Of a stretch of 57,129 nt of DNA, positions 1-57,129 are shown one piece after another; position 1 is the first letter of the stretch, and every line of letters starts with the position of its first letter. A program made the position numbers and the translations under genes. The notes under the pieces were generated by a model that saw nothing but the letters and a program-made list of their open reading frames with translations, was not told where the DNA came from and did not search any database. The DNA is taken from the NCBI GenBank assembly GCA_949293335.1, contig CASFDA010000030.1, forward strand, positions 1 to 57,129. The letters run 5' to 3'. Source of the stretch: an uncultured Spirochaetales bacterium. Lineage in GTDB: Bacteria > Spirochaetota > Spirochaetia > Sphaerochaetales > Sphaerochaetaceae.

Positions 1-31
1 CAATTGCTCTTACAATCTCTTTTGTTAACAT
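1..31 (-). CDS. Start of probable transposase ORF (partial, runs off contig)
   Basis: The start codon is at 31-29 on the minus strand. The visible residues are MLTKEIVRAI, then the contig ends. An AAGGAG motif lies about 11 nt upstream. The same start is present at the other contig end. Assignment as a transposase rests only on its being a repeated sequence with a sharp edge; it could be another repeated gene. Confidence 0.4.
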   Translation of the reverse strand, partial: MLTKEIVRAI

Positions 32-140
32 TTTGAAGTGATCTCCTTTTGCATGCGGTAAGGCAAGCCTCTTAGTTTTTGACTATGGTATTGCCGAATC
101 CACGATCCGGCAAATCCGAGGTCACTTCATATTGTTTAAA
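1..140 (-). mobile_element. End of a multi-copy insertion element (left contig end)
   Basis: These 140 bp are the exact reverse complement of 56989-57128. The copies diverge abruptly at 140/141 and at 56988/56989, which should be the true edge of the repeated element. The repeat holds an SD-like AAGGAG and the first ten codons of an ORF running off the contig, and upstream of it a small hairpin (TTGCCG 91-96 with CGGCAA 108-113). A promoter-proximal hairpin followed by an ORF at the end of a repeated unit fits an insertion sequence. The family cannot be named from ten codons. Confidence 0.7.
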
Positions 141-148
141 AAGCCTCT

Positions 149-194
149 TGAACCGGACTTTTTTGATGTTTTTGTTGTTTTAGTCCGGTTTGTG
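149..194. repeat. 46-bp repeat, left copy, flanking the ATPase gene
   Basis: The copy matches 1456-1501 at 36 of 46 positions without gaps, in direct orientation. It is itself an inverted repeat: AACCGGAC (151-158) and GTCCGGTT (183-190). The left copy overlaps the -35 region of the ATPase promoter; the right copy starts on the stop codon of the same gene. Confidence 0.75.
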
Positions 195-201
195 ATATAA
201 T
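172..201 (+). promoter_or_regulatory. Promoter of the AAA ATPase gene, probably leaderless
   Basis: A perfect TATAAT lies at 196-201, with TTGTTG at 172-177 at 18-bp spacing. The ATG at 208 follows the -10 by six bases, so transcription should begin at or next to the start codon. No SD is visible. The arms of the CCGGAC inverted repeat (151-158/183-190) bracket the -35, as expected for an operator. Confidence 0.55.
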
Positions 202-207
202 CAAGTT

Positions 208-1458
208 ATGTCGATAGAAAGAAAACTGTATCCCCGAGAGAAGTATTTATCTGTCATACGGCCATTTTATCAGGATACCGAGATGATCAAGGTTTTTACA
301 GGCGTACGTCGTTGTGGAAAGTCATCATTGCTGCTTCTGATTGAGGAAGAACTTAGAAAGATAGGTGTTGAAAGCTGCAATATCCTTTCTATAAACCTTG
401 ATAGACGGCCTTATACCGCCATAAGGACATCTGATGCTCTGGAGCGTATTATCGATGAGGGCTTTCAAGGCGTAGAAGGTGTCAAATACCTTTTTATTGA
501 CGAGGTTCAGAACGTTCAGGATTTTGAAATAAGTCTGAATGCCTATCGAGAAGACGGTGATTATTCTATCTTCATAACAGGCAGCAATTCATATTTGCTC
601 TCTGGAGAGCTTGTCACAAAGCTGACAGGAAGGTATCTCGAAGTTAAAATGTCTACACTCACGTTTGATGAGTACCTTGGCATGAAGTCCTTTTTGGGAA
701 AGGAAATCAATTCAAATATTACAGAAGAATTACGTTCTTACATACTGGAAGGAGGTTTTCCTTATGCTCTGAATTATGAAGGACTGTCTGAGAAACGTTT
801 TTATGTCCAGAGTGTTGTGGAAGAGATCTTTGAAAAGGATGTAAAAGGTAATAGGAAGATCCGTAAGAAACAGCTATTCAACCTTATGATGCAGTTTATT
901 ATAAATAATTTTGGCTGCACGATTTCCATTGACAATGTTGTGAAGCATCTTAAAGAAGTGCTGCATGAAAATGTGAGGAAGGAGACAATATACGGCTATA
1001 TTGAGCAACTGGAGAACCTCAGGATCATTTCAAAATGTAACAGGTTTGATCTCAAAAGCAAGAAGTCGTTGAAGGGAGGAGAGAAGTATTATCTATCCGA
1101 TCTCAGCTTCTATTTTCTTCGTAACACAGATAACCGGATACCTTATGGTCCTGTACTTGAGAATATCGTTTACCAATATGCCCGGAGCCTGGGGTATGAG
1201 ATAAGCGTTGGAAAGGTGGGGAAGTTTGAGGTGGATTTCATCCTGCGTAGTCCCTCTTTGGAGTACTCATATGTACAAGTTGCAATGTACATGCTCACTG
1301 ATGATCCTTCTACCGAGGAACGAGAATACCGCTCTCTTGAGGCGATAAAGGACAACTATCCGAAATATCTTCTGACATTGGATTCCTTGATACAAAAACG
1401 TAATGGCATCATTCATGCCAATCTTGCAGAATTCATCAGAGATAGAAAACTGTTCTGA
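208..1458 (+). CDS. AAA family ATPase with DUF4143-type C-terminal domain
   Basis: A 416-residue ATPase of the AAA_14 plus DUF4143 type. The P-loop is GVRRCGKS (about residues 32-39) and the Walker B is FIDE (96-99), followed by a sensor-like FITGSNS. The C-terminal third (GKFEVDFIL, then YVQVAMYM) has the look of the degenerate PD-(D/E)XK-like fold of this family. Such ATPases are common, multi-copy and poorly understood in host-associated bacteria; a role in stress, defence or selfish maintenance is speculation. The gene stands alone between a repeat element and typA, and its 46-bp flanking repeats suggest that it moved as a unit or that the repeats are regulatory. The ORF is full length. 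Confidence 0.85.
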   Translation: MSIERKLYPREKYLSVIRPFYQDTEMIKVFTGVRRCGKSSLLLLIEEELRKIGVESCNILSINLDRRPYTAIRTSDALERIIDEGFQGVEGVKYLFIDEVQNVQDFEISLNAYREDGDYSIFITGSNSYLLSGELVTKLTGRYLEVKMSTLTFDEYLGMKSFLGKEINSNITEELRSYILEGGFPYALNYEGLSEKRFYVQSVVEEIFEKDVKGNRKIRKKQLFNLMMQFIINNFGCTISIDNVVKHLKEVLHENVRKETIYGYIEQLENLRIISKCNRFDLKSKKSLKGGEKYYLSDLSFYFLRNTDNRIPYGPVLENIVYQYARSLGYEISVGKVGKFEVDFILRSPSLEYSYVQVAMYMLTDDPSTEEREYRSLEAIKDNYPKYLLTLDSLIQKRNGIIHANLAEFIRDRKLF

Positions 1459-1501
1459 AACGGACTTTCTTGAAGTTTTCTTCTGTTTTGTCCGGTTCGT
1501 G
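1456..1501. repeat. 46-bp repeat, right copy, flanking the ATPase gene
   Basis: A direct copy of 149-194 (36/46 identical), starting with the TGA stop of the ATPase gene. The outer arms (ACGGAC, then GTCCGGTT) are kept while the loop has drifted. No gene immediately downstream would use it as a promoter operator. Confidence 0.7.
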
Positions 1502-1916
1502 CAATAGTTTGCAATGGGATTGTGCTGATTATGCATCATACATCCTTGCAGTGACACATACTTGAGAAGAACTAAGAATATATGGATATGCAGAATTGCT
1601 ACAGTTCATGTCCGTATTAAGCAAAGATAAATTGTAATGACATTTTGCACCAATCTGGTCATCCTTTTTCATTTATATATAATATAGTGGATATTGCACT
1701 TAGAAATGAAAGTAATTAAATATATTAATGATACTTATTCAAATAAATTACATATCAGTTATTACAATCTGCGAACTTTTGATCATTTATATTGTATTGG
1801 GTTTTTATAAAAACTATTCATTCCTAATTCAGAGTTTGTATGAGTTATTAGTAATCTGAAGAAAGGGGAAGTGTTATGTATCTTTTTTCTCCTTTTTGAT
1901 ATATTTCCATCCGGTT
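1502..1916. other. Intergenic region before typA
   Basis: An AT-rich stretch without a supportable gene apart from a very short ORF just before typA. A TATAAT (1678-1683) is present but no -35 at a normal distance, so the typA promoter is not placed. No tRNA or strong terminator is visible. Confidence 0.5.
1876..1899 (+). CDS. Possible 7-codon leader ORF upstream of typA
   Basis: AAGGGGA (about 1863-1869) precedes ATG 1876 at good spacing, and that frame reads MYLFSPF before TGA 1897-1899. The typA ATG follows 17 nt later and has no SD of its own. Typical reinitiation or coupling geometry is possible, but the ORF may be chance. Confidence 0.3.
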   Translation: MYLFSPF

Positions 1917-3752
1917 ATGAAAGTAAGAAACGAACATATCAGGAATATAGCTATCATTGCACATGTAGACCATGGCAAGACAACATTGGTCGATGCACTT
2001 TTCCACCAGAGCGGACTTGTCGGCAAGGACATGGATGTCGACAGGATCATGGATTCTGGTGCCCTTGAGAGAGAAAGGGGAATAACTATCAGTGCGAAGA
2101 ACTGCTCGATCAGATGGAAAGGTGTGAAGATCAATATCATTGATACTCCGGGCCATGCTGATTTCGGAGGTGAGGTCGAACGCGGATTGTCGATGGTTGA
2201 TGGCGCACTCCTGCTTGTTGATGCTGCGGAAGGTCCTCTTCCTCAGACCAGATTTGTTCTTGAGAAGGCACTTGAGAAGAAGCTGTCGATCATTGTCGTC
2301 ATCAACAAGGTTGACAGGCCTGATGCTCGCCCTGATGAGGTCCTGAACGAGGTTTATGATCTTCTTCTTGAGCTTTCTGATGATGAGAGTCTTCTGGATG
2401 TGCCTGTCTACTATGCCATCGGCAGGGATGGAAAGGCTGGACTTTCTCCTGATTCTCTCGAAGGGAATATGCACTTGCTTCTCGATGGAATACTGAACTA
2501 TATTCCAGCCCCCGAGTATGACGATAGTGAGCCTTTCCAGATGCTTGTTTCTGACCTTTCTTATTCTGATTTCCTTGGCCGTCTTGCAATTGGAAACGTA
2601 ATAAATGGAACCGCAAAGGCGAACGACACTCTGGTATGTGTGAAGGAAAATGGGACTGAGAATCTGAGAGTCACCCGTCTCCAGACTTATGACGGCGCAT
2701 CGTTTCATGAGACAGATAATGTGGAGAGCGGCGATATAATCGTTCTTTCTGGAGTCAGCGATGTCTCGATCGGAGACACGATCTGTACCAAGGATGATAT
2801 AAAGGCCCTTGAGCGAATCTCTGTTGATGAGCCTACTGTATCGATGCTTTTTTCGAAGAATATCAGTCCTCTTGCAGGAAGAGAAGGAAAGATAGTAACT
2901 TCGGCGAAGATCTGGGAACGCCTCCAGAGAGAGGCCCTCAGGAATGTATCGATAAAGATTGAGAAAAATCCTGATGATACATTCACAGTGAAAGGTCGTG
3001 GCGAATTCCAGATGGCCATAATAATCGAACAGATGCGTCGTGAGGGTTTCGAGCTTTGCGTCGGTCGTCCACGTATCATTTTCCATACTGACAATGAAGG
3101 AAGACGTACCGAGCCTGTAGAGGTCCTCTATGTCGATTGTCCAGAAGAGTACTCCGGAACTGTGATGGAAAAGCTTGGAAGGAGGAAGGCAAAAGTAAAC
3201 GATCTGACATATACGGGAACTGGTCGCGTCAAGATGCGCCTTGAAGTTCCATCCCGAGGCCTGATCGGATATCGTGATGAATTCCTTACAGACACCAGGG
3301 GCCTCGGTATAATGAGCAGCTATTTGAAAGGATATGAACCGTATAAGGGAGATTTTCCTGATCGATATTCTGGTTCGCTGATCTCAGACAGGAGCGGAAC
3401 AGCAGTTGCATACGGGATCTGGGAACTTGAAGACAGGGGACGGTTCTTCATCCTACCTGGCGATGAGGTCTATGAGGGTGAAGTTGTCGGCGAGAGGAAC
3501 AGGGAAGGGGATCTGCTTTTGAATCCTACAAGGACAAAAAAACTTACGAATCTCAGGGCATCTGGACACGATGAAGCTGTGACTCTTACTCCCGTTGTCC
3601 GGCCTTCACTCGAGAGTGCGATTCAGTTCATCAAGGATGATGAGCTCGTCGAGGTTACTCCGACATCCATCAGGATGTGCAAGAAGATCCTAGACAGTCA
3701 GAAGCGCAGGATCTACGAGCAGAGAGGAGAGATTCCTTCATACTTGCTCTGA
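1917..3752 (+). CDS. typA: GTP-binding translational GTPase TypA/BipA
   Basis: A 611-residue ribosome-binding GTPase of the TypA/BipA family, linked to 50S assembly and stress or cold adaptation. G1 is AHVDHGKT (15-22), then the DTPGHADF G3 box with the catalytic His, then NKVDRPDA. The C-terminal GRGEFQMAI and RGLIGYRDEF segments are the family's EF-G-like domain V and TypA-specific C-terminal domain. The frame is open to a TTG at 1896, but ATG 1917 gives the conserved start before IRNIAIIAHVDHG. Neither start has a convincing SD. It is followed by the thiamine operon, which has its own riboswitch. Confidence 0.95.
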   Translation: MKVRNEHIRNIAIIAHVDHGKTTLVDALFHQSGLVGKDMDVDRIMDSGALERERGITISAKNCSIRWKGVKINIIDTPGHADFGGEVERGLSMVDGALLLVDAAEGPLPQTRFVLEKALEKKLSIIVVINKVDRPDARPDEVLNEVYDLLLELSDDESLLDVPVYYAIGRDGKAGLSPDSLEGNMHLLLDGILNYIPAPEYDDSEPFQMLVSDLSYSDFLGRLAIGNVINGTAKANDTLVCVKENGTENLRVTRLQTYDGASFHETDNVESGDIIVLSGVSDVSIGDTICTKDDIKALERISVDEPTVSMLFSKNISPLAGREGKIVTSAKIWERLQREALRNVSIKIEKNPDDTFTVKGRGEFQMAIIIEQMRREGFELCVGRPRIIFHTDNEGRRTEPVEVLYVDCPEEYSGTVMEKLGRRKAKVNDLTYTGTGRVKMRLEVPSRGLIGYRDEFLTDTRGLGIMSSYLKGYEPYKGDFPDRYSGSLISDRSGTAVAYGIWELEDRGRFFILPGDEVYEGEVVGERNREGDLLLNPTRTKKLTNLRASGHDEAVTLTPVVRPSLESAIQFIKDDELVEVTPTSIRMCKKILDSQKRRIYEQRGEIPSYLL

Positions 3753-3794
3753 TCCTATGGATTCGTGGCATTCTTAGTGTTATTATTCAGTCAC

Positions 3795-3873
3795 ATGCGG
3801 GGGAGCCGGAAACGGCTGAGAAGGTAGAACCTGACCCTTGGAACCTGTTGGTTAGAACCAGCGTAGGGAGCAT
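3795..3873 (+). ncRNA. TPP riboswitch (THI element)
   Basis: The classical THI-box elements occur in order: GGGGAGC, GGCTGAGA (about 3813-3821), ACCCTTGGAACCTG (about 3834-3847) and CCAGCGTAGGGA (about 3858-3869). The closing P1 helix can be ATGC 3795-3798 with GCAT 3870-3873. It lies between typA and thiD. There is no T-run after it; the expression platform seems translational (see 3881-3899). Confidence 0.95.
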
Positions 3874-3880
3874 TTCTTCT

Positions 3881-3899
3881 CTCCTTGCGCAAAAAGGAG
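3881..3899 (+). promoter_or_regulatory. SD-sequestering hairpin of the TPP riboswitch
   Basis: CTCCTT 3881-3886 is complementary to AAGGAG 3894-3899 with a 7-nt loop. The right arm is the SD of thiD (ATG 3906). This is consistent with ligand-dependent blocking of translation initiation; which aptamer segment acts as the switch is inferred, not shown. Confidence 0.6.
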
Positions 3900-3905
3900 G
3901 GAAAA

Positions 3906-4700
3906 ATGAAGAAAGTACTTACAATTGCGGGCTCCGATCCATCCGGAGGAGCTGGAATAGAAGCAGACATAAAGACAATGTCAGCGCTTGGCGTTTACGC
4001 GATGTCTGTGATTGTTTCTGTTGTTGCAGAGAATACAGCGCGCGTGATTTCGCTTCTTGATATGCCTGATTGGATAATCCGTGACCAGATAGACGCTGTT
4101 TTTGAGGATATTGTTCCAGATGCAGTGAAAGTCGGCATGCTATCAGGGCCAGAGCAGATGGGGGCTGTAAGGGATCGTCTTCTCTTTTACAGGCCACAAA
4201 AGGTTGTAATTGATCCTGTGATGTATGCAAAGAATGGAGATCCTCTGATGCACGAGGATGCCGTTTCATATCTTATCGAGAATATTCTTCCTCTTTCATA
4301 TCTTCTGACTCCGAATATTCCTGAAGCTGAGAAGATCAGCGGAATGAAGATCGAGAGTGTCGATGACATGAAGGAAAGTGCAAGAAGAATCAAGGCGATG
4401 GGTCCGGAGAATGTCCTTATCAAGGGTGGTCACCATATAGGTGATGCTCTCGATGTGCTTTACACAGACGAAGGATTCTCCACATTTGTGACAAAGAGGA
4501 TTGATACGAAGAATACCCATGGTACAGGTTGCACTCTCTCTTCTGCCATAGCTTCTTTCCTGGCAAAGGGTGAAAGCCTCTCTGTGGCTTTCCGTCATGC
4601 GAAGGAGTATGTGACAGGTGCTATCGAGCATGCGCTTGCTATCGGAAATGGCTGTGGCCCGACTAATCACTTCTATGCCATTTGGAAGGAGGGCTTATGA
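3906..4700 (+). CDS. thiD: Hydroxymethylpyrimidine (phosphate) kinase
   Basis: A 264-residue ribokinase-family kinase that phosphorylates HMP to HMP-P and then HMP-PP, the pyrimidine half of thiamine. The N-terminal AGSDPSGGAG substrate loop and the C-terminal GTGCTLSSAIA anion-hole/catalytic motif are intact. Start ATG 3906 is chosen because AAGGAGG lies 5 nt upstream; the upstream TTG at 3885 lies inside the riboswitch platform. It is the first gene of a tightly packed operon and overlaps tenA by four bases (ATGA). Confidence 0.93.
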   Translation: MKKVLTIAGSDPSGGAGIEADIKTMSALGVYAMSVIVSVVAENTARVISLLDMPDWIIRDQIDAVFEDIVPDAVKVGMLSGPEQMGAVRDRLLFYRPQKVVIDPVMYAKNGDPLMHEDAVSYLIENILPLSYLLTPNIPEAEKISGMKIESVDDMKESARRIKAMGPENVLIKGGHHIGDALDVLYTDEGFSTFVTKRIDTKNTHGTGCTLSSAIASFLAKGESLSVAFRHAKEYVTGAIEHALAIGNGCGPTNHFYAIWKEGL

Positions 4701-5353
4701 AATACATGAAAGAAGTCGAGTCGAATGTGCTTGATCTCTATATCGCTGCCCGTAACTGTCTTTTTCTTCAGGAACTTGGAACAGGCAGCATTTCAGAAGA
4801 GAAACTCAAAAACTACATGATCCAGGACAGTATCTATCTCCGGTATTACCTGAAGTGCTTTGCGATGGCAATTTTCAAGGCAAAGAGCTTGAGGGAGATG
4901 CAGTTCTTCAATACTTTGCTTTCATTTGTGGATGAGGATGAGAACGCGACAAGACAGAGATATCTGAGATCATTTGGTCTTACTGATGATGATATCGAGA
5001 CGTTCGAGATGGCAGATGCCACAAGGAATTATGTTTCTTTCCTGCTTGAAACAGCTAAGAGGGAAGATAATGATGGCATTTTGTTTGCTGTACTTCCTTG
5101 CATGCTCGGATATGAGGATGCTTTCATTGCACTCAAGGAAAAATATCCGTCGGTCCTGGAAGGTCCATATGCGGATCTTGTCACCGATTATACATCAGGT
5201 AGGTATGAAAAAAGTTGCCAGGTCTGGCGTGAGTATGCGGATAGCCGCCTTTCCTCGCTTGAAGAAAAGCGGAGGAATGAGCTTTCGGAAATCTATAGGG
5301 AAGGATGCCGTCAGGAACTGATGTTCTGGAAGATGGCTGGAGGTGAAAAATGA
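4697..5353 (+). CDS. tenA: TenA family thiaminase II / aminopyrimidine hydrolase
   Basis: A 218-residue TenA protein. These hydrolyse degraded thiamine (aminomethyl-HMP) to HMP for salvage. QDSIYLRYY near residue 40 holds the family Asp-Tyr, AVLPCMLGY holds the catalytic Cys, and a C-terminal REGCRQELMFW carries the Glu. Start ATG 4697 has GGAAGGAGG just before it and overlaps thiD by ATGA; the open frame reaches back to TTG 4682 but that would bury the SD. Its place between thiD and thiM supports a salvage role. Confidence 0.9.
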   Translation: MKYMKEVESNVLDLYIAARNCLFLQELGTGSISEEKLKNYMIQDSIYLRYYLKCFAMAIFKAKSLREMQFFNTLLSFVDEDENATRQRYLRSFGLTDDDIETFEMADATRNYVSFLLETAKREDNDGILFAVLPCMLGYEDAFIALKEKYPSVLEGPYADLVTDYTSGRYEKSCQVWREYADSRLSSLEEKRRNELSEIYREGCRQELMFWKMAGGEK

Positions 5354-6150
5354 GAGATGATATCAGAATACTGAGGAAGAAGAATCCTCTTGTGCATGCC
5401 ATTACGAACAACATAACGGTAAATGACGTTGCCAACGCGATCCTTGCTATTGGCGGATCTCCTGTAATGGCTGATTACGTTGAGGAAGTTGAGGAGTTTG
5501 TATCACTTGCAGACTGTCTCCTGATAAATGTCGGAACTCTCTCTGATCAGATAATCAGCGCAATGCTCAAGGCAGGGAAGAAGGCCAATGAACTCGGCAC
5601 TCCTGTTGTTCTTGATCCGGTTGGCGCTGGTGCAGGTCCGAAAAGAAATGGAACTGTGATGAAGCTTCTTGAGAACATTCATTTTTCAGTCGTGAAGGGA
5701 AATCTCTCAGAGATGGCCTTCCTTTCTGGTCGCGATGTTGTTACCCGCGGAGTCGACTCCTCCCTTTCCCTCGGAGAGGATGAGGCTCTTGAGATTGCCC
5801 GTATCTGTTCTGAAAAGTTTGATACTGTCGCAGTCGTCACAGGCAAAGTTGATACGGTCTTTTACAAAAATAAGGTTGCCCGCATCTATTCTGGCTCTCC
5901 TATGATGAGCAGGATCACAGGAACAGGGTGCATGTCGCTTGGCGTAATCGCTGCATTTGCCGGTGCTCTTGATGACCCGTTCATAGCTGCTGCGTCTGCA
6001 ATTGGCTCGATGGGAGCAAGTGGTTCATTTGCTGAAGAAAAGGCAAGAGATCTCGGAACCGGAAGTTTCAGGACCTATCTTATCGATTCTCTGAGCATGA
6101 TGAGTGATGAGAGGCTTGAGAAGGAAGGAAAGATAAAGTATGAAGATTGA
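5350..6150 (+). CDS. thiM: Hydroxyethylthiazole kinase
   Basis: A 266-residue ThiM that phosphorylates 4-methyl-5-(2-hydroxyethyl)thiazole, the salvage route for the thiazole half of thiamine. The N-terminal HAITNNITVNDVAN and GGSPVMAD motifs, DPVGAGAGP, and the C-terminal GTGCMSLG with the catalytic Cys are all present. It starts within the tenA stop (ATGA overlap) and ends 11 bases inside thiE. With no thiazole synthase genes here, the locus is built for recycling rather than de novo synthesis. Confidence 0.94.
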   Translation: MRDDIRILRKKNPLVHAITNNITVNDVANAILAIGGSPVMADYVEEVEEFVSLADCLLINVGTLSDQIISAMLKAGKKANELGTPVVLDPVGAGAGPKRNGTVMKLLENIHFSVVKGNLSEMAFLSGRDVVTRGVDSSLSLGEDEALEIARICSEKFDTVAVVTGKVDTVFYKNKVARIYSGSPMMSRITGTGCMSLGVIAAFAGALDDPFIAAASAIGSMGASGSFAEEKARDLGTGSFRTYLIDSLSMMSDERLEKEGKIKYED

Positions 6151-6760
6151 TTATTCTCTTTACGTCTGTACGGACAGGACTCTGATGACTTCAAGGACGA
6201 TCGAGGAGTCTGTCGAGAAAGCAATATCTGGGGGAGCCGGAGTTATTCAGGTAAGGGAAAAGGATCTTCCAGGAAGGGATTTCTATCTTGAGGCATGTTC
6301 CCTTCTTTCAATAACTCGCAAGCACGGTGTTCCTCTCATCATAAATGACAGAGTCGATATTGCCCTTGCCTGCGGTGCGGATGGAGTTCACGTCGGTCAG
6401 GAAGACATTCCAGCCCGCGTTTGCCGTGCCCTGATCGGAAAAGATAAGATTCTTGGCGTGTCCTGCTCTACGCTTGAAGAGGCAATCAAGGCAGAAGAGG
6501 ATGGGGCAGACTACATCGGCCTTGGTGCAGTGATTGCAACCGATACGAAGAGCGATGCGCCATCAGTACGTTTTGAGGACATTGTGAAGATAAGGGAGAG
6601 TGTGCACATTCCTATTGTGATCATAGGTGGACTCAATATGGATACCATCTCGCGTTTCAAGGGGCTTGGTCTTGATGGCATTGCTGTCGTCTCTGCGGTC
6701 GTTGCGAAAGAAGATGTTGAGAAAAGTGCTAGGGAGCTCAAGAAGGCATGGCTGGCATAA
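6140..6760 (+). CDS. thiE: Thiamine-phosphate synthase
   Basis: A 206-residue TIM-barrel enzyme joining HMP-PP and HET-P to thiamine phosphate. Pyrophosphate/HMP motifs are visible: IQVREKDLPGRDF, INDRVDIALACGADGVHVGQ, GVSCST and VIIGGLN. The loop usually read as GPxxPTxTK is GAVIATDTKSDAP here, a mild deviation with the TxTK part kept. It overlaps thiM by 11 bp and the HAD gene by 13 bp, indicating translational coupling. Confidence 0.93.
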   Translation: MKIDYSLYVCTDRTLMTSRTIEESVEKAISGGAGVIQVREKDLPGRDFYLEACSLLSITRKHGVPLIINDRVDIALACGADGVHVGQEDIPARVCRALIGKDKILGVSCSTLEEAIKAEEDGADYIGLGAVIATDTKSDAPSVRFEDIVKIRESVHIPIVIIGGLNMDTISRFKGLGLDGIAVVSAVVAKEDVEKSARELKKAWLA

Positions 6761-7410
6761 AGAGCGCGATATTCGACCTGGATGGTACGATCCTGGATTC
6801 TTTTGGCATATGGGAACGTGTTGACGTGCTTTTTCTTGAAAGGAGGGGCATTGAAGTCCCTCCTGATTATATTGATGAGCTAAACAGGCTCCCGTATGAT
6901 CTGACCGCTTCCTATACAAAGGAGAGGTTTTCGCTGCAATCAAGTACAGCTGAAATTTATGAAGAGTGGAATGAGATTGCTGAAGATGAATACAGCAAGG
7001 TAGCTCTCAAGGATGGTTCTCTCGAACTATTGTCGGCTCTGGAGGAAAGATCAGTCAGGATGACTGTCGCTACAGATCTTCCTCCACGCCTCTATACCAA
7101 GGCCCTTTCAATGCCTTGTCTCTCCCGCTTCTTCTCTTCTGTATCCTGTTCTAGTGAAGTAGGGACAAGGAAGAGCGAACCTGATTTGTACCTTCTTTCA
7201 CTCCGTCGCCTCTTTGCCTCTCCAGAAGAGACTGTTCTTTTTGAAGATCTGCCAGCAGCACTCGGAACAGGACGGAAGCTTGGCATTCGATGTGTCGCGA
7301 TAGAAGAGAAGGCAACATCCAGTGGAATAGATGAACTCAAGAAATATACAAAATTTGCCTATAGGACTCCCAGAGAGGCTCTGGCTAGACTTGATGATAT
7401 ACTGGCATGA
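6748..7410 (+). CDS. HAD-superfamily phosphatase at the end of the thiamine operon
   Basis: A 220-residue HAD hydrolase of the phosphoglycolate phosphatase/beta-phosphoglucomutase-like class. Motif I is FDLDGTILDS (about 8-17), an all-alpha cap follows, motif II is ATDL, motif III is the Lys in RKSEPDLY, and motif IV is FEDLPAALGTG. It overlaps thiE by 13 bp and is the last gene under the TPP riboswitch. The operon has no ThiL (TMP kinase), so a thiamine-monophosphate phosphatase role, feeding a thiamine pyrophosphokinase elsewhere, is a reasonable inference. HAD substrate cannot be read from sequence. Confidence 0.8.
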   Translation: MAGIKSAIFDLDGTILDSFGIWERVDVLFLERRGIEVPPDYIDELNRLPYDLTASYTKERFSLQSSTAEIYEEWNEIAEDEYSKVALKDGSLELLSALEERSVRMTVATDLPPRLYTKALSMPCLSRFFSSVSCSSEVGTRKSEPDLYLLSLRRLFASPEETVLFEDLPAALGTGRKLGIRCVAIEEKATSSGIDELKKYTKFAYRTPREALARLDDILA

Positions 7411-7657
7411 TAATTAGCATATGGATTTAATATTAAGATATTAAATATCAAAAATCAGTCAGGGGTTTGAAATAGCACTAAAGAACAATTAAGTTTTACA
7501 TTTTAAAGATAATAAAAACATATAATTATTTATAAATATTGAAATGAATTCTATATAATATGATATCGTTTTGTAAGTTTTTGCATTCATCTTCGATTTT
7601 TATTGTTGTGTATTTTCATTCATCTACTTATAATTCCTCACTAATAGAGGTTGTGCG
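7411..7657. promoter_or_regulatory. AT-rich leader of the parA-like pair with a 9-bp direct repeat
   Basis: A 247-bp non-coding stretch, far richer in A+T than the thiamine operon. A perfect TATAAT lies at 7554-7559 without a good -35. CATTCATCT occurs at 7584-7592 and 7617-7625, 33 bp apart, about three helical turns, which would place two binding sites on the same DNA face. This could be the operator or centromere-like site of the downstream pair; the evidence is thin. Confidence 0.35.
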
Positions 7658-8422
7658 ATGTCAAAGACTGTGGCTTTTCATTTGCAGAAGGGTGGTGTGG
7701 GAAAGACGACTATTTCCTGTACCCTTGCTGCTCAGTCAGCTATAAATGGATCTAGAACGCTCATAGTTGATTGTGATCCACAGGGAAACGCATCATCCTG
7801 GTTCCTTAGCTCTTCCCCGAAGTATGAACTTGCAGACGTGCTGCAAGGCAAATGCTTTTCGAAAGATGCCATTTTGAGTATTGATCAGGTAGAGGGGCTT
7901 TACATCCTTCCGACATTCGGAATCGGTGGAACGCTGAAACTATACAGCGAGACAAAGCTTCTTGATGAACCTTTTGTAATACAGGATCTGATCAGTGAGC
8001 TGAAATCAGATTTTGAACATATTGTATTGGACTTGTCTCCAGGTCTTGGGCGTCTGGAGCGTTCTTCCCTCATCGCAAGCGATGAGATAGTAACACCGAT
8101 GATTCCTGAGGTCTTCAGCCTTGATGGACTGGAGATATTTATAGAGGAACTTTCCAAACTCAGGAAGAACATGCATTCCTCTGTAAAGCACAACAAGATA
8201 ATCATCAATTCCTTTGACGAAAGGATCCGGCAGCATAGGGACATTTATAGTGCTGCCATATCCACTGGCCGTTTTTCTGTCTACAAGATTCCTGTAGAGC
8301 CACTCTTCAGGAAAGCTCAGGAGGCAGGAAAGGTCCCGCAGCTGTATAAGGTGCGAGGGAGAGGGCTAAAGGCCGGTACAGTCGAGGCTATACAGTCACT
8401 TGATAGGGAGATCTGGAGATAA
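7658..8422 (+). CDS. ParA/Soj-type ATPase
   Basis: A 254-residue ParA-family ATPase. The deviant Walker A is KGGVGKTT (about residues 11-18), then DCDPQGNAS, then LDLSPG as the switch II/Walker B region. There is no N-terminal DNA-binding extension, so it is of the short type. It precedes a small ribbon-helix-helix gene, the arrangement of plasmid type Ib partition modules (short ParA plus small RHH partner). Both lie in an AT-rich accessory patch next to an IS110 remnant. An SD (AGAGG) precedes ATG 7658. This may be a remnant of an integrated replicon or an orphan chromosomal positioning pair. Confidence 0.85.
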   Translation: MSKTVAFHLQKGGVGKTTISCTLAAQSAINGSRTLIVDCDPQGNASSWFLSSSPKYELADVLQGKCFSKDAILSIDQVEGLYILPTFGIGGTLKLYSETKLLDEPFVIQDLISELKSDFEHIVLDLSPGLGRLERSSLIASDEIVTPMIPEVFSLDGLEIFIEELSKLRKNMHSSVKHNKIIINSFDERIRQHRDIYSAAISTGRFSVYKIPVEPLFRKAQEAGKVPQLYKVRGRGLKAGTVEAIQSLDREIWR

Positions 8423-8437
8423 GATGGAGGTATTCAC

Positions 8438-8671
8438 ATGGCTTTGAAAAAATCGATCGAAATTCAGGATGTGCAGGAGAGCATCAGTGGCAAGAAGGCC
8501 AAAGAGGTCTTTTCTCAGGCTGGCAAGGAGAAGAAAGTTCTGACGACTTTTTCCATTGAGCCTTCGTTCAAGGCTGAGCTTGAAGAGCTTTTTTCTGATC
8601 TCGGTCTTAGCTGGTCTGCAGGTGTGAGATTCGCACTCAAGGACTTTTCCAAGCGATATTCGAATAATTAA
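8438..8671 (+). CDS. Small ribbon-helix-helix protein, partner of ParA-type ATPase
   Basis: A 77-residue protein, 15 bp after the ParA gene with its own SD (ATGGAGG). The C-terminal half (KVLTTFSIEP, then LEELFSDLGLSWSAGVRFALKDF) reads as beta strand, helix, turn, helix, a ribbon-helix-helix fold. The basic N-terminal tail could be the flexible arm that contacts ParA in type Ib modules (ParG-like). Function is inferred from the fold and the neighbour. Confidence 0.7.
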   Translation: MALKKSIEIQDVQESISGKKAKEVFSQAGKEKKVLTTFSIEPSFKAELEELFSDLGLSWSAGVRFALKDFSKRYSNN

Positions 8672-8699
8672 TATATTTTCTTACTTCTTTCTCTTTCTG

Positions 8700-8737
8700 A
8701 TATGTAAAAGCTATCTTTTTTTGTAGCTTTTACATAT
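8700..8737. terminator. Perfect 14-bp inverted repeat after the parA/RHH pair
   Basis: ATATGTAAAAGCTA at 8700-8713 is exactly complementary to 8724-8737, with a 10-nt loop that contains the T-run. It lies 29 bp after the RHH stop. A transcription stop is the simplest reading, but the T-run sits in the loop, not after the stem, so a protein-binding or centromere-like site is also possible. Confidence 0.5.
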
Positions 8738-9229
8738 TTATGTTTAGATATCATATGACTTTGATTAAACAAAGAAATAAGTCCATACAATAATTTTGAT
8801 AGATGCTGTAGACATTCAATAATTTTCATAAATCGTATCTATCAAATTCTGATAGAGCTGCAAAATACTTTTTCATTCGAATCTAAAAAAGCTTTTGCTT
8901 GGTTGCATGTTTTTTTTTTGCATTATGTTGCCTTGAGTCTGACATAGCACATGAAACTACAAAAAGTAATTCTTTCTCTTTCAAGTCTTGCTTTCACTCG
9001 ATGTGCATTTCTGTGATATTACAAGTGACTGTATTTAAAGTCATACAGATAAAAAAAAAGATGCCATAAATTTTTTATATTTAACACTAAATAAAAAACC
9101 TTATGCAGTTAAAGATACAAAAAGAATTTTGTTTTCTGCATTTTCAATGATAACTGTCTACTGACGTGGAATAGATGATAGTTTGAGATAAGAGGATGGC
9201 GAAAGTAATTTTGTCTAGAGAGATACAGG
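8738..9229. other. AT-rich intergenic region without genes
   Basis: About 490 bp with no supportable coding sequence. TTTGATAGAT (8795-8804) and ATCTATCAAA (8837-8846) form a 10-bp inverted repeat with a 32-nt loop, and CAATAATTTT recurs at 8788 and 8817. Homopolymer runs are frequent. Nothing else is recognisable. Confidence 0.45.
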
Positions 9230-9259
9230 AGAGGAGCATCCTTGAAAGAATGCTCCTCT
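9230..9259. terminator. Terminator-like stem-loop
   Basis: AGAGGAGCAT (9230-9239) pairs with ATGCTCCTCT (9250-9259) around a 10-nt loop, just beyond the stop of the truncated ORF on the minus strand. There is no clean T-run on either side, so efficiency is uncertain. Confidence 0.5.
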
Positions 9260-9265
9260 GATACT

Positions 9266-9589
9266 TTATGTCTGTGAATTTGTAATGTTCTTATAGCCGA
9301 TTACTTTTCTGCTAGAATCATATGCCGTGACAGCAAATGAAGTGAATCTGACAACTCCGTCTTCGTCCTTGAGGGCAGGATTATCTTTTGTGATGAAGAA
9401 GGCATGATCATAAAGACCAAAATTCGGGATGTAGTAATAGTAGTTTCCATTATCTTCTGTCCATCCCTGCTCAGTCAGATTCTTCGATGCTACAATCTCA
9501 CTTGATTCATCAATCACATAGAGCTTGGAAATGTCATAGTTACCGGCAGTGCTTGATCCTGCCATTTCCTCGGAAATCGGTATTGTCAT
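9266..9589 (-). pseudogene. C-terminal fragment of an unrecognised surface or periplasmic protein
   Basis: The frame encodes 107 residues rich in Tyr, Asp and Asn (NGNYYYYIPNFGLYDHAFF), the look of an extracytoplasmic beta-rich domain. There is no signal peptide and no SD. Directly upstream of its first Met the DNA becomes the transposase remnant on the other strand, so the 5' part of the gene has been lost or replaced. It is probably not expressed as a functional protein. I do not recognise the family. Confidence 0.5.
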
Positions 9590-9592
9590 TGT

Positions 9593-9908
9593 CGTATCGG
9601 CAACTTGCTGCTGAGGACAACTCTTGTTTTGTGTGTGCAGAGAGCATCAATGGCCAAGGATTCTTTCCTCGCAGTACAATACGCAAGATTCATGATAAGA
9701 AGAGGAAAGAGCAGGTCGAAGATGACAGCAGCATACTCACAGTTGATTACCATCTATTACATTATGAGAGATCGTGTCTCCTTCCGTGATATTGGGGAGG
9801 ATTACTATAACAGGTTCAATGATGAAAGTTAAGATAAGCATTTACATCAAGAAACTGGAAAACCTTGGTGTGTCCGTCAACATAGAAGCGGCTCCTGCTC
9901 TTTCATAA
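9593..9908 (+). pseudogene. 3' remnant of an IS110-family transposase, frameshifted
   Basis: The frame from about 9593 reads GNLLLRTTLVLCVQRAS, then AKDSFLAVQYARFMIRRGKS and IYYIMRDRVSFRDIGEDYYNRF. This is the pattern of the C-terminal (Transposase_20) domain of IS110-type DEDD transposases (GNkyLR, rTKDSyl.aqY.rl..RRG, iyyml, y.dlG.dYy). The first frame stops at 9832, while the frame opening at 9822 continues the expected tail (VKISIYIKKLENLGVSVNI) to TAA 9906-9908. Hence there is a frameshift near 9825 and all of the N-terminal catalytic part is missing. Confidence 0.75.
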
Positions 9909-10209
9909 GAAATGGAAACAGCAGGCCGTTTCCACGAATGTACCTGCTGCCAGAAAAATGATACGAGCGACCTTCGTGCCTCATTATGTTTATGTCCAAA
10001 GTTTCAAAAATCAGAACAAAGTGTCATAAAACCCATTATTAAAATAAATTATATGAAAAAGTATGCAGTATCCATGACATGAAAATGATACGGTAAGCTA
10101 GATTAAAACAATGGATAGCAAAATAGCTTTTATATCTTTTTATAATAATAAAGCCTAATAGTTTATTTGGATAAATATATTGAATAAAATAATACAAATA
10201 TCAGAAATA
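9909..10209. other. Intergenic region after the IS110 remnant
   Basis: Non-coding. GGAAAC 9914-9919 and GTTTCC 9928-9933 make a short hairpin close to the end of the transposase remnant and may be part of the old element. The rest is AT-rich, and I see no gene in it. Confidence 0.4.
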
Positions 10210-12177
10210 TTATTTTTTGTACTTATTCAATAGCGCTCTTAAATTATTTAAACTATTTTCTCTATCGTTTTTCTCAAGTTCTTTTTCATTCTGAAATAGA
10301 TCTTGTGGTATTTCTTCTATGAATCTGGATGGAACAGAGAGAACCATCTCTCCTTGGCTGTTCAGACGCTCCTCTGCAGTGTTTATCACCAGAATATCTT
10401 TTGCCCTTGTTACGGCAACATAGAACAGTCTTCTTTCTTCCTCGATATTGTCCTTGTTTTCTTCAAGTGCCTTCTTTGACGGGATAATATGGTCATCAGC
10501 TCCAGCGATGTAGACAACTGAGAATTCAAGGCCTTTTGATGCATGCATTGTCATGAGGCTGACTTTCCCACTCTCATCTTCGTCTTCTGAAATGAGTGTA
10601 ACAGCGTTGATGTAGTCCATAAGAGTTGATCCTGCATGTCGCCTGAGATAAGAGCTTACCCTTTCTGAAAGGAAATCGAGGCCGTTCATCTTGTACTCGA
10701 TCAGCTTTTCCTTGTCCTCGTACTCTTCGTAGAGCATGCTCTTGTATGAAATGTCGTGTACGATCTTCCTGACGATGTTCTCGCTGTCCTTAGACTTCTC
10801 CCATTCATTTATCTTTTTCCAGAAATCCGAGAGAGCTTTGCGAGTCCTTTCAGGGAAACTTTCATCCTTGATACTTTCTTCGAGGGCTTCAAAGAGCGAA
10901 ATGTTCTTCTCTTCGCTTTTCTTGCGCATCTTCTCGACGCTTATCCGTCCGATTCCTCTCCTTGGGGTGTTTATGATTCGAAGCAATGCAGAATCATCCT
11001 TCCTGTTGATCAGGAACTTCAGGTATGAAAGTATGTCCCTTATCTCTTTCCTGTCATAGAATGACTTTCCGCCCGAGATGCGATGAGGTATGCGGTTTTC
11101 GAGAAGTTTCTCCTCGATCAATGTGATGAGGGCATTTGTCCGGACCAGTATTCCGATCTCTCCCAGATCTGTGCCTCCTCGCGCCCTGTTTCGTATATCC
11201 TGGACGATGAATGAGGCTTCTTCCTCGCTGTTCTTGTGATGGCGGAGGTAGAGCAGGGTACCTTTTGCAGAGTCAGTCCAGAGGGTCTTCACCTTTCTCT
11301 CTGTGTTGTTGCTGATTATTGCGTTGGCCGCCTCGAGAATCGTCTTTGACGAGCGGTAGTTCCTCTCGAGCTTGAACTCCATCCTTTCCGGAAAATCCCT
11401 TTCAAATAGCGTGATGTTCATGAAGTTCGCGCCACGCCATGAATAAATCGATTGGTCATCGTCTCCAACGACTGCAATGTTCCTGTATTTTTCCGCAATC
11501 AGTGAGACCATTTCATATTGCCTCAGGCTTGTATCCTGAAACTCGTCAACAAGTATGTACCTGTACTCATCCTGCACATTTTCCAGAACACCCTTCTTCT
11601 CCTTGAATATCCTGATCGGAAGTATGATGAGGTCGTCGAAATCAACGACATTGTACGCCTTCTGGGACAACAACCATTCCCTGTATATCTCACGCACAGC
11701 GCTATCCTTGTTGCTGTCAAGTTCCTTGCGTCCGGTCTTGAAGTCTGAAAAATAAGATAGGAGCGTTGATATATTGTAATTCTTTATCTGATATCCGAGT
11801 GCCATTATGGCATCCTTCAGAAGCCCTTCGTTGTCTCTCTGGTCATACAGAGAGAAGTCGTTGTGGTATCCGATGAGATGTATGTAGCGCTTGAGGATGC
11901 CGAGTCCGAAAGAATGGAATGTAGTGACCGTCACATCCTTGCTTTTCTTGCCGATTAGAAAAGAGACACGCTCCTTCATCTCACCAGCTGCCTTGTTTGT
12001 GAATGTGAGGGCGAGTATGTTCTTGCCGCTGATTCCGCTTTCGATCATGTGCGCAATGCGGTATGTGATCATCCTTGTCTTCCCGCTTCCTGCCCCGGCA
12101 ATGATCAGTATCGGTCCGTTGATGTTCTCTGCGGCTTTTCTCTGTTCCTCATTGAGTGCATCAAGAAGATCAGGCAT
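10210..12177 (-). CDS. pcrA: UvrD/PcrA-type superfamily 1 DNA helicase
   Basis: A 655-residue 3'-5' helicase of the UvrD/Rep/PcrA group, acting in repair and removal of nucleoprotein blocks. In order: Walker A AGAGSGKT (27-34), VDEFQDT, VVGDDDQSIYSWRGA, the LERNYRSS motif IV region, LMTMHASKGLEF and VAVTRAKD. The family is usually 650-750 residues and this one is complete, with a short C-terminal tail. An SD (GAGGAA) precedes the start. It overlaps the methyltransferase gene by 8 bp and is the last gene of that minus-strand set. Confidence 0.92.
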   Translation of the reverse strand: MPDLLDALNEEQRKAAENINGPILIIAGAGSGKTRMITYRIAHMIESGISGKNILALTFTNKAAGEMKERVSFLIGKKSKDVTVTTFHSFGLGILKRYIHLIGYHNDFSLYDQRDNEGLLKDAIMALGYQIKNYNISTLLSYFSDFKTGRKELDSNKDSAVREIYREWLLSQKAYNVVDFDDLIILPIRIFKEKKGVLENVQDEYRYILVDEFQDTSLRQYEMVSLIAEKYRNIAVVGDDDQSIYSWRGANFMNITLFERDFPERMEFKLERNYRSSKTILEAANAIISNNTERKVKTLWTDSAKGTLLYLRHHKNSEEEASFIVQDIRNRARGGTDLGEIGILVRTNALITLIEEKLLENRIPHRISGGKSFYDRKEIRDILSYLKFLINRKDDSALLRIINTPRRGIGRISVEKMRKKSEEKNISLFEALEESIKDESFPERTRKALSDFWKKINEWEKSKDSENIVRKIVHDISYKSMLYEEYEDKEKLIEYKMNGLDFLSERVSSYLRRHAGSTLMDYINAVTLISEDEDESGKVSLMTMHASKGLEFSVVYIAGADDHIIPSKKALEENKDNIEEERRLFYVAVTRAKDILVINTAEERLNSQGEMVLSVPSRFIEEIPQDLFQNEKELEKNDRENSLNNLRALLNKYKK

Positions 12178-12952
12178 CGTTTTTCCTCAACAAGGCGCAG
12201 TACATCGGGCCTGAGCCGTCTGCGCGGTCAGGGAGTATTATGATTCCTCTTTTCCTCTCTTCCCCTTCAGACAGAGTGATCTTCACTTCTTCGACTTCAT
12301 CGCTATGCCGGTCAATGAGACGCTCGACAACCTCTTCGTTCTCAGCTGGGTTTATCGAGCATGTGGAGTAGAGTATGTATCCACCTTTCCTGAGTGCAAT
12401 GAGGGCAGAGGAGAGAAGCGCGTACTGCTCCTTCTTCAGTCTCTTCGGCCTGTTATCGCTCCACATTGAAAGGTATTTCATATCATTGAGCACATGACGC
12501 TCAGATGAGCATGGTGCATCGAGGAGTATCCTGTCATATGCTTCTTGCTCATAAAGGCACCACCTTGATGCATCGTGGTTCGTGACTCTGACTTTTTCCC
12601 TGATTTCTTCTGGTAGTGTAGCGATGGTCTCCCTGAGTCTGCGCACCCTGTCCTTTGACCTGTCATTTGCCACAAGTTGGGAAATCCCTGGAATGGAAAG
12701 GAGTAGGGAGAGCGTTTTTCCTCCCGGAGATGCGCACATGTCAAGGAATCTGATGCCATCTCCTCCTGGCATGAGTGTCGTAACCAGCACGGAAGCCCTG
12801 TCCATGTAATAAGGTTTTGTGAGTCTGTCGGAAAGAGAGATCTTCTCACTTTCCTTCATAAGGCATTCCTTGAGTGTGCTCCACCTTTCTTTCCAGATAT
12901 TTTCGTAATAGAGGTCGAATGCCTCTTCTGAAGAGATCCTGTTCTTTTTCAT
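12170..12952 (-). CDS. RsmB/NOP (NSUN-like) RNA m5C methyltransferase
   Basis: A 260-residue SAM-dependent RNA cytosine-C5 methyltransferase. Motif I is FLDMCASPGGKT, motif IV is LLDAPCSSERHV and motif VI is YSTCSINPAEN; the two Cys are the release Cys and the nucleophile of this family. It lacks the long N-terminal NusB-like and C-terminal PUA extensions of RsmB and RsmF, resembling short NSUN3/4-type enzymes. I start it at the internal Met (ATG 12952), which makes a 4-bp ATGA overlap with the upstream gene; the frame stays open to 12976. The target rRNA or tRNA site is unknown. Confidence 0.85.
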   Translation of the reverse strand: MKKNRISSEEAFDLYYENIWKERWSTLKECLMKESEKISLSDRLTKPYYMDRASVLVTTLMPGGDGIRFLDMCASPGGKTLSLLLSIPGISQLVANDRSKDRVRRLRETIATLPEEIREKVRVTNHDASRWCLYEQEAYDRILLDAPCSSERHVLNDMKYLSMWSDNRPKRLKKEQYALLSSALIALRKGGYILYSTCSINPAENEEVVERLIDRHSDEVEEVKITLSEGEERKRGIIILPDRADGSGPMYCALLRKNDA

Positions 12953-13401
12953 GACAGGTTGAGTGTGATAAGACATCCGATGATCAGTCCGAGGAGGAAT
13001 CCCCCAAGGACTTGCGAGAATGAATGTCCGAGGAATGTCTTGAGGTTCGTAGGTTCGAATGGTCCTCCCTTATGCATGTTTGAAAGGATTTCTGACCACT
13101 CGTTGATTACTTTTGCGTGCTTTCCAGCCTCAAGCCTTATGTTCAGTGAGTCATGTATGACAATTATCGAGAAGACGAAGCAGATTGCAAAATATATCGA
13201 ATCAATTCCTGTAAGGATACCAACGCTGGTAGTGAGCGCAGTCACTCCAGCTGTATGGCTTGATGGCATTCCTCCCGTGCTGAAGAGCATGTGGGAGGAT
13301 ATCTCTTCTTTTGACGCGAGTGCGATCAGAGGCTTGAGGATCTGCGCACTCACAGTTGAGATGATTGCCGATAGCAGAGGCAGACTTATAGGAAGATCCA
13401 C
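12949..13401 (-). CDS. Divergent PAP2-family membrane protein (DUF212)
   Basis: A 150-residue hydrophobic protein of the acid phosphatase/vanadium haloperoxidase-related family PF02681. The N-terminal half carries the diagnostic GGMPSSHTAGVTAL motif, like PAP2 phosphatase motif 2, and several predicted membrane segments lie at about 8-28, 52-75, 78-95 and 128-148. The family is thought to act on lipid phosphates but is uncharacterised. It overlaps the methyltransferase gene by four bases and follows the dehydrogenase gene after 3 bp, so the three are probably co-transcribed. Confidence 0.8.
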   Translation of the reverse strand: MDLPISLPLLSAIISTVSAQILKPLIALASKEEISSHMLFSTGGMPSSHTAGVTALTTSVGILTGIDSIYFAICFVFSIIVIHDSLNIRLEAGKHAKVINEWSEILSNMHKGGPFEPTNLKTFLGHSFSQVLGGFLLGLIIGCLITLNLS

Positions 13402-13404
13402 GTT

Positions 13405-14289
13405 CTATGCCTCACTGACTCCAGAGAGTTCTTCGATTGCCTTCGTAAGGGCCTGGGTGCCGTTCTTGCCCATTCCCTCCTCTGCAAGCTTCTCGTACAG
13501 ATCCTCCACAAGGCGGAGTCCGGGGAGATTCAGTCCCATGGCCCTGCTTTCCTCGATTGCGATCCTCATATCCTTGACGAAGTGCTCGATCATGAAGCCA
13601 GGATTGAAATCTCCATTGATGACTCTTGGCGCGAGATTGTCGAGTGTCCAGCATCCGGCTGCTCCCTTGCTTATGGTCTTCACCATCAGCTCAAGATCCA
13701 GACCTGCCTTCTTTGCGTATACCAAGGCTTCCGATACGCCGATCATAGTTCCCGCTATGACGATCTGGTTTGCCATCTTCGTATGCTGCCCAGAGCCAAC
13801 TTCACCCTCATAATTGATGTTCTTTCCAAGGACAGAGAGTAGGGGAAGCACTTTATCAAAGTCATCTTTCCTTCCGCCAACCATGATTGAAAGGGTCGCA
13901 TTCCTTGCTCCTACATCACCTCCTGATACGGGGGCATCGAGAAGGCGAGCGCCTTTCTTCCTCAGCTCCTTGTTGATCTTTATGTCAAGAGAAGGCTTTG
14001 TCGTGCTCATGTCGATGAAGAGAGAACCTTCATGCGCACCTTCAAGGAGACCATCCTGTCCGAGGTATACTCTTTCAACATCCTGAGGAAAACCTACTAT
14101 GGTGATGGTCACATCAGCGTTCTCGCTTACTTCCTTTGCATTCTCACACCAGTGGGCACCAGCTTCCAGCAGCCCGGAGGCCTTTTCTTTCGTGCGGGTA
14201 TTGATGTAAAGCGGATATCCACTTTTGAGGATATGTCCGGCCATCGGGTATCCCATGACACCCAAACCAATGAATCCAATTTTCATCAT
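13405..14289 (-). CDS. NAD-binding beta-hydroxyacid dehydrogenase (3-hydroxyisobutyrate dehydrogenase / GarR-like)
   Basis: A 294-residue enzyme. The N-terminal Rossmann motif is IGFIGLGVMGYPMAG, the substrate-binding signature is DAPVSGGDVGARNATL, and the catalytic Lys lies in GSGQHTKMANQIV. This is the family of 3-hydroxyisobutyrate, tartronate semialdehyde and related reductases, and the substrate cannot be chosen from sequence. The frame opens at 14295, but ATG 14289 lies 7 nt after a TAGAAT hexamer (14297-14302) and gives the start MMKIGFIG; no SD is visible, so the mRNA may be leaderless. It heads the minus-strand set ending with pcrA. Confidence 0.87.
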   Translation of the reverse strand: MMKIGFIGLGVMGYPMAGHILKSGYPLYINTRTKEKASGLLEAGAHWCENAKEVSENADVTITIVGFPQDVERVYLGQDGLLEGAHEGSLFIDMSTTKPSLDIKINKELRKKGARLLDAPVSGGDVGARNATLSIMVGGRKDDFDKVLPLLSVLGKNINYEGEVGSGQHTKMANQIVIAGTMIGVSEALVYAKKAGLDLELMVKTISKGAAGCWTLDNLAPRVINGDFNPGFMIEHFVKDMRIAIEESRAMGLNLPGLRLVEDLYEKLAEEGMGKNGTQALTKAIEELSGVSEA

Positions 14290-14322
14290 GTCCATTATTC
14301 TAGCAGGATATCAGCTTCGGCG

Positions 14323-14919
14323 CTATACTCGCCTTAATTTTAAGAGAAGTGTGACTGGAATCCCGATCACGTTGGTCCAGTCGCCGTCTATTCTTTCAAT
14401 CAGATCCATCCCGCTTTTCTGGATTCTATAGCCTCCTGCGGCACCTTCCCATTCGCCCTTTTCGATATATTTGTCTATTTCTTCATCGCTTAAGGAAAAG
14501 AACGTGACATCTGTCCTGTCCGTCCCGCCTTTGACAGTTTGTTCCCTCCAGTCGTAGAGGAACAGGGAAGTATAGACCTGATGTGTTCGTCCGGAGAGCA
14601 TCCTTATTATATTTTCCGCATCTTTTCTGTCTTTTGGCTTTCCGATCGCTTTCCCGTCAACAGAGACAAGGGTATCGAGTGAAATGGCATCCATTTCAGG
14701 TTTCCCGTATTCTTTCAGGAACGCATCCATCTTTCTCTTCGCGTTCGTCTCTGTAAGCTCTTCAGCATTACCTTTTTTCTTTTCATCAGTCAGGACAGGC
14801 CGCTGGATGACCTTTATCGAGAGCGACTCAAGGTATTCCCTTCGGTTTGGAGAGGATGAAGCGAGTATGAGGGAAGGAAATGTCTTCGCCAGAAGGCCAT
14901 CAGAAGGATCATATGTCAA
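14323..14919 (-). CDS. maf: Maf-type nucleotide pyrophosphatase
   Basis: A 198-residue Maf/ITPase-like house-cleaning pyrophosphatase. LILASSSPNRREYLE at residues 17-31 is the family N-terminal signature, and LDTLVSVDGKAIGKPKD holds the catalytic Asp. It ends with the expected INVIG-like WTNVIGIPV segment. Residues 1-15 are a short extension. YhdE-type members hydrolyse dTTP/UTP and modified pyrimidine triphosphates. It overlaps the 3' end of the ABC-F gene by 11 bp, so it is likely translated from the same mRNA. Confidence 0.88.
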   Translation of the reverse strand: MTYDPSDGLLAKTFPSLILASSSPNRREYLESLSIKVIQRPVLTDEKKKGNAEELTETNAKRKMDAFLKEYGKPEMDAISLDTLVSVDGKAIGKPKDRKDAENIIRMLSGRTHQVYTSLFLYDWREQTVKGGTDRTDVTFFSLSDEEIDKYIEKGEWEGAAGGYRIQKSGMDLIERIDGDWTNVIGIPVTLLLKLRRV

Positions 14920-16822
14920 AATTCTCGACCTCCTCGGAAAGCATCATCCACTTCTCTTCCTTTTCTTCTTTCTCTTTTTCGAGCTTTTCCTTTTCTTCCA
15001 TAACCTTCGTTATCTTCATCCGGTCCGAATAGACTTCCTCCAGTGACATTTCATCTGAGAGTGTCCTTATCTTCTCCTCGATTGATGAGATTTCGAGTTC
15101 CAGTTTTCCGATCTCTGCGATCAGTTTCTTTTTCCTGTTTTTAGCCTCTTTCTGTTCCCTGTAGTTCTGGGTAGTCTTTTCAGCAGGCTTCTCTTCCCTT
15201 TCTTCTCTCCTGATCTGGTAAAGTTCCTCTTTCTCCTTGAGCTTGTAATTGAAGTATTCCCAGTCACCGCTATAGAATTCCGGTCCTTCCTCACTCAGAT
15301 AGAGTATTCTTGTCGCGAGCTTTGAAATGAAATGCTTGTCATGGCTTACGAATATGACAGTTCCCTGATATTTGTCGATTGCCTCAAGCAGCATCTCCTT
15401 CGTGTTGATGTCCAGATGGTTTGTCGGCTCGTCGAGAATGAGGAGATTATACGGATGCATCAGTATTTTCAGAAGGGCCAGACGGGATTTCTCTCCTCCT
15501 GATAGCACTGAACACTTCTTCATCACATCGTCATCCGAAAACAAGAATGCTCCCAGCATGTTGCGGACTTTGGGAAGATCCTTCGTGTCTGCCACGCTCT
15601 CAAGTTCTTCCAGTACAGTATTGCTGCCGTCTATTGTCTTCTCGGCTTCCTGATCAAAATAGCCGACCTTCACATTTGCGCCCAGACGTACGTTCCCGCT
15701 GTAGTCATGGTCTCTCTCTGCGAGGATCCTCAGCAGCGTGCTCTTTCCTTTTCCGTTTCGTCCTGTGACTGCAAGGCGTTCCTTTTTGTTCACTATGAAT
15801 GATATTCCATCGTAGATTACGTTATCCCCATAGCTCTTGTGGAGATCTTCGACGATCACGACATCGTTTCCGGATGGCTCTGCATCGGGGAATGAGAAGT
15901 GTACTTTCTTCAGGTGAGAAGGAACTTCCACAAGCTCTATCTTCTCAAGCATCTTTATCCTTGACTGTACCTGTCTTGCTTTCGTTGCCTTGTACCTGAA
16001 ACGTTCGATGAAGGCCTCTTTGTCCTTTATTTCAGCCTCCTGCCGTTCCCTCAGTTTCTCCCTCTCCTTTATCTCCTCTTCCCGTGTGACGAGGTACTTC
16101 GAGTAGTTTCCCTTGTACTCCTTGAGCTTTCCCATAAAAAGTTCGAATACCGTGTCGACTGTCGAGTCGAGGAAATCCTGATCATGAGAGACAAGCATTA
16201 TCCCTCCAGGATAGCTCTTCAGGTATTCTTCAAGCCATGTCAGGGCCTCGATGTCCAGATAGTTTGTCGGCTCATCCAGAAACATGAAATCGGGATTTTC
16301 GAGCAGGACGCGGGCAAGGGCTATCCTCATCTGGTAGCCACCAGAGAATTCGCTGACATTCCTTGAAAAGTCCTTTTCCTCAAAGCCAAGTCCCATCAGT
16401 ACCGAGCCGATCCATCTCTTTCTTTCGTAATAGCCGCCACTTTCAAGTTCTTCGTGTATCTCTGAGAGACGGAAGAGTCCCTTCTCATTTCCGTCTTCTA
16501 TCTCATTTCCGATCATTTCCTCTTCCCTGAGGAGGGGAATGAAACGGTCATATCCATGCTCTGCGCTCTCATATACGCTCTCATCCTTCAGGACAACATC
16601 GCTCTGGGGAAGATATGATATCCGGCCACCTTTCGTGATCGAGATATTTATATCATCTGGTTCGATTATGCCCATGACAGATTTGAAGAGAGTACTCTTT
16701 CCCGATCCGTTTGCCCCAACAAGGGCATAACGGCTTTTCTCATCCATCTGGAACGAGATTCCGTCAAGGATTTTCCTGTCTGCAAATGAAAGGTACAGCG
16801 AATTGATCTGCAAGCTCTTCAT
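14909..16822 (-). CDS. ABC-F family ATP-binding protein
   Basis: A 637-residue cytosolic protein with two ABC domains and no membrane segments. Domain 1: GANGSGKST (about 36-44), SGGYQMRIALA, FLDEPTNYLD. Domain 2: GRNGKGKST, LSGGEKSRLALL, LDEPTNHLD. A long charged linker (about 240-300) and a C-terminal coiled coil rich in Glu and Lys match the Uup/YdiF-type ABC-F translation factors that act at the ribosomal E site. A resistance role is possible but not indicated by context. The start follows a region shared with the divergent aroDE promoter. Confidence 0.9.
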   Translation of the reverse strand: MKSLQINSLYLSFADRKILDGISFQMDEKSRYALVGANGSGKSTLFKSVMGIIEPDDINISITKGGRISYLPQSDVVLKDESVYESAEHGYDRFIPLLREEEMIGNEIEDGNEKGLFRLSEIHEELESGGYYERKRWIGSVLMGLGFEEKDFSRNVSEFSGGYQMRIALARVLLENPDFMFLDEPTNYLDIEALTWLEEYLKSYPGGIMLVSHDQDFLDSTVDTVFELFMGKLKEYKGNYSKYLVTREEEIKEREKLRERQEAEIKDKEAFIERFRYKATKARQVQSRIKMLEKIELVEVPSHLKKVHFSFPDAEPSGNDVVIVEDLHKSYGDNVIYDGISFIVNKKERLAVTGRNGKGKSTLLRILAERDHDYSGNVRLGANVKVGYFDQEAEKTIDGSNTVLEELESVADTKDLPKVRNMLGAFLFSDDDVMKKCSVLSGGEKSRLALLKILMHPYNLLILDEPTNHLDINTKEMLLEAIDKYQGTVIFVSHDKHFISKLATRILYLSEEGPEFYSGDWEYFNYKLKEKEELYQIRREEREEKPAEKTTQNYREQKEAKNRKKKLIAEIGKLELEISSIEEKIRTLSDEMSLEEVYSDRMKITKVMEEKEKLEKEKEEKEEKWMMLSEEVENFDI

Positions 16823-16922
16823 ACGTCACTCCAAGATAAAAATATTGACAAAAAGAGGAAACAAAGCCAACTGGTGAATTTACTGTATGCATCAATGGGA
16901 TAAAAATCGTATTATTTAGCTC
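16823..16922 (+). promoter_or_regulatory. Divergent intergenic region; probable aroDE promoter
   Basis: This 100-bp segment separates two divergent genes. TATTAT (16910-16915) lies seven bases before the aroDE ATG with no SD between, which suggests a leaderless start; the -35 is weak. TTGACA (16845-16850) is present but has no -10 at the proper distance on the plus strand. Confidence 0.4.
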
Positions 16923-18365
16923 ATGATTTGCCTTACTTTATCCTCCACCACTCTTCGTGATGCAGAAGAAGAGATCAAGAGAAACAGGGAATATATAGAC
17001 CTGGCAGAATTGAGAGTCGATCTTCTTGCCAGGGAAGAGATCAGGAAAGCCAGAGAATTTCCAAAGATGGTTGATGTTCCATTGATCCTCACTTTACGGC
17101 GCAAGGAGGATGGGGGAAGATCCACATTTTCGGAAAAGGAGAGAAGGGAGATTCTCCTCTATCTTCTCGATGGGGATTTTTCCTATGTGGATATTGAAGG
17201 GGATATCAAGAGGGGAGATGTCGAGCAGAAAGCAAGGGCAAGGGGAATAAGGATAATCAGGAGTTACCATAATTTCTCATCTGTTCCGGAGGACATTTAT
17301 TCGAAGATTTATTCTCTGCATCAGAAAGGGGACATTGCAAAAGTTGCAGTAAAGCTGAATTCCTTCCAGGATGTGCTGACGCTTTTCAAGGTTGAGGAAG
17401 AGCTCAAGGGCATAGAGAAGATCGTGATAGGAATGGGCGAATTCGGTGTTCCTACTCGAATACTCTACAAGAAGCTCGGCTCCATGCTCACATTCGCAAG
17501 TGAGAGCGAGGTCGCGCCAGGACAACTGAGTGCAAGGGACCTCAAGACACTCTACAGGGCGGACATGGTGGATGACCGCACTTCGATTTACGGGATAATA
17601 GGGAATCCTGTCATGCATACCTCGTCCCCGAAAATACATAACCTCGGCTTCCAGGCCATCAGGTTCAATGCGATATACGTTCCCTTCCTTGTGGACAATA
17701 TCCGCCTTTTCTTTGCATTCGCGGAGTACATGCATCTGAAGGGTTTTTCTGTAACGGTTCCTTTCAAAGTCGATGTGCTTTCGTATCTGGGCAATATTAC
17801 GCGTGAAGTCAAGCAGATCGGATCATGCAACACTGTCGTTCGTGTGCGCGGAATGTGGAAGGGGATAAACACAGACTATTACGGTTTCATAAAACCCATA
17901 GAGAAGGAACTCGAGAGCGGAAAGATCAAGAGCGCCCTTGTGATCGGGGCAGGAGGGGCATCGTACGCGATTGTCTGGGCTCTGAGGAACAGGGGTGTCA
18001 AGGTTGTGATATTAAACCGCACGCTCAGCCACGCAGAGAGGATCGCAAAGATAAATATCTGCCAGTATGACAGCATAGACAATGCGTCCAATTACGAAGG
18101 AAAGGTCGATCTTGTCGTGCAGACGACTAGCGTCGGCCTCTATCCGCATGAGGACGAGTCACCGGTTCCGAATTTCCATTTTACAGGAAAGGAGATTGCA
18201 TACGACATTATTTACAAGCCGAGGATGACCCGATTTTTGAAGGATGCATCTGAAAAAGGTTGTATCCTCCACTTCGGTTCCGAGATGCTTCTTGATCAGG
18301 GAAAGCTTCAGTTCGAGGCATTCTCCGGATATTACTATCCCTCCTGGGTAGATCCCGGATTATAG
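16923..18365 (+). CDS. aroDE: Bifunctional 3-dehydroquinate dehydratase / shikimate dehydrogenase
   Basis: A 480-residue fusion doing steps 3 and 4 of the shikimate pathway. Residues 1-210 are a type I dehydroquinase: a His in RSYHNF and the Schiff-base Lys in AKVAVKLNS. Residues about 220-480 are AroE: NPVMHTSSPKIHN, VTVPFKVDV with the catalytic Lys, INTDYYGF, and the NADP-binding VIGAGGASYAIVWAL. Fusions of this order are known in plants, Chlamydiae and some spirochaetes. It is convergent with the aroK-aroC operon (6-bp overlap with the helicase partner gene), so four pathway steps sit in one neighbourhood. Confidence 0.93.
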   Translation: MICLTLSSTTLRDAEEEIKRNREYIDLAELRVDLLAREEIRKAREFPKMVDVPLILTLRRKEDGGRSTFSEKERREILLYLLDGDFSYVDIEGDIKRGDVEQKARARGIRIIRSYHNFSSVPEDIYSKIYSLHQKGDIAKVAVKLNSFQDVLTLFKVEEELKGIEKIVIGMGEFGVPTRILYKKLGSMLTFASESEVAPGQLSARDLKTLYRADMVDDRTSIYGIIGNPVMHTSSPKIHNLGFQAIRFNAIYVPFLVDNIRLFFAFAEYMHLKGFSVTVPFKVDVLSYLGNITREVKQIGSCNTVVRVRGMWKGINTDYYGFIKPIEKELESGKIKSALVIGAGGASYAIVWALRNRGVKVVILNRTLSHAERIAKINICQYDSIDNASNYEGKVDLVVQTTSVGLYPHEDESPVPNFHFTGKEIAYDIIYKPRMTRFLKDASEKGCILHFGSEMLLDQGKLQFEAFSGYYYPSWVDPGL

Positions 18366-20048
18366 TAATGCGATCGGGATGAGGGTTACTTTATAGATTC
18401 CTCCGACATCCATCCCCTTGTGCTGGAATATCATCTTGTCATTCCCGTCGTCTGTCTTCGTGAGGATATCGACCCTCCCGATCTGGCTTTTTCCCTTATA
18501 GTCCTCAATAAGAAGCGCGTAATCGTCTCTTTCTTTCTCAGCTTCCTCTATGAGCTTGAGCTTCCCCTGATAGTCAAAGGCATCGCTTGACGGGAAGTAA
18601 CCCTTCACTTCTTCATCGAAGATAAGGAATCCTGATTTCTTCAAAAGTGCGCTGATCACATCTTTTTCCTTTTCTCCGCTTTCCTTTATCTCACCTTTCC
18701 AAGACCTCTTCCTGATTTCCGGGAAAGGCTTTTCAGCGACAAAAGGAAGAAGTGGTTTTCTTTCTCCAGTTATTTCAGGTCCCTTTATCTTCTTCTCGAA
18801 TCCGTCAGATGAAGAAGAAAGGAGTTTCCTCCATTCTCTCTGGTACATATAGTCCATGACGTAGTTCTCATCGTCGATTTTCCTCTTTATGTACTTGTCA
18901 ATTCCTTCGATGAGCGGAAAGAGCCGTTTCATCCTTCCCTTGAGAGTGAGGACGATGCTTGCTTCCGCAGAGTATTCGGAGTACTGGTCGTAGTATCCTC
19001 TGATCCGTTCTGCGATTGCATCAGAAATAGGATAGCGGCTGCTTTCGGAAAGGAAGCGTATCGCATCATTGTCACTGTAGCCGAGATCAAAGAAGGAAAA
19101 CAGGCTCTCCTTGTCAAAGCCCCAGATGCTTACTCTGTCAAGCGACATGGGATATGAAAGGAGCGAAAGCCTCGGGTCAAACTTTCCCTCGCTTGTGATC
19201 CTCCAGTCTGAAGAGATGAAAGTGTCACCATCTTCAATCAGGCATCTTGCGACCAGATACTCGCCCTCGTCGTCTATGAATCCGAAATCAATGAGATCTT
19301 TTATGTCGGTAAAACTGCATTTGGTAATGAGGAAGAGCCTTTTCATCGTCAGGGCTATCTTATCTTGCCTCACTGCCCCGGAAGATGTCACCAGACGGAG
19401 AAGATAGAGATGATTCTCCCTCTCTTTCTCACTCAGCTGCGGTCTCATGATGTATGAGAACTGCAACAGGGTAGGAAAGCCTATGAAGGCAAGGTAGTTA
19501 TCCCCCTCGACGATCAGGTTGTCCTCTTCCTTTACAACAGAAAGTTCCTTCAGAGCCTCGATTGCTCTCTCACTTGCATTTGAGATCCTGTTCCTGTCCA
19601 TGGAGGGAATGAGTGAGAGATATTCATCGCTCGAGAAGTATCTTCCGTTCCTCTTTATCTTTCTTCCCCTCACGAGGGAAAGGAGAAGCAGGGGAAAAGA
19701 AGAGGGTAGGGCTTTCCTGTTCTCCCTTTCTTCTCCCAAGAGAGGATAGAGAAATGTAAACTCTTTTGAACGGAGCTTTATCTCCCCGTCTTCTGTCACA
19801 CTGATGAAGAAACGGGATTCGAGCCTCTTCAGATTGAAGACCTCCTCTTTCCCGAGAGCTGATCTGACATCCTTGACTGTCAGCGGACCGGAGAATGAAA
19901 GGATTGAAAGGAGGATGAGCGTCTCCTCCTTGAGAGAAGAGAGGAGTTCATCTTTGTGCAACTGGAAAAAGTGTTCCTTCTCCGCTTCGTCCACCTCTTC
20001 CTTTTTGAAATATATCAGGTTCCTTATCCGCTCTGTCTCTTTCGTCAT
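18360..20048 (-). CDS. Unrecognised partner protein of the XPB-type helicase
   Basis: A 562-residue acidic, soluble protein that I do not firmly recognise. The first about 110 residues look like a winged helix (LILLSILSFSGPLTVKDVRSAL). The middle is helical and rich in Leu and Ser, and the last about 100 residues (LIEDYKGKSQIGRVDIL, then MIFQHKGMDVGGIYKVTLIPIALL) resemble the C-terminal beta-rich end of helicase-associated (Helicase_C_3-like) proteins. It overlaps the helicase gene by four bases, so stoichiometric co-expression is likely. Archaeal XPB works with the nuclease Bax1; whether this protein is an analogous partner is inference, and I see no clear nuclease motif. Confidence 0.5.
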   Translation of the reverse strand: MTKETERIRNLIYFKKEEVDEAEKEHFFQLHKDELLSSLKEETLILLSILSFSGPLTVKDVRSALGKEEVFNLKRLESRFFISVTEDGEIKLRSKEFTFLYPLLGEERENRKALPSSFPLLLLSLVRGRKIKRNGRYFSSDEYLSLIPSMDRNRISNASERAIEALKELSVVKEEDNLIVEGDNYLAFIGFPTLLQFSYIMRPQLSEKERENHLYLLRLVTSSGAVRQDKIALTMKRLFLITKCSFTDIKDLIDFGFIDDEGEYLVARCLIEDGDTFISSDWRITSEGKFDPRLSLLSYPMSLDRVSIWGFDKESLFSFFDLGYSDNDAIRFLSESSRYPISDAIAERIRGYYDQYSEYSAEASIVLTLKGRMKRLFPLIEGIDKYIKRKIDDENYVMDYMYQREWRKLLSSSSDGFEKKIKGPEITGERKPLLPFVAEKPFPEIRKRSWKGEIKESGEKEKDVISALLKKSGFLIFDEEVKGYFPSSDAFDYQGKLKLIEEAEKERDDYALLIEDYKGKSQIGRVDILTKTDDGNDKMIFQHKGMDVGGIYKVTLIPIALL

Positions 20049-21673
20049 ATCTTTTCCAATGAGTAGCTGTAGCCCTGTTCGCTGAGGAACTTCTGCCTGT
20101 TTAGCGCATAGTTCTCCTCTTCGGAAAGCTCGGTCACGATCGTGTAGAAATGGCTGTCCCTGTCCTTCGGTCTGAGTATCCTCCCCAGTCGCTGGGCCTC
20201 TTCCTGCCTTGAGCCGAAAGTCCCGGACACTTGTATCAGTAGAGATGCATCGGGCAGGTCGATTGCGTAGTTTGCGACCTTGCTTACAATAAGTGTCCTT
20301 ATCTTTCCGCTCCGGAAAGCAGAATAAAGTTCATCCCTGACACTGTTTTTTGTGCTTCCGGTTATTATCGGAAATCCGAAGGCCTTCTGTATCTCCTTCA
20401 GCTGATCAAGGTATTGTCCGATGATGAGTCCTTTCTCATCATTGTGTCTTTCAAGGAGCATTCTGACTACATCGATCTTCTTGTAGTTCTCTGCGGCGAT
20501 CCTGTATTTCTCTTTCTTTGATGATGTTGCGTAGAGGATCTCCATCTCCTCTGGCAGGGTGATCCTTATCTCGTGGCAGTACGCCTTGGCAATGAAGCCG
20601 TTTTTTTCCAGTTCGCTCCATGGAGTATCGAAACGCTTCGGCCCGACAAGGCTGAATACTTCATCTTCTTTCCCGTCTTCACGTACAAGGGTTGCTGTGA
20701 GGCCAAGGCGGTAAAGGCTCTGCAGCTCTGCCGTAAGCCTGAAGACTGGCGCGGGGAGCATATGTACCTCGTCATAGATAACAAAACCCCAGTTTCCGTC
20801 CCTCAGGAGGGAAAAGTGAGGGAATTCCCCTTCGTCATTTCGGTATGTGAGGATCTGGTATGTGGAGACCGTTATGGGCTCTATCTCCTTCTTCTCGCCT
20901 GAATACTCTCCGATCTTTCCGTCGTATGTACTCTTGTCCCTTATCTCGCTGATCCACTGATGGACGCTCGATACATTTGGGGCAAGGATCAGCGTTCTGG
21001 TCTTGAGAGCCTCCATCGCCTTCAAGCCTACTATTGTCTTTCCTGATCCGCAGGGTAGCACAATGACGCCGAAGCCTGTTCCGCTCTCTCCGTTTCCGAG
21101 GAGGCTCTTGACTGCATCCTCCTGATATTTCCTCACTTTGAAGTCAGGCTTTAGTGAAAAGGGGACATATTCACCTTTTTTCAAGGGTACCCTGTCATCT
21201 ACAGGCAGGTTCATCTTGATGAGCATGAGTTTCACGTTTCCCCTCATCTCCCTGGAGAGGGCAAAAGTATCCTCGCTTCTTTTCACGAGAATTTTCTCAA
21301 GACTCTTGTTTGCCTCTATCTGCAGGAAGAATTTCTTCTTCTTGCAAACCAGAAGGAGCTCGCCATCCTTTCCTTCTTCCAGAATGATGTCCCCATAGCG
21401 GGAGGAAATATCGCGTATGAAGAATGTCACGCGCTCGTCAAGTTCATAGCGTGACCATCTCTTCAGTCTTTCTATCATCTCTTCCCCTGTCAGTCCGGAA
21501 GCTACTGCATTCCAGATCGATAGCGCGGAAATCTGATATGTGTGCATGTGTTCAGGTGATTTTATCAGTTCTGTGAACGGTATGATCTCAGAGCGGGCCT
21601 TGTCACTATCCTCCTGATGAAGATCAAGGAGGATAGTCCTGTCGCTCTGCACTAACAGTGGTTTTTCTTTCAA
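20045..21673 (-). CDS. XPB/Rad25-type DNA repair helicase
   Basis: A 542-residue superfamily 2 helicase. Walker A is LPCGSGKTIVGL, motif II is IYDEVHMLP, then GLTATLVREDGK with the RED motif of XPB, and the C-terminal QEEAQRLGRILRPK. The N-terminal about 180 residues match the substrate-recognition half of bacterial XPB proteins. In eukaryotes XPB opens DNA in TFIIH and repair; bacterial copies are poorly studied. It overlaps both aroC (4 bp) and the partner gene (4 bp), an odd home for a repair helicase. Confidence 0.88.
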   Translation of the reverse strand: MKEKPLLVQSDRTILLDLHQEDSDKARSEIIPFTELIKSPEHMHTYQISALSIWNAVASGLTGEEMIERLKRWSRYELDERVTFFIRDISSRYGDIILEEGKDGELLLVCKKKKFFLQIEANKSLEKILVKRSEDTFALSREMRGNVKLMLIKMNLPVDDRVPLKKGEYVPFSLKPDFKVRKYQEDAVKSLLGNGESGTGFGVIVLPCGSGKTIVGLKAMEALKTRTLILAPNVSSVHQWISEIRDKSTYDGKIGEYSGEKKEIEPITVSTYQILTYRNDEGEFPHFSLLRDGNWGFVIYDEVHMLPAPVFRLTAELQSLYRLGLTATLVREDGKEDEVFSLVGPKRFDTPWSELEKNGFIAKAYCHEIRITLPEEMEILYATSSKKEKYRIAAENYKKIDVVRMLLERHNDEKGLIIGQYLDQLKEIQKAFGFPIITGSTKNSVRDELYSAFRSGKIRTLIVSKVANYAIDLPDASLLIQVSGTFGSRQEEAQRLGRILRPKDRDSHFYTIVTELSEEENYALNRQKFLSEQGYSYSLEKI

Positions 21674-22713
21674 TGGAAATTCTCCAAATACAGGTTCATG
21701 ATCGATATTGCTGTCATGGCCTCGATGACAGGAAGCACTCTGAAGAGTATCACAGGGTCATGCCTGCCCTTTATCTCTATGACCCTCTCTTCACCTTTCT
21801 CGTCGATAGTCTTCTGGCTTCTTGAAACTGATGGGGTAGGCTTGACAGCAACAGTAAAGTATAGTTCTTCTCCTGTTGTGATCCCTCCAAGAATCCCCCC
21901 AGCATTGTTCGAGAGGAATCCTGACTTGTCCATCTGGTCATTGTTTTCAGAGCCAAAGAGGCGAGTTGACTCAAAGCCCAGCCCGAAACTTATTCCTTTT
22001 ACTGCCCCGATACTCATCACAGCATGTGAAATTATGCTTTCAGTTTTATCAAAGCAAGGTTCTCCGAGTCCACGTGGAAGTCCGGTGACATGGCATTCTA
22101 TAGTTCCTCCGATGCTGTCCTTCATCGCCTTTGTATTCTCGATGAGCTCTCTTATCTCATCATCCCTGTCATCGTCAATGAAGTAAAACGGACTTTTGGC
22201 ATCCCTTCTGAAAGCACCTTTTGCAACAATATCCTTGATGCTTCTGACAGCAGAGTAGAACTCTATTCCTTTTTCCTTCAGAAAGAGCTTTGCAAGAGCA
22301 CCTGCTGCAACTCGCATGCTAGTCTCTCTTCCGGAACTTCTTCCTCCACCCCGTTCATCCCTTATGCCATACTTCATGAAATATGTGTAGTCGGCATGTC
22401 CCGGCCTGAATACAGTGCTGATGTCGCTGTAGTCTCCGCTCTTCTGATTCTCGTTGTGTATGATAAGTGCAATCGGGGTGCCGAGAGAGATTCCGTCCTT
22501 CACACCAGAAAGAATCTCGACTTTGTCACTCTCATTTCTCATTGTCCCGTATTTCGTACTTCCCGGGCGCCTTCTGTCCATCTCTTTCTGGATAAATTCT
22601 TCATCGATCCTGATTCCTGAAGGAAATCCGTCAACGATTGCCCCGAGTGCCTTCCCGTGTGATTCGCCGAATGTAGTTACCCGGAAAAGCTTTCCGAAAG
22701 TGTTACCTGGCAT
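21670..22713 (-). CDS. aroC: Chorismate synthase
   Basis: A 347-residue enzyme for the final step to chorismate, using reduced FMN. Family signatures are GKLFRVTTFGESHGKALG (10-27), RPGHADYTYFMKYG and RDERGGGRSSGRET, and the C-terminal RHDPVILFRVLPVIEAM. The length is normal. It starts 11 bp inside aroK and ends 4 bp inside the helicase gene, within one minus-strand operon. Confidence 0.95.
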   Translation of the reverse strand: MPGNTFGKLFRVTTFGESHGKALGAIVDGFPSGIRIDEEFIQKEMDRRRPGSTKYGTMRNESDKVEILSGVKDGISLGTPIALIIHNENQKSGDYSDISTVFRPGHADYTYFMKYGIRDERGGGRSSGRETSMRVAAGALAKLFLKEKGIEFYSAVRSIKDIVAKGAFRRDAKSPFYFIDDDRDDEIRELIENTKAMKDSIGGTIECHVTGLPRGLGEPCFDKTESIISHAVMSIGAVKGISFGLGFESTRLFGSENNDQMDKSGFLSNNAGGILGGITTGEELYFTVAVKPTPSVSRSQKTIDEKGEERVIEIKGRHDPVILFRVLPVIEAMTAISIMNLYLENFH

Positions 22714-23236
22714 CTAAGTACTCCCTGATCTTCTCATCCAGAAAGAGGAGTGTCTCTTCCCTGTCACGGTATGGCCCCATGTCTATGACGAGATCTGCGG
22801 CTGCGGAATATATACTGTCTCGTTCCTGATATATCTTGTGAAATGAATTCTCAATGTTTTTGGCATCAAGAAATGCAGGAACGCCATGCTTGAGGATTAC
22901 ACTGAGCATCTCTCCCTCACTTCTCTTCAGGTAGATGAGGGTTCCTTTTCCTTTCAACAGATCAAGTGTCTCTGGACTGTCAGAGACCCCACCTCCGAGG
23001 CTCAGGACAAAATCCTGTTCCTTGTTTTCCTCGAGGAAATTGTCTATAGCGCGATATTCGATCTCATGAAAGCTTTCCTTCCCGTGTTCAGCGTAGTATT
23101 CCCTGATACTCTCTGGCGCAATTTCTTTGAGCACGAGGTCATCCGAATCACTACCGGTTATTCCGTACTTCTTTGCAAGGAGCTTTCCAAATGTCGTTTT
23201 GCCCGAGTGCTTTATTCCAAGTAAGAAGAGCCTCAT
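22703..23236 (-). CDS. aroK: Shikimate kinase
   Basis: A 177-residue P-loop kinase. The Walker A is GIKHSGKTTFGK, the shikimate-binding DSDD segment follows (the usual D-x-D), then the LGGGVSD glycine-rich loop, the LIYLKRSEGE lid region and a C-terminal adenine-binding end. I chose ATG 23236 because AGGGG lies 8 nt upstream; the frame is open to 23272. The SD overlaps a CCCTTAA/TTAAGGG hairpin (23244-23260), so access to the start may be controlled. It is the first gene of the aroK-aroC-helicase-partner operon. Confidence 0.9.
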   Translation of the reverse strand: MRLFLLGIKHSGKTTFGKLLAKKYGITGSDSDDLVLKEIAPESIREYYAEHGKESFHEIEYRAIDNFLEENKEQDFVLSLGGGVSDSPETLDLLKGKGTLIYLKRSEGEMLSVILKHGVPAFLDAKNIENSFHKIYQERDSIYSAAADLVIDMGPYRDREETLLFLDEKIREYLDAR

Positions 23237-23243
23237 TTTCATC

Positions 23244-23260
23244 CCCTTAAGGCTTAAGGG
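23244..23260 (-). promoter_or_regulatory. Hairpin overlapping the aroK ribosome-binding site
   Basis: CCCTTAA (23244-23250) and TTAAGGG (23254-23260) pair around a 3-nt loop. In the mRNA the arm nearest aroK is TTAAGGG, which contains the SD. It may limit aroK translation; no ligand-binding domain is visible upstream. Confidence 0.4.
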
Positions 23261-23369
23261 TAACAGAATCAAAGCTTTCCATTCAAGTGGAATGTGACAA
23301 CTCGCCTGCCTGAAACCGGGAGTATTCCCGCCGTGAATTTACAAGGAAAAGTGGAAGAGCGAAAACCCC

Positions 23370-23822
23370 TCAATCAGAAAAAAGATCGCTCCAGGAACCA
23401 TCGTCATCTGGTGCATTCACGCTCTTTCCTGTCCTCCTGATCTTCCTTTCCTTTTCTTCCCTTTTCATCTTCCTTCTCTCAACCTTCTCAAGGTACTCTG
23501 CTTCCTTGAGATTCTTCTTCCCGTCAGAGAGGAATCTGTTCTCTTTCACTTTGTACCTCAGGGCATAGTGGAATGTTATGATCATCAGATACCACAGTAC
23601 AGAAATCAAAAACGGAGCGAACGAACGGAAAGACATCAATACTTCATCCGGACTTTCCAGGACGCGGATCAGTGTGTCGAGATTGAGGAGGAAAAGGATG
23701 CAGGAAATAAGGCCGGGGATTATCCAATAGTTTCCTTCCCTCGAGAGTATGAATCGCATCGAAGTGAGAAGTGAAAGGAATACGAAAAGAAGTGACAAAA
23801 GTGGCAGTGCTATATTTTCCAA
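23370..23822 (-). CDS. Small membrane protein with charged C-terminus, family unknown
   Basis: A 150-residue protein. Three hydrophobic segments (about 5-25, 32-52, 66-88) are followed by a Lys/Glu/Arg-rich cytoplasmic tail (residues 90-130) and an acidic end (DDDGSW). It stands alone, divergent from the dGTPase gene. I do not recognise a family. Confidence 0.6.
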   Translation of the reverse strand: MENIALPLLSLLFVFLSLLTSMRFILSREGNYWIIPGLISCILFLLNLDTLIRVLESPDEVLMSFRSFAPFLISVLWYLMIITFHYALRYKVKENRFLSDGKKNLKEAEYLEKVERRKMKREEKERKIRRTGKSVNAPDDDGSWSDLFSD

Positions 23823-23869
23823 TCTTTTTTCCTCTCCTGAATGGTATCATTTAAGCATAGGAGTGGCAA

Positions 23870-25027
23870 ATGCTGGACTTGAGATTAGAAAAAGAAATGG
23901 ACCATCTTCTCCGCATGCGCATAAGGGAGAGGCAGAGCGATGTAAGGAGTGACTATTACAGAGATACTACTGCAATAATACATTCTTCCCCCTTCAGACG
24001 CCTGAAGCATAAGACACAGGTATTTTTTGCACCCTCAAATGATCACATATGCACACGCATTGAACATTCGCTACACGTCGCATCAATAGCGAGTACCATT
24101 TCCCGTCCTCTGAATCTTGATACAGAACTCTGCTGGGCGATAGGACTGGGACATGATCTCGGACATACTCCGTTCGGGCACGTTGGGGAGAGAATAATCA
24201 GTGAAATCAAGGAAAGTAGGGGACTTGGCAAGTTCGAGCATGAGATAAACAGCCTCCGTGTCGTTGATTTTCTTTCAAACGGGGGAAAAGGACTGAATCT
24301 GACGTATGCAGTGCGTGATGGCATAATCTCGCACAATGGGGAGAGCATCAGCATGCGGATCAGACCTACGTTCGAAATAAAGGATCTCTCGTCGATAAAG
24401 GAACGGAAAGGACTGATACCTTCGACGTACGAAGGGGTAGTCGTCCGCTTTTCCGATACGATTGCGTATCTAGGGAGGGATTATGAGGATGCGTCAAGAC
24501 TTGGGCTTCTCAAGGACAAGAAGCTTCCAGATATAGTCATGAGCCGTCTTGGAAAGAGCAATTCTGAGATAATCAATACTCTTGTGAATGATCTTATCGC
24601 AGGCGCTGACAGCAGTGAAGGCATCGGCTTCAGCGAAAAGATATTCGAGGCGGTTGAGGCTCTCAGCGCCTTCAATTATGAGAATATCTACCGGTCGAAG
24701 ATACTAGATGGCTATACAAAATACTTCACTCGCCTGATAGACCTTGTAGTAGGCTACCTTTCGTCTCTTTTGAAGGATTACGGGTATGACGAGAGAGGAT
24801 ATCTTGATGAGAAGAACATGCTTGCAATCGGTTTTTACAACTACATATCCGACATGAAGGAGAAGTATCTCAGGATAGATGGATCTCTTGATAATGTGAT
24901 AATCGACTATGTCTCTGGCATGAGCGATAATTTCTGCCTTGATGCTGCGAACGAGATACTGAAGCCCGAGCACATCAATGATGAGATAAACAAGAGCATA
25001 ACAGGTAAGTGGTTCGACGCTCTATGA
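23870..25027 (+). CDS. dgt: dGTPase-like HD-domain triphosphohydrolase
   Basis: A 385-residue dNTP triphosphohydrolase of the bacterial dGTPase-like group. The signatures are FRRLKHKTQVF, the TRIEHSLHVA His, and the GHDLGHTPFGH HD motif, spaced as in the family. These enzymes lower dNTP pools to deoxynucleoside plus triphosphate. An SD (AGGAG) lies 7 nt before ATG 23870, with TATCAT a little upstream. The gene converges on nrdR with a single base between the stop codons. Confidence 0.9.
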   Translation: MLDLRLEKEMDHLLRMRIRERQSDVRSDYYRDTTAIIHSSPFRRLKHKTQVFFAPSNDHICTRIEHSLHVASIASTISRPLNLDTELCWAIGLGHDLGHTPFGHVGERIISEIKESRGLGKFEHEINSLRVVDFLSNGGKGLNLTYAVRDGIISHNGESISMRIRPTFEIKDLSSIKERKGLIPSTYEGVVVRFSDTIAYLGRDYEDASRLGLLKDKKLPDIVMSRLGKSNSEIINTLVNDLIAGADSSEGIGFSEKIFEAVEALSAFNYENIYRSKILDGYTKYFTRLIDLVVGYLSSLLKDYGYDERGYLDEKNMLAIGFYNYISDMKEKYLRIDGSLDNVIIDYVSGMSDNFCLDAANEILKPEHINDEINKSITGKWFDAL

Positions 25028-25028
25028 G

Positions 25029-25496
25029 TTACTCTTTTGCGTCCTTCGCGATCTTCTCGATCTCCATCACGAACTGTCCGACGTCGTTGAATTCCCGGTA
25101 CACGGCAGCAAAGCGTACGTAAGCAACCGGATTGAGCTTATAAAGCTCCTTGAGTGTCTCTTCCCCGATTTCCCGGCTTGTTATCGTTCGTTTAGCACCT
25201 GCAATCTCGCTGATCCTGATCTCGATTTTCGACAGGGTCCTCTCCAGTTCCTCCTGGTCTATATTGATCTTTTCGGTGCAGACCCTGATCCCATGCTCGA
25301 CCTTGCTCATATCAAATGGCTGATGCTTGCCGTTCTTCTTTATGACAATGATCGGCTTCAGTTCTATCCTCTCATAGCTGGTGAATCTCCAGCCGCACTT
25401 TTCGCACTCTCTTCTTCTCCTGATTGAGAGCCCATCCTTGCTCGGGCGGGACTCAAGGACTTTATCTATCATGTATCCACACTTTGGGCATTTCAT
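25029..25496 (-). CDS. nrdR: Ribonucleotide reductase transcriptional repressor NrdR
   Basis: A 155-residue repressor. The N-terminal zinc ribbon has CPKCG (3-7) and CEKCG, and the ATP-cone domain starts at IVIKKNGKHQPFD. NrdR senses ATP/dATP and represses ribonucleotide reductase genes. No nrd gene is in the window, so its targets are elsewhere. Its neighbour is a dNTP-degrading dGTPase, so both genes act on dNTP supply. Confidence 0.93.
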   Translation of the reverse strand: MKCPKCGYMIDKVLESRPSKDGLSIRRRRECEKCGWRFTSYERIELKPIIVIKKNGKHQPFDMSKVEHGIRVCTEKINIDQEELERTLSKIEIRISEIAGAKRTITSREIGEETLKELYKLNPVAYVRFAAVYREFNDVGQFVMEIEKIAKDAKE

Positions 25497-25545
25497 AAGG
25501 TCTTTATTCTATCACTTCAGAGTGTGATTTTGTGTAATTTCAATA

Positions 25546-25579
25546 TTGTTATAGTTTTTCAATTTTGTTACTATAACAA
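25546..25579. promoter_or_regulatory. 10-bp inverted repeat and promoter before the ACT-domain gene
   Basis: TTGTTATAGT (25546-25555) and ACTATAACAA (25570-25579) are perfect complements with a 14-bp spacer. TATAAC at 25572-25577 serves as a -10 six bases before ATG 25584. Hence one arm overlaps the -10, the expected geometry for an operator, possibly for the adjacent ACT-domain protein itself. The start lacks an SD and may be leaderless. Confidence 0.55.
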
Positions 25580-25583
25580 CGAA

Positions 25584-26237
25584 ATGGCTGGAAATATAAC
25601 AGAACAGGTAAAATTTCTCATTAATTCGAATCCGACAATACAGGATGCAATAGCTCTTGGAATCGTGAACTACTCAAGTCTTGCGAAAGTGCTTTTGCCT
25701 GAAGTGGAGAAGCAGATAGGGGACAAAGTAAGTGAGCAGGCTGTAGTGATGGCTGCTAGAAGACATAGTACGAAGATAGAGTCTGCCGGTGAGAAAAAGA
25801 AAGGGATCGGATATGAGATCATGATGACTACAGGAATATTCGATGTGAATATGATCAGGAGGAACTCATTTGTCTCGAGACTTTTCGAACTATATGAAAT
25901 AGTTGATCTTTCAAAAGGTGAGTTTCTGAACATAACACTTGGAAGTCACGAGCTCTCTGTTCTTGTCAGTCAGAAATACAGGGGCAAGGTACTTGAGATA
26001 GCAAAAGAAGAGGAGATCATCCGCACATGGGATGACCTTGTATCAATCTCAATACTCTTCCAGGGGGATTTCATAGACACTCCGGGGCTTGTATATCAGG
26101 CAACAAGGTGCCTTTATTTTGACAGGATAAATGTGATCGAGGTTGTAAGCACGTACAACGTCCTCACGTTCGTGGTGACGAGAGAAGAGAGCCTCAAAGC
26201 CTATCAGGTACTGGAATCTTTCATGAAGAGCTATTAG
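25584..26237 (+). CDS. ACT-domain protein, probable regulator
   Basis: A 217-residue protein of a family better known from archaea. The N-terminal part (NPTIQDAIALGIVNYSSLAKVLLPEV, then VSEQAVVMAARRHS) looks like a helical DNA-binding or adaptor domain. The C-terminal about 75 residues (ISILFQGDFIDTPGLVYQATRCLYFDRINVIEVVST) form an ACT domain, which usually binds amino acids. I start at ATG 25584; the frame is open from GTG 25524, which lies in the promoter region. The function is unknown; ligand-responsive regulation, perhaps autoregulation through the inverted repeat at its start, is inferred. Confidence 0.65.
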   Translation: MAGNITEQVKFLINSNPTIQDAIALGIVNYSSLAKVLLPEVEKQIGDKVSEQAVVMAARRHSTKIESAGEKKKGIGYEIMMTTGIFDVNMIRRNSFVSRLFELYEIVDLSKGEFLNITLGSHELSVLVSQKYRGKVLEIAKEEEIIRTWDDLVSISILFQGDFIDTPGLVYQATRCLYFDRINVIEVVSTYNVLTFVVTREESLKAYQVLESFMKSY

Positions 26238-27027
26238 CTTTCCTGACAAGAGCTATAAGATTCTTGCACTCTCCTTTTTCTGCTGTGTATACAAGTCCTT
26301 TTGATTTCTTCCTCTCTTCAAGCATTTCCTCTGTGAATGAAAGGGGAGTACCGTCCTCATATACGTTTTCTATACCGAGCTTTTCAGAAACCGCTACGGC
26401 AGATGCGAGATCCCAGGCGTAGCAGGGTAGTGTGACAGAGCCTTTTATCCCGGAAGAGAGTGAGACGAGCAGTATCTGGAGGATGGAGGAGCCGATCACT
26501 CTCGCTTTCTTGTCAAATGAAGAGAGGTCATAGCATCCCAGCCTGCTTGATAACATGATCTCATCAAGTCCTTCCTCCTTCCTTTCCCTCACGAATTTCT
26601 CTCCGTTGACAAATACATCGCCACCTGGAATATACGATACGAACAGTTCCTCTTCACCAAGGCCGAACCTTGGTGCTGCTATGAATGCTCCGACTGCTTT
26701 CTTATTGCTGTCCAGAATTCCCACGGATGTGCAGTACGAAGGAAGGCCAAGTGTGTATACTCCAGTACCGTCTATAGGATCGATCACGAAAGTCCAGCAC
26801 CTGGAGCTGCTATATTCGGTCACGTGTTCTTCGCTGACAACGTTCGCATCGGGAAACAGATTGCCGATTGTCCTTATCAGAGAGCTGGATATCTCCATAT
26901 CAACGTTCGTGACGGGGGTTCCGTCATCCTTCATCGTCTTTCTTGCGTCTTTCTGACATTTCCTTGCATATCTAGAAAGGTCCCTCACTTCTTCAGAGAG
27001 GACTTTGAATCGATCTTTTTCGGACAT
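26221..27027 (-). CDS. Inositol monophosphatase-family phosphatase (CysQ-like)
   Basis: A 268-residue Mg-dependent phosphatase of the FIG/IMPase superfamily. Metal ligands are seen in VVSEEH, DPIDGTGVY (motif DPxDGT) and WDLASAVAV. The family covers inositol-1-phosphatase, fructose-1,6-bisphosphatase and 3'-phosphoadenosine-5'-phosphate phosphatase; the substrate is open. ATG 27027 is chosen, with AGGA about 8 nt upstream; ATG 27036 is also possible. It is transcribed divergently from mfd and converges with the ACT-domain gene (17-bp tail overlap). Confidence 0.8.
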   Translation of the reverse strand: MSEKDRFKVLSEEVRDLSRYARKCQKDARKTMKDDGTPVTNVDMEISSSLIRTIGNLFPDANVVSEEHVTEYSSSRCWTFVIDPIDGTGVYTLGLPSYCTSVGILDSNKKAVGAFIAAPRFGLGEEELFVSYIPGGDVFVNGEKFVRERKEEGLDEIMLSSRLGCYDLSSFDKKARVIGSSILQILLVSLSSGIKGSVTLPCYAWDLASAVAVSEKLGIENVYEDGTPLSFTEEMLEERKKSKGLVYTAEKGECKNLIALVRKANSSS

Positions 27028-27045
27028 ATATTCCATCCTGAAAAG

Positions 27046-27073
27046 ATTATAACAACTTTCAGCAGGTTGCCAA
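27046..27073 (-). promoter_or_regulatory. Promoter of the CysQ-like gene
   Basis: On the minus strand TTGGCA (27073-27068) and a perfect TATAAT (27051-27046) are 16 bp apart. The start codon is 18 bases from the -10. Its -35 is the same DNA as the -35 of the mfd promoter on the other strand. Confidence 0.6.
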
Positions 27074-27095
27074 AGGTGGTTTGTTTTCCTATCAT
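27067..27095 (+). promoter_or_regulatory. Promoter of mfd, back to back with the divergent promoter
   Basis: TTGCCA (27067-27072) and TATCAT (27090-27095) have 17-bp spacing. ATG 27106 follows the -10 by ten bases, leaving a leader of at most a few bases. The -35 hexamers of the two divergent promoters coincide, so polymerases should compete. Confidence 0.6.
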
Positions 27096-27105
27096 CATCC
27101 ATGCG

Positions 27106-30100
27106 ATGGATGAGAAGCTGGATGATCTTATACATTCGTATATTCTAAAAAACAAGTTCATGGATACCTTCGGAAAAGATCCGGAAGGGTGTTTTTCTAT
27201 TGATGGTATATCCAATTATCCTCTCTCCTTATTGCTTTTGGATTCTTATCAGAGAAGCAAAAGGCGTATCTTCTGCATTTTCCCGACAGAAGAGGCACTG
27301 AAGGAGAGGGCAAAAGAACTAGAGGGAAAGACAGACAACCTGATCGTTTACCCGGGAAGCGGAAAGCTTCTCTACAGCCCTTTCACGATGAACAAAGCTG
27401 AGCTAGATGAGAAGGACGCTTTGGAACGCATCGGCGAAAGTGATTCATTCCTTGCCCTCTTTTCCCTCCGTTCATTCCTTTCTCCCTGTCTTGGATTGAA
27501 TGCGATAACTGAGCATTCGCTGAAGTTCTCTGTCGGAGATGAGTATGATCCTCTGTCAGTGATCGAGCGTCTCAATGAGACCGGGTATCAGAGGACCTCT
27601 TTCTGCAATGACGAGGGTACTTATGCCCTGCGAGGAGAGGTCCTGGACATCTTTCCGTTTTCCCGGACCTATCCGATACGCATCTACTCTGAGTGGGACA
27701 AGATCGAGAGGATAAGGGAGTACGACCCTCTTTCACAAAAAGCACTGAAGGATATAAGGAGCTTTTCTGTCTCTGTCGGTTCATCCAGCCTGGTTCTCAA
27801 TTCCCATATTGATCAGTACATCAGGGCTGGAGATCTCTTCTTCCTTATCGGTTCGGAACGCCTTGAGACAGCAAGGAAGGCCATTTTGAAGGAAGCTGGA
27901 GAAAGGTATAAGGAGGAGTACAGAAAAAGAGAGGACGTTCTTTCTCCGGATAAGCTTCTTCTTGATTTTGACACTTTCTTTGCAAACAGAAGCGGGGTGA
28001 CGACAATTCATGACATAAGGAATGAAGACGCGTTTCACTTCTCAGTCTCCCCGTCGCGGTCATATTTCGGTAATCTTACCTATTTCAAGGATGATACCCT
28101 TTCTTTGCTGAAGAACGAATGGAAAGTCTTTGTAATAGCGCCAAGTGAGGTTCAGAAGGAGAGACTCGACTCTGTCCTTTCATCAATGGATGTATCCATC
28201 ATGATCAAGGACCTGTCGTCAGGGTTCTCGGTTGATGATGAGAAGATACTTGTGACGCTTGATGCGGAGATCTTCGGCAGGAAGAGGAGGAAAGTCGAAC
28301 GCATCAGCCAGATCGAGAGCGCCCCCCTCGATTCGTTTGTCGACTTGAAGGAAGGGGATTACGTCGTACATGTCAATTACGGTATCGGACAGTTTGAGAA
28401 GATCGAACGTGTAAAGGCGTTCGACACAGAGAGGGATTACATAAAGATCAAGTATCTTTCGGATGAGTATCTCTATGTGCCGATCGAACAGGCGAACCTC
28501 GTACAGAAATACATAGGAAACGATGGAAAACCACCGAAACTTGATTCGATGGGCTCTACAAGCTGGACGAAGAAGAAGGAGAAGGCTAGGAAAAGCGCTG
28601 AAAAACTCGCATCAGAGCTTGTGCGTCTCTATGCAGAACGATCTGAAGCTGAAGGTTATCCATTTGAAAAGGATACCGACTGGCAACTTCAGTTTGAGGC
28701 ATCTTTCCCGTATTCAGAGACTCCTGACCAGATCAAATGCCTTGAGGAGATAAAGGCGGATATGGAGACGAAGAAGGTAATGGATCGTCTCATATGCGGT
28801 GATGTCGGGTATGGAAAGACAGAGCTGGCCTTCCGCGCGGCATTCAAGGCAGTACTTTCTGGAAAGCAGGTTGCCTTCCTTGCCCCGACTGTCGTTCTTG
28901 CTGAACAGCATTATCAGAATTTCATGGAGCGTTCATCTTCTTTCCCAATCAGATGTGCGATCCTCACGCGCTTTACAAGTACAAGGGAAGCCTCACGCAT
29001 CAAGAATGAAATCAGTACTGGGGGAATAGATATTCTTTTCGGTACACACAGGATTCTCCGTGGTCTCAGGTTCAGTGATCTCGGGTTGCTGATTGTTGAT
29101 GAGGAGCAGAGGTTTGGGGTAAAGGACAAGGAGAGGATAAAGGAGATGAAGACGAATGTGGATTGCCTGACGCTCTCGGCAACTCCTATTCCACGCACTC
29201 TCTATATGTCCCTTCTGAAAGTAAGGGACATGTCCCTCCTTACTACTGCTCCTAGGGAACGACTTCCGGTAGAAACTTACATAGGCGAATACGATCCACA
29301 TCTTGTAGAGAACGCGATAAGAAATGAACTCCAGCGAGCGGGGCAGGTCTTTTTCCTTCATAATCGCATTGAAGATCTGGATGACGTCGCAAGCGAGATA
29401 AAAAGGGCCATTCCTTCAGCGATCGTCGAATCTGCGCATGGTCAGATGGATTCGGAAGAACTTGAGGACAAGATGCACCGTTTTGTCTATGGCGGGGTGC
29501 AGGTTCTTGTCTCGACAACGATAATTGAGAATGGAATTGATATTCCAAATGTCAATACGATAATAATTGACAGGGCTGAGAGGTTAGGCCTCAGCCAGCT
29601 CTACCAGCTTCGCGGAAGGGTAGGGAGAAGTGACAGGAAAGCATATTGCTATCTGTTCTATCCTGATAAAAGCGCCCTTACAGATGATGCGATAAAGCGC
29701 CTCAGGGTGATGAGTGAGAATACAGCGCTCGGATCCGGGTTCAAGATCGCTATGAAGGATATGGAGTTCAGGGGCGCAGGAAATATACTTGGCCGGGAGC
29801 AGTCCGGACATCTGGAGGCTGTCGGACTCGATATGTATCTCAAGCTTCTCGGTGAAGAGGTAGATCGTCTGACAAGTGAAAACAAAGAAACACCACGTGA
29901 GGTATTCCTTGAACTCGAATACACAGGCTTCATTCCCGACTCGTACATTTCTGATGCCAGCGTGAAGTTTGATCTTTATAAGAAGATCGCCTCAGTTTCA
30001 AGCAGGGAGAGCCTTGATTCCCTCCGCTCAGAGATCACGGATCGCTTTGGTCCGCTTCCTGAGGAGGTTGATAATCTCTTCTGCATCGCTGAGATCAAGA

Positions 30101-30333
30101 TACTCATGAGAGCCCTTTCTATCTATCATGCGTACGAAAGAAGGGGAGAGATCACATTTGTCCTGGATAAGGTTGCAGCCATCAATGTCTCGAAGCTCGT
30201 CACACTGGTAACACTTTCAGCTGGGCGTGTACGAATTTCACCTTCCTCTGACAAGATAATCATGAAGACAGATACATTCTCGCTTAAGGACAAGGCACTG
30301 TTCATTCTCGAAGAACTCAGGAGGCTTTTATGA
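27106..30333 (+). CDS. mfd: Transcription-repair coupling factor Mfd
   Basis: A 1075-residue translocase that removes stalled RNA polymerase and recruits UvrA. It has a UvrB-like N-terminal module, the RNA-polymerase-interacting domain (YVVHVNYGIGQFEKIERV), the RecG-like helicase with Walker A GDVGYGKTE, DEEQRFG, the LSATPIPRTLYMSL motif and a C-terminal D7 domain. The open frame extends 94 codons further upstream, but this runs through the CysQ-like gene on the other strand; ATG 27106 fits the promoter and the normal family start. It overlaps trmB by 4 bp. Confidence 0.94.
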   Translation: MDEKLDDLIHSYILKNKFMDTFGKDPEGCFSIDGISNYPLSLLLLDSYQRSKRRIFCIFPTEEALKERAKELEGKTDNLIVYPGSGKLLYSPFTMNKAELDEKDALERIGESDSFLALFSLRSFLSPCLGLNAITEHSLKFSVGDEYDPLSVIERLNETGYQRTSFCNDEGTYALRGEVLDIFPFSRTYPIRIYSEWDKIERIREYDPLSQKALKDIRSFSVSVGSSSLVLNSHIDQYIRAGDLFFLIGSERLETARKAILKEAGERYKEEYRKREDVLSPDKLLLDFDTFFANRSGVTTIHDIRNEDAFHFSVSPSRSYFGNLTYFKDDTLSLLKNEWKVFVIAPSEVQKERLDSVLSSMDVSIMIKDLSSGFSVDDEKILVTLDAEIFGRKRRKVERISQIESAPLDSFVDLKEGDYVVHVNYGIGQFEKIERVKAFDTERDYIKIKYLSDEYLYVPIEQANLVQKYIGNDGKPPKLDSMGSTSWTKKKEKARKSAEKLASELVRLYAERSEAEGYPFEKDTDWQLQFEASFPYSETPDQIKCLEEIKADMETKKVMDRLICGDVGYGKTELAFRAAFKAVLSGKQVAFLAPTVVLAEQHYQNFMERSSSFPIRCAILTRFTSTREASRIKNEISTGGIDILFGTHRILRGLRFSDLGLLIVDEEQRFGVKDKERIKEMKTNVDCLTLSATPIPRTLYMSLLKVRDMSLLTTAPRERLPVETYIGEYDPHLVENAIRNELQRAGQVFFLHNRIEDLDDVASEIKRAIPSAIVESAHGQMDSEELEDKMHRFVYGGVQVLVSTTIIENGIDIPNVNTIIIDRAERLGLSQLYQLRGRVGRSDRKAYCYLFYPDKSALTDDAIKRLRVMSENTALGSGFKIAMKDMEFRGAGNILGREQSGHLEAVGLDMYLKLLGEEVDRLTSENKETPREVFLELEYTGFIPDSYISDASVKFDLYKKIASVSSRESLDSLRSEITDRFGPLPEEVDNLFCIAEIKILMRALSIYHAYERRGEITFVLDKVAAINVSKLVTLVTLSAGRVRISPSSDKIIMKTDTFSLKDKALFILEELRRLL

Positions 30334-31043
30334 ACGATGATGAGATCCTTGAAAGGATCATGGACGTAGAGATAAGGGAAGAAGGGAGAAGGGGAATAAA
30401 GAGTTATGTGCTCAGGAACAATGTCCTTTCCGATGAAGAGAAGAAGATCATAATTGAGAACAAGAGATTCCTCTCTTTCTTTGACAGCTCGAAGAGAGTC
30501 ACTGATCTTTTTGATGAAAAGAAACCACTTGTCATCGAAATTGGATTTGGGATGGGTGACATCACATGGCGCATTGCAAAGGAAAATCCTGAAACTTCTT
30601 ATCTTGCGCTCGATGTGTATCTTCTGGGCTGTGTGAAGTTGTTGCGTGAACTTGGAAAGAATGGTGTCGGGAATGTCAATGTCATGAGATTCAATGCACC
30701 AGATGTCCTTTCTTGCATGACAGATGACGGTTCGGTGGATGGTTTCCATATTTTCTTCCCCGATCCATGGCCGAAGAAGAGACATCACAAGAGGCGGCTT
30801 CTGAATCTTCCTTTCCTTCATCTGCTTGCGAAAAAGCTAAAGAAGGGCGGATATATTTACTTCGTGACAGACTGGGAAGAATACGCAGATGAGGTTCTCG
30901 CCCTTTCAAGGGAAGAAAGCCTCTTGGTCAATCCGCATGATGGATTTGCCCCTCCTTGCTCATGGCGGCCGACCACCAAATTCGAGAGGAAGGGCATTGA
31001 AAAGGATCACAAGATCAATGAGATCTGGCTTGTGCGGCAGTGA
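30330..31043 (+). CDS. trmB: tRNA (guanine-N7-)-methyltransferase
   Basis: A 237-residue SAM enzyme making m7G46 in tRNA. The SAM-binding EIGFGMGDITW and the family motif FPDPWPKKRHHKRRL are intact, as is the C-terminal TKFERKGIEKDHKINEIW. About 60 N-terminal residues precede the SAM domain, slightly longer than common. It starts inside the mfd stop (ATGA) and ends at a bidirectional terminator. Confidence 0.93.
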   Translation: MNDDEILERIMDVEIREEGRRGIKSYVLRNNVLSDEEKKIIIENKRFLSFFDSSKRVTDLFDEKKPLVIEIGFGMGDITWRIAKENPETSYLALDVYLLGCVKLLRELGKNGVGNVNVMRFNAPDVLSCMTDDGSVDGFHIFFPDPWPKKRHHKRRLLNLPFLHLLAKKLKKGGYIYFVTDWEEYADEVLALSREESLLVNPHDGFAPPCSWRPTTKFERKGIEKDHKINEIWLVRQ

Positions 31044-31048
31044 AAAAA

Positions 31049-31074
31049 GCATCAGAGTTTTTACGCTCTGATGC
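31049..31074. terminator. Bidirectional Rho-independent terminator
   Basis: GCATCAGAG (31049-31057) pairs with CTCTGATGC (31066-31074). Six A residues at 31043-31048 become a U-run for the minus-strand EF-G-like transcript; the same stem can stop mfd-trmB. It lies between convergent genes. Confidence 0.8.
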
Positions 31075-31085
31075 CAATACTAGCC

Positions 31086-33164
31086 TCACTGGCTTTCTTT
31101 GTTTCTCTTGGATTCTGCGATCACATCGTCAGCAAGCTTCCCGTTAAGCTGTTCGTAGTGGTCGAACTCAAGCTCAAATGAGCCAGTACCGCTGGTCATG
31201 CTCTTCAGATCGGTTGCATAGCTCCTGAGCTCTGCCATTGGAACTTCTGCCCTTACAGATACGACGTGACCTTTTTCTTCCTGTCCTAGCACTCTTCCAC
31301 GCTTGGATGACAGGTCAGAAAGTATTGCCCCCAGATATTCCTGATCGACGAACACTTCAAGTTTCATGAAGGGTTCGAGAAGTACGACTCCAGCTTTGCC
31401 GAGAGCCTCCTGCATAGCCCCTTTTGCTGCAAGCTTGAATGCCATTTCAGACGAGTCGACCGGATGCTCTTTTCCATCTACCAGAGTAATGCCGATGTCC
31501 ACAAGCGGATATCCAGCCAGATAGCCTTCTTCCATTGCCTCGTGGATTCCCTTCTCGATTCCAGGGACGTACCCTTTGGAGATAGCGCCTCCTTTGACTG
31601 CGTTGTTGAACTCGTAGTATTTTCCCCTTTCAATCGGTGAAATCTCAAGCACGACCCTGCCATACTGACCGTGTCCGCCAGACTGCTTCTTGTGAGTATA
31701 TTCGGCAAGGCCGGATGGTTTTGTGATCGTTTCGCGATATGCGATCCTTGGCGTCCTGGTCTTGATCGTGATCTTCTGCTTGTCCCTGATCTTGTCGAGG
31801 ATCATGGATATATGGAGTTCTCCCATGCCTCCGATGATCGACTCCTTAGTCTCATCGTTATAAGACATCTGGAATGTGAGATCCTCTTCTGCAATGCGAT
31901 GGAGAGCATCATTCATCTTGTCTTCACTCTTCTTGTCCTCTGCGCTTATTGCAAGCTGATAGATCGGCTGTGGAAGCTTGAGAGGGCGGAAGCGTCTCTT
32001 GAATTCAGGCCCCGCTACAAAGGTCGCATTCGTATATGCAATATCGCACTTCGTGATTATTCCAATGTCGCCTGCAGCAAGACTGTCTGTCTCGATAAGC
32101 TTCTTCCCAATGGCTCTGTATATCTTTCCTGGCTTTGCCTTACGTCCGATTTCGTTGTTGTAGATATCTGTGTCAGCTGTAAGGACTCCAGTCACGATCT
32201 TCAGGAAACTCATTTTTCCAGAGAACTGGTCGATCGATGTCTTGAAACAATATGCAGAGAAAGGCTTTGCCGGATCAATTTCAAGTGTAGTCTCTTCACC
32301 TTCGTGACCGATTATGTATTCCTTGATTCCAAGAGGCCACGGGAAATTATTCTTTATGAAATTGAGAAGTGATGTTATTCCTGCACCCTTGTCAGTTGCC
32401 CCGCAGAATACAGGGATGACCCTGTTTTCCCTCATGCCGACAGCCAGACCATGCCTTATGTCATCTGGTTCCAGCGTGCCGTTTTCAAAATATTTCTCGA
32501 TCAGTTCGTCTGTGCCTTCTGCTGCATTCTCGATAAGTCGTGCCCTGAAGTCTTCTACGACAGCTGCGTATTTCTCTGGAATCGGCATGGGTGTCTCCTT
32601 GCCGTTCTCGTGATATTCATATGCCTGATTCTCTATTAGATTTATGACTCCGCGGAATTCCTCTGCTTCCCCAAGTGCCATCACGACAGGGACAAAATGA
32701 GCGTTGAATTCCTCGACTAGGGAGTCTATGACATGGCGGAAGCTTGCCCTTTCCTTGTCCATCTTGTTGATGAATATGGCTCTTGGCTTGTTTCTCTCAT
32801 CAAGTCGTCTCCACAGCTTGATGGTCTCTATCTGGGCGCCTTCTCTTCCATCTACAACCATCAGTGCCGCTTCCGTTGCCCTGAAAGCACTGATCGCTTC
32901 TCCGATGAAGTCTCCTGTTCCCGGAGTATCCAGTATATTGATCCTCTTACCTTCCCAGTCTATCGAAGAGAGGGTAGTATGGACGGACATCTTCCTCTGG
33001 ATCTCCTCCTCTGTATAATCGCTGGTTGTTTTTCCGCTTTCAACTGTTTCGGCACGGGAAATGACTCCTGCATAGTACAACATCTGTTCTATGAGGTTGG
33101 TCTTTCCCGTACCGTTATGGCCGATTACAGCCAAATTCCTCAGATCCTTGGTCTCAACGCTCAT
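31086..33164 (-). CDS. EF-G-like translational GTPase (second EF-G paralogue)
   Basis: A 692-residue EF-G-type GTPase. G1 is GHNGTGKTN (not the AHIDAGKTT of true EF-G), and G3 is DTPGTGDF, so the catalytic His of the usual DTPGH motif is absent; NKMD (G4) is present. Domains II-V follow, including GGHGQYGRV. The start ATG 33164 has a strong SD (AAAGGAGGG); the frame is open to 33230. Spirochaetes are known to split translocation and ribosome recycling between two EF-G proteins (work on Borrelia). Whether this protein is that recycling factor or the separate EF-G2-like family is not settled here. Confidence 0.85.
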   Translation of the reverse strand: MSVETKDLRNLAVIGHNGTGKTNLIEQMLYYAGVISRAETVESGKTTSDYTEEEIQRKMSVHTTLSSIDWEGKRINILDTPGTGDFIGEAISAFRATEAALMVVDGREGAQIETIKLWRRLDERNKPRAIFINKMDKERASFRHVIDSLVEEFNAHFVPVVMALGEAEEFRGVINLIENQAYEYHENGKETPMPIPEKYAAVVEDFRARLIENAAEGTDELIEKYFENGTLEPDDIRHGLAVGMRENRVIPVFCGATDKGAGITSLLNFIKNNFPWPLGIKEYIIGHEGEETTLEIDPAKPFSAYCFKTSIDQFSGKMSFLKIVTGVLTADTDIYNNEIGRKAKPGKIYRAIGKKLIETDSLAAGDIGIITKCDIAYTNATFVAGPEFKRRFRPLKLPQPIYQLAISAEDKKSEDKMNDALHRIAEEDLTFQMSYNDETKESIIGGMGELHISMILDKIRDKQKITIKTRTPRIAYRETITKPSGLAEYTHKKQSGGHGQYGRVVLEISPIERGKYYEFNNAVKGGAISKGYVPGIEKGIHEAMEEGYLAGYPLVDIGITLVDGKEHPVDSSEMAFKLAAKGAMQEALGKAGVVLLEPFMKLEVFVDQEYLGAILSDLSSKRGRVLGQEEKGHVVSVRAEVPMAELRSYATDLKSMTSGTGSFELEFDHYEQLNGKLADDVIAESKRNKESQ

Positions 33165-33255
33165 AAATTCCCTCCTTTTTGAAATCAAAAGCTTAAAGAT
33201 AAGCTTAAATTGTGGAGTTTGATAAGTCAAAGAGAATTGAGCGTTGGAGAGTTAA

Positions 33256-33573
33256 TTAGCCAAGAACCTCTTCAATAGCATCACTGAGCTTGTTTTTCAG
33301 GATGAGTTTGATCATGTCGCTGCTGCCCGACAGGTTTGTCCTCAGATTGTCACTGTACTCGCAGAAAAGAGTCCAAGCTGGAACGCCAAGAGCCCCTGCG
33401 ATTTTCTCTATCGTCTGGAAAGACGGTGCTTTTCGATTAGTCTCAATTTCTGTAATGAAAGATGTTGAGACTCCGATTTGTTCTGCCAGGGCCATCTGGG
33501 TAAGCCCTGCCTTCTTCCTGCGTGTCTTCAGGTTGTTTGCGAAAACGACCTGCAGGTTGCTAACTTTTTCCAT
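33256..33573 (-). CDS. XRE-family helix-turn-helix regulator
   Basis: A 105-residue regulator. A Cro/CI HTH lies at about 11-66 (KTRRKKAGLTQMALAEQIGV, then STSFITEIETNRKAPSFQTI); the rest is a short helical tail. An SD (GAGGAGAAG) precedes ATG 33573. It sits between two EF-G-type genes on the same strand, 91 bp before one and 53 bp after the other, so all three may share a transcript. Its targets are unknown; control of this operon is a simple guess. Confidence 0.82.
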   Translation of the reverse strand: MEKVSNLQVVFANNLKTRRKKAGLTQMALAEQIGVSTSFITEIETNRKAPSFQTIEKIAGALGVPAWTLFCEYSDNLRTNLSGSSDMIKLILKNKLSDAIEEVLG

Positions 33574-33626
33574 AGTTGCTTCTCCTCGTTGTATGTTAAC
33601 AAAGTGCGTTTTTCTCGCTGTTGTTC

Positions 33627-35654
33627 TTACTTTTTCTCGTCGTAGTGGCTAAACTCCATCGAGAATGTTCCACGCCCCTGTGTAGACGATCTTAATATAG
33701 TAGTATAACCGAACATTCGTCCAAGGGGAACTTTTGCGTTCACAACATCTCCATTCGGTCTGGATTCCATGGACTCTACGATTCCTTCTCTCTGAGTGAT
33801 ACTGCCCATGACCTCCCCGATGTACTCAGATGGGGCAGAAACCTGAACGTTCATCACTGGTTCCATCAAGACGGGGTCAGCAGCATTTGCCGCCTGATCG
33901 AATGCAGCTGAGGCTGCAGATGCGAAGGCGACAGTACTTGCCCGTTCTTCATCGTAATCGATATCCGTGACATCAGCAGAGATCGCAGTGCATTCATAAC
34001 CGAATTTAATTCCGCTTTTGAATGATCCCTCGACACCTTCACTGATTGCCGACAGTATTTCTTCCGGAATATCTCTCGTGTGGGCAGAAACCTTGTACTC
34101 ATTTCCACTTCCCTCGGAGAGTCTGGAAAGCCTGAGAGTGACCTTCGCATAGTTTTCCTTGTTGGCAATCGTCTTGTCAAAAATACCAGTACCAGTACTT
34201 TCCTTCCTTATCGATTCCCTATATGTGACCTGAGGATTTCCTACCCTGGCATCTATCTTCATCTCTTTCGTGATCCTTGTGACAAGAACATCCAGATGAA
34301 GTTCTCCCATTCCGGAAATCACAAGCTGTCCCGTCTCGAGATCGTCTTTGTATGTGAATGTCGGATCTTCCATCGCAAGGGTTTCCAGCGCTTTCCTGAG
34401 CTTTCCCTGATCTTCCGTTGTCCTTGCCTCTATCGCTATTGAGATTACTGGATTTGGAAAGTGCATCTCCTCTAAGAGGTATGGAGTTGTCTCAACGCCG
34501 ATGGTATCACCTGTCTGTGCGTTCTTGAATCCTACAATTACTCCGATGTCTCCAGCTCTGAGTTCTGTAAGCTCCTCAGATCTGTCCGCATGCATCCGCA
34601 GAAGCCTGTTGACTCTCTCTTTCTTTCCCTTTGTTATGTTGTATACGGCAACGCCTTTCTTGAGGACACCTGAATATACGCGTACAAAGCAGTAGGCACC
34701 TGCCTGCGGATCCACCTGAATCTTGAAGATGAGGGCCTCAAGGTTCGCTTTCGTGCTGTGTTCGATCAGCACATCCTTTCCGTTCCTCTTGTCCTTTGCC
34801 TCTACTGGCGGAACAGAGAGAGGGGAAGGAAGGAGTTCGACAATGCCGTCAAGAAGAGTCTGTACTCCGATGTTCTTCAGCGAGGAACCGACAAATACGG
34901 GAAGAAGTGTTCTTTCAAGCGTGCATTTCCTTAGTGTGGCGATGATAAGGTCCCTTGGAATCTCTTCTCCGTTGAAATAAAGTTCCATGATCTCATCAGA
35001 GTATGATGAGACACTGTCGATCAGTTTTTCCTTCCATTCAGAAAGTTTTCCTTTCATATTCTCGGGAACTTCATTTTCTGTGATCGTCATTCCCTGATCG
35101 TCTTTGTCGAACGTGATATATTTTTCCTTTATCAGGTCTATCACACCGGAAAAATCATTTTCTTTGCCGACTGGAATGAATAGGGGAACTGGATTCGCAC
35201 CCAGTTTATCATGCATCTCCTTCAGGACTTCCTCGAAGTTTGCACCAAGCCTATCCATCTTGTTTATGAATGCAATCCTGGGAACTTTGTATGTATCGCT
35301 CTGTCTCCAGACCGTCTCTGTCTGAGGCTCAACTCCTCCAACAGCGCAGAATACGCAGACAGCTCCGTCAAGGACTCGGAGTGAACGCTCCACTTCTGCT
35401 GTGAAGTCAACATGTCCCGGAGTGTCAATGATGTTTATCTGGTGTCCTTTCCAGTAGCAGGTTGTCGCGGCGCTTGTGATAGTTATTCCTCTGTCCTGTT
35501 CCTGCTGCATCCAGTCCATCGTGGCTTCACCGTTGTCGACTTCACCGATGCGATGATTTTCACCTGTATAGAAAAGGATTCTCTCCGTGGTTGTTGTTTT
35601 TCCGGCATCGATATGTGCCATGATGCCTATGTTTCTTATAAGCGTTTCGTCCAT
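33627..35654 (-). CDS. fusA: Elongation factor G
   Basis: A 675-residue EF-G, the GTPase for ribosomal translocation. G1 is [10 protein letters not shown]3 is DTPGHVDF with the catalytic His, and G4 is NKMDRLGA; the switch [11 protein letters not shown] is intact. The domain IV-V regions ([31 protein letters not shown]) are complete. The length is slightly below the usual about 690. The SD is GGGGAATT. It is first in a three-gene set with the XRE regulator and the EF-G-like gene, away from the usual str operon. Confidence 0.93.
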
Positions 35655-35773
35655 AATGAATTCCCCGGACTTTATTGCCAGACGGCAGGAAGATGCTAAG
35701 ATATTTCAGTCATCTCCTGCTTGTGGGTTCCAAGCCTACGATAGGCTAGCAAAAAGAATTGATTTTGTACACA

Positions 35774-37012
35774 CTACAGCCTTTGTCCGCGATAGATTCC
35801 GATCTTTCCGCTAAGTACAAAAGAGGCAGCAGCGGCCATGAACAGCATGCTTGGTTCACTGTAATGGAAAAGCTCAAGTCCGAGCGCAAAACATACGAGG
35901 CTCAAGTTCGTTCCGCCAGAGAGCATCCCGATTGCGCCTAGGGCAGAAGCAGGAGCATCCGCGATTCCGATCAAAGGCCCCAATGCTCCGCCTAGTGTAG
36001 ATCCGAGTACAAGCAATGGAAGGACTTCTCCTCCCTGGAAGCCTGCAGAGAGGGAAAGCAGGATGAAGAGGAACTTGATCAGGAAATCAAGGATGTTTGT
36101 CTCTCCAAGGATCGAAAGTGTAATGAGATTGAGGGACATGCCGTTGTATTTGTATGTACCCTCAGCCTGATGGACCACCAATGAAAGGATGACAAGAAGT
36201 GTTGATAGAAAAATGACTGCCATCATCTGGTTGCCCTTGAATAGCTTTTTCGTATCCTCCCTTACCTTGTCTGTAATAAAGCAGCAAATTCTCGTCACAA
36301 TGCCAATCAGGAGTGAAAAGATCAGCACTCGGAAGTAGTTTGAGAAGCTGATTGCAAGAGGCATGTAGTTTGGAACTGTGAGCACGTGTACCCCAATGAG
36401 ATCTGAAGAGATGTTCCCCATGAAAGATGCGAGTACACATGGAAGGAACATGTCAAGTCTAGTGTTCTTTGGGGAAGCGAATTGCAGGCCGAAGAGTGTT
36501 CCTGCAACGGGAGACTGAAAGAGGCTTCCGAATGCAGCTGAGGCACCTGTCATCAGATAACACTCGAGATTTGAGGACTTGAACAGTCTGCGCTCTGCAG
36601 TATCGAAAAGGACTGCAGATGATATCCCGAGCTGCACGCCAACTCCTTCTTTTCCGACTGCAGCACCAAGTGTCTGCGAAATGATTGAATTGAAGAAATT
36701 GACGATTCCCATCCATGGGCTGAGCTTCACATAGCCCTTTGGCGTTCCTTTGATTTCCTTTTCCTCTTCGATGGCGTTTATGTCATCGATTGCATAATTG
36801 GTGAACTTCTGGTATCCGCCGAATATCTGATATGTCGCATAGGTGAAGACCGCGCCGATGGGGAGCAGGAATACAAGATGACCATGCGAGTAATTGTATG
36901 TACTCGCATAGGTGATAATAAGGGAGAAAAGTGAAATCAGAGGACCTACGAAGAGACCCATTGCCATCCCTCTTATGGCATCTTCAGTCCTCTCTCTGAA
37001 AAGAGTGTTCAA
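35774..37012 (-). CDS. ClC-family anion transporter, possibly fluoride-type (CLC-F)
   Basis: A 412-residue protein with about ten hydrophobic segments. GKEGVGVQLG matches the GxEGP-type gating-Glu motif, and SPVAGTLFGLQFA is a helix-F/G segment. The later motif is GFQGGEVLPLLVLGSTLGG, which is closer to the GGEVxPLF motif of fluoride/proton CLC-F exporters than to the GxFxP of chloride ClCs. There is no fluoride riboswitch upstream. The start codon is TTG (37012), overlapping the stop of the TPR gene, with an SD AAAGGA. Confidence 0.8.
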   Translation of the reverse strand: MNTLFRERTEDAIRGMAMGLFVGPLISLFSLIITYASTYNYSHGHLVFLLPIGAVFTYATYQIFGGYQKFTNYAIDDINAIEEEKEIKGTPKGYVKLSPWMGIVNFFNSIISQTLGAAVGKEGVGVQLGISSAVLFDTAERRLFKSSNLECYLMTGASAAFGSLFQSPVAGTLFGLQFASPKNTRLDMFLPCVLASFMGNISSDLIGVHVLTVPNYMPLAISFSNYFRVLIFSLLIGIVTRICCFITDKVREDTKKLFKGNQMMAVIFLSTLLVILSLVVHQAEGTYKYNGMSLNLITLSILGETNILDFLIKFLFILLSLSAGFQGGEVLPLLVLGSTLGGALGPLIGIADAPASALGAIGMLSGGTNLSLVCFALGLELFHYSEPSMLFMAAAASFVLSGKIGIYRGQRL

Positions 37013-37908
37013 GTCCTTTCTCCGTAACGGTCAACAATTTCCTGATAGCGTGCTGTATCAGAAGCGCGATGCTCTGGATAGAGATCATACATGGCCATTG
37101 CATACTGCAAAAGCATTATCGCCTCCTGCCTGTCACTCATCTGAGAAAGCGTGACTGAGGAATAGAAGGGCTGTGCGGAACTTCCGTTTGCCCCTTCATA
37201 ATACTTCATCTTTTCAGAAGGAAGAGTATTGGAATCGTATGAGGCTTTCATCTCATCAATTTCCCTTGTTCTCTTCTCTGCATTCCAGTTCCTTTTCCAG
37301 AGCTGGTCAGAAAGTTCAAGATAGAGAGTCAGATAAAGCCCGCGATTTGGCAACTGTGTGTCGAGGCTCCTCCTCATGTAGCTTATCGCATAGTTCTTGT
37401 TTCCAAAACTGATAGGACTTCCCGGAAGCTGGCTGTAGAGAAGGGAAAGGACGTACCAGGCATCGGTAAAGTCATAGTTGTAGTCATCTACAACTTTCAG
37501 AATATCGCTCTGCATGCCACGTGCCTTGCCAAGGCTGTCAAGCGGACCTTTTGTCTGTCCCCATCGTCCTACCGCAGAACTCCTCCAGAAGTAAGCATCC
37601 GCGTTCTCTTTTGCAGCAAGGGATTCATTTGCAAGATCCTCTGCTTTTTCATATTTTTCAAAGCGGCCATTCTTGTCTTTCCTGTCGAGCTGATCACCTT
37701 GGGTCAGTACATTCCGTGAAAGACGCCACAGGATTTCCGCTTTCTCATCATCGTCTGCTGCATCTTCCAGTGACGCAGTGAGGTATTGGTATTCAGCATC
37801 ATAATCTTCTGACAGATAGAATAGATTGTCGCTGTATTCCTCATCGAATTGAGCAAATAGGGAAAAAGATGCAAAGACTGTCAAAAGCAGGATCAGTATC
37901 TTCTTCAT
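37009..37908 (-). CDS. Exported TPR-like helical protein
   Basis: A 299-residue protein. The signal peptide is residues 1-19 (hydrophobic core LLLTVFASFSLFAQ, probable cut after FA), so it is periplasmic. The mature part has repeated helical pairs (KAEILWRLSRNVLTQGD, KAEDLANESLAAKENADAYFWRSSAVG, and ISYMRRSLDTQ) typical of TPR arrays, similar in style to RMD-like proteins. An SD (GGGGG) precedes ATG 37908. It overlaps the ClC gene by four bases. Its role is unknown; a protein-interaction scaffold is the family expectation. Confidence 0.65.
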   Translation of the reverse strand: MKKILILLLTVFASFSLFAQFDEEYSDNLFYLSEDYDAEYQYLTASLEDAADDDEKAEILWRLSRNVLTQGDQLDRKDKNGRFEKYEKAEDLANESLAAKENADAYFWRSSAVGRWGQTKGPLDSLGKARGMQSDILKVVDDYNYDFTDAWYVLSLLYSQLPGSPISFGNKNYAISYMRRSLDTQLPNRGLYLTLYLELSDQLWKRNWNAEKRTREIDEMKASYDSNTLPSEKMKYYEGANGSSAQPFYSSVTLSQMSDRQEAIMLLQYAMAMYDLYPEHRASDTARYQEIVDRYGERT

Positions 37909-37919
37909 ATAACCCCCAA

Positions 37920-39290
37920 TCAGTGGAGCATCAGTCTGATGATTCCTTCCTTTTTCTTATATGGAGGATTTCTCAGAGTGATGTCTGGCCATCTGTAATG
38001 TTTCAATATGCCCTTCTCATGTGTGAAGGTATCGAAACTTCTTTTTCCATGATAGCTTCCCATGCCACTGTTGCCAACTCCTCCAAAGGGGAGATGGTGA
38101 CTTACAATGTGCATTATTGCGTCGTTGACACAGCCTCCGCCGAAGGTAACAAGCTTATGAACTTTTTCAATTTCCTCTTTCCTGTTCGAGAATATATACA
38201 AAGCAAGAGGCCTTGGTCTTTCGTTGATGAACGAAATTGCATCGTCGAGATTCTCGTACTCAAGTACAGGCATTAAAGGTCCGAAGATCTCTTCCTGCAT
38301 GACAGGATCGTTTTTAGAGGCAGGGAAAAGGATCGTAGGTGCAATTTTCAACTTCTCCTCATCCGTTTTTCCGCCGGAATATACAGGACTTCCCTTGATA
38401 AGTCCTGAAAGCCTGTCGAAATGATGCCTGTTGATGATCTTGCCATAGTCCTTGCTTGTTATCGGATCTTCTCCGAACGCTTTCTTTATCCCTTTTTCAA
38501 TTTCAGAGAGGAATCTCTTTGTCTTCGATTTGTGTACAAGTACGTAGTCAGGTGCGATGCATGTCTGCCCGAGATTCATGAACTTACCGAAGATCAGTCT
38601 GCTTGCAGCAAGGACCTCATCTGAATGTTCTGTGATGATTACCGGACTTTTTCCTCCAAGTTCAAGTGTTACTGGTGTCAGGTTTTCCGCGGCTTTGGAT
38701 AGAACTATCTTTCCGACATTCGGACTTCCTGTGAAGAATATGTAATCCCACTTAAGATCCAGAAGGGCTGTATTCACATCACGTCCGCCCTCGAAAAGGA
38801 AGAACTCTCTCCTGTCAAAATTATCATTTATGATCCGCTTCATTACTGCTGAGGTCGCAGCACTGTAGCGTGAAGGCTTGATGATTGCTGTGCATCCTGC
38901 TGCCATCGCTCCCACTAATGGTGCGAATGTAAGCTGGAATGGATAATTCCAAGGGGACATTATCAGTACGTTCCCGATAGATTCCTTAATAATATATGAC
39001 TTGGAGGGGAAGTGCAGGAGTGCAGTCCTGACTCTCTTGTTCCTTGACCAGGAAGAGACATGCTTTATTGCATTTCTGATTTCACTGAGAACGATGCCTA
39101 CTTCTGTCGTGTATCCTTCTGTATGTGATTTCCCGAGATCTTCTGTCAGCGCGCTGAGTATGTCCTCTTCGTTTTCCTTCAACACTCTGAGAAGCTTTCT
39201 GAGATTTTCTTTTTTGTGTCCTATATCCTTTGTCTCTCCAGAAAGAAAATATGTTCTCTGTTCCTGAAGAATTTCTTCATATGTGTTCAT
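37920..39290 (-). CDS. NAD(P)-dependent aldehyde dehydrogenase (ALDH3-like)
   Basis: A 456-residue aldehyde dehydrogenase. Visible are MSPWNYPFQLTFAPLVGA, FTGSPNVGK, the catalytic Glu in LELGGKSPVI, the nucleophile in NLGQTCIAPDYVLV and EEIFGPLMPVL. The length and C-terminal end are those of class 3 (fatty or aromatic aldehyde) enzymes; the substrate is open. ATG 39290 is the internal Met after an open frame from 39335; a perfect TTGACA (39321-39326, minus strand), 16 bp and TAAAAG (39299-39304) lie just before it, eight bases from the ATG, and no SD is seen. Confidence 0.88.
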   Translation of the reverse strand: MNTYEEILQEQRTYFLSGETKDIGHKKENLRKLLRVLKENEEDILSALTEDLGKSHTEGYTTEVGIVLSEIRNAIKHVSSWSRNKRVRTALLHFPSKSYIIKESIGNVLIMSPWNYPFQLTFAPLVGAMAAGCTAIIKPSRYSAATSAVMKRIINDNFDRREFFLFEGGRDVNTALLDLKWDYIFFTGSPNVGKIVLSKAAENLTPVTLELGGKSPVIITEHSDEVLAASRLIFGKFMNLGQTCIAPDYVLVHKSKTKRFLSEIEKGIKKAFGEDPITSKDYGKIINRHHFDRLSGLIKGSPVYSGGKTDEEKLKIAPTILFPASKNDPVMQEEIFGPLMPVLEYENLDDAISFINERPRPLALYIFSNRKEEIEKVHKLVTFGGGCVNDAIMHIVSHHLPFGGVGNSGMGSYHGKRSFDTFTHEKGILKHYRWPDITLRNPPYKKKEGIIRLMLH

Positions 39291-39298
39291 GGGCACAA

Positions 39299-39326
39299 CT
39301 TTTACAAAATTGCACAATAGTGTCAA
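39299..39326 (-). promoter_or_regulatory. Promoter of the aldehyde dehydrogenase gene
   Basis: A perfect TTGACA (39326-39321) and TAAAAG (39304-39299) are separated by 16 bp. The ATG follows after eight bases, again pointing to a transcript with almost no leader. Confidence 0.5.
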
Positions 39327-39335
39327 TAAAAACAA

Positions 39336-39695
39336 TTTCTTTAGTTGAAAGAAGATGAAAATTGTTTTTCTGGCAAAGAAACATAAGAAACCATCTATTT
39401 CATATAAAAAATGAACTATGAGTTATCTCTTACAAGAATGAAAGTAGTAGATGATTAAATACTCTTTTATGTTATTTAAAATACAATTAAATAAGTGATA
39501 TATAAAAATTATTTATAAATAATATAATATAATGTATATATATCGTAACAAATATCCTATTTAATATATAAAAGTTGTAAGCTTTGCAAAGAGTTTTTCC
39601 ATCAATTGAAAATTGTTTATGGCAATTTTTTTATCTTTTTAGGACATCAATCATCAATGGATATCGCGAAAAGGTTTTGTATTTCACTATTTCTT
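39336..39695. other. AT-rich gap at the left edge of the accessory island
   Basis: A 360-bp region composed largely of A/T runs (about 39470-39570 is nearly pure A/T). No gene, tRNA or clear terminator is visible. It marks the change from housekeeping genes to the toxin-antitoxin/recombinase/restriction island. Confidence 0.5.
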
Positions 39696-40091
39696 TCATC
39701 TGCTGAGAAAACTTTCATAGAAATCCGATACTGTCATGACTATAGAGTCATTTGGGAAATGTTTGATATTTCCTGTTATCAGAACAGCTCCAGAGGCCTT
39801 TGCAACCTCGAAGAATTTTCTATCTGATTCATCGCTGAATGCGACATTCCGGATTGGATGCGCCACAACCTGAATGCCATACTCCCTTATCGGTGACAAG
39901 AAATCAGCAATATCATTCTCATCAAAACCAAATTTTGAATAGTGTAGCACTTTACTATATTCGTCCATGATCCTGAAGTCGTATACCAACTGGAAATTAC
40001 CGAAAAAAACTGATTGAAGTATGCTGTAAGCTTTTCGGCCTGGTGACAGCATTGCCGACACCAGTACGTTTGTATCAAGGACTACGTTCAC
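39696..40091 (-). CDS. PIN-domain toxin (PIN_3 family)
   Basis: A 131-residue putative ribonuclease toxin. Acidic positions of the PIN site are seen in VVLDTNVLVSAM (Asp 6), the DEYSKVL Glu, and SDESDRKFFEVA; ITGNIKHFP is the usual C-terminal Asp/Asn region. The family (TIGR00305 type) is normally paired with a Phd/YefM-like antitoxin, as it is here, overlapping it by four bases. The toxin is encoded second, as usual. Confidence 0.85.
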   Translation of the reverse strand: MNVVLDTNVLVSAMLSPGRKAYSILQSVFFGNFQLVYDFRIMDEYSKVLHYSKFGFDENDIADFLSPIREYGIQVVAHPIRNVAFSDESDRKFFEVAKASGAVLITGNIKHFPNDSIVMTVSDFYESFLSR

Positions 40092-40360
40092 GTCTTCCTC
40101 GCATCGCTTATCATATCTTCAATTTCTTCATCGGACATGAAGCCGTTCTTTTCTGCTTTTTTCCTCATCCTATCCATTGCAGTTATTGCCTTAGCCTGCC
40201 GGATGGCACGTACCGTCTCATCAAATCTTCCTTCAGGTATCCCTACCATCAGGGCATATGGCTTACCATTGTTCGTTATGACAACATCATTATCTTCTGA
40301 AAGATCTTTCCAGATTGATTTTGTATTGGTTCTGAGTTCTCTTGCAGAATAGAATTCCAT
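40088..40360 (-). CDS. Phd/YefM-type antitoxin
   Basis: A 90-residue antitoxin. The N-terminal Phd fold (FYSARELRTNTKSIWKDLSEDNDVVITNNGKPYALMVGI) binds DNA, and the charged helical C-terminus (MRKKAEKNGFMSDEEIEDMI) should wrap the toxin. A strong SD (GGAGGG) precedes ATG 40360. Palindromes in the promoter region fit autoregulation by the complex. Confidence 0.85.
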   Translation of the reverse strand: MEFYSARELRTNTKSIWKDLSEDNDVVITNNGKPYALMVGIPEGRFDETVRAIRQAKAITAMDRMRKKAEKNGFMSDEEIEDMISDARKT

Positions 40361-40666
40361 GATGACCCTCCATTAAAAAAATACACGATCGTGATATAAT
40401 TGGCAATACAATTGTATATATAGTTGTATATGGAACATGTATTACGTCCTTGTCCTGTTAAGTAGAGAGGCAATCTAGGCCTTCAATATGTGGAAAAGAG
40501 TAGAGCGATACCCATCATTGAGGAAGTCTATTACATTGTATTTTTTATAGTACCTGTCAGTAGCAACTTTAGCACAAACTTTTGATACTCAAAGTCTAAA
40601 GACAGGTATTATAATGAAATTGATACATAAAACGAATAAATAATCTGACACGTATTATTGAAAATA
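40361..40666. other. Intergenic region between the toxin-antitoxin pair and the amidohydrolase
   Basis: Besides the promoter above, there is an imperfect 66-nt inverted repeat (40547-40612): ATAGTACCTGTC pairs with GACAGGTATTAT at 11 of 12 positions, with inner pairs TTTAG/CTAAA and TTTGA/TCAAA. It could be a structured RNA, a terminator or an old element end. No coding sequence is seen. Confidence 0.4.
40378..40417 (-). promoter_or_regulatory. Promoter and palindromic operators of the toxin-antitoxin pair
   Basis: On the minus strand TTGCCA (40406-40401) and TATTTT (40383-40378) are 17 bp apart. The perfect palindrome CACGATCGTG (40384-40393) fills the spacer next to the -10, and a second palindrome ATACAATTGTAT (40406-40417) overlaps the -35. 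Both are likely binding sites for the antitoxin or the complex. Confidence 0.6.
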
Positions 40667-41446
40667 TCATGTATTATGTATTATAGTTATATGTAATTTA
40701 TGTAATAACATAACTAATATACTATGTAGTTTATAAAAATCTTTAGATTTGCAAAGTGTCTTTTCGTCCAAATAGAGTTTCCTGTTAATCTCAATCATCA
40801 TCAGCGACATAACTTTTGTTTCTTTGTGATAGAATTTCAAGGGAACAATTGTCCCTTTGAAAGGAGAATTTAGTTTGACTTTATATTTTCGTTCTTCGAA
40901 AAACCTTATGACTGTATCAATAAGATAGTGAGGAGTATGGTATTCATCTGTCCCTATGCATATATCTGGTCGAGGAAAAGTTTTATCGGCTTCATGCTGC
41001 AATACGCTAGATGAAAATGAGTGGCAATCGACTATAAGAGCCTTGTCATATTTCATAAGTGCTTCGTCGGTGAGTTTCTCAAGCTTTAAATGATGTGGGT
41101 AGTAATATTTTTCAAGAATCTTCTTTCTTGTTTCTGCATCAAATTCTTTAAGTAATTTCCCCGCTGATGTTCGTGTATATATTGCACCCATTCCGACTTT
41201 TGCCATTTCTTCCTCGTCATCATTTTCAAAGCGTTCGGTATCGACAAGTAACCGTGAAACATTTCGTATGACATTATTTGCATATCCAAAAGTAAATAAC
41301 TCATCTGTATACCAGTCGGTCATTATTCTGAGTTCCTCAGAAAGATCATCGATTCTGAAGAGAGTGTTATGTTCCTCCGGTATGTATGTTCCAGAGTGGG
41401 GAATATTAAGAATAATGTTATCTTTCACATGATCTCCTTCGACCAT
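40667..41446 (-). CDS. N-formylglutamate amidohydrolase-family protein
   Basis: A 259-residue FGase-fold amidohydrolase. Metal-site motifs are NIPHSGTYIP (His near residue 17), a conserved DTERF segment, and VDCHSFSS with the His of the central region. It is AT-rich like the rest of the island. Family members deformylate N-formylglutamate in histidine breakdown or act on other N-acyl amino acids; no hut genes are nearby, so the substrate is open. The start may be the first Met or a later one at residue 8 of the VKDNIILNIPHSG stretch. Confidence 0.75.
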   Translation of the reverse strand: MVEGDHVKDNIILNIPHSGTYIPEEHNTLFRIDDLSEELRIMTDWYTDELFTFGYANNVIRNVSRLLVDTERFENDDEEEMAKVGMGAIYTRTSAGKLLKEFDAETRKKILEKYYYPHHLKLEKLTDEALMKYDKALIVDCHSFSSSVLQHEADKTFPRPDICIGTDEYHTPHYLIDTVIRFFEERKYKVKLNSPFKGTIVPLKFYHKETKVMSLMMIEINRKLYLDEKTLCKSKDFYKLHSILVMLLHKLHITIIHNT

Positions 41447-41871
41447 GTGAGCATTAATTGATCAGTACATTTACCATCGATCAAGCTTTAGCACCTTGCA
41501 TATTGCAGGTTGCTGTGCGGTCATCGGGCTTGTCCCTAACGCACTCTTCATGGCCAATATGAGTATATAGCTTTTTGTACTCTGAAAAACAAGATGGAAA
41601 TACGGTATATAAGTATGTTTAATGTATTGGTTACAATAAAGAAATAGGGAGATATGATTAAAAAAACAATAAAAATATTTAGAAATCATACGTAAACAAT
41701 CATATTACATATTTATTAAGTCATTAAAATTTAAATAATTTTGTATTGTATAATCAGTGTATTAATAAAAAAAGGGGAGTAACACAATTAATTCAATATG
41801 CATTGATATAATAACCAAAATAAACAAAATATGAAGTTGGATAAATAAATGATATACTTTTTCCCCCTTTG
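41447..41871. other. Intergenic region upstream of the recombinase
   Basis: About 425 bp. A block at roughly 41485-41560 is richer in G+C than its surroundings and, on the minus strand, reads as a short peptide tail (MKSALGTSPMTAQQPAICKV), possibly a remnant of a lost gene that I cannot identify. A TATAAT occurs at about 41748-41753. The rest is A/T-rich with no gene. Confidence 0.35.
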
Positions 41872-41882
41872 TCAGCGTAAAA
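41865..41882 (+). repeat. Candidate recombination site, copy 1 (upstream of the recombinase)
   Basis: CCCTTTGTCAGCGTAAAA lies 10 bases before the recombinase ATG, next to its SD. The core TCAGCGTAA (41872-41880) recurs in inverted orientation after the recombinase gene and again inside hsdS. In the plus-strand frame it reads PLCQRKKEK, like the HsdS motif LHQRK. Confidence 0.6.
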
Positions 41883-41892
41883 AGGAGAAAGT

Positions 41893-42825
41893 ATGACTAA
41901 AGAAGAAGCAAGAAAACAATATTTTCATGAGTATTATGAGAATTGGGTTCGTATCTACAAGGAAGGTGCTGTAAGAAGCGTGACTCTCAACAAATACTTG
42001 TCCAATCTCTCCTGGATAAGAAAGCTAGCTTCTGATCTGAGGCTTGAAGATTTGAACAAAACAACTTATCAGCAATTATTGAATGATTATGCTATCTTCC
42101 ACGAAAAACAGACAACAATGGACTTTCATCATCAGCTAAAAGGAGCAATCATAGATGCAGTTGATGATGGTCTGGTCGACAAAGATCCAACTCGAAAGGC
42201 CATAATTAAGGGAAAGATTCCTGCCAAAAAAAAGATCAAATACTTGAATCAGTTTGAATTGCATACACTACTGTCGAATTTGAATCTTCATGACATGAAT
42301 CTATCCTGGGACTGGTTTATCCTTCTTGTTGCAAAGACTGGTATGAGATTTTCAGAAGCGCTTGCTCTGACTGTGGATGATTTTGATTTTGCACATCAGA
42401 CATTGTCAATTAACAAGACTTGGGACTACAAAGGAGAAGGAGGTTTTCTTCCTACCAAAAACAAGTCTTCTGTCAGAAAGGTGCAGATAGATTGGCAGAC
42501 GGTGATACAGTTTTCTGAACTAACGAGGAACTATCCAAAAGAAAAGCCGATTTTTGCCTTTGACAGTTTTGTATATAACTCAACAGTCAATCATGTGCTG
42601 GAACGGCATTGTCGCCGACTTAATATACCAGTCATATCTATTCATGGGCTAAGGCATACACATGCGTCATTGCTGCTATTTGCAGGTGTATCAATTGCAA
42701 GTGTATCTAGAAGACTGGGACATTCGAGTATAACCACAACACAGAAGACCTATATACATATAATTCAGGAATTAGAGAATCAAGATATTGACCTGGTGAT
42801 GAGGTCTTTATCGGGTCTGCTGTGA
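41893..42825 (+). CDS. Tyrosine recombinase (site-specific integrase)
   Basis: A 310-residue recombinase. An N-terminal SAM-like core-binding domain covers about 1-110. Catalytic residues are visible: Arg in TGMRFSEAL (about 152), the beta-hairpin Lys in GGFLPTKNKSS, HGLRHTHAS (His-x-x-Arg), His in GHSS and the nucleophile in TQKTYIHI. An SD (AAGGAG) sits between the copy-1 site and ATG 41893. It is flanked by inverted copies of a motif also present in hsdS, so it is likely the enzyme that rearranges the restriction locus, rather than a phage integrase; no phage genes are near. Confidence 0.9.
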   Translation: MTKEEARKQYFHEYYENWVRIYKEGAVRSVTLNKYLSNLSWIRKLASDLRLEDLNKTTYQQLLNDYAIFHEKQTTMDFHHQLKGAIIDAVDDGLVDKDPTRKAIIKGKIPAKKKIKYLNQFELHTLLSNLNLHDMNLSWDWFILLVAKTGMRFSEALALTVDDFDFAHQTLSINKTWDYKGEGGFLPTKNKSSVRKVQIDWQTVIQFSELTRNYPKEKPIFAFDSFVYNSTVNHVLERHCRRLNIPVISIHGLRHTHASLLLFAGVSIASVSRRLGHSSITTTQKTYIHIIQELENQDIDLVMRSLSGLL

Positions 42826-42833
42826 TCATTTAT

Positions 42834-42854
42834 CACTTACGCTGAACAAAGGTG
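42834..42854 (-). repeat. Candidate recombination site, copy 2 (downstream of the recombinase, inverted)
   Basis: On the minus strand this reads CACCTTTGTTCAGCGTAAGTG. It matches copy 1 over CCTTTG(T)TCAGCGTAA with one inserted base, in opposite orientation. It starts only 9 bp after the recombinase stop. Read on the minus strand in frame with a preceding segment, it gives YLNSLTNITFVQRK and a stop, resembling the HsdS tail (INTLITLHQRK). Confidence 0.6.
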
Positions 42855-43560
42855 ATATTTGTCAACGAATTTAAATATGAAAAATGAATCACTAAAGATA
42901 AAGGTATTAAAGTCATTATATGTAAAGTTCTCTTCGCGCTATGCAAAACACCAAACCTTTGCACATCGATGTAATGGAGATCTTAATAATTGCTTTCTTG
43001 CGACAGGAATATGTGAAATATAAGAAAAAGAGCATATTGGAACATGATAACTTGTTTTTTCCTTGCTCATAATATTTGTATATCATAGCTAATACAGAGC
43101 TATAATCGATATATATTGGTTGTATAAATCGTATCTAATTCGTTTTGTAATATAATTAGAGCATATATGATAATAACTGAATCTCTGTAATAAATAGTAT
43201 ACTTGTATATAGCAAAAATAAATCATTGGTATGAAAAACCAAATTAAGAATATGAAATGCTAATTTAAATAAATTATAACCATTGAATACATATATTTAA
43301 ACAAAGAATATAATGCCTATTTTAATATAAATATCATATAATTATAATTGCTATACTAAATAATATTGATAGTGTTTTAAAGTTATAAAATGAATTTGGA
43401 CTTAATCAGACAAAAAAGTTTCAAGTTCGATACTGTAGTTAAAGTTGCTTCTATAGTTAGAAAGGCATGAATGGATCATAAAATTACAGTCAAGGAACTG
43501 TCTTTGTGCCAGTTCCCTGAATACTGCACGATATGATCATTGAAAAAGCAGAGAATTATT
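42855..43560. other. Intergenic region after the recombinase; probable decayed hsdS tail
   Basis: About 700 bp, strongly A/T-rich from 43080 on. On the minus strand the part next to copy 2 (about 42846-42910) reads LIPLSLVIHFSYLNSLTN, which can be laid against the HsdS conserved segment LPSLVEQETIATFFREINT with weak similarity. GGAACTG (43494-43500) and CAGTTCC (43510-43516) form a stem just after hsdR. I see no intact gene. Confidence 0.4.
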
Positions 43561-46500
43561 TTAGATACTTTTATCTTTTTCGAATTCTTCTATGTCAAAA
43601 CCACCTGAGGTTATGAACTGACGTAGTAGGGTATCCATCTTGATACTAACTTTTGGTGGAATGATCTTTTTCCCTTCAAGCCTCGAAAAATATTCTGCAG
43701 CTTTTTCTTTGACAAAGGTATTCTTGATCTCTTCATATTGCCCGAAAGTATTGATGCTTTTTCCTGGAATATATTGATCCATTAACTTTCTGAGCTTTTC
43801 TTCATCAAATCCGAATTGTTCTGCAAATTTGTGAATCTGGTCATTTTTAGCTCTGTTCTTATATTCAGTTATGTAATCCCTGAGTGTCTTTCCTTCAATG
43901 GGTTGTACGTCGCCTCTTTGTATATCATGCAAGAATACATCTGCATACTTCTGATCTTCTTGTGATAATGTAGCAAAAGTACGATGTAGTTCACTTTCAG
44001 CTTTCTGAAGATCTGGATTATCTTTTGATTCTTCAAGAAGTTTTACGTATCGCGCAAATCGTGCATTCATATATTCGTTATCAATATCTTCTGTGCTGAT
44101 TGACATAAGATAGCCATCAATGTCGTATGGAACATCCTCAACTGGTCCTGGAACTCCTCGTGGATTGGTGGATAGTTCTTTATAACGTAGAAGAAGTATC
44201 TGATATGTTTTTTCATCGAACAAAATGAAAAGACCTCTCTCTTCAAGTCTTTTCGTATCTTTCCATGAGAACCCTTGGAGTTTTGCTGCATCAAGATGAT
44301 CAGTAAGTTTTTTAAAGAGACTTGCAAATTTCTTCCTTAAAGTATCATCGTCAGGAAGTCTAATGAAATTTTCGATGTTTGCGTCAGCAAAAATATTCAA
44401 AATCTCCTTGTAGCTATTGTTCATGCTCTCGATATTCCTGTCGAGTTTGTCGACAAATAGACCGTATGGTTTGTCTCCGGAATAGAGCCGTACAGCAGCT
44501 TCTATATTCTTTTCCATTGTGTGCGGACGCCGGTAGTACCTTATGATGCCAAACTTCTTATGCTCATCAAAGATTCTATTGGTTCTAGAAAAAGCTTGGA
44601 TTATGTTCTCATACTTCAGCATCTTATCCAGATACAATGTATTGGTCCATTTCGAGTCATATCCAGTAAGCATCTGATCAACTACCACCAGAAGGTCAAG
44701 TTGCAATTCTGGCGTTCTGTCGATATGTTCATATTGCTTTTTGTGTGCAAGACGAAGCGATATATCACTTTTCATTGCACCAAAAGAAGCAATTGTATAG
44801 GGCGTTCCATACATTATGTGATAATCGTCAATGATCTCGCAGAGTCCATCTTCCTTGAATGCAGAGTTGCCATTATTGTCTATATTGGGATCAAAGAGGG
44901 CACTGATCTTGAGATCTGGGGCAGCTTTTTTGAGAAGTCTGTAATATTCAATTGCTTCTGGAATGCTGCTTGTCGCGAAGATCGCATTGTACCTTTTTCC
45001 CCATGATAAAGTTCTGAAACTGCTTACAATATCAGATACGACTGTATTCTGATGTGCTGCAGTACGGTACTGGGAGTCATCAATATAATCCTCAATACCC
45101 TTGATGTAGTTGCCCGATTCCTTATCCACATGCCCTGTCATTTCAAGGTTGTAGTATTTGTAGAAGACATCTTCCTTCTTCTTGTCTTTATAGACCTCGT
45201 CAAGTGATTTTGCCTTTGCCTTTTCCAGAGCGACTGCCATTTTTAGATCTTCATCCTTGAATGTGAGAACCTTGTAGGGATCAAAGCCAAGAACATTCTT
45301 GTCTCTGATGCCGTCAGCAATGCTATATCTATGAAGTTCATTGCCAAATACAGTATCTGTACGGCTCATCTTCTTCTGATTCTCTTCTTGTATAGGTGTT
45401 CCTGTGAAGCCGAAGAATATGGCATTTGGAAAAGTCTCTTTGATTGTATAGAGCATATCGCCAAAAGTAGAGCGATGGCATTCATCGATAATGAATACAA
45501 TCCTCTTTGAATTCATTATACGCATGTCTTCCGCACTCATATCATCTCTCTTGATATTGCTCATCTTCTGAATAGAAGAGACAATTAATGTATCAGAGGG
45601 GTCAGAACTCTTGAGTTTTTTGATCAGGACTCCAGTATTCTCTGTACCCTCTACAGTGATATCATCGTTTGCAAAATGCCTGTATTCAATCAAACTCTGA
45701 GTACCTAGTTCTATCCTGTCCATGAGGAAGATGACTTTATCTGCATCTTTGGATGAAGCAATGAGCTGTGCAGATTTGAATGATGTCATCGTTTTTCCAG
45801 ATCCAGTTGTATGCCAGATATAGCCACCTCTCTGGTTTTCTTTTTCCCATTTAGTCGTAGTGACCTTGTCAGATATTGCATTTGCTGCGTAATACTGATA
45901 GCTACGCATTACTTTTAATGCGCCATCAAGTGTATCTGCGACAGTATAGAAGCCAATTAACTGATGAGCCATTGGAATAGACAGTAGGGTAGATGCAATT
46001 TTCTTCCAGTCATTGATTGGGTTGTTATCGAAGTCAGCCCAATGAAAATAAAACCTTGGATTGAATGTACCATCTGGACCTGGATTTGCAAAATATAAGG
46101 TTTCCTCAGGATTCATGGCAACAAATACCTGTACAAGGGAAAACAAACCTGTGAATACCTTTTCATCTGAGTACTTTTTAATTTGGTTGGCTGCCTTATT
46201 AACTGATTCATTGCTACTTTTAAGTTCAATATGAATTACTGGCATACCATTGATCAAAAGCATTAAATCACCACGTCTGTTGTTATGAATAGGGTTCGGA
46301 GTAGGAAAGATAGGTTGCCTAACTATCTGATATCTACTTTGGCCAGCTGCTATCTCTTTTCTATCATATATCTTTAGAGAAACTTCTTTTCCAAAATGTC
46401 GTTTGTCATCCTGATTATCACGTTTGATTGTCACAGAACCACCATTTATAAAACCATTTAATTTCAATGGGGTCTTCAGTGTTGTTATCTGCTCCATTAT

Positions 46501-46695
46501 CTGAAGCATCTCTCCGCTTGTAAGAGGATGATTGTCTAGTCGGTCAATATTTCTATTGTTTTCAAAAAGTATGTTTGCCCAGTTCTCTATAAGTTGCTTT
46601 TCCGTATAGTTGTAGAGGATCTTATCTTCCCAGCCCTTGGTTGTTAGAACTGATATAAGCGCTTCTTCAAAATCCTTTTCAATTGCAAATGCCAT
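43561..46695 (-). CDS. hsdR: Type I restriction enzyme, restriction/translocase subunit
   Basis: A 1044-residue HsdR. The nuclease PD-ExK site is RGDLMLLINGMPVIHIELKS (about 144-163), the Walker A is TGSGKTMTS, DECHRS is motif II, FGFTGTPI is motif III and QAFSRTNR is near motif VI, followed by a long helical C-terminus. The ORF is intact. Start ATG 46695 has an AAGGAG SD; the frame is open to 46800. It overlaps the end of hsdS by 17 bp. This subunit cuts unmodified DNA after ATP-driven translocation. Confidence 0.93.
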   Translation of the reverse strand: MAFAIEKDFEEALISVLTTKGWEDKILYNYTEKQLIENWANILFENNRNIDRLDNHPLTSGEMLQIMEQITTLKTPLKLNGFINGGSVTIKRDNQDDKRHFGKEVSLKIYDRKEIAAGQSRYQIVRQPIFPTPNPIHNNRRGDLMLLINGMPVIHIELKSSNESVNKAANQIKKYSDEKVFTGLFSLVQVFVAMNPEETLYFANPGPDGTFNPRFYFHWADFDNNPINDWKKIASTLLSIPMAHQLIGFYTVADTLDGALKVMRSYQYYAANAISDKVTTTKWEKENQRGGYIWHTTGSGKTMTSFKSAQLIASSKDADKVIFLMDRIELGTQSLIEYRHFANDDITVEGTENTGVLIKKLKSSDPSDTLIVSSIQKMSNIKRDDMSAEDMRIMNSKRIVFIIDECHRSTFGDMLYTIKETFPNAIFFGFTGTPIQEENQKKMSRTDTVFGNELHRYSIADGIRDKNVLGFDPYKVLTFKDEDLKMAVALEKAKAKSLDEVYKDKKKEDVFYKYYNLEMTGHVDKESGNYIKGIEDYIDDSQYRTAAHQNTVVSDIVSSFRTLSWGKRYNAIFATSSIPEAIEYYRLLKKAAPDLKISALFDPNIDNNGNSAFKEDGLCEIIDDYHIMYGTPYTIASFGAMKSDISLRLAHKKQYEHIDRTPELQLDLLVVVDQMLTGYDSKWTNTLYLDKMLKYENIIQAFSRTNRIFDEHKKFGIIRYYRRPHTMEKNIEAAVRLYSGDKPYGLFVDKLDRNIESMNNSYKEILNIFADANIENFIRLPDDDTLRKKFASLFKKLTDHLDAAKLQGFSWKDTKRLEERGLFILFDEKTYQILLLRYKELSTNPRGVPGPVEDVPYDIDGYLMSISTEDIDNEYMNARFARYVKLLEESKDNPDLQKAESELHRTFATLSQEDQKYADVFLHDIQRGDVQPIEGKTLRDYITEYKNRAKNDQIHKFAEQFGFDEEKLRKLMDQYIPGKSINTFGQYEEIKNTFVKEKAAEYFSRLEGKKIIPPKVSIKMDTLLRQFITSGGFDIEEFEKDKSI

Positions 46696-47287
46696 AACCA
46701 ACTCCTTTTTTAAATATTTTATATTGTGAACGTTTACGCTGATGAAGGGTGATGAGAGTGTTAATTTCTCGAAAGAAAGTTGCAATTGTTTCTTGTTCAA
46801 CTAGCGAAGGCAAATGTGTTTCCAAAGAAGAAAATTCTGTTTTGTTTACTATCTGCATCGTTCCGCTTGCTGCCTGCTTTTTCATTTGTGAGGCCCAATT
46901 ATAACTATCAACAAATAGGAAATACGGATTTGCTTTAGTAATATCAGGGGTTAATGAATTAATCTGTTGGTTAAAACTACTTACAGTATCAACAATTGCA
47001 TTCTTCCCAATACTAGCAATACAGGTAACAAGAATGGTGTTAGCTTGTACAACTCTTGCTACCAACTCTCCAGCAGGAGATAAATAACGAACAGGGTGTA
47101 CTTCTCCCATTTCTCCAATATCAGTGGGAGTAATCCATTGAAGTCCATTATCTGCATAATAATCATTGTTATTTGTAGATGGCGTATTACCTGTAAGAAT
47201 CGTACCAAGATTCCCCAGCCTACGCTGTTCCCAAGCTCCATTGAATCCTTTGAATCTTATCTGAGGTACATTATGTTTTTTTGTCAT
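46679..47287 (-). CDS. hsdS: Type I specificity subunit, half-size (single target-recognition domain)
   Basis: A 202-residue HsdS. It opens with VPQIRFKGFNGAWEQRRLGNLG, has one target-recognition domain (about 20-150, with WITPTDIG and CIASIGKNAIVD), then the central conserved helix (LVEQETIATFFREINTLITLHQRK). Usual HsdS is about 400 residues with two such units. The protein stops after the first unit, inside the hsdR start. Half-size HsdS can work as a homodimer; alternatively the second half is lost or swapped. The LHQRK codons contain the 9-mer TCAGCGTAA shared with the recombinase flanks. Start ATG 47287 has GGAGG upstream. Confidence 0.88.
   Translation of the reverse strand: MTKKHNVPQIRFKGFNGAWEQRRLGNLGTILTGNTPSTNNNDYYADNGLQWITPTDIGEMGEVHPVRYLSPAGELVARVVQANTILVTCIASIGKNAIVDTVSSFNQQINSLTPDITKANPYFLFVDSYNWASQMKKQAASGTMQIVNKTEFSSLETHLPSLVEQETIATFFREINTLITLHQRKRSQYKIFKKGVGYGICN
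46725..46750 (-). repeat. Candidate recombination site, copy 3 (inside hsdS)
   Basis: On the minus strand this reads ACCCTTCATCAGCGTAAACG around the core TCAGCGTAA (46734-46742), coding TLHQRKR at the end of the HsdS conserved helix. It has the same orientation as copy 2 and is inverted relative to copy 1. Confidence 0.6.
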
Positions 47288-47288
47288 A

Positions 47289-49832
47289 TCAGATACCTCC
47301 AAGAAGCTTTTTGAACTCTTCGATGCCTTTCATGTCGTATTCACTACCAGTAAGGTCATCAAGTAACGATATGAGTTCTTTTTCTGTATCTTTGATCTCT
47401 TTATCGATGTCAGATAATGTACTTTGATACTTGTTTTTCAGATTATCGAGTTTTGAAATCAATTTGGAAACTGCTTTGTCAGGGAGGGCGTATATGCCAT
47501 TAAGTAGGGGAGTAATCCACTTTTTCTTCAGCATGGATAATGCTTCCTCCATTGAGAGGCCATCAATTGCTTCTTTTGTCTTGAGATTAAGCTCTTCACT
47601 TTTATTCTTGATCTTAGATTTAAGTTCTTTTTCTCTCTCTGAGACTTTCACAACTTTCTTGAGGATAGAAAGTACTTCATCATCTTCATTCTTTGCTTTA
47701 AGTGCTTTCTTTACCTCCGTGAGGACAAAGTTCTCTTCGTTGATATATGGTTTATCTTTTGCATCTTCTGAAAGTTCATCAAAGAGAGCAGAATAAGAAG
47801 AAGGAATTTCAGCTAGTTCATTTTTGAGTGTATCCAATTCTTCTGTTTCTGTTTTCAATAGTTCATTTTGAACAAGATCAAACGGTAGAATGTTTCCTTT
47901 CCCCTGGATAGAAACGTTCTTATTATCTTTTTTCTTTGTCTCTGTATCCTGATCAACAGCTTTTATTACCTCCAAACCTTCACTCTGGATGATCTCGATG
48001 TCTGCTGATATTACTTGCCATTCATCATCAAGCATCTGAAAGGCATCATACGGATCTATGAGAGAGAAATCAGAAAGTCTGGAGAAGAGTTCCTTATTGA
48101 TTTTCTCCTCGTCGTTTGCGCTCTTTACATTCTTGATGTTATCTATCAGTAGGGATGAAAGGAATTCTTCAAAGCCTAAAAAGGATTTTTCGAACTTTTC
48201 TTTGTATTCCTTCACATCACAGCTCGTTTCTATCTCCTCTTTGATATTCACTGTCTTGATATCAAAATAATGTTCATTGCGTTTTTTCAGTATCTTTTCC
48301 AACAGTGAAGGAAACTCTTCCCAGTATTTGCTGAGTGTTTTTATCTCGGTATCTGGTATTCCCCCGAACATTGATGAGTATATGTCCCATGACTCTTTTT
48401 CTTCGGATGAATCTACATAACGTGGAATATTGAGGTTGTAATCATTGTCCCTAATTTCTTCCAGACTTACCAGACGCGAGTACTTTTCTATTGTGCTGCG
48501 GGACGTGTATGTGTCGACAATCTTCTTTATGTCCCTCGAACGCAGCATATTCATCTTGCCTTCTTTCTTGAAACCTTTAGAAGCATCGATGAAAAGCACG
48601 TTTGTATCTGGTCTGTTTTTCTTCAGGACCATTATGATTGTTGGGATACCTGTCCCGAAAAAGATATTTGCAGGAAGTCCGATAATCGCATCTATGTTGT
48701 TATATTCAATCAAGTTCTTCCTGATCTTTCCTTCTTCTCCACCACGGAATAGGACTCCATGAGGAAGGACAATTGTCATTATTCCATCGTTTTTGAGATG
48801 GAAGAGATCATGAAGGAGGAACGCATAATCAGCTTTACTTTTTGGGGAAAGGCCGAAACGTCTGAATCGTTCATCATTTTCTTTGTCCACGGGATTCCAT
48901 GGCTGAGAGTAGGGGGGATTCGAGACGACAGCATCAACGAATAATGGTTCATATGAATTGAACCTGTCGTTATCATCGAAATACGGCCAGTCATCTTCGA
49001 GTGTATCCCCGTTACGCGTAACGATGTTGTCTGGTATGATTCCACGCATGACAAGGTTCATTCTTGTCAGATTGTATGTATTCTCCTTCAATTCCTGCGC
49101 ATAATACTTTACGCGGTTTTCTCCAGCGATATATTTCTGGATGCTTTTTCCTATGTTTATCAGAAGAGATCCGGAACCACTCGTCGGGTCATATATCTCT
49201 ATCTCTCTTCTGTTCTTGAGGTGTTCTGCAACTATTTCAGACATCAGAAGCGAGACTTCATGAGGTGTATAGAATTCTCCTGCCTTCTTTCCAGCATTTG
49301 CGGCGAAGTTGCTTATCAGGTATTCGTAGATATAGCCAAGAACATCATAATTCTGCTTTTCGTCCATTGGTATATCATCAATAAGGTAAATCAGGTCTCG
49401 AATCGCTTTTGTCCTTGCCCCAGATGTCTCTCCCAGCTTCGATAGTCCTGTCTGCAGTGTGTCAAAGATACCTGTGAACACCTTCTTGTGTTCCTTGTTA
49501 ATTAATCGGTTGAACGCCTGAAGAGCATCAGTCACATCTGATGCAGCAAAGTCTGAACCTTTTTCTATCCATGTCGAAAAGAGATTATCATAAGAGATGA
49601 AGTATCCGATGTTCATCTGTATGCTCTTTACTGTCTCTTCGTCATCTTCTTTCAGTTCGGGCAGGTACTCGTCTGTCCAATCGTTCTCATAAAGATATTT
49701 CACTTCCTTGTCTGAGAGGAATTTGTAGAAAATAAATCCAAGTATATAGTCTTTATATTCATTGGCTTCTATTTTGGATCTCATCTTGTTCGCAGATTCC
49801 CAGATCTTTGACGCAAGTTGCTGTTTAGTCAT
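47289..49832 (-). CDS. hsdM: Type I DNA methyltransferase subunit, unusually long
   Basis: An 847-residue HsdM. An N-terminal helical domain (SKIWESANKMRSKI) is followed by the SAM motif YDPTSGSGSLLI, motif IV SNPPY and PTIIMVLKKNRPD. Most HsdM proteins have about 500-550 residues; here an extension of about 300 residues rich in Lys, Glu and Leu (from about 530) ends in coiled-coil segments (KLDNLKNKYQSTLSDIDKEI). The protein makes the host's own methylation mark with HsdS. Its stop lies 1 bp before the hsdS ATG. An SD (AGAGGTG) precedes ATG 49832. Confidence 0.92.
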   Translation of the reverse strand: MTKQQLASKIWESANKMRSKIEANEYKDYILGFIFYKFLSDKEVKYLYENDWTDEYLPELKEDDEETVKSIQMNIGYFISYDNLFSTWIEKGSDFAASDVTDALQAFNRLINKEHKKVFTGIFDTLQTGLSKLGETSGARTKAIRDLIYLIDDIPMDEKQNYDVLGYIYEYLISNFAANAGKKAGEFYTPHEVSLLMSEIVAEHLKNRREIEIYDPTSGSGSLLINIGKSIQKYIAGENRVKYYAQELKENTYNLTRMNLVMRGIIPDNIVTRNGDTLEDDWPYFDDNDRFNSYEPLFVDAVVSNPPYSQPWNPVDKENDERFRRFGLSPKSKADYAFLLHDLFHLKNDGIMTIVLPHGVLFRGGEEGKIRKNLIEYNNIDAIIGLPANIFFGTGIPTIIMVLKKNRPDTNVLFIDASKGFKKEGKMNMLRSRDIKKIVDTYTSRSTIEKYSRLVSLEEIRDNDYNLNIPRYVDSSEEKESWDIYSSMFGGIPDTEIKTLSKYWEEFPSLLEKILKKRNEHYFDIKTVNIKEEIETSCDVKEYKEKFEKSFLGFEEFLSSLLIDNIKNVKSANDEEKINKELFSRLSDFSLIDPYDAFQMLDDEWQVISADIEIIQSEGLEVIKAVDQDTETKKKDNKNVSIQGKGNILPFDLVQNELLKTETEELDTLKNELAEIPSSYSALFDELSEDAKDKPYINEENFVLTEVKKALKAKNEDDEVLSILKKVVKVSEREKELKSKIKNKSEELNLKTKEAIDGLSMEEALSMLKKKWITPLLNGIYALPDKAVSKLISKLDNLKNKYQSTLSDIDKEIKDTEKELISLLDDLTGSEYDMKGIEEFKKLLGGI

Positions 49833-50097
49833 TATTTTTCACCTCTTTTAGCAAATATAGGACAGAAAACATGGATGATAACTAAAATTTTAGCACTTTG
49901 TCCTTATACAATATAAAAATATTCTGTTTGCTTGCGTTACTCAATTAAAAATTTACTTTAATAGAAGTGAAAACAAATAAGTAATGTTTATTTTAAATAT
50001 GGAAACAAAGATTATTAATATAATTTAAATATAATAACAAGGGAATAATAAATGAATATAGTTCAGAAATAAATAGAAAATTGTTTATATCTGATGT

Positions 50098-51348
50098 TTA
50101 TTTTATATCTACTATTTTGCATTTACTTCTATCCAATGAATATCCGATGAGCGCCCCCAAGAAAGTTGGGAAAAGCCACAAAAATGGTGATGAGAATACT
50201 TTGAGGATCGTCAGGAGAGAGAAGAGGAGAGCAAATGAGATGCTGATGACATATGTGTAGTGCAGTTTGTCTGCATTCTTTAAAAACGCTAGCCCGATTA
50301 GGGTTATGGCGGCAGGGTAGAGTAATGTAAGTACAGGGCTTGAGAGCTGTATGATGGCATTAAGTCCTATATTTGATATCAGGAAAGAAAAGAATGCGAA
50401 GATGAAAATCCAGAGTGCTCTGCTGAGTCTAGAATAAAGACTGTTGAAATACTCGCCACACGAGGAAAGAAGGCTTACCGACGTATTGAAACAAGCGATG
50501 ATGAATATCAAGGCCAATATTGGACGTCCGAAACTTTCTGAGACGTGATAAGCTACTTCTGACAATACTTCAGCGCCATTATCTGCACTGAAAGAAAAAC
50601 CTCTGGCAGCGAGTCCCACGAAGACTATCATCAGGTAGATGATCAGAAGGAGCATTCCACCTCCGACTGCGGCAATTGCTGCTTCTTTCCTCTCTTTTTC
50701 CTTTTCCACCCCGAGTGCCCGTACATTGATGGACAGTATTATTCCAAAGACAAGTCCTGCCAATGCGTCCATTGTCTGATATCCGTCTGTAAATCCTGTC
50801 TGGAATGCTTTTTCTGCGTAAGCATTGAGCGCAGGCACATTGGCAGAATGCGGTACAGAAAGAGAGAAAAGGAAGAGAATGGATATTAAAATCACAAGGA
50901 CTGGGGACAGAATCTTTCCAAGACGTTTTGTAAGTTTTTCTGGTCGGAGAGCAATAATTGCACTGAAGAAAAAGAATATTGCCGAATAGATGAGTCTATA
51001 AAAAGAACTTCCAATAGGATAAGCATTTGCCAGCATTTCGAAGCTTGTGCTGGCCGTTCTTGGAATTGCAAGGCATGGCCCGATTGCAAGATAGATTGCT
51101 ACTGTGAATAGAATGCCAAATGCCGGATGGACCCTAGCTGCAAGCTTTTCAGCAGATCCTGCTTTTCCGATTGCAACAAGAGACAATACAGGAAGCCCTA
51201 TAGCTGTGATAACAAATCCAAGAAAAGCTACTGCCGCATTTTCGCCAGCCATGAATGCAAGGAACGGAGGGAATATCAGGTTGCCAGCTCCGAAGAACAT
51301 TGCGAAAGTAGTGAAGGATAGGACGATTCTCTTTTTCAAGCCAATCAT
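50098..51348 (-). CDS. brnQ: Branched-chain amino-acid transporter (LIVCS/BrnQ family)
   Basis: A 416-residue integral membrane protein with about 12 hydrophobic segments and a short N-terminal MIGLKKRIVLSF. GAGNLIFPPFLAF near residues 21-33 and the YFNSLYSRLSRALWIF region are typical of BrnQ cation-coupled carriers for leucine, isoleucine and valine. It lies next to and on the same strand as the leucine operon, about 190 bp downstream of leuB, beyond a terminator, so it is likely transcribed separately. Uptake and synthesis of the same amino acid sit together. Confidence 0.88.
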   Translation of the reverse strand: MIGLKKRIVLSFTTFAMFFGAGNLIFPPFLAFMAGENAAVAFLGFVITAIGLPVLSLVAIGKAGSAEKLAARVHPAFGILFTVAIYLAIGPCLAIPRTASTSFEMLANAYPIGSSFYRLIYSAIFFFFSAIIALRPEKLTKRLGKILSPVLVILISILFLFSLSVPHSANVPALNAYAEKAFQTGFTDGYQTMDALAGLVFGIILSINVRALGVEKEKERKEAAIAAVGGGMLLLIIYLMIVFVGLAARGFSFSADNGAEVLSEVAYHVSESFGRPILALIFIIACFNTSVSLLSSCGEYFNSLYSRLSRALWIFIFAFFSFLISNIGLNAIIQLSSPVLTLLYPAAITLIGLAFLKNADKLHYTYVISISFALLFSLLTILKVFSSPFLWLFPTFLGALIGYSLDRSKCKIVDIK

Positions 51349-51485
51349 TCTAACATCTTCTCAAAAAGGTCATCAGAAAGCAAGAAAACACTATTGAGCT
51401 TCTGGAGTATACGCATGCAGGTTGCAGCAGGAAAGGGGAGGATGCACATAGATGACAGAAAAATCTATGCGAAGGCACATGAAAA

Positions 51486-51510
51486 AGAGCAGGAGTGAAG
51501 ATCCTGCTCT
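51486..51510 (-). terminator. Rho-independent terminator after leuB
   Basis: AGAGCAGGA (51486-51494) pairs with TCCTGCTCT (51502-51510) with a 7-nt loop. Five A residues (51482-51486) give the U-run on the minus-strand transcript. It closes the leuACDB operon. Confidence 0.85.
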
Positions 51511-51541
51511 GTAAAATAGTATTTTGAAGATTCCTCGCGCA

Positions 51542-52600
51542 TCAGATATATGATGCGATTACATCTCCCATCTCAGTAGTGCCCAGGAGCTTGTCTCCAT
51601 CTTTGCAGATATCTTTCGTCCTGTAGCCATCCTGTATTGCTTTCTTCACAGCATTCTCGATAGCTTCAGCTTCATTTTTCAGTGAGAAAGAATACCTGAG
51701 CATCATTGCTGCAGAGAGTATAGTCGCAATCGGATTCGCGATGTTCTTTCCCGCAATGTCTGGCGCAGAACCATGGATAGGTTCATACAGACCGACATTT
51801 GACTGTCCAAGGGATGCAGATGCAAGCATTCCAATTGATCCTGTGATCATGCTAGCCTCGTCCGAGAGGATATCCCCGAACATGTTCTCTGTCACGATAA
51901 CATCGAACTGGGATGGATTGATCACCAGCTGCATGGCTGCATTGTCGACATAGAGGTTGTTCACTTCAACCGAAGGATAATCTTTGCTGACTTCGCTGAC
52001 GACTTCCCTCCAGAGCCTCGAAGTTTCAAGTACGTTCGCTTTGTCAACACTTGTAAGTTTCTTCCTTCTGAGCATTGCAAAGTCAAACGCTCTCCTGACA
52101 ACGCGTTCGATCTCGCTCCTTTCGTAGCTCATGACATCGTATGCGCCTGTTTCTGTCCTTTTCTTCTCCCCGAAGTAGATGCCTCCTGTGAGTTCCCGCA
52201 CAACAAGAATATCAAGGCCTTCAGGGATGAGGCTTTCCTTGAGAGGGCAGGCGGATGAAAGCTCAGGGTACATTACTGCAGGCCGCAGGTTTGAAAAGAG
52301 TCCGAGTTGAGCACGTAGTCCCAGAAGTGCCTTCTCCGGACGCTTTGAACTTTCTACGTTATCCCACTTCGGGCCACCGACAGCGCCAAGAAGGACAGAA
52401 TCTGCTTCCTTGCACTTCTTCACAGTCTCATCGGGGAGGGGAATTCCATATTTGTCAATCGCGGAACCACCTGCAAGCGTTTCGACAAAATCAAATTCAT
52501 GTCCATATTTCTTTCCGACTTTTCCAAGGACCTTTACTGCCTCAGTCACGATATCTGGGCCTATTCCGTCTCCTTTCACGAGGGCAATTGTATATTTCAA
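51542..52600 (-). CDS. leuB: 3-Isopropylmalate dehydrogenase
   Basis: A 352-residue NAD-dependent enzyme, third step of leucine synthesis. GDGIGPDIV near the N-terminus, the substrate Arg set in [33 protein letters not shown], and [21 protein letters not shown] are all canonical. The length is usual. It overlaps leuD by 4 bp and is the last gene of the operon. Confidence 0.96.
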
Positions 52601-53091
52601 TTGAAGCCTCCGTTCCTGACGAAATTCACAAGCCCGCCAGCATTCAGCAGATCCTGTATGAACTTTGGAAATGGTGTTGCCTGATACTCTTCATTCTTTG
52701 TGAGGTTCTTTATCACACCTGAACTGAAATCCACTTCAACTTCATCCCCTTGTTCGATTTTTTCGCTTGCTTCCTTGCATTCCATCAGAGGAAGACCGAT
52801 ATCAATTGCGTTGCGGAAGAAGATACGGCCGAAGCTTGCCGCGATCACGAGACTTATTCCGCACTCTCTCAGGGCAATCGGTGCGTGTTCGCGAGAAGAT
52901 CCGCATCCGAAATTTTCTTTTGCGACGACAATATCACCTTTTTTTACATTTTTCCTGAAATCTGGATCAATTTCTTCCATGCAGTGAGCAGCGAGGACCT
53001 CCGGGTCGCTTGAATTGAGGAAGCGGGCTGCGATGATTACGTCCGTATCGATATTGTCTCCGTATTTGAAGACTTTTCCTTTAGCATCCAT
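52597..53091 (-). CDS. leuD: 3-Isopropylmalate dehydratase small subunit
   Basis: A 164-residue swivelling-domain subunit. [17 protein letters not shown] and [15 protein letters not shown] are the family signatures. ATG 53091 shares its A with the leuC stop (TAATG); the frame is open to 53307 but that lies within leuC. The short form (about 165 residues) goes with archaeal/firmicute-style LeuC of about 420 residues, as seen here. Confidence 0.95.
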
Positions 53092-54362
53092 TATTTTCCC
53101 TCCATGAATTCGCGTGGGTCTGTTATCACCCCATTGACTGCACTTGCCGCTGCTGTCGCAGGAGAAGCCAGATATACCTCTGATTCTTTGTCTCCCATTC
53201 TGCCTATGAAGTTGCGGTTTGTGGTGGATACGCACCTCTCGCCCTTTGCCAGAACTCCCATATGTCCGCCCAGACATGGTCCGCAAGTCGGAGCAGAAAT
53301 CACGCATCCTGCATCAAGGAATATCTCGAGATATCCATTCTCCATTGCTTCTTTGTAGACTCTCTGCGTTGCAGGTATGATGATGCATCTGACATCTGGA
53401 TGGACCTTGTGCCCATCAAGGATTTCTGCAGCTGCCTTCAGGTCGGATATCCTTCCGTTTGTGCAGGATCCGATCACCACCTGATCGATCTTGATGTTTT
53501 TCCCTTCTTTTGCATCGTGTGTGTTCTCTGGAAGATGAGGATAGGCAACAAGAGATGGAACGTCCTCGAGGTTGATGTCATAGACTGCATCGTATTCAGC
53601 TCCTTCATCCGATGTGTAGATCCTCGGCTCTTTTGCGCCGTGTTCCCTGAGATACTTCAGCGCATTTTCGTCAACAGGGAAGAAAGCGCTCTTTGCACCA
53701 GCTTCGATCGCCATGTTCGCAATGGTGAACCTGTCATCCATCGAAAGATTCTTAATTCCTTCCCCTGTGTATTCCATCGCCTTGTAAAGCGCTCCATCAA
53801 CACCGATCTTGCCGATTATATAGAGAATGAGATCCTTTCCCGACACATACGGCCTGAACTTTCCAGAGATGTTGAACTTGATGGAGGAGGGGACTTTGAA
53901 CCAGAGCTTTCCAGTTGCCATGGCAGCCGCCATATCTGTCGATCCTATTCCTGTCGAGAATGCTCCGAGTGCTCCATAGGTACAAGTGTGGCTATCTGCT
54001 CCAACTACGATATCTCCGGCAGTCACAAGTCCTTTTTCAGGAAGGAGAGCGTGTTCGATGCCAACCCGTCCTACCTCAAAGTAGTTCTTGATTCCTTCCT
54101 TCTTTGCAAATTCCCTCATGCACTTGCACTGTTCTGCCGCCTTGATATCCTTGTTTGGAGTGAAGTGGTCTGGGGTAAGGACAATCTTGTCCTTGTCGAA
54201 AACTTTTTCCTTTCCGAATTTCGGCCATTCTTTTATTGCCACAGAACTCGTGATCTCGTTTCCAAGCACCAGATCGAGATCTGCCATGATGAGTTCTCCC
54301 GGCTTGACATATTCCTTTCCCGCACCCCGGGCAAGGATCTTTTCAGTTGCTGTACTTTTCAA
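53091..54362 (-). CDS. leuC: 3-Isopropylmalate dehydratase large subunit
   Basis: A 423-residue aconitase-family enzyme. Cluster ligands are in GSCTNGR and the C-terminal [23 protein letters not shown] and [11 protein letters not shown] are conserved. It begins at TTG 54362 after AAGGAGG, 2 bp past the leuA stop; the longer open frame up to 54407 would overlap leuA. Its short length puts it in the LeuC2/HacA-like class. Confidence 0.94.
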
Positions 54363-54363
54363 T

Positions 54364-55956
54364 TCATTCCTCCTTATCCGTATGTCCAACAAGCATGTCA
54401 CCTTCATCGGTGTCCACGACCTGATCTATCTCGTTGCTTTTCATTACCTTTCCGTCAATCATCCTGTTCACAGCTTGCATCAGGGCAAGAAGGGAAGCTT
54501 CAATCACGTCTGTTGAAAGTCCTCTTCCTCTGTACATCGCTTTCCCGTCAGAAATCTTTACGAAAACTTCTCCTTGTGCGTCACGGTGCGCGGTGACTGC
54601 CTCAAGCTGGTACTCCAGCAGGCTGAAAGGATGCTTTATTATCTTCTCTACGCATCTGAAAGACGCGTAGATAGGGCCGCTTCCAATCGCAACGCCCTGC
54701 ATCTCCTTACCGTCTTTTTCAAGTGTTATGCATGCTGTCGATGTAATCCCGTTGCCACTGTTCACCACATAGTTCTTCATCTTCCAGTGATGTTCGTTGC
54801 TGAAAGTGTCTCTTGTTCCTACAAGGGCGATGATATCGTTGTCCATGATCTGCTTCTTTCTGTCCGAAAGCTGCTTGAAAGACTCAAAGAGTTTCTTTAT
54901 CTCGTCCTCCTCGAGATTGTATCCGAGTTCCTCAAGCTTTCTGGTGAAAGCATGTATTCCAGAGTGCTTTCCCAAAACCAGGTTCGTCTTGTTCACTCCT
55001 ACAGATTCAGGTGACATGATCTCATATGTGAGGCTGTTTGCCATAATTCCGTGCTGATGGATTCCGGATTCGTGCGCAAAAGCGTTTTCCCCGACAATCG
55101 CCTTTGACGGACTGATCTTCACTCCTGTGATAGAAGAGAGCAGGCGGGATGTACGATAGATCTCTGTCGAGTTGACATTCGTATAGAGTCCATATTTTCC
55201 CTCTCTCGTCTTGAGTGCCATGACAACCTCTTCAAGAGCAGCATTTCCGGCCCTTTCACCGATTCCAGAGACCGCACACTCAAACTGCCTTGCACCTGCT
55301 TCAAGTCCGCTGATCGTATTTGCTACGGCCATTCCCAGATCATTGTGACAATGCATGCTCAGCCTTGCTTTGTCAGATACAGGGACATGTTCCCTCACAT
55401 AGCGCACCATGTTGGCAATTTCTTCTGGGGTAGAGTAGCCGACAGTGTCTGGAAGATTTATGGTCCTTGCTCCCGCATTGATCGCCCCTTCAACTACCCG
55501 GCACATGTAATCAAGATCAGTTCTCGTCGCATCTTCGAGACTGAATTCAATGTCAGGACAAAGGGAACTGGCATATTTCACCATTTCCACGATCCTTTCA
55601 TATGCGTCATCTCTTGAGAGTTTCAACTTATATTCAAGATGGAGATCCGATGTGGCCAGAAAAACATGGATGCGAGGGGAAACAGCGCATTTCACAGCTT
55701 CATATGATGCATCGATATCCTTCTTGAGCGCCCTGGAAAGCGAACATACCGTTGCATTCTTGATGATTCCGGCTATGCTCTTCACGCTCTCAAAATCCCC
55801 CGGACTAGAGATTGCGAAACCAGCTTCGATAATGTCTGCCCCCAGTGCCTCGATCTGTCTAGCCATCCTCAGCTTCTCTTCGAGGTTCATGCTGTATCCA
55901 GGAGCCTGTTCCCCGTCTCTGAGCGTAGTGTCGAACACATAGACTCTATCTGACAT
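54364..55956 (-). CDS. leuA: 2-Isopropylmalate synthase
   Basis: A 530-residue enzyme, first committed and feedback-inhibited step. The catalytic TIM barrel shows [16 protein letters not shown] at the N-terminus, [15 protein letters not shown] with metal-binding His residues, and [17 protein letters not shown] linker is followed by a LeuA_dimer regulatory domain (about 400-515). Citramalate synthase is an alternative in the family, but length, motifs and operon fit LeuA. An SD (GGAGG) precedes ATG 55956. It is controlled by the upstream attenuator. Confidence 0.93.
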
Positions 55957-55976
55957 TCCTTACCTCCATTTTTCAT

Positions 55977-56004
55977 AAAAAAAAGGACTCAACCTAACGA
56001 GTCC
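55977..56004 (-). terminator. Attenuator terminator of the leu operon
   Basis: GGACTC (55985-55990) pairs with GAGTCC (55999-56004), 8-nt loop, followed on the minus strand by eight U residues (55977-55984), all 20-50 bp before leuA. A terminator between a leader ORF and the first structural gene is the classical attenuation signature. Confidence 0.8.
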
Positions 56005-56024
56005 CCGAAGTGCATGACAAAAAG

Positions 56025-56040
56025 TCTGACCTCGGTCAGA
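56025..56040 (-). promoter_or_regulatory. Stem-loop in the leu leader, overlapping the leader ORF end
   Basis: TCTGAC (56025-56030) pairs with GTCAGA (56035-56040) around a tetraloop, and is followed in the transcript by a short U-run. It covers the stop codon region of the leader ORF, so a ribosome stalled on the preceding leucine codons would affect its folding. It could be a pause hairpin or a first terminator. Confidence 0.5.
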
Positions 56041-56092
56041 TCTTTAGTAGAAGTGCCATGCCAAAACAAGATTTCATAGCACTTTTATGCAT
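56036..56092 (-). CDS. leuL: Candidate leu leader peptide with three adjacent Leu codons
   Basis: An 18-codon ORF, MHKSAMKSCFGMALLLKI, too short for ordinary gene calling. The Leu codons are CTT CTA CTA, directly before the stem-loop at 56025-56040. AGAGAGGG lies about 6-8 nt upstream of ATG 56092. A second ATG at 56077 would give a 13-codon version. TTGACA at 56108-56113 plus CATAAA 18 bp further would start transcription near 56078, favouring the shorter leaderless version; in either case the LLL run is translated. AAGTGC at the start and GCACTT in the Leu region can pair, giving the alternative fold needed for attenuation. Confidence 0.6.
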   Translation of the reverse strand: MHKSAMKSCFGMALLLKI

Positions 56093-56113
56093 CAATGCAC
56101 CCTCTCTTGTCAA
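56084..56113 (-). promoter_or_regulatory. Possible leu operon promoter
   Basis: A perfect TTGACA (56113-56108) with CATAAA at 56089-56084, spacing 18. The -10 is only fair. If used, transcription begins at about 56078, just before the internal ATG of the leader ORF. Confidence 0.4.
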
Positions 56114-56152
56114 CATGAAAAAATGATCTGACCAAGACATTTTCTTTCAGTC

Positions 56153-56938
56153 TCAGACTGCTGGGTCTTGCTGCCCCCTCATATTGTTCAATTGCTCGAT
56201 TTGCTCAGTTGCAAGGTAATATGTTCCTTCATATTCACCACCGGTGATCCTTACAATTGCAGTGACAACATCTCCAGTCTCTCTGTCGCTGGTTGTCCAG
56301 TCTTCAAATGTTGATATCGAATCATCATATGGAGGATTAAATGTCATTTTCTCGTATACTGAGTCGTCTTCGGCTACTCCTTCGCCTTTAATATCATATT
56401 GTTTTCCTGATATTAAAACGCCAGCCAGAGTCCCACGTATAATCATATTTGGTGAAGATGATACTATCTGATATAAACCCTCACTGTTGACGATGGGTTG
56501 TATATCACCGCTAAATTTTTCATTGTACTCAGCTTCTGTTACTTCTGAGTTGTTTATAAAATATTGTGGCTCTTCTCCACTGTTCTGAATATTGGATAAG
56601 ATCAAAACGGTCAGACCATTTTCAATTTTTTCATATGTGCATTCTGATTTTATACTTTCGTTTTCTTGAATACTGTGGACGATCGTTGTAAGGACTATAT
56701 CTCCATTACTGTCAATGTAATCAAAATACACGTCACTTTTCATATACTCTATTTGCATGTTACTTGCAGAGTCATTCCAGTCAACTTCAAGTATGGGCAT
56801 AACAGAATCAAATGCTTCTGAAGGCATTGCTCCGTCAGCTGGGTCAGGTGCATTTGTATTTGATGACGTGTTGATGTTTCCATCGCACGAAGCGAAGACT
56901 AGAACAAACAATAAGATAAATATAGCGGATTTCCTCAT
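56153..56938 (-). CDS. Lipoprotein of unknown function
   Basis: A 261-residue lipoprotein. The signal peptide MRKSAIFILLFVLVFASC has the lipobox VFASC (Cys 18). It is followed by an Asn/Ser/Pro linker (residues 20-40) and an acidic beta-rich domain with several Asp-Tyr-Ile and Gly-Glu-Tyr turns. An SD (GGAGGAAGAG) is directly before ATG 56938. It lies between the leu leader and the repeat element at the contig end. I do not recognise the domain; surface-exposed or periplasmic location is inferred from the lipobox. Confidence 0.75.
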   Translation of the reverse strand: MRKSAIFILLFVLVFASCDGNINTSSNTNAPDPADGAMPSEAFDSVMPILEVDWNDSASNMQIEYMKSDVYFDYIDSNGDIVLTTIVHSIQENESIKSECTYEKIENGLTVLILSNIQNSGEEPQYFINNSEVTEAEYNEKFSGDIQPIVNSEGLYQIVSSSPNMIIRGTLAGVLISGKQYDIKGEGVAEDDSVYEKMTFNPPYDDSISTFEDWTTSDRETGDVVTAIVRITGGEYEGTYYLATEQIEQLNNMRGQQDPAV

Positions 56939-56988
56939 CTCTTCCTCCAGTATATAAGCCTACCCCTCCCCGGTTGATATTTGTCCAC

Positions 56989-57129
56989 TTTAAACAATAT
57001 GAAGTGACCTCGGATTTGCCGGATCGTGGATTCGGCAATACCATAGTCAAAAACTAAGAGGCTTGCCTTACCGCATGCAAAAGGAGATCACTTCAAAATG
57101 TTAACAAAAGAGATTGTAAGAGCAATTGG
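56989..57129 (+). mobile_element. End of a multi-copy insertion element (right contig end)
   Basis: An inverted, identical copy of 1-140 (56989-57128). It contains the TTGCCG/CGGCAA hairpin, an AAGGAG motif (57081-57086) and the start of an ORF at 57098. The contig ends 32 bases into the ORF. See the left end for the argument that these are insertion-element edges. Confidence 0.7.
57098..57129 (+). CDS. Start of probable transposase ORF (partial, runs off contig)
   Basis: ATG 57098 opens a frame reading MLTKEIVRAI before the contig ends, identical to the copy at the left end. The AAGGAG is 11 bases upstream, somewhat far. Too short for family assignment. Confidence 0.4.
   Translation, partial: MLTKEIVRAI

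Follow-up and report, generated by a model that had tools for sequence, protein, structure and literature searches.

The leuACDB operon of a gut spirochaete is preceded by a short leader that is likely to work as a ribosome-mediated transcription attenuator, with charged tRNA-Leu as the signal. The leader was analysed in a 57,129-nt stretch of DNA (the window), which is contig 30 of a source genome (G000) of 1.92 Mb and 99% completeness. The leucine-attenuator reading is supported because the leader and its terminator are conserved in a sister species (G048), and because leaders with Ile, Leu and Val codons precede the ilvN-ilvC-leu operons of the family. The gene identities had been assigned from the sequence alone, and NCBIfam agreed with them for leuA-leuC-leuD-leuB. 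The relatives of the LeuA protein were found in MAGs labelled Spirochaetales/Spirochaetaceae, Ca. Ornithospirochaeta, Sphaerochaeta and Pleomorphochaeta, which suggests a spirochaete of the Sphaerochaetaceae type. The features of the leader and its surroundings are collected in Table 1.

Table 1. Features of the leuACDB leader and other elements of the window.
Feature	Position	Strand	Remarks
−35 box TTGACA	56108–56113	−	conserved in G048; family motif
−10 box CATAAA (predicted)	56084–56089	−	18 nt from −35, ends 6 nt before ATG; same spacing in G048
Leader peptide ORF MKSCFGMALLLKI	56036–56077	−	ATG 56077 to stop TGA 56036; no Shine-Dalgarno (SD) sequence; frame kept in G048
Control codons CTT CTA CTA (Leu-Leu-Leu)	56045–56053	−	two codons before stop; identical in G048
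Hairpin P1 (TCTGAC/GTCAGA), extended by AAAG/CTTT	56021–56045	−	from folding; includes ORF stop codon, which lies inside stem-loop TCTGACCGAGGTCAGA (56040–56025)
P2, candidate antiterminator CCGAGGT/ACTTCGG	56005–56035	−	from constrained folding; mutually exclusive with P1
Intrinsic terminator stem and U8 tract	55977–56006	−	from folding; GGGGACTCG/TGAGTCCTT at 56006–55983, U8 at 55984–55977; conserved in G048, loop changed
leuA, 2-isopropylmalate synthase	54364–55956	−	NF002086 and TIGR00973 above cut-off; SD GGAGG 55963–55967
leuC	53091–54407	−	TIGR02083 above cut-off; longest ORF, true start probably further in
leuD	52597–53100	−	TIGR02084 above cut-off
leuB	51542–52600	−	TIGR00169 above cut-off; followed by terminator-like hairpin
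BrnQ/LIVCS branched-chain amino acid carrier	50098–51348	−	NCBIfam; 193 nt beyond leuB
TPP riboswitch	3789–3886	+	Rfam
SAM riboswitch	41471–41556	−	Rfam

The sequence-only reading had described a short ORF with CTT CTA CTA, an overlapping stem-loop and a U8 terminator, in this order, before leuA. All of them were found on the minus strand, where the leader runs as TTGACA, 18 nt, CATAAA, 6 nt, the ORF, the hairpin, the terminator, the SD sequence and the ATG of leuA. The codons of the ORF are ATG AAA TCT TGT TTT GGC ATG GCA CTT CTA CTA AAG ATC TGA. Two features of a classical ribosome-mediated attenuator are thus present and conserved in G048, namely a short ORF in the leader carrying consecutive codons for the amino acid that the operon serves to make, and an intrinsic terminator between this ORF and leuA. 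In 30,000 dinucleotide shuffles, an ORF with three Leu codons near its stop appeared 785 times and a terminator 125 times, and the two in the right order did not appear at all. The leader was also more stable on folding than 200 of 200 shuffles (z −5.2). From these two results, we conclude that the leader did not arise by chance.

The leader DNA was searched for in 139 genomes of the family. Matches beyond chance level were obtained in G048 alone, where the sequence lies upstream of leuA (E 3.6e-21); the LeuA proteins of the two genomes are 79% identical. This comparison with related genomes had been suggested at the outset, and it showed that the Leu codons and the terminator are conserved. 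The leader ORF of G048 encodes MNFTSLYNALLLGI; it differs by a 3-nt indel and retains the open frame and the ending ALLLxI before the stop codon. From GCACTTCTACTA through CTTCGGG the two genomes hardly differ, and the sequence ahead of this block is strongly diverged. Within the 53-nt conserved block, four substitutions were counted, three of which fall in the extension of P1 and preserve its pairing. There, AAAG/CTTT is replaced by AGGG/CTCT in G048, which amounts to one double change from A-U to G-C and one change from A-U to G-U. The U tract of the terminator was also kept (U7-U8 across both genomes). The exact leader occurs in only two species, with identical Leu codons.

It could be argued that the terminator is constitutive, serving for example the upstream 261-aa gene (56938–56153), and that a Leu-run ORF lies next to it by chance, with no response to leucine. 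That gene has the same direction as the leader, its end lies some 40 nt upstream of the −35 box, and the leader is present in two species only. We regard this explanation as highly improbable, since in G048 the leader block is conserved next to a different upstream neighbour in divergent orientation, a promoter-like sequence separates the 261-aa gene from the terminator, and none of the shuffles placed a Leu-run ORF before a terminator. A riboswitch or T-box, which a structured leader ahead of an amino-acid operon and the TPP and SAM riboswitches elsewhere in the window might bring to mind, is the least credible explanation of all, given that Rfam returned no match at gathering score in this leader or in the leaders of relatives, and noise alone at E up to 10.

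The transcription start was placed with the help of the promoter sequences. In the ilvN leaders of relatives, the motif TTGAC[AT]-18-TAnAAG was present in 29 of 44, and the spacer was always 18 nt long in a search that permitted 17 nt as well. These leaders have 25–45 nt and a strong SD sequence between the −10 box and the leader ATG. In contrast, the leu leaders of G000 and G048 carry TTGACA-18-CATAAA and TTGACA-18-CATTAC, respectively, followed by just 6 nt and the ATG, and the SD sequence is absent. The CATTAC of G048 is preceded by TTGCGG, which can be compared with TTGCGG-TAAAAG in several relatives. The conserved promoter and the 6-nt gap point to a start at or adjoining the A of the ATG at 56077, and therefore the leu leader mRNA is probably leaderless. 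Among spirochaetes, Leptospira commonly has leaderless mRNAs (PMC5243855), and in Streptomyces Leu leader peptides of the leaderless type have been described (PMC8079986). It had been raised as an argument against attenuation that transcription might start beyond the Leu codons; this was not borne out, as the promoter would put the start upstream of them.

The same placement bears on the alternative pairing AAGTGC/GCACTT that the sequence-only reading had proposed. Because the start is placed at or next to the ATG, AAGTGC (56084–56079) is assigned to the promoter and not to the RNA; it overlaps the −10 region and is probably untranscribed, and it is not conserved, G048 having TACTTTGGT before the ATG. 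Leucine attenuation of leuACDB thus stood as the best reading, with comparative support, and the antiterminator pairing first put forward for it was left unsupported. On the folding results, P2 appears to be a better antiterminator candidate than AAGTGC/GCACTT. Its position corresponds to that of CCACGG/CCGUGG in relatives, and, if the two are homologous, the pairing would have been preserved through compensatory changes.

Four other candidates were rejected. P1 with CTTTTT was considered as a second terminator, the U tract of which reads CTCTTTG in G048. The hairpin P0 (GCATGGCA/TGTCATGC) has a different register in G048. A longer leader, in which the upstream GGTCAGATC pairs with GATCTGACC, gave the best fold; its upstream arm is missing in G048. 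Finally, a longer ORF starting at ATGTTGACA is open in both genomes, and its ATG has no SD sequence and the −35 box would fall inside it.

The behaviour of P1, P2 and the terminator was assessed by folding with a ribosome placed on the leader. Without a ribosome, the extended P1 and the terminator were obtained. A ribosome at the stop codon left the terminator alone, and P2 did not form, in G000 and G048. When the ribosome was put on the first, second or third Leu codon, the prediction was P2 (CCGAGGU/ACUUCGG, −13.0 kcal/mol) together with a terminator shortened to 7–8 pairs, whose stem energy was −9.4 instead of −11.7 kcal/mol for the window and −7.0 instead of −11.9 kcal/mol for G048. P2 and P1 exclude each other, and P2 and the terminator overlap by only two bases (GG), which is the weak point of the model. 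The leader at L047 gave the expected switch with the ribosome late in the codon run. Equilibrium folding is no strict test of switching, because it also always favoured the terminator in the G048 ilvN leader despite a strong overlap of P2 and terminator there. Since P2 takes only two terminator bases and folding is no strict test, we infer the step from P2 formation to read-through.

In the proposed mechanism, the RNA would begin at or near the A of the ATG at 56077 and ribosomes would load on the leaderless 13-codon ORF. When leucine is plentiful, the ribosome would get to the stop codon and mask P1 as well as the 5′ arm of P2; the terminator would then be free and transcription would end before leuA. 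When leucine is short, the ribosome would stall at CTT CTA CTA and mask the 5′ arm of P1, so that P2 could form, termination would be reduced and leuACDB would be transcribed. A Leu leader could also act mainly by a route other than P2, for example by a ribosome-dependent change in the stability of the RNA, by pausing of RNA polymerase at P1, or at the level of leuA translation. The small overlap of P2 and terminator is in keeping with such a route. Moreover, actinobacterial leuA leaders, described as the LEU element (PMC1262725), carry Leu runs without a typical terminator, and mutational tests in Streptomyces were inconsistent with classical attenuation (PMC1262725, PMC8079986). Sphaerochaeta-type relatives likewise retain the leader peptide, and a U-tract terminator was not seen in them. 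However, the leu leader described here has a terminator with a conserved U7-U8 tract, and in near relatives antiterminator and terminator overlap in the classical manner; we therefore judge a route that bypasses P2 to be unlikely and retain attenuation through P2.

In most genomes of the family, leuACDB lies downstream of ilvN-ilvC. An ORF rich in Ile, Leu and Val codons precedes ilvN in 74 of the 75 distinct ilvN-ilvC-leu operons examined (L032–L098, L170–L229); it was picked automatically, and in a few loci, such as L171, the pick differs from the obvious leader. Alignment of 44 leaders showed I, L or V in 89–100% of cases at six of the seven codons from 3 to 9 before the stop (98, 100, 89, 95, 100 and 100% at −9, −8, −6, −5, −4 and −3). 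Several codons are used at these positions and the three residues are freely swapped at some of them, for example at −4 (18 L, 18 V, 8 I). Nearer relatives have a CCACGG/CCGTGG antiterminator and a U-tract terminator, and the six pairs of the former are nearly invariant, which makes covariation uninformative. Sphaerochaeta-type genera have the peptide and CCACGG/CCGTGG, and no U-tract terminator was seen in the sequence read. At L198, L201, L202, L211 and similar loci of this type, the leader before ilvN has an ending such as VVSLIIL before the stop codon and the CCACGG/CCGTGG stem, with the U-tract terminator absent. Several of these loci show a stem of a C run and a G run, with TATACCC, ahead of the ilvN SD sequence, so that control of ilvN in them may act via translation or Rho. 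Rfam matched no family in the nine leader loci of relatives that were scanned. No convincing Ile/Leu/Val leader was found before ilvB in 20 loci of other Spirochaetia families, a check that covered the sequence before ilvB and in which, at a few loci, the match began away from the gene start.

The codons of the leader follow the content of the operon. In G048, ilvN-ilvC-ilvD-ilvB is separate from leuACDB; the split ilv operon retains an Ile/Val/Leu leader (MFSNSVISILLSVIILKR), and leuACDB carries the Leu leader. In G000, an acetolactate synthase subunit was not found. Its ilvC-like gene (L167, contig 31) is divergent (240 bits), is flanked by genes for a GntR-like regulator and a permease, and perhaps has another role than ketol-acid reductoisomerase. 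The ilvD-like gene scored below cut-off and is located within an oxidoreductase cluster. With the synthase subunit missing and both genes in other contexts, Ile/Val synthesis has probably been lost in G000. The BrnQ/LIVCS carrier gene is found downstream of leuB in this genome, which seems to lack Ile/Val synthesis. Two further genomes, G082 and G083, have no ilvC, and their leuA is preceded by a leader ending in SLSLLLTSVTR before the stop codon. This leader (L207, L213) has its own SD sequence and is followed by a GTCACCCGT/ACGGGTGAC hairpin with no U tract. Hence, where leu is split from ilv (G048) or ilv is lost (G000, G082, G083), the leader contains consecutive Leu codons, and Ile and Val codons are few or absent.

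The leu leader of G000 and G048 shares with the family ilvN-ilvC-leu leaders the promoter spacing, the order of hairpins with one at the stop codon, a putative antiterminator at the corresponding place and, as regards nearer relatives, the U-tract terminator. It differs from them in antiterminator sequence and in lacking their strong SD sequence, longer distance from −10 to ATG, Ile/Leu/Val codons and large overlap of antiterminator and terminator. This likeness suggests that it descended from the family leader. We see an even chance that the codon set was re-tuned with operon content, from an ancestral Ile/Leu/Val leader on ilvN-ilvC-leu to leaders with a leucine run in two or more lineages whose leu genes were separated from the ilv genes or outlived them (the window with G048, and G082 with G083), in the first of which the loss of the 5′ UTR would have made the leader leaderless.

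In the open literature searched, we came across no account of attenuation by leader peptides in spirochaetes, in agreement with the sequence-only reading; most subscription papers lie outside this search, among them a comparative survey of attenuators from 2010 (doi 10.1134/S0026893310010164) that may cover spirochaetes. The mechanism is known in kind, and the phylum is one where it seems undescribed. The leader is very probably a leucine attenuator; what is new is its occurrence in this phylum, the presence of Ile/Leu/Val leaders across the family and the match between codon set and operon content. The results extend peptide-leader attenuation of branched-chain synthesis to a whole spirochaete family. 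They also provide a natural series of joint operon, split operon and lost ilv genes, in which one can set the sensor codons against the part of the pathway that remains.

The enterobacterial leu leader (leuL; Rfam Leu_leader) has a Leu-codon leader peptide, alternative hairpins and an intrinsic terminator, with leuA as the first gene, and the leader described here is alike in all these respects. It differs from leuL in being probably leaderless, in the absence of an SD sequence, in the very small overlap of antiterminator and terminator, and in having no Rfam match; the Leu_leader covariance model gave no hit to it, either at gathering score or with E values up to 10. In Leptospira, the ilvB motif WRC-14-1 is likewise a structured element ahead of a branched-chain gene in a spirochaete; it has seven representatives and was placed among weak riboswitch candidates, and the available part of its description does not mention a leader peptide (PMC8632094). 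The leuA and leuS genes of Streptomyces lividans are preceded by the leaderless leaders LeuL1 and LeuL2, the latter followed by a hairpin and a U stretch (PMC8079986). Like our leader, which is probably leaderless too, these encode a short peptide with consecutive Leu residues; they differ from it in phylum and sequence.
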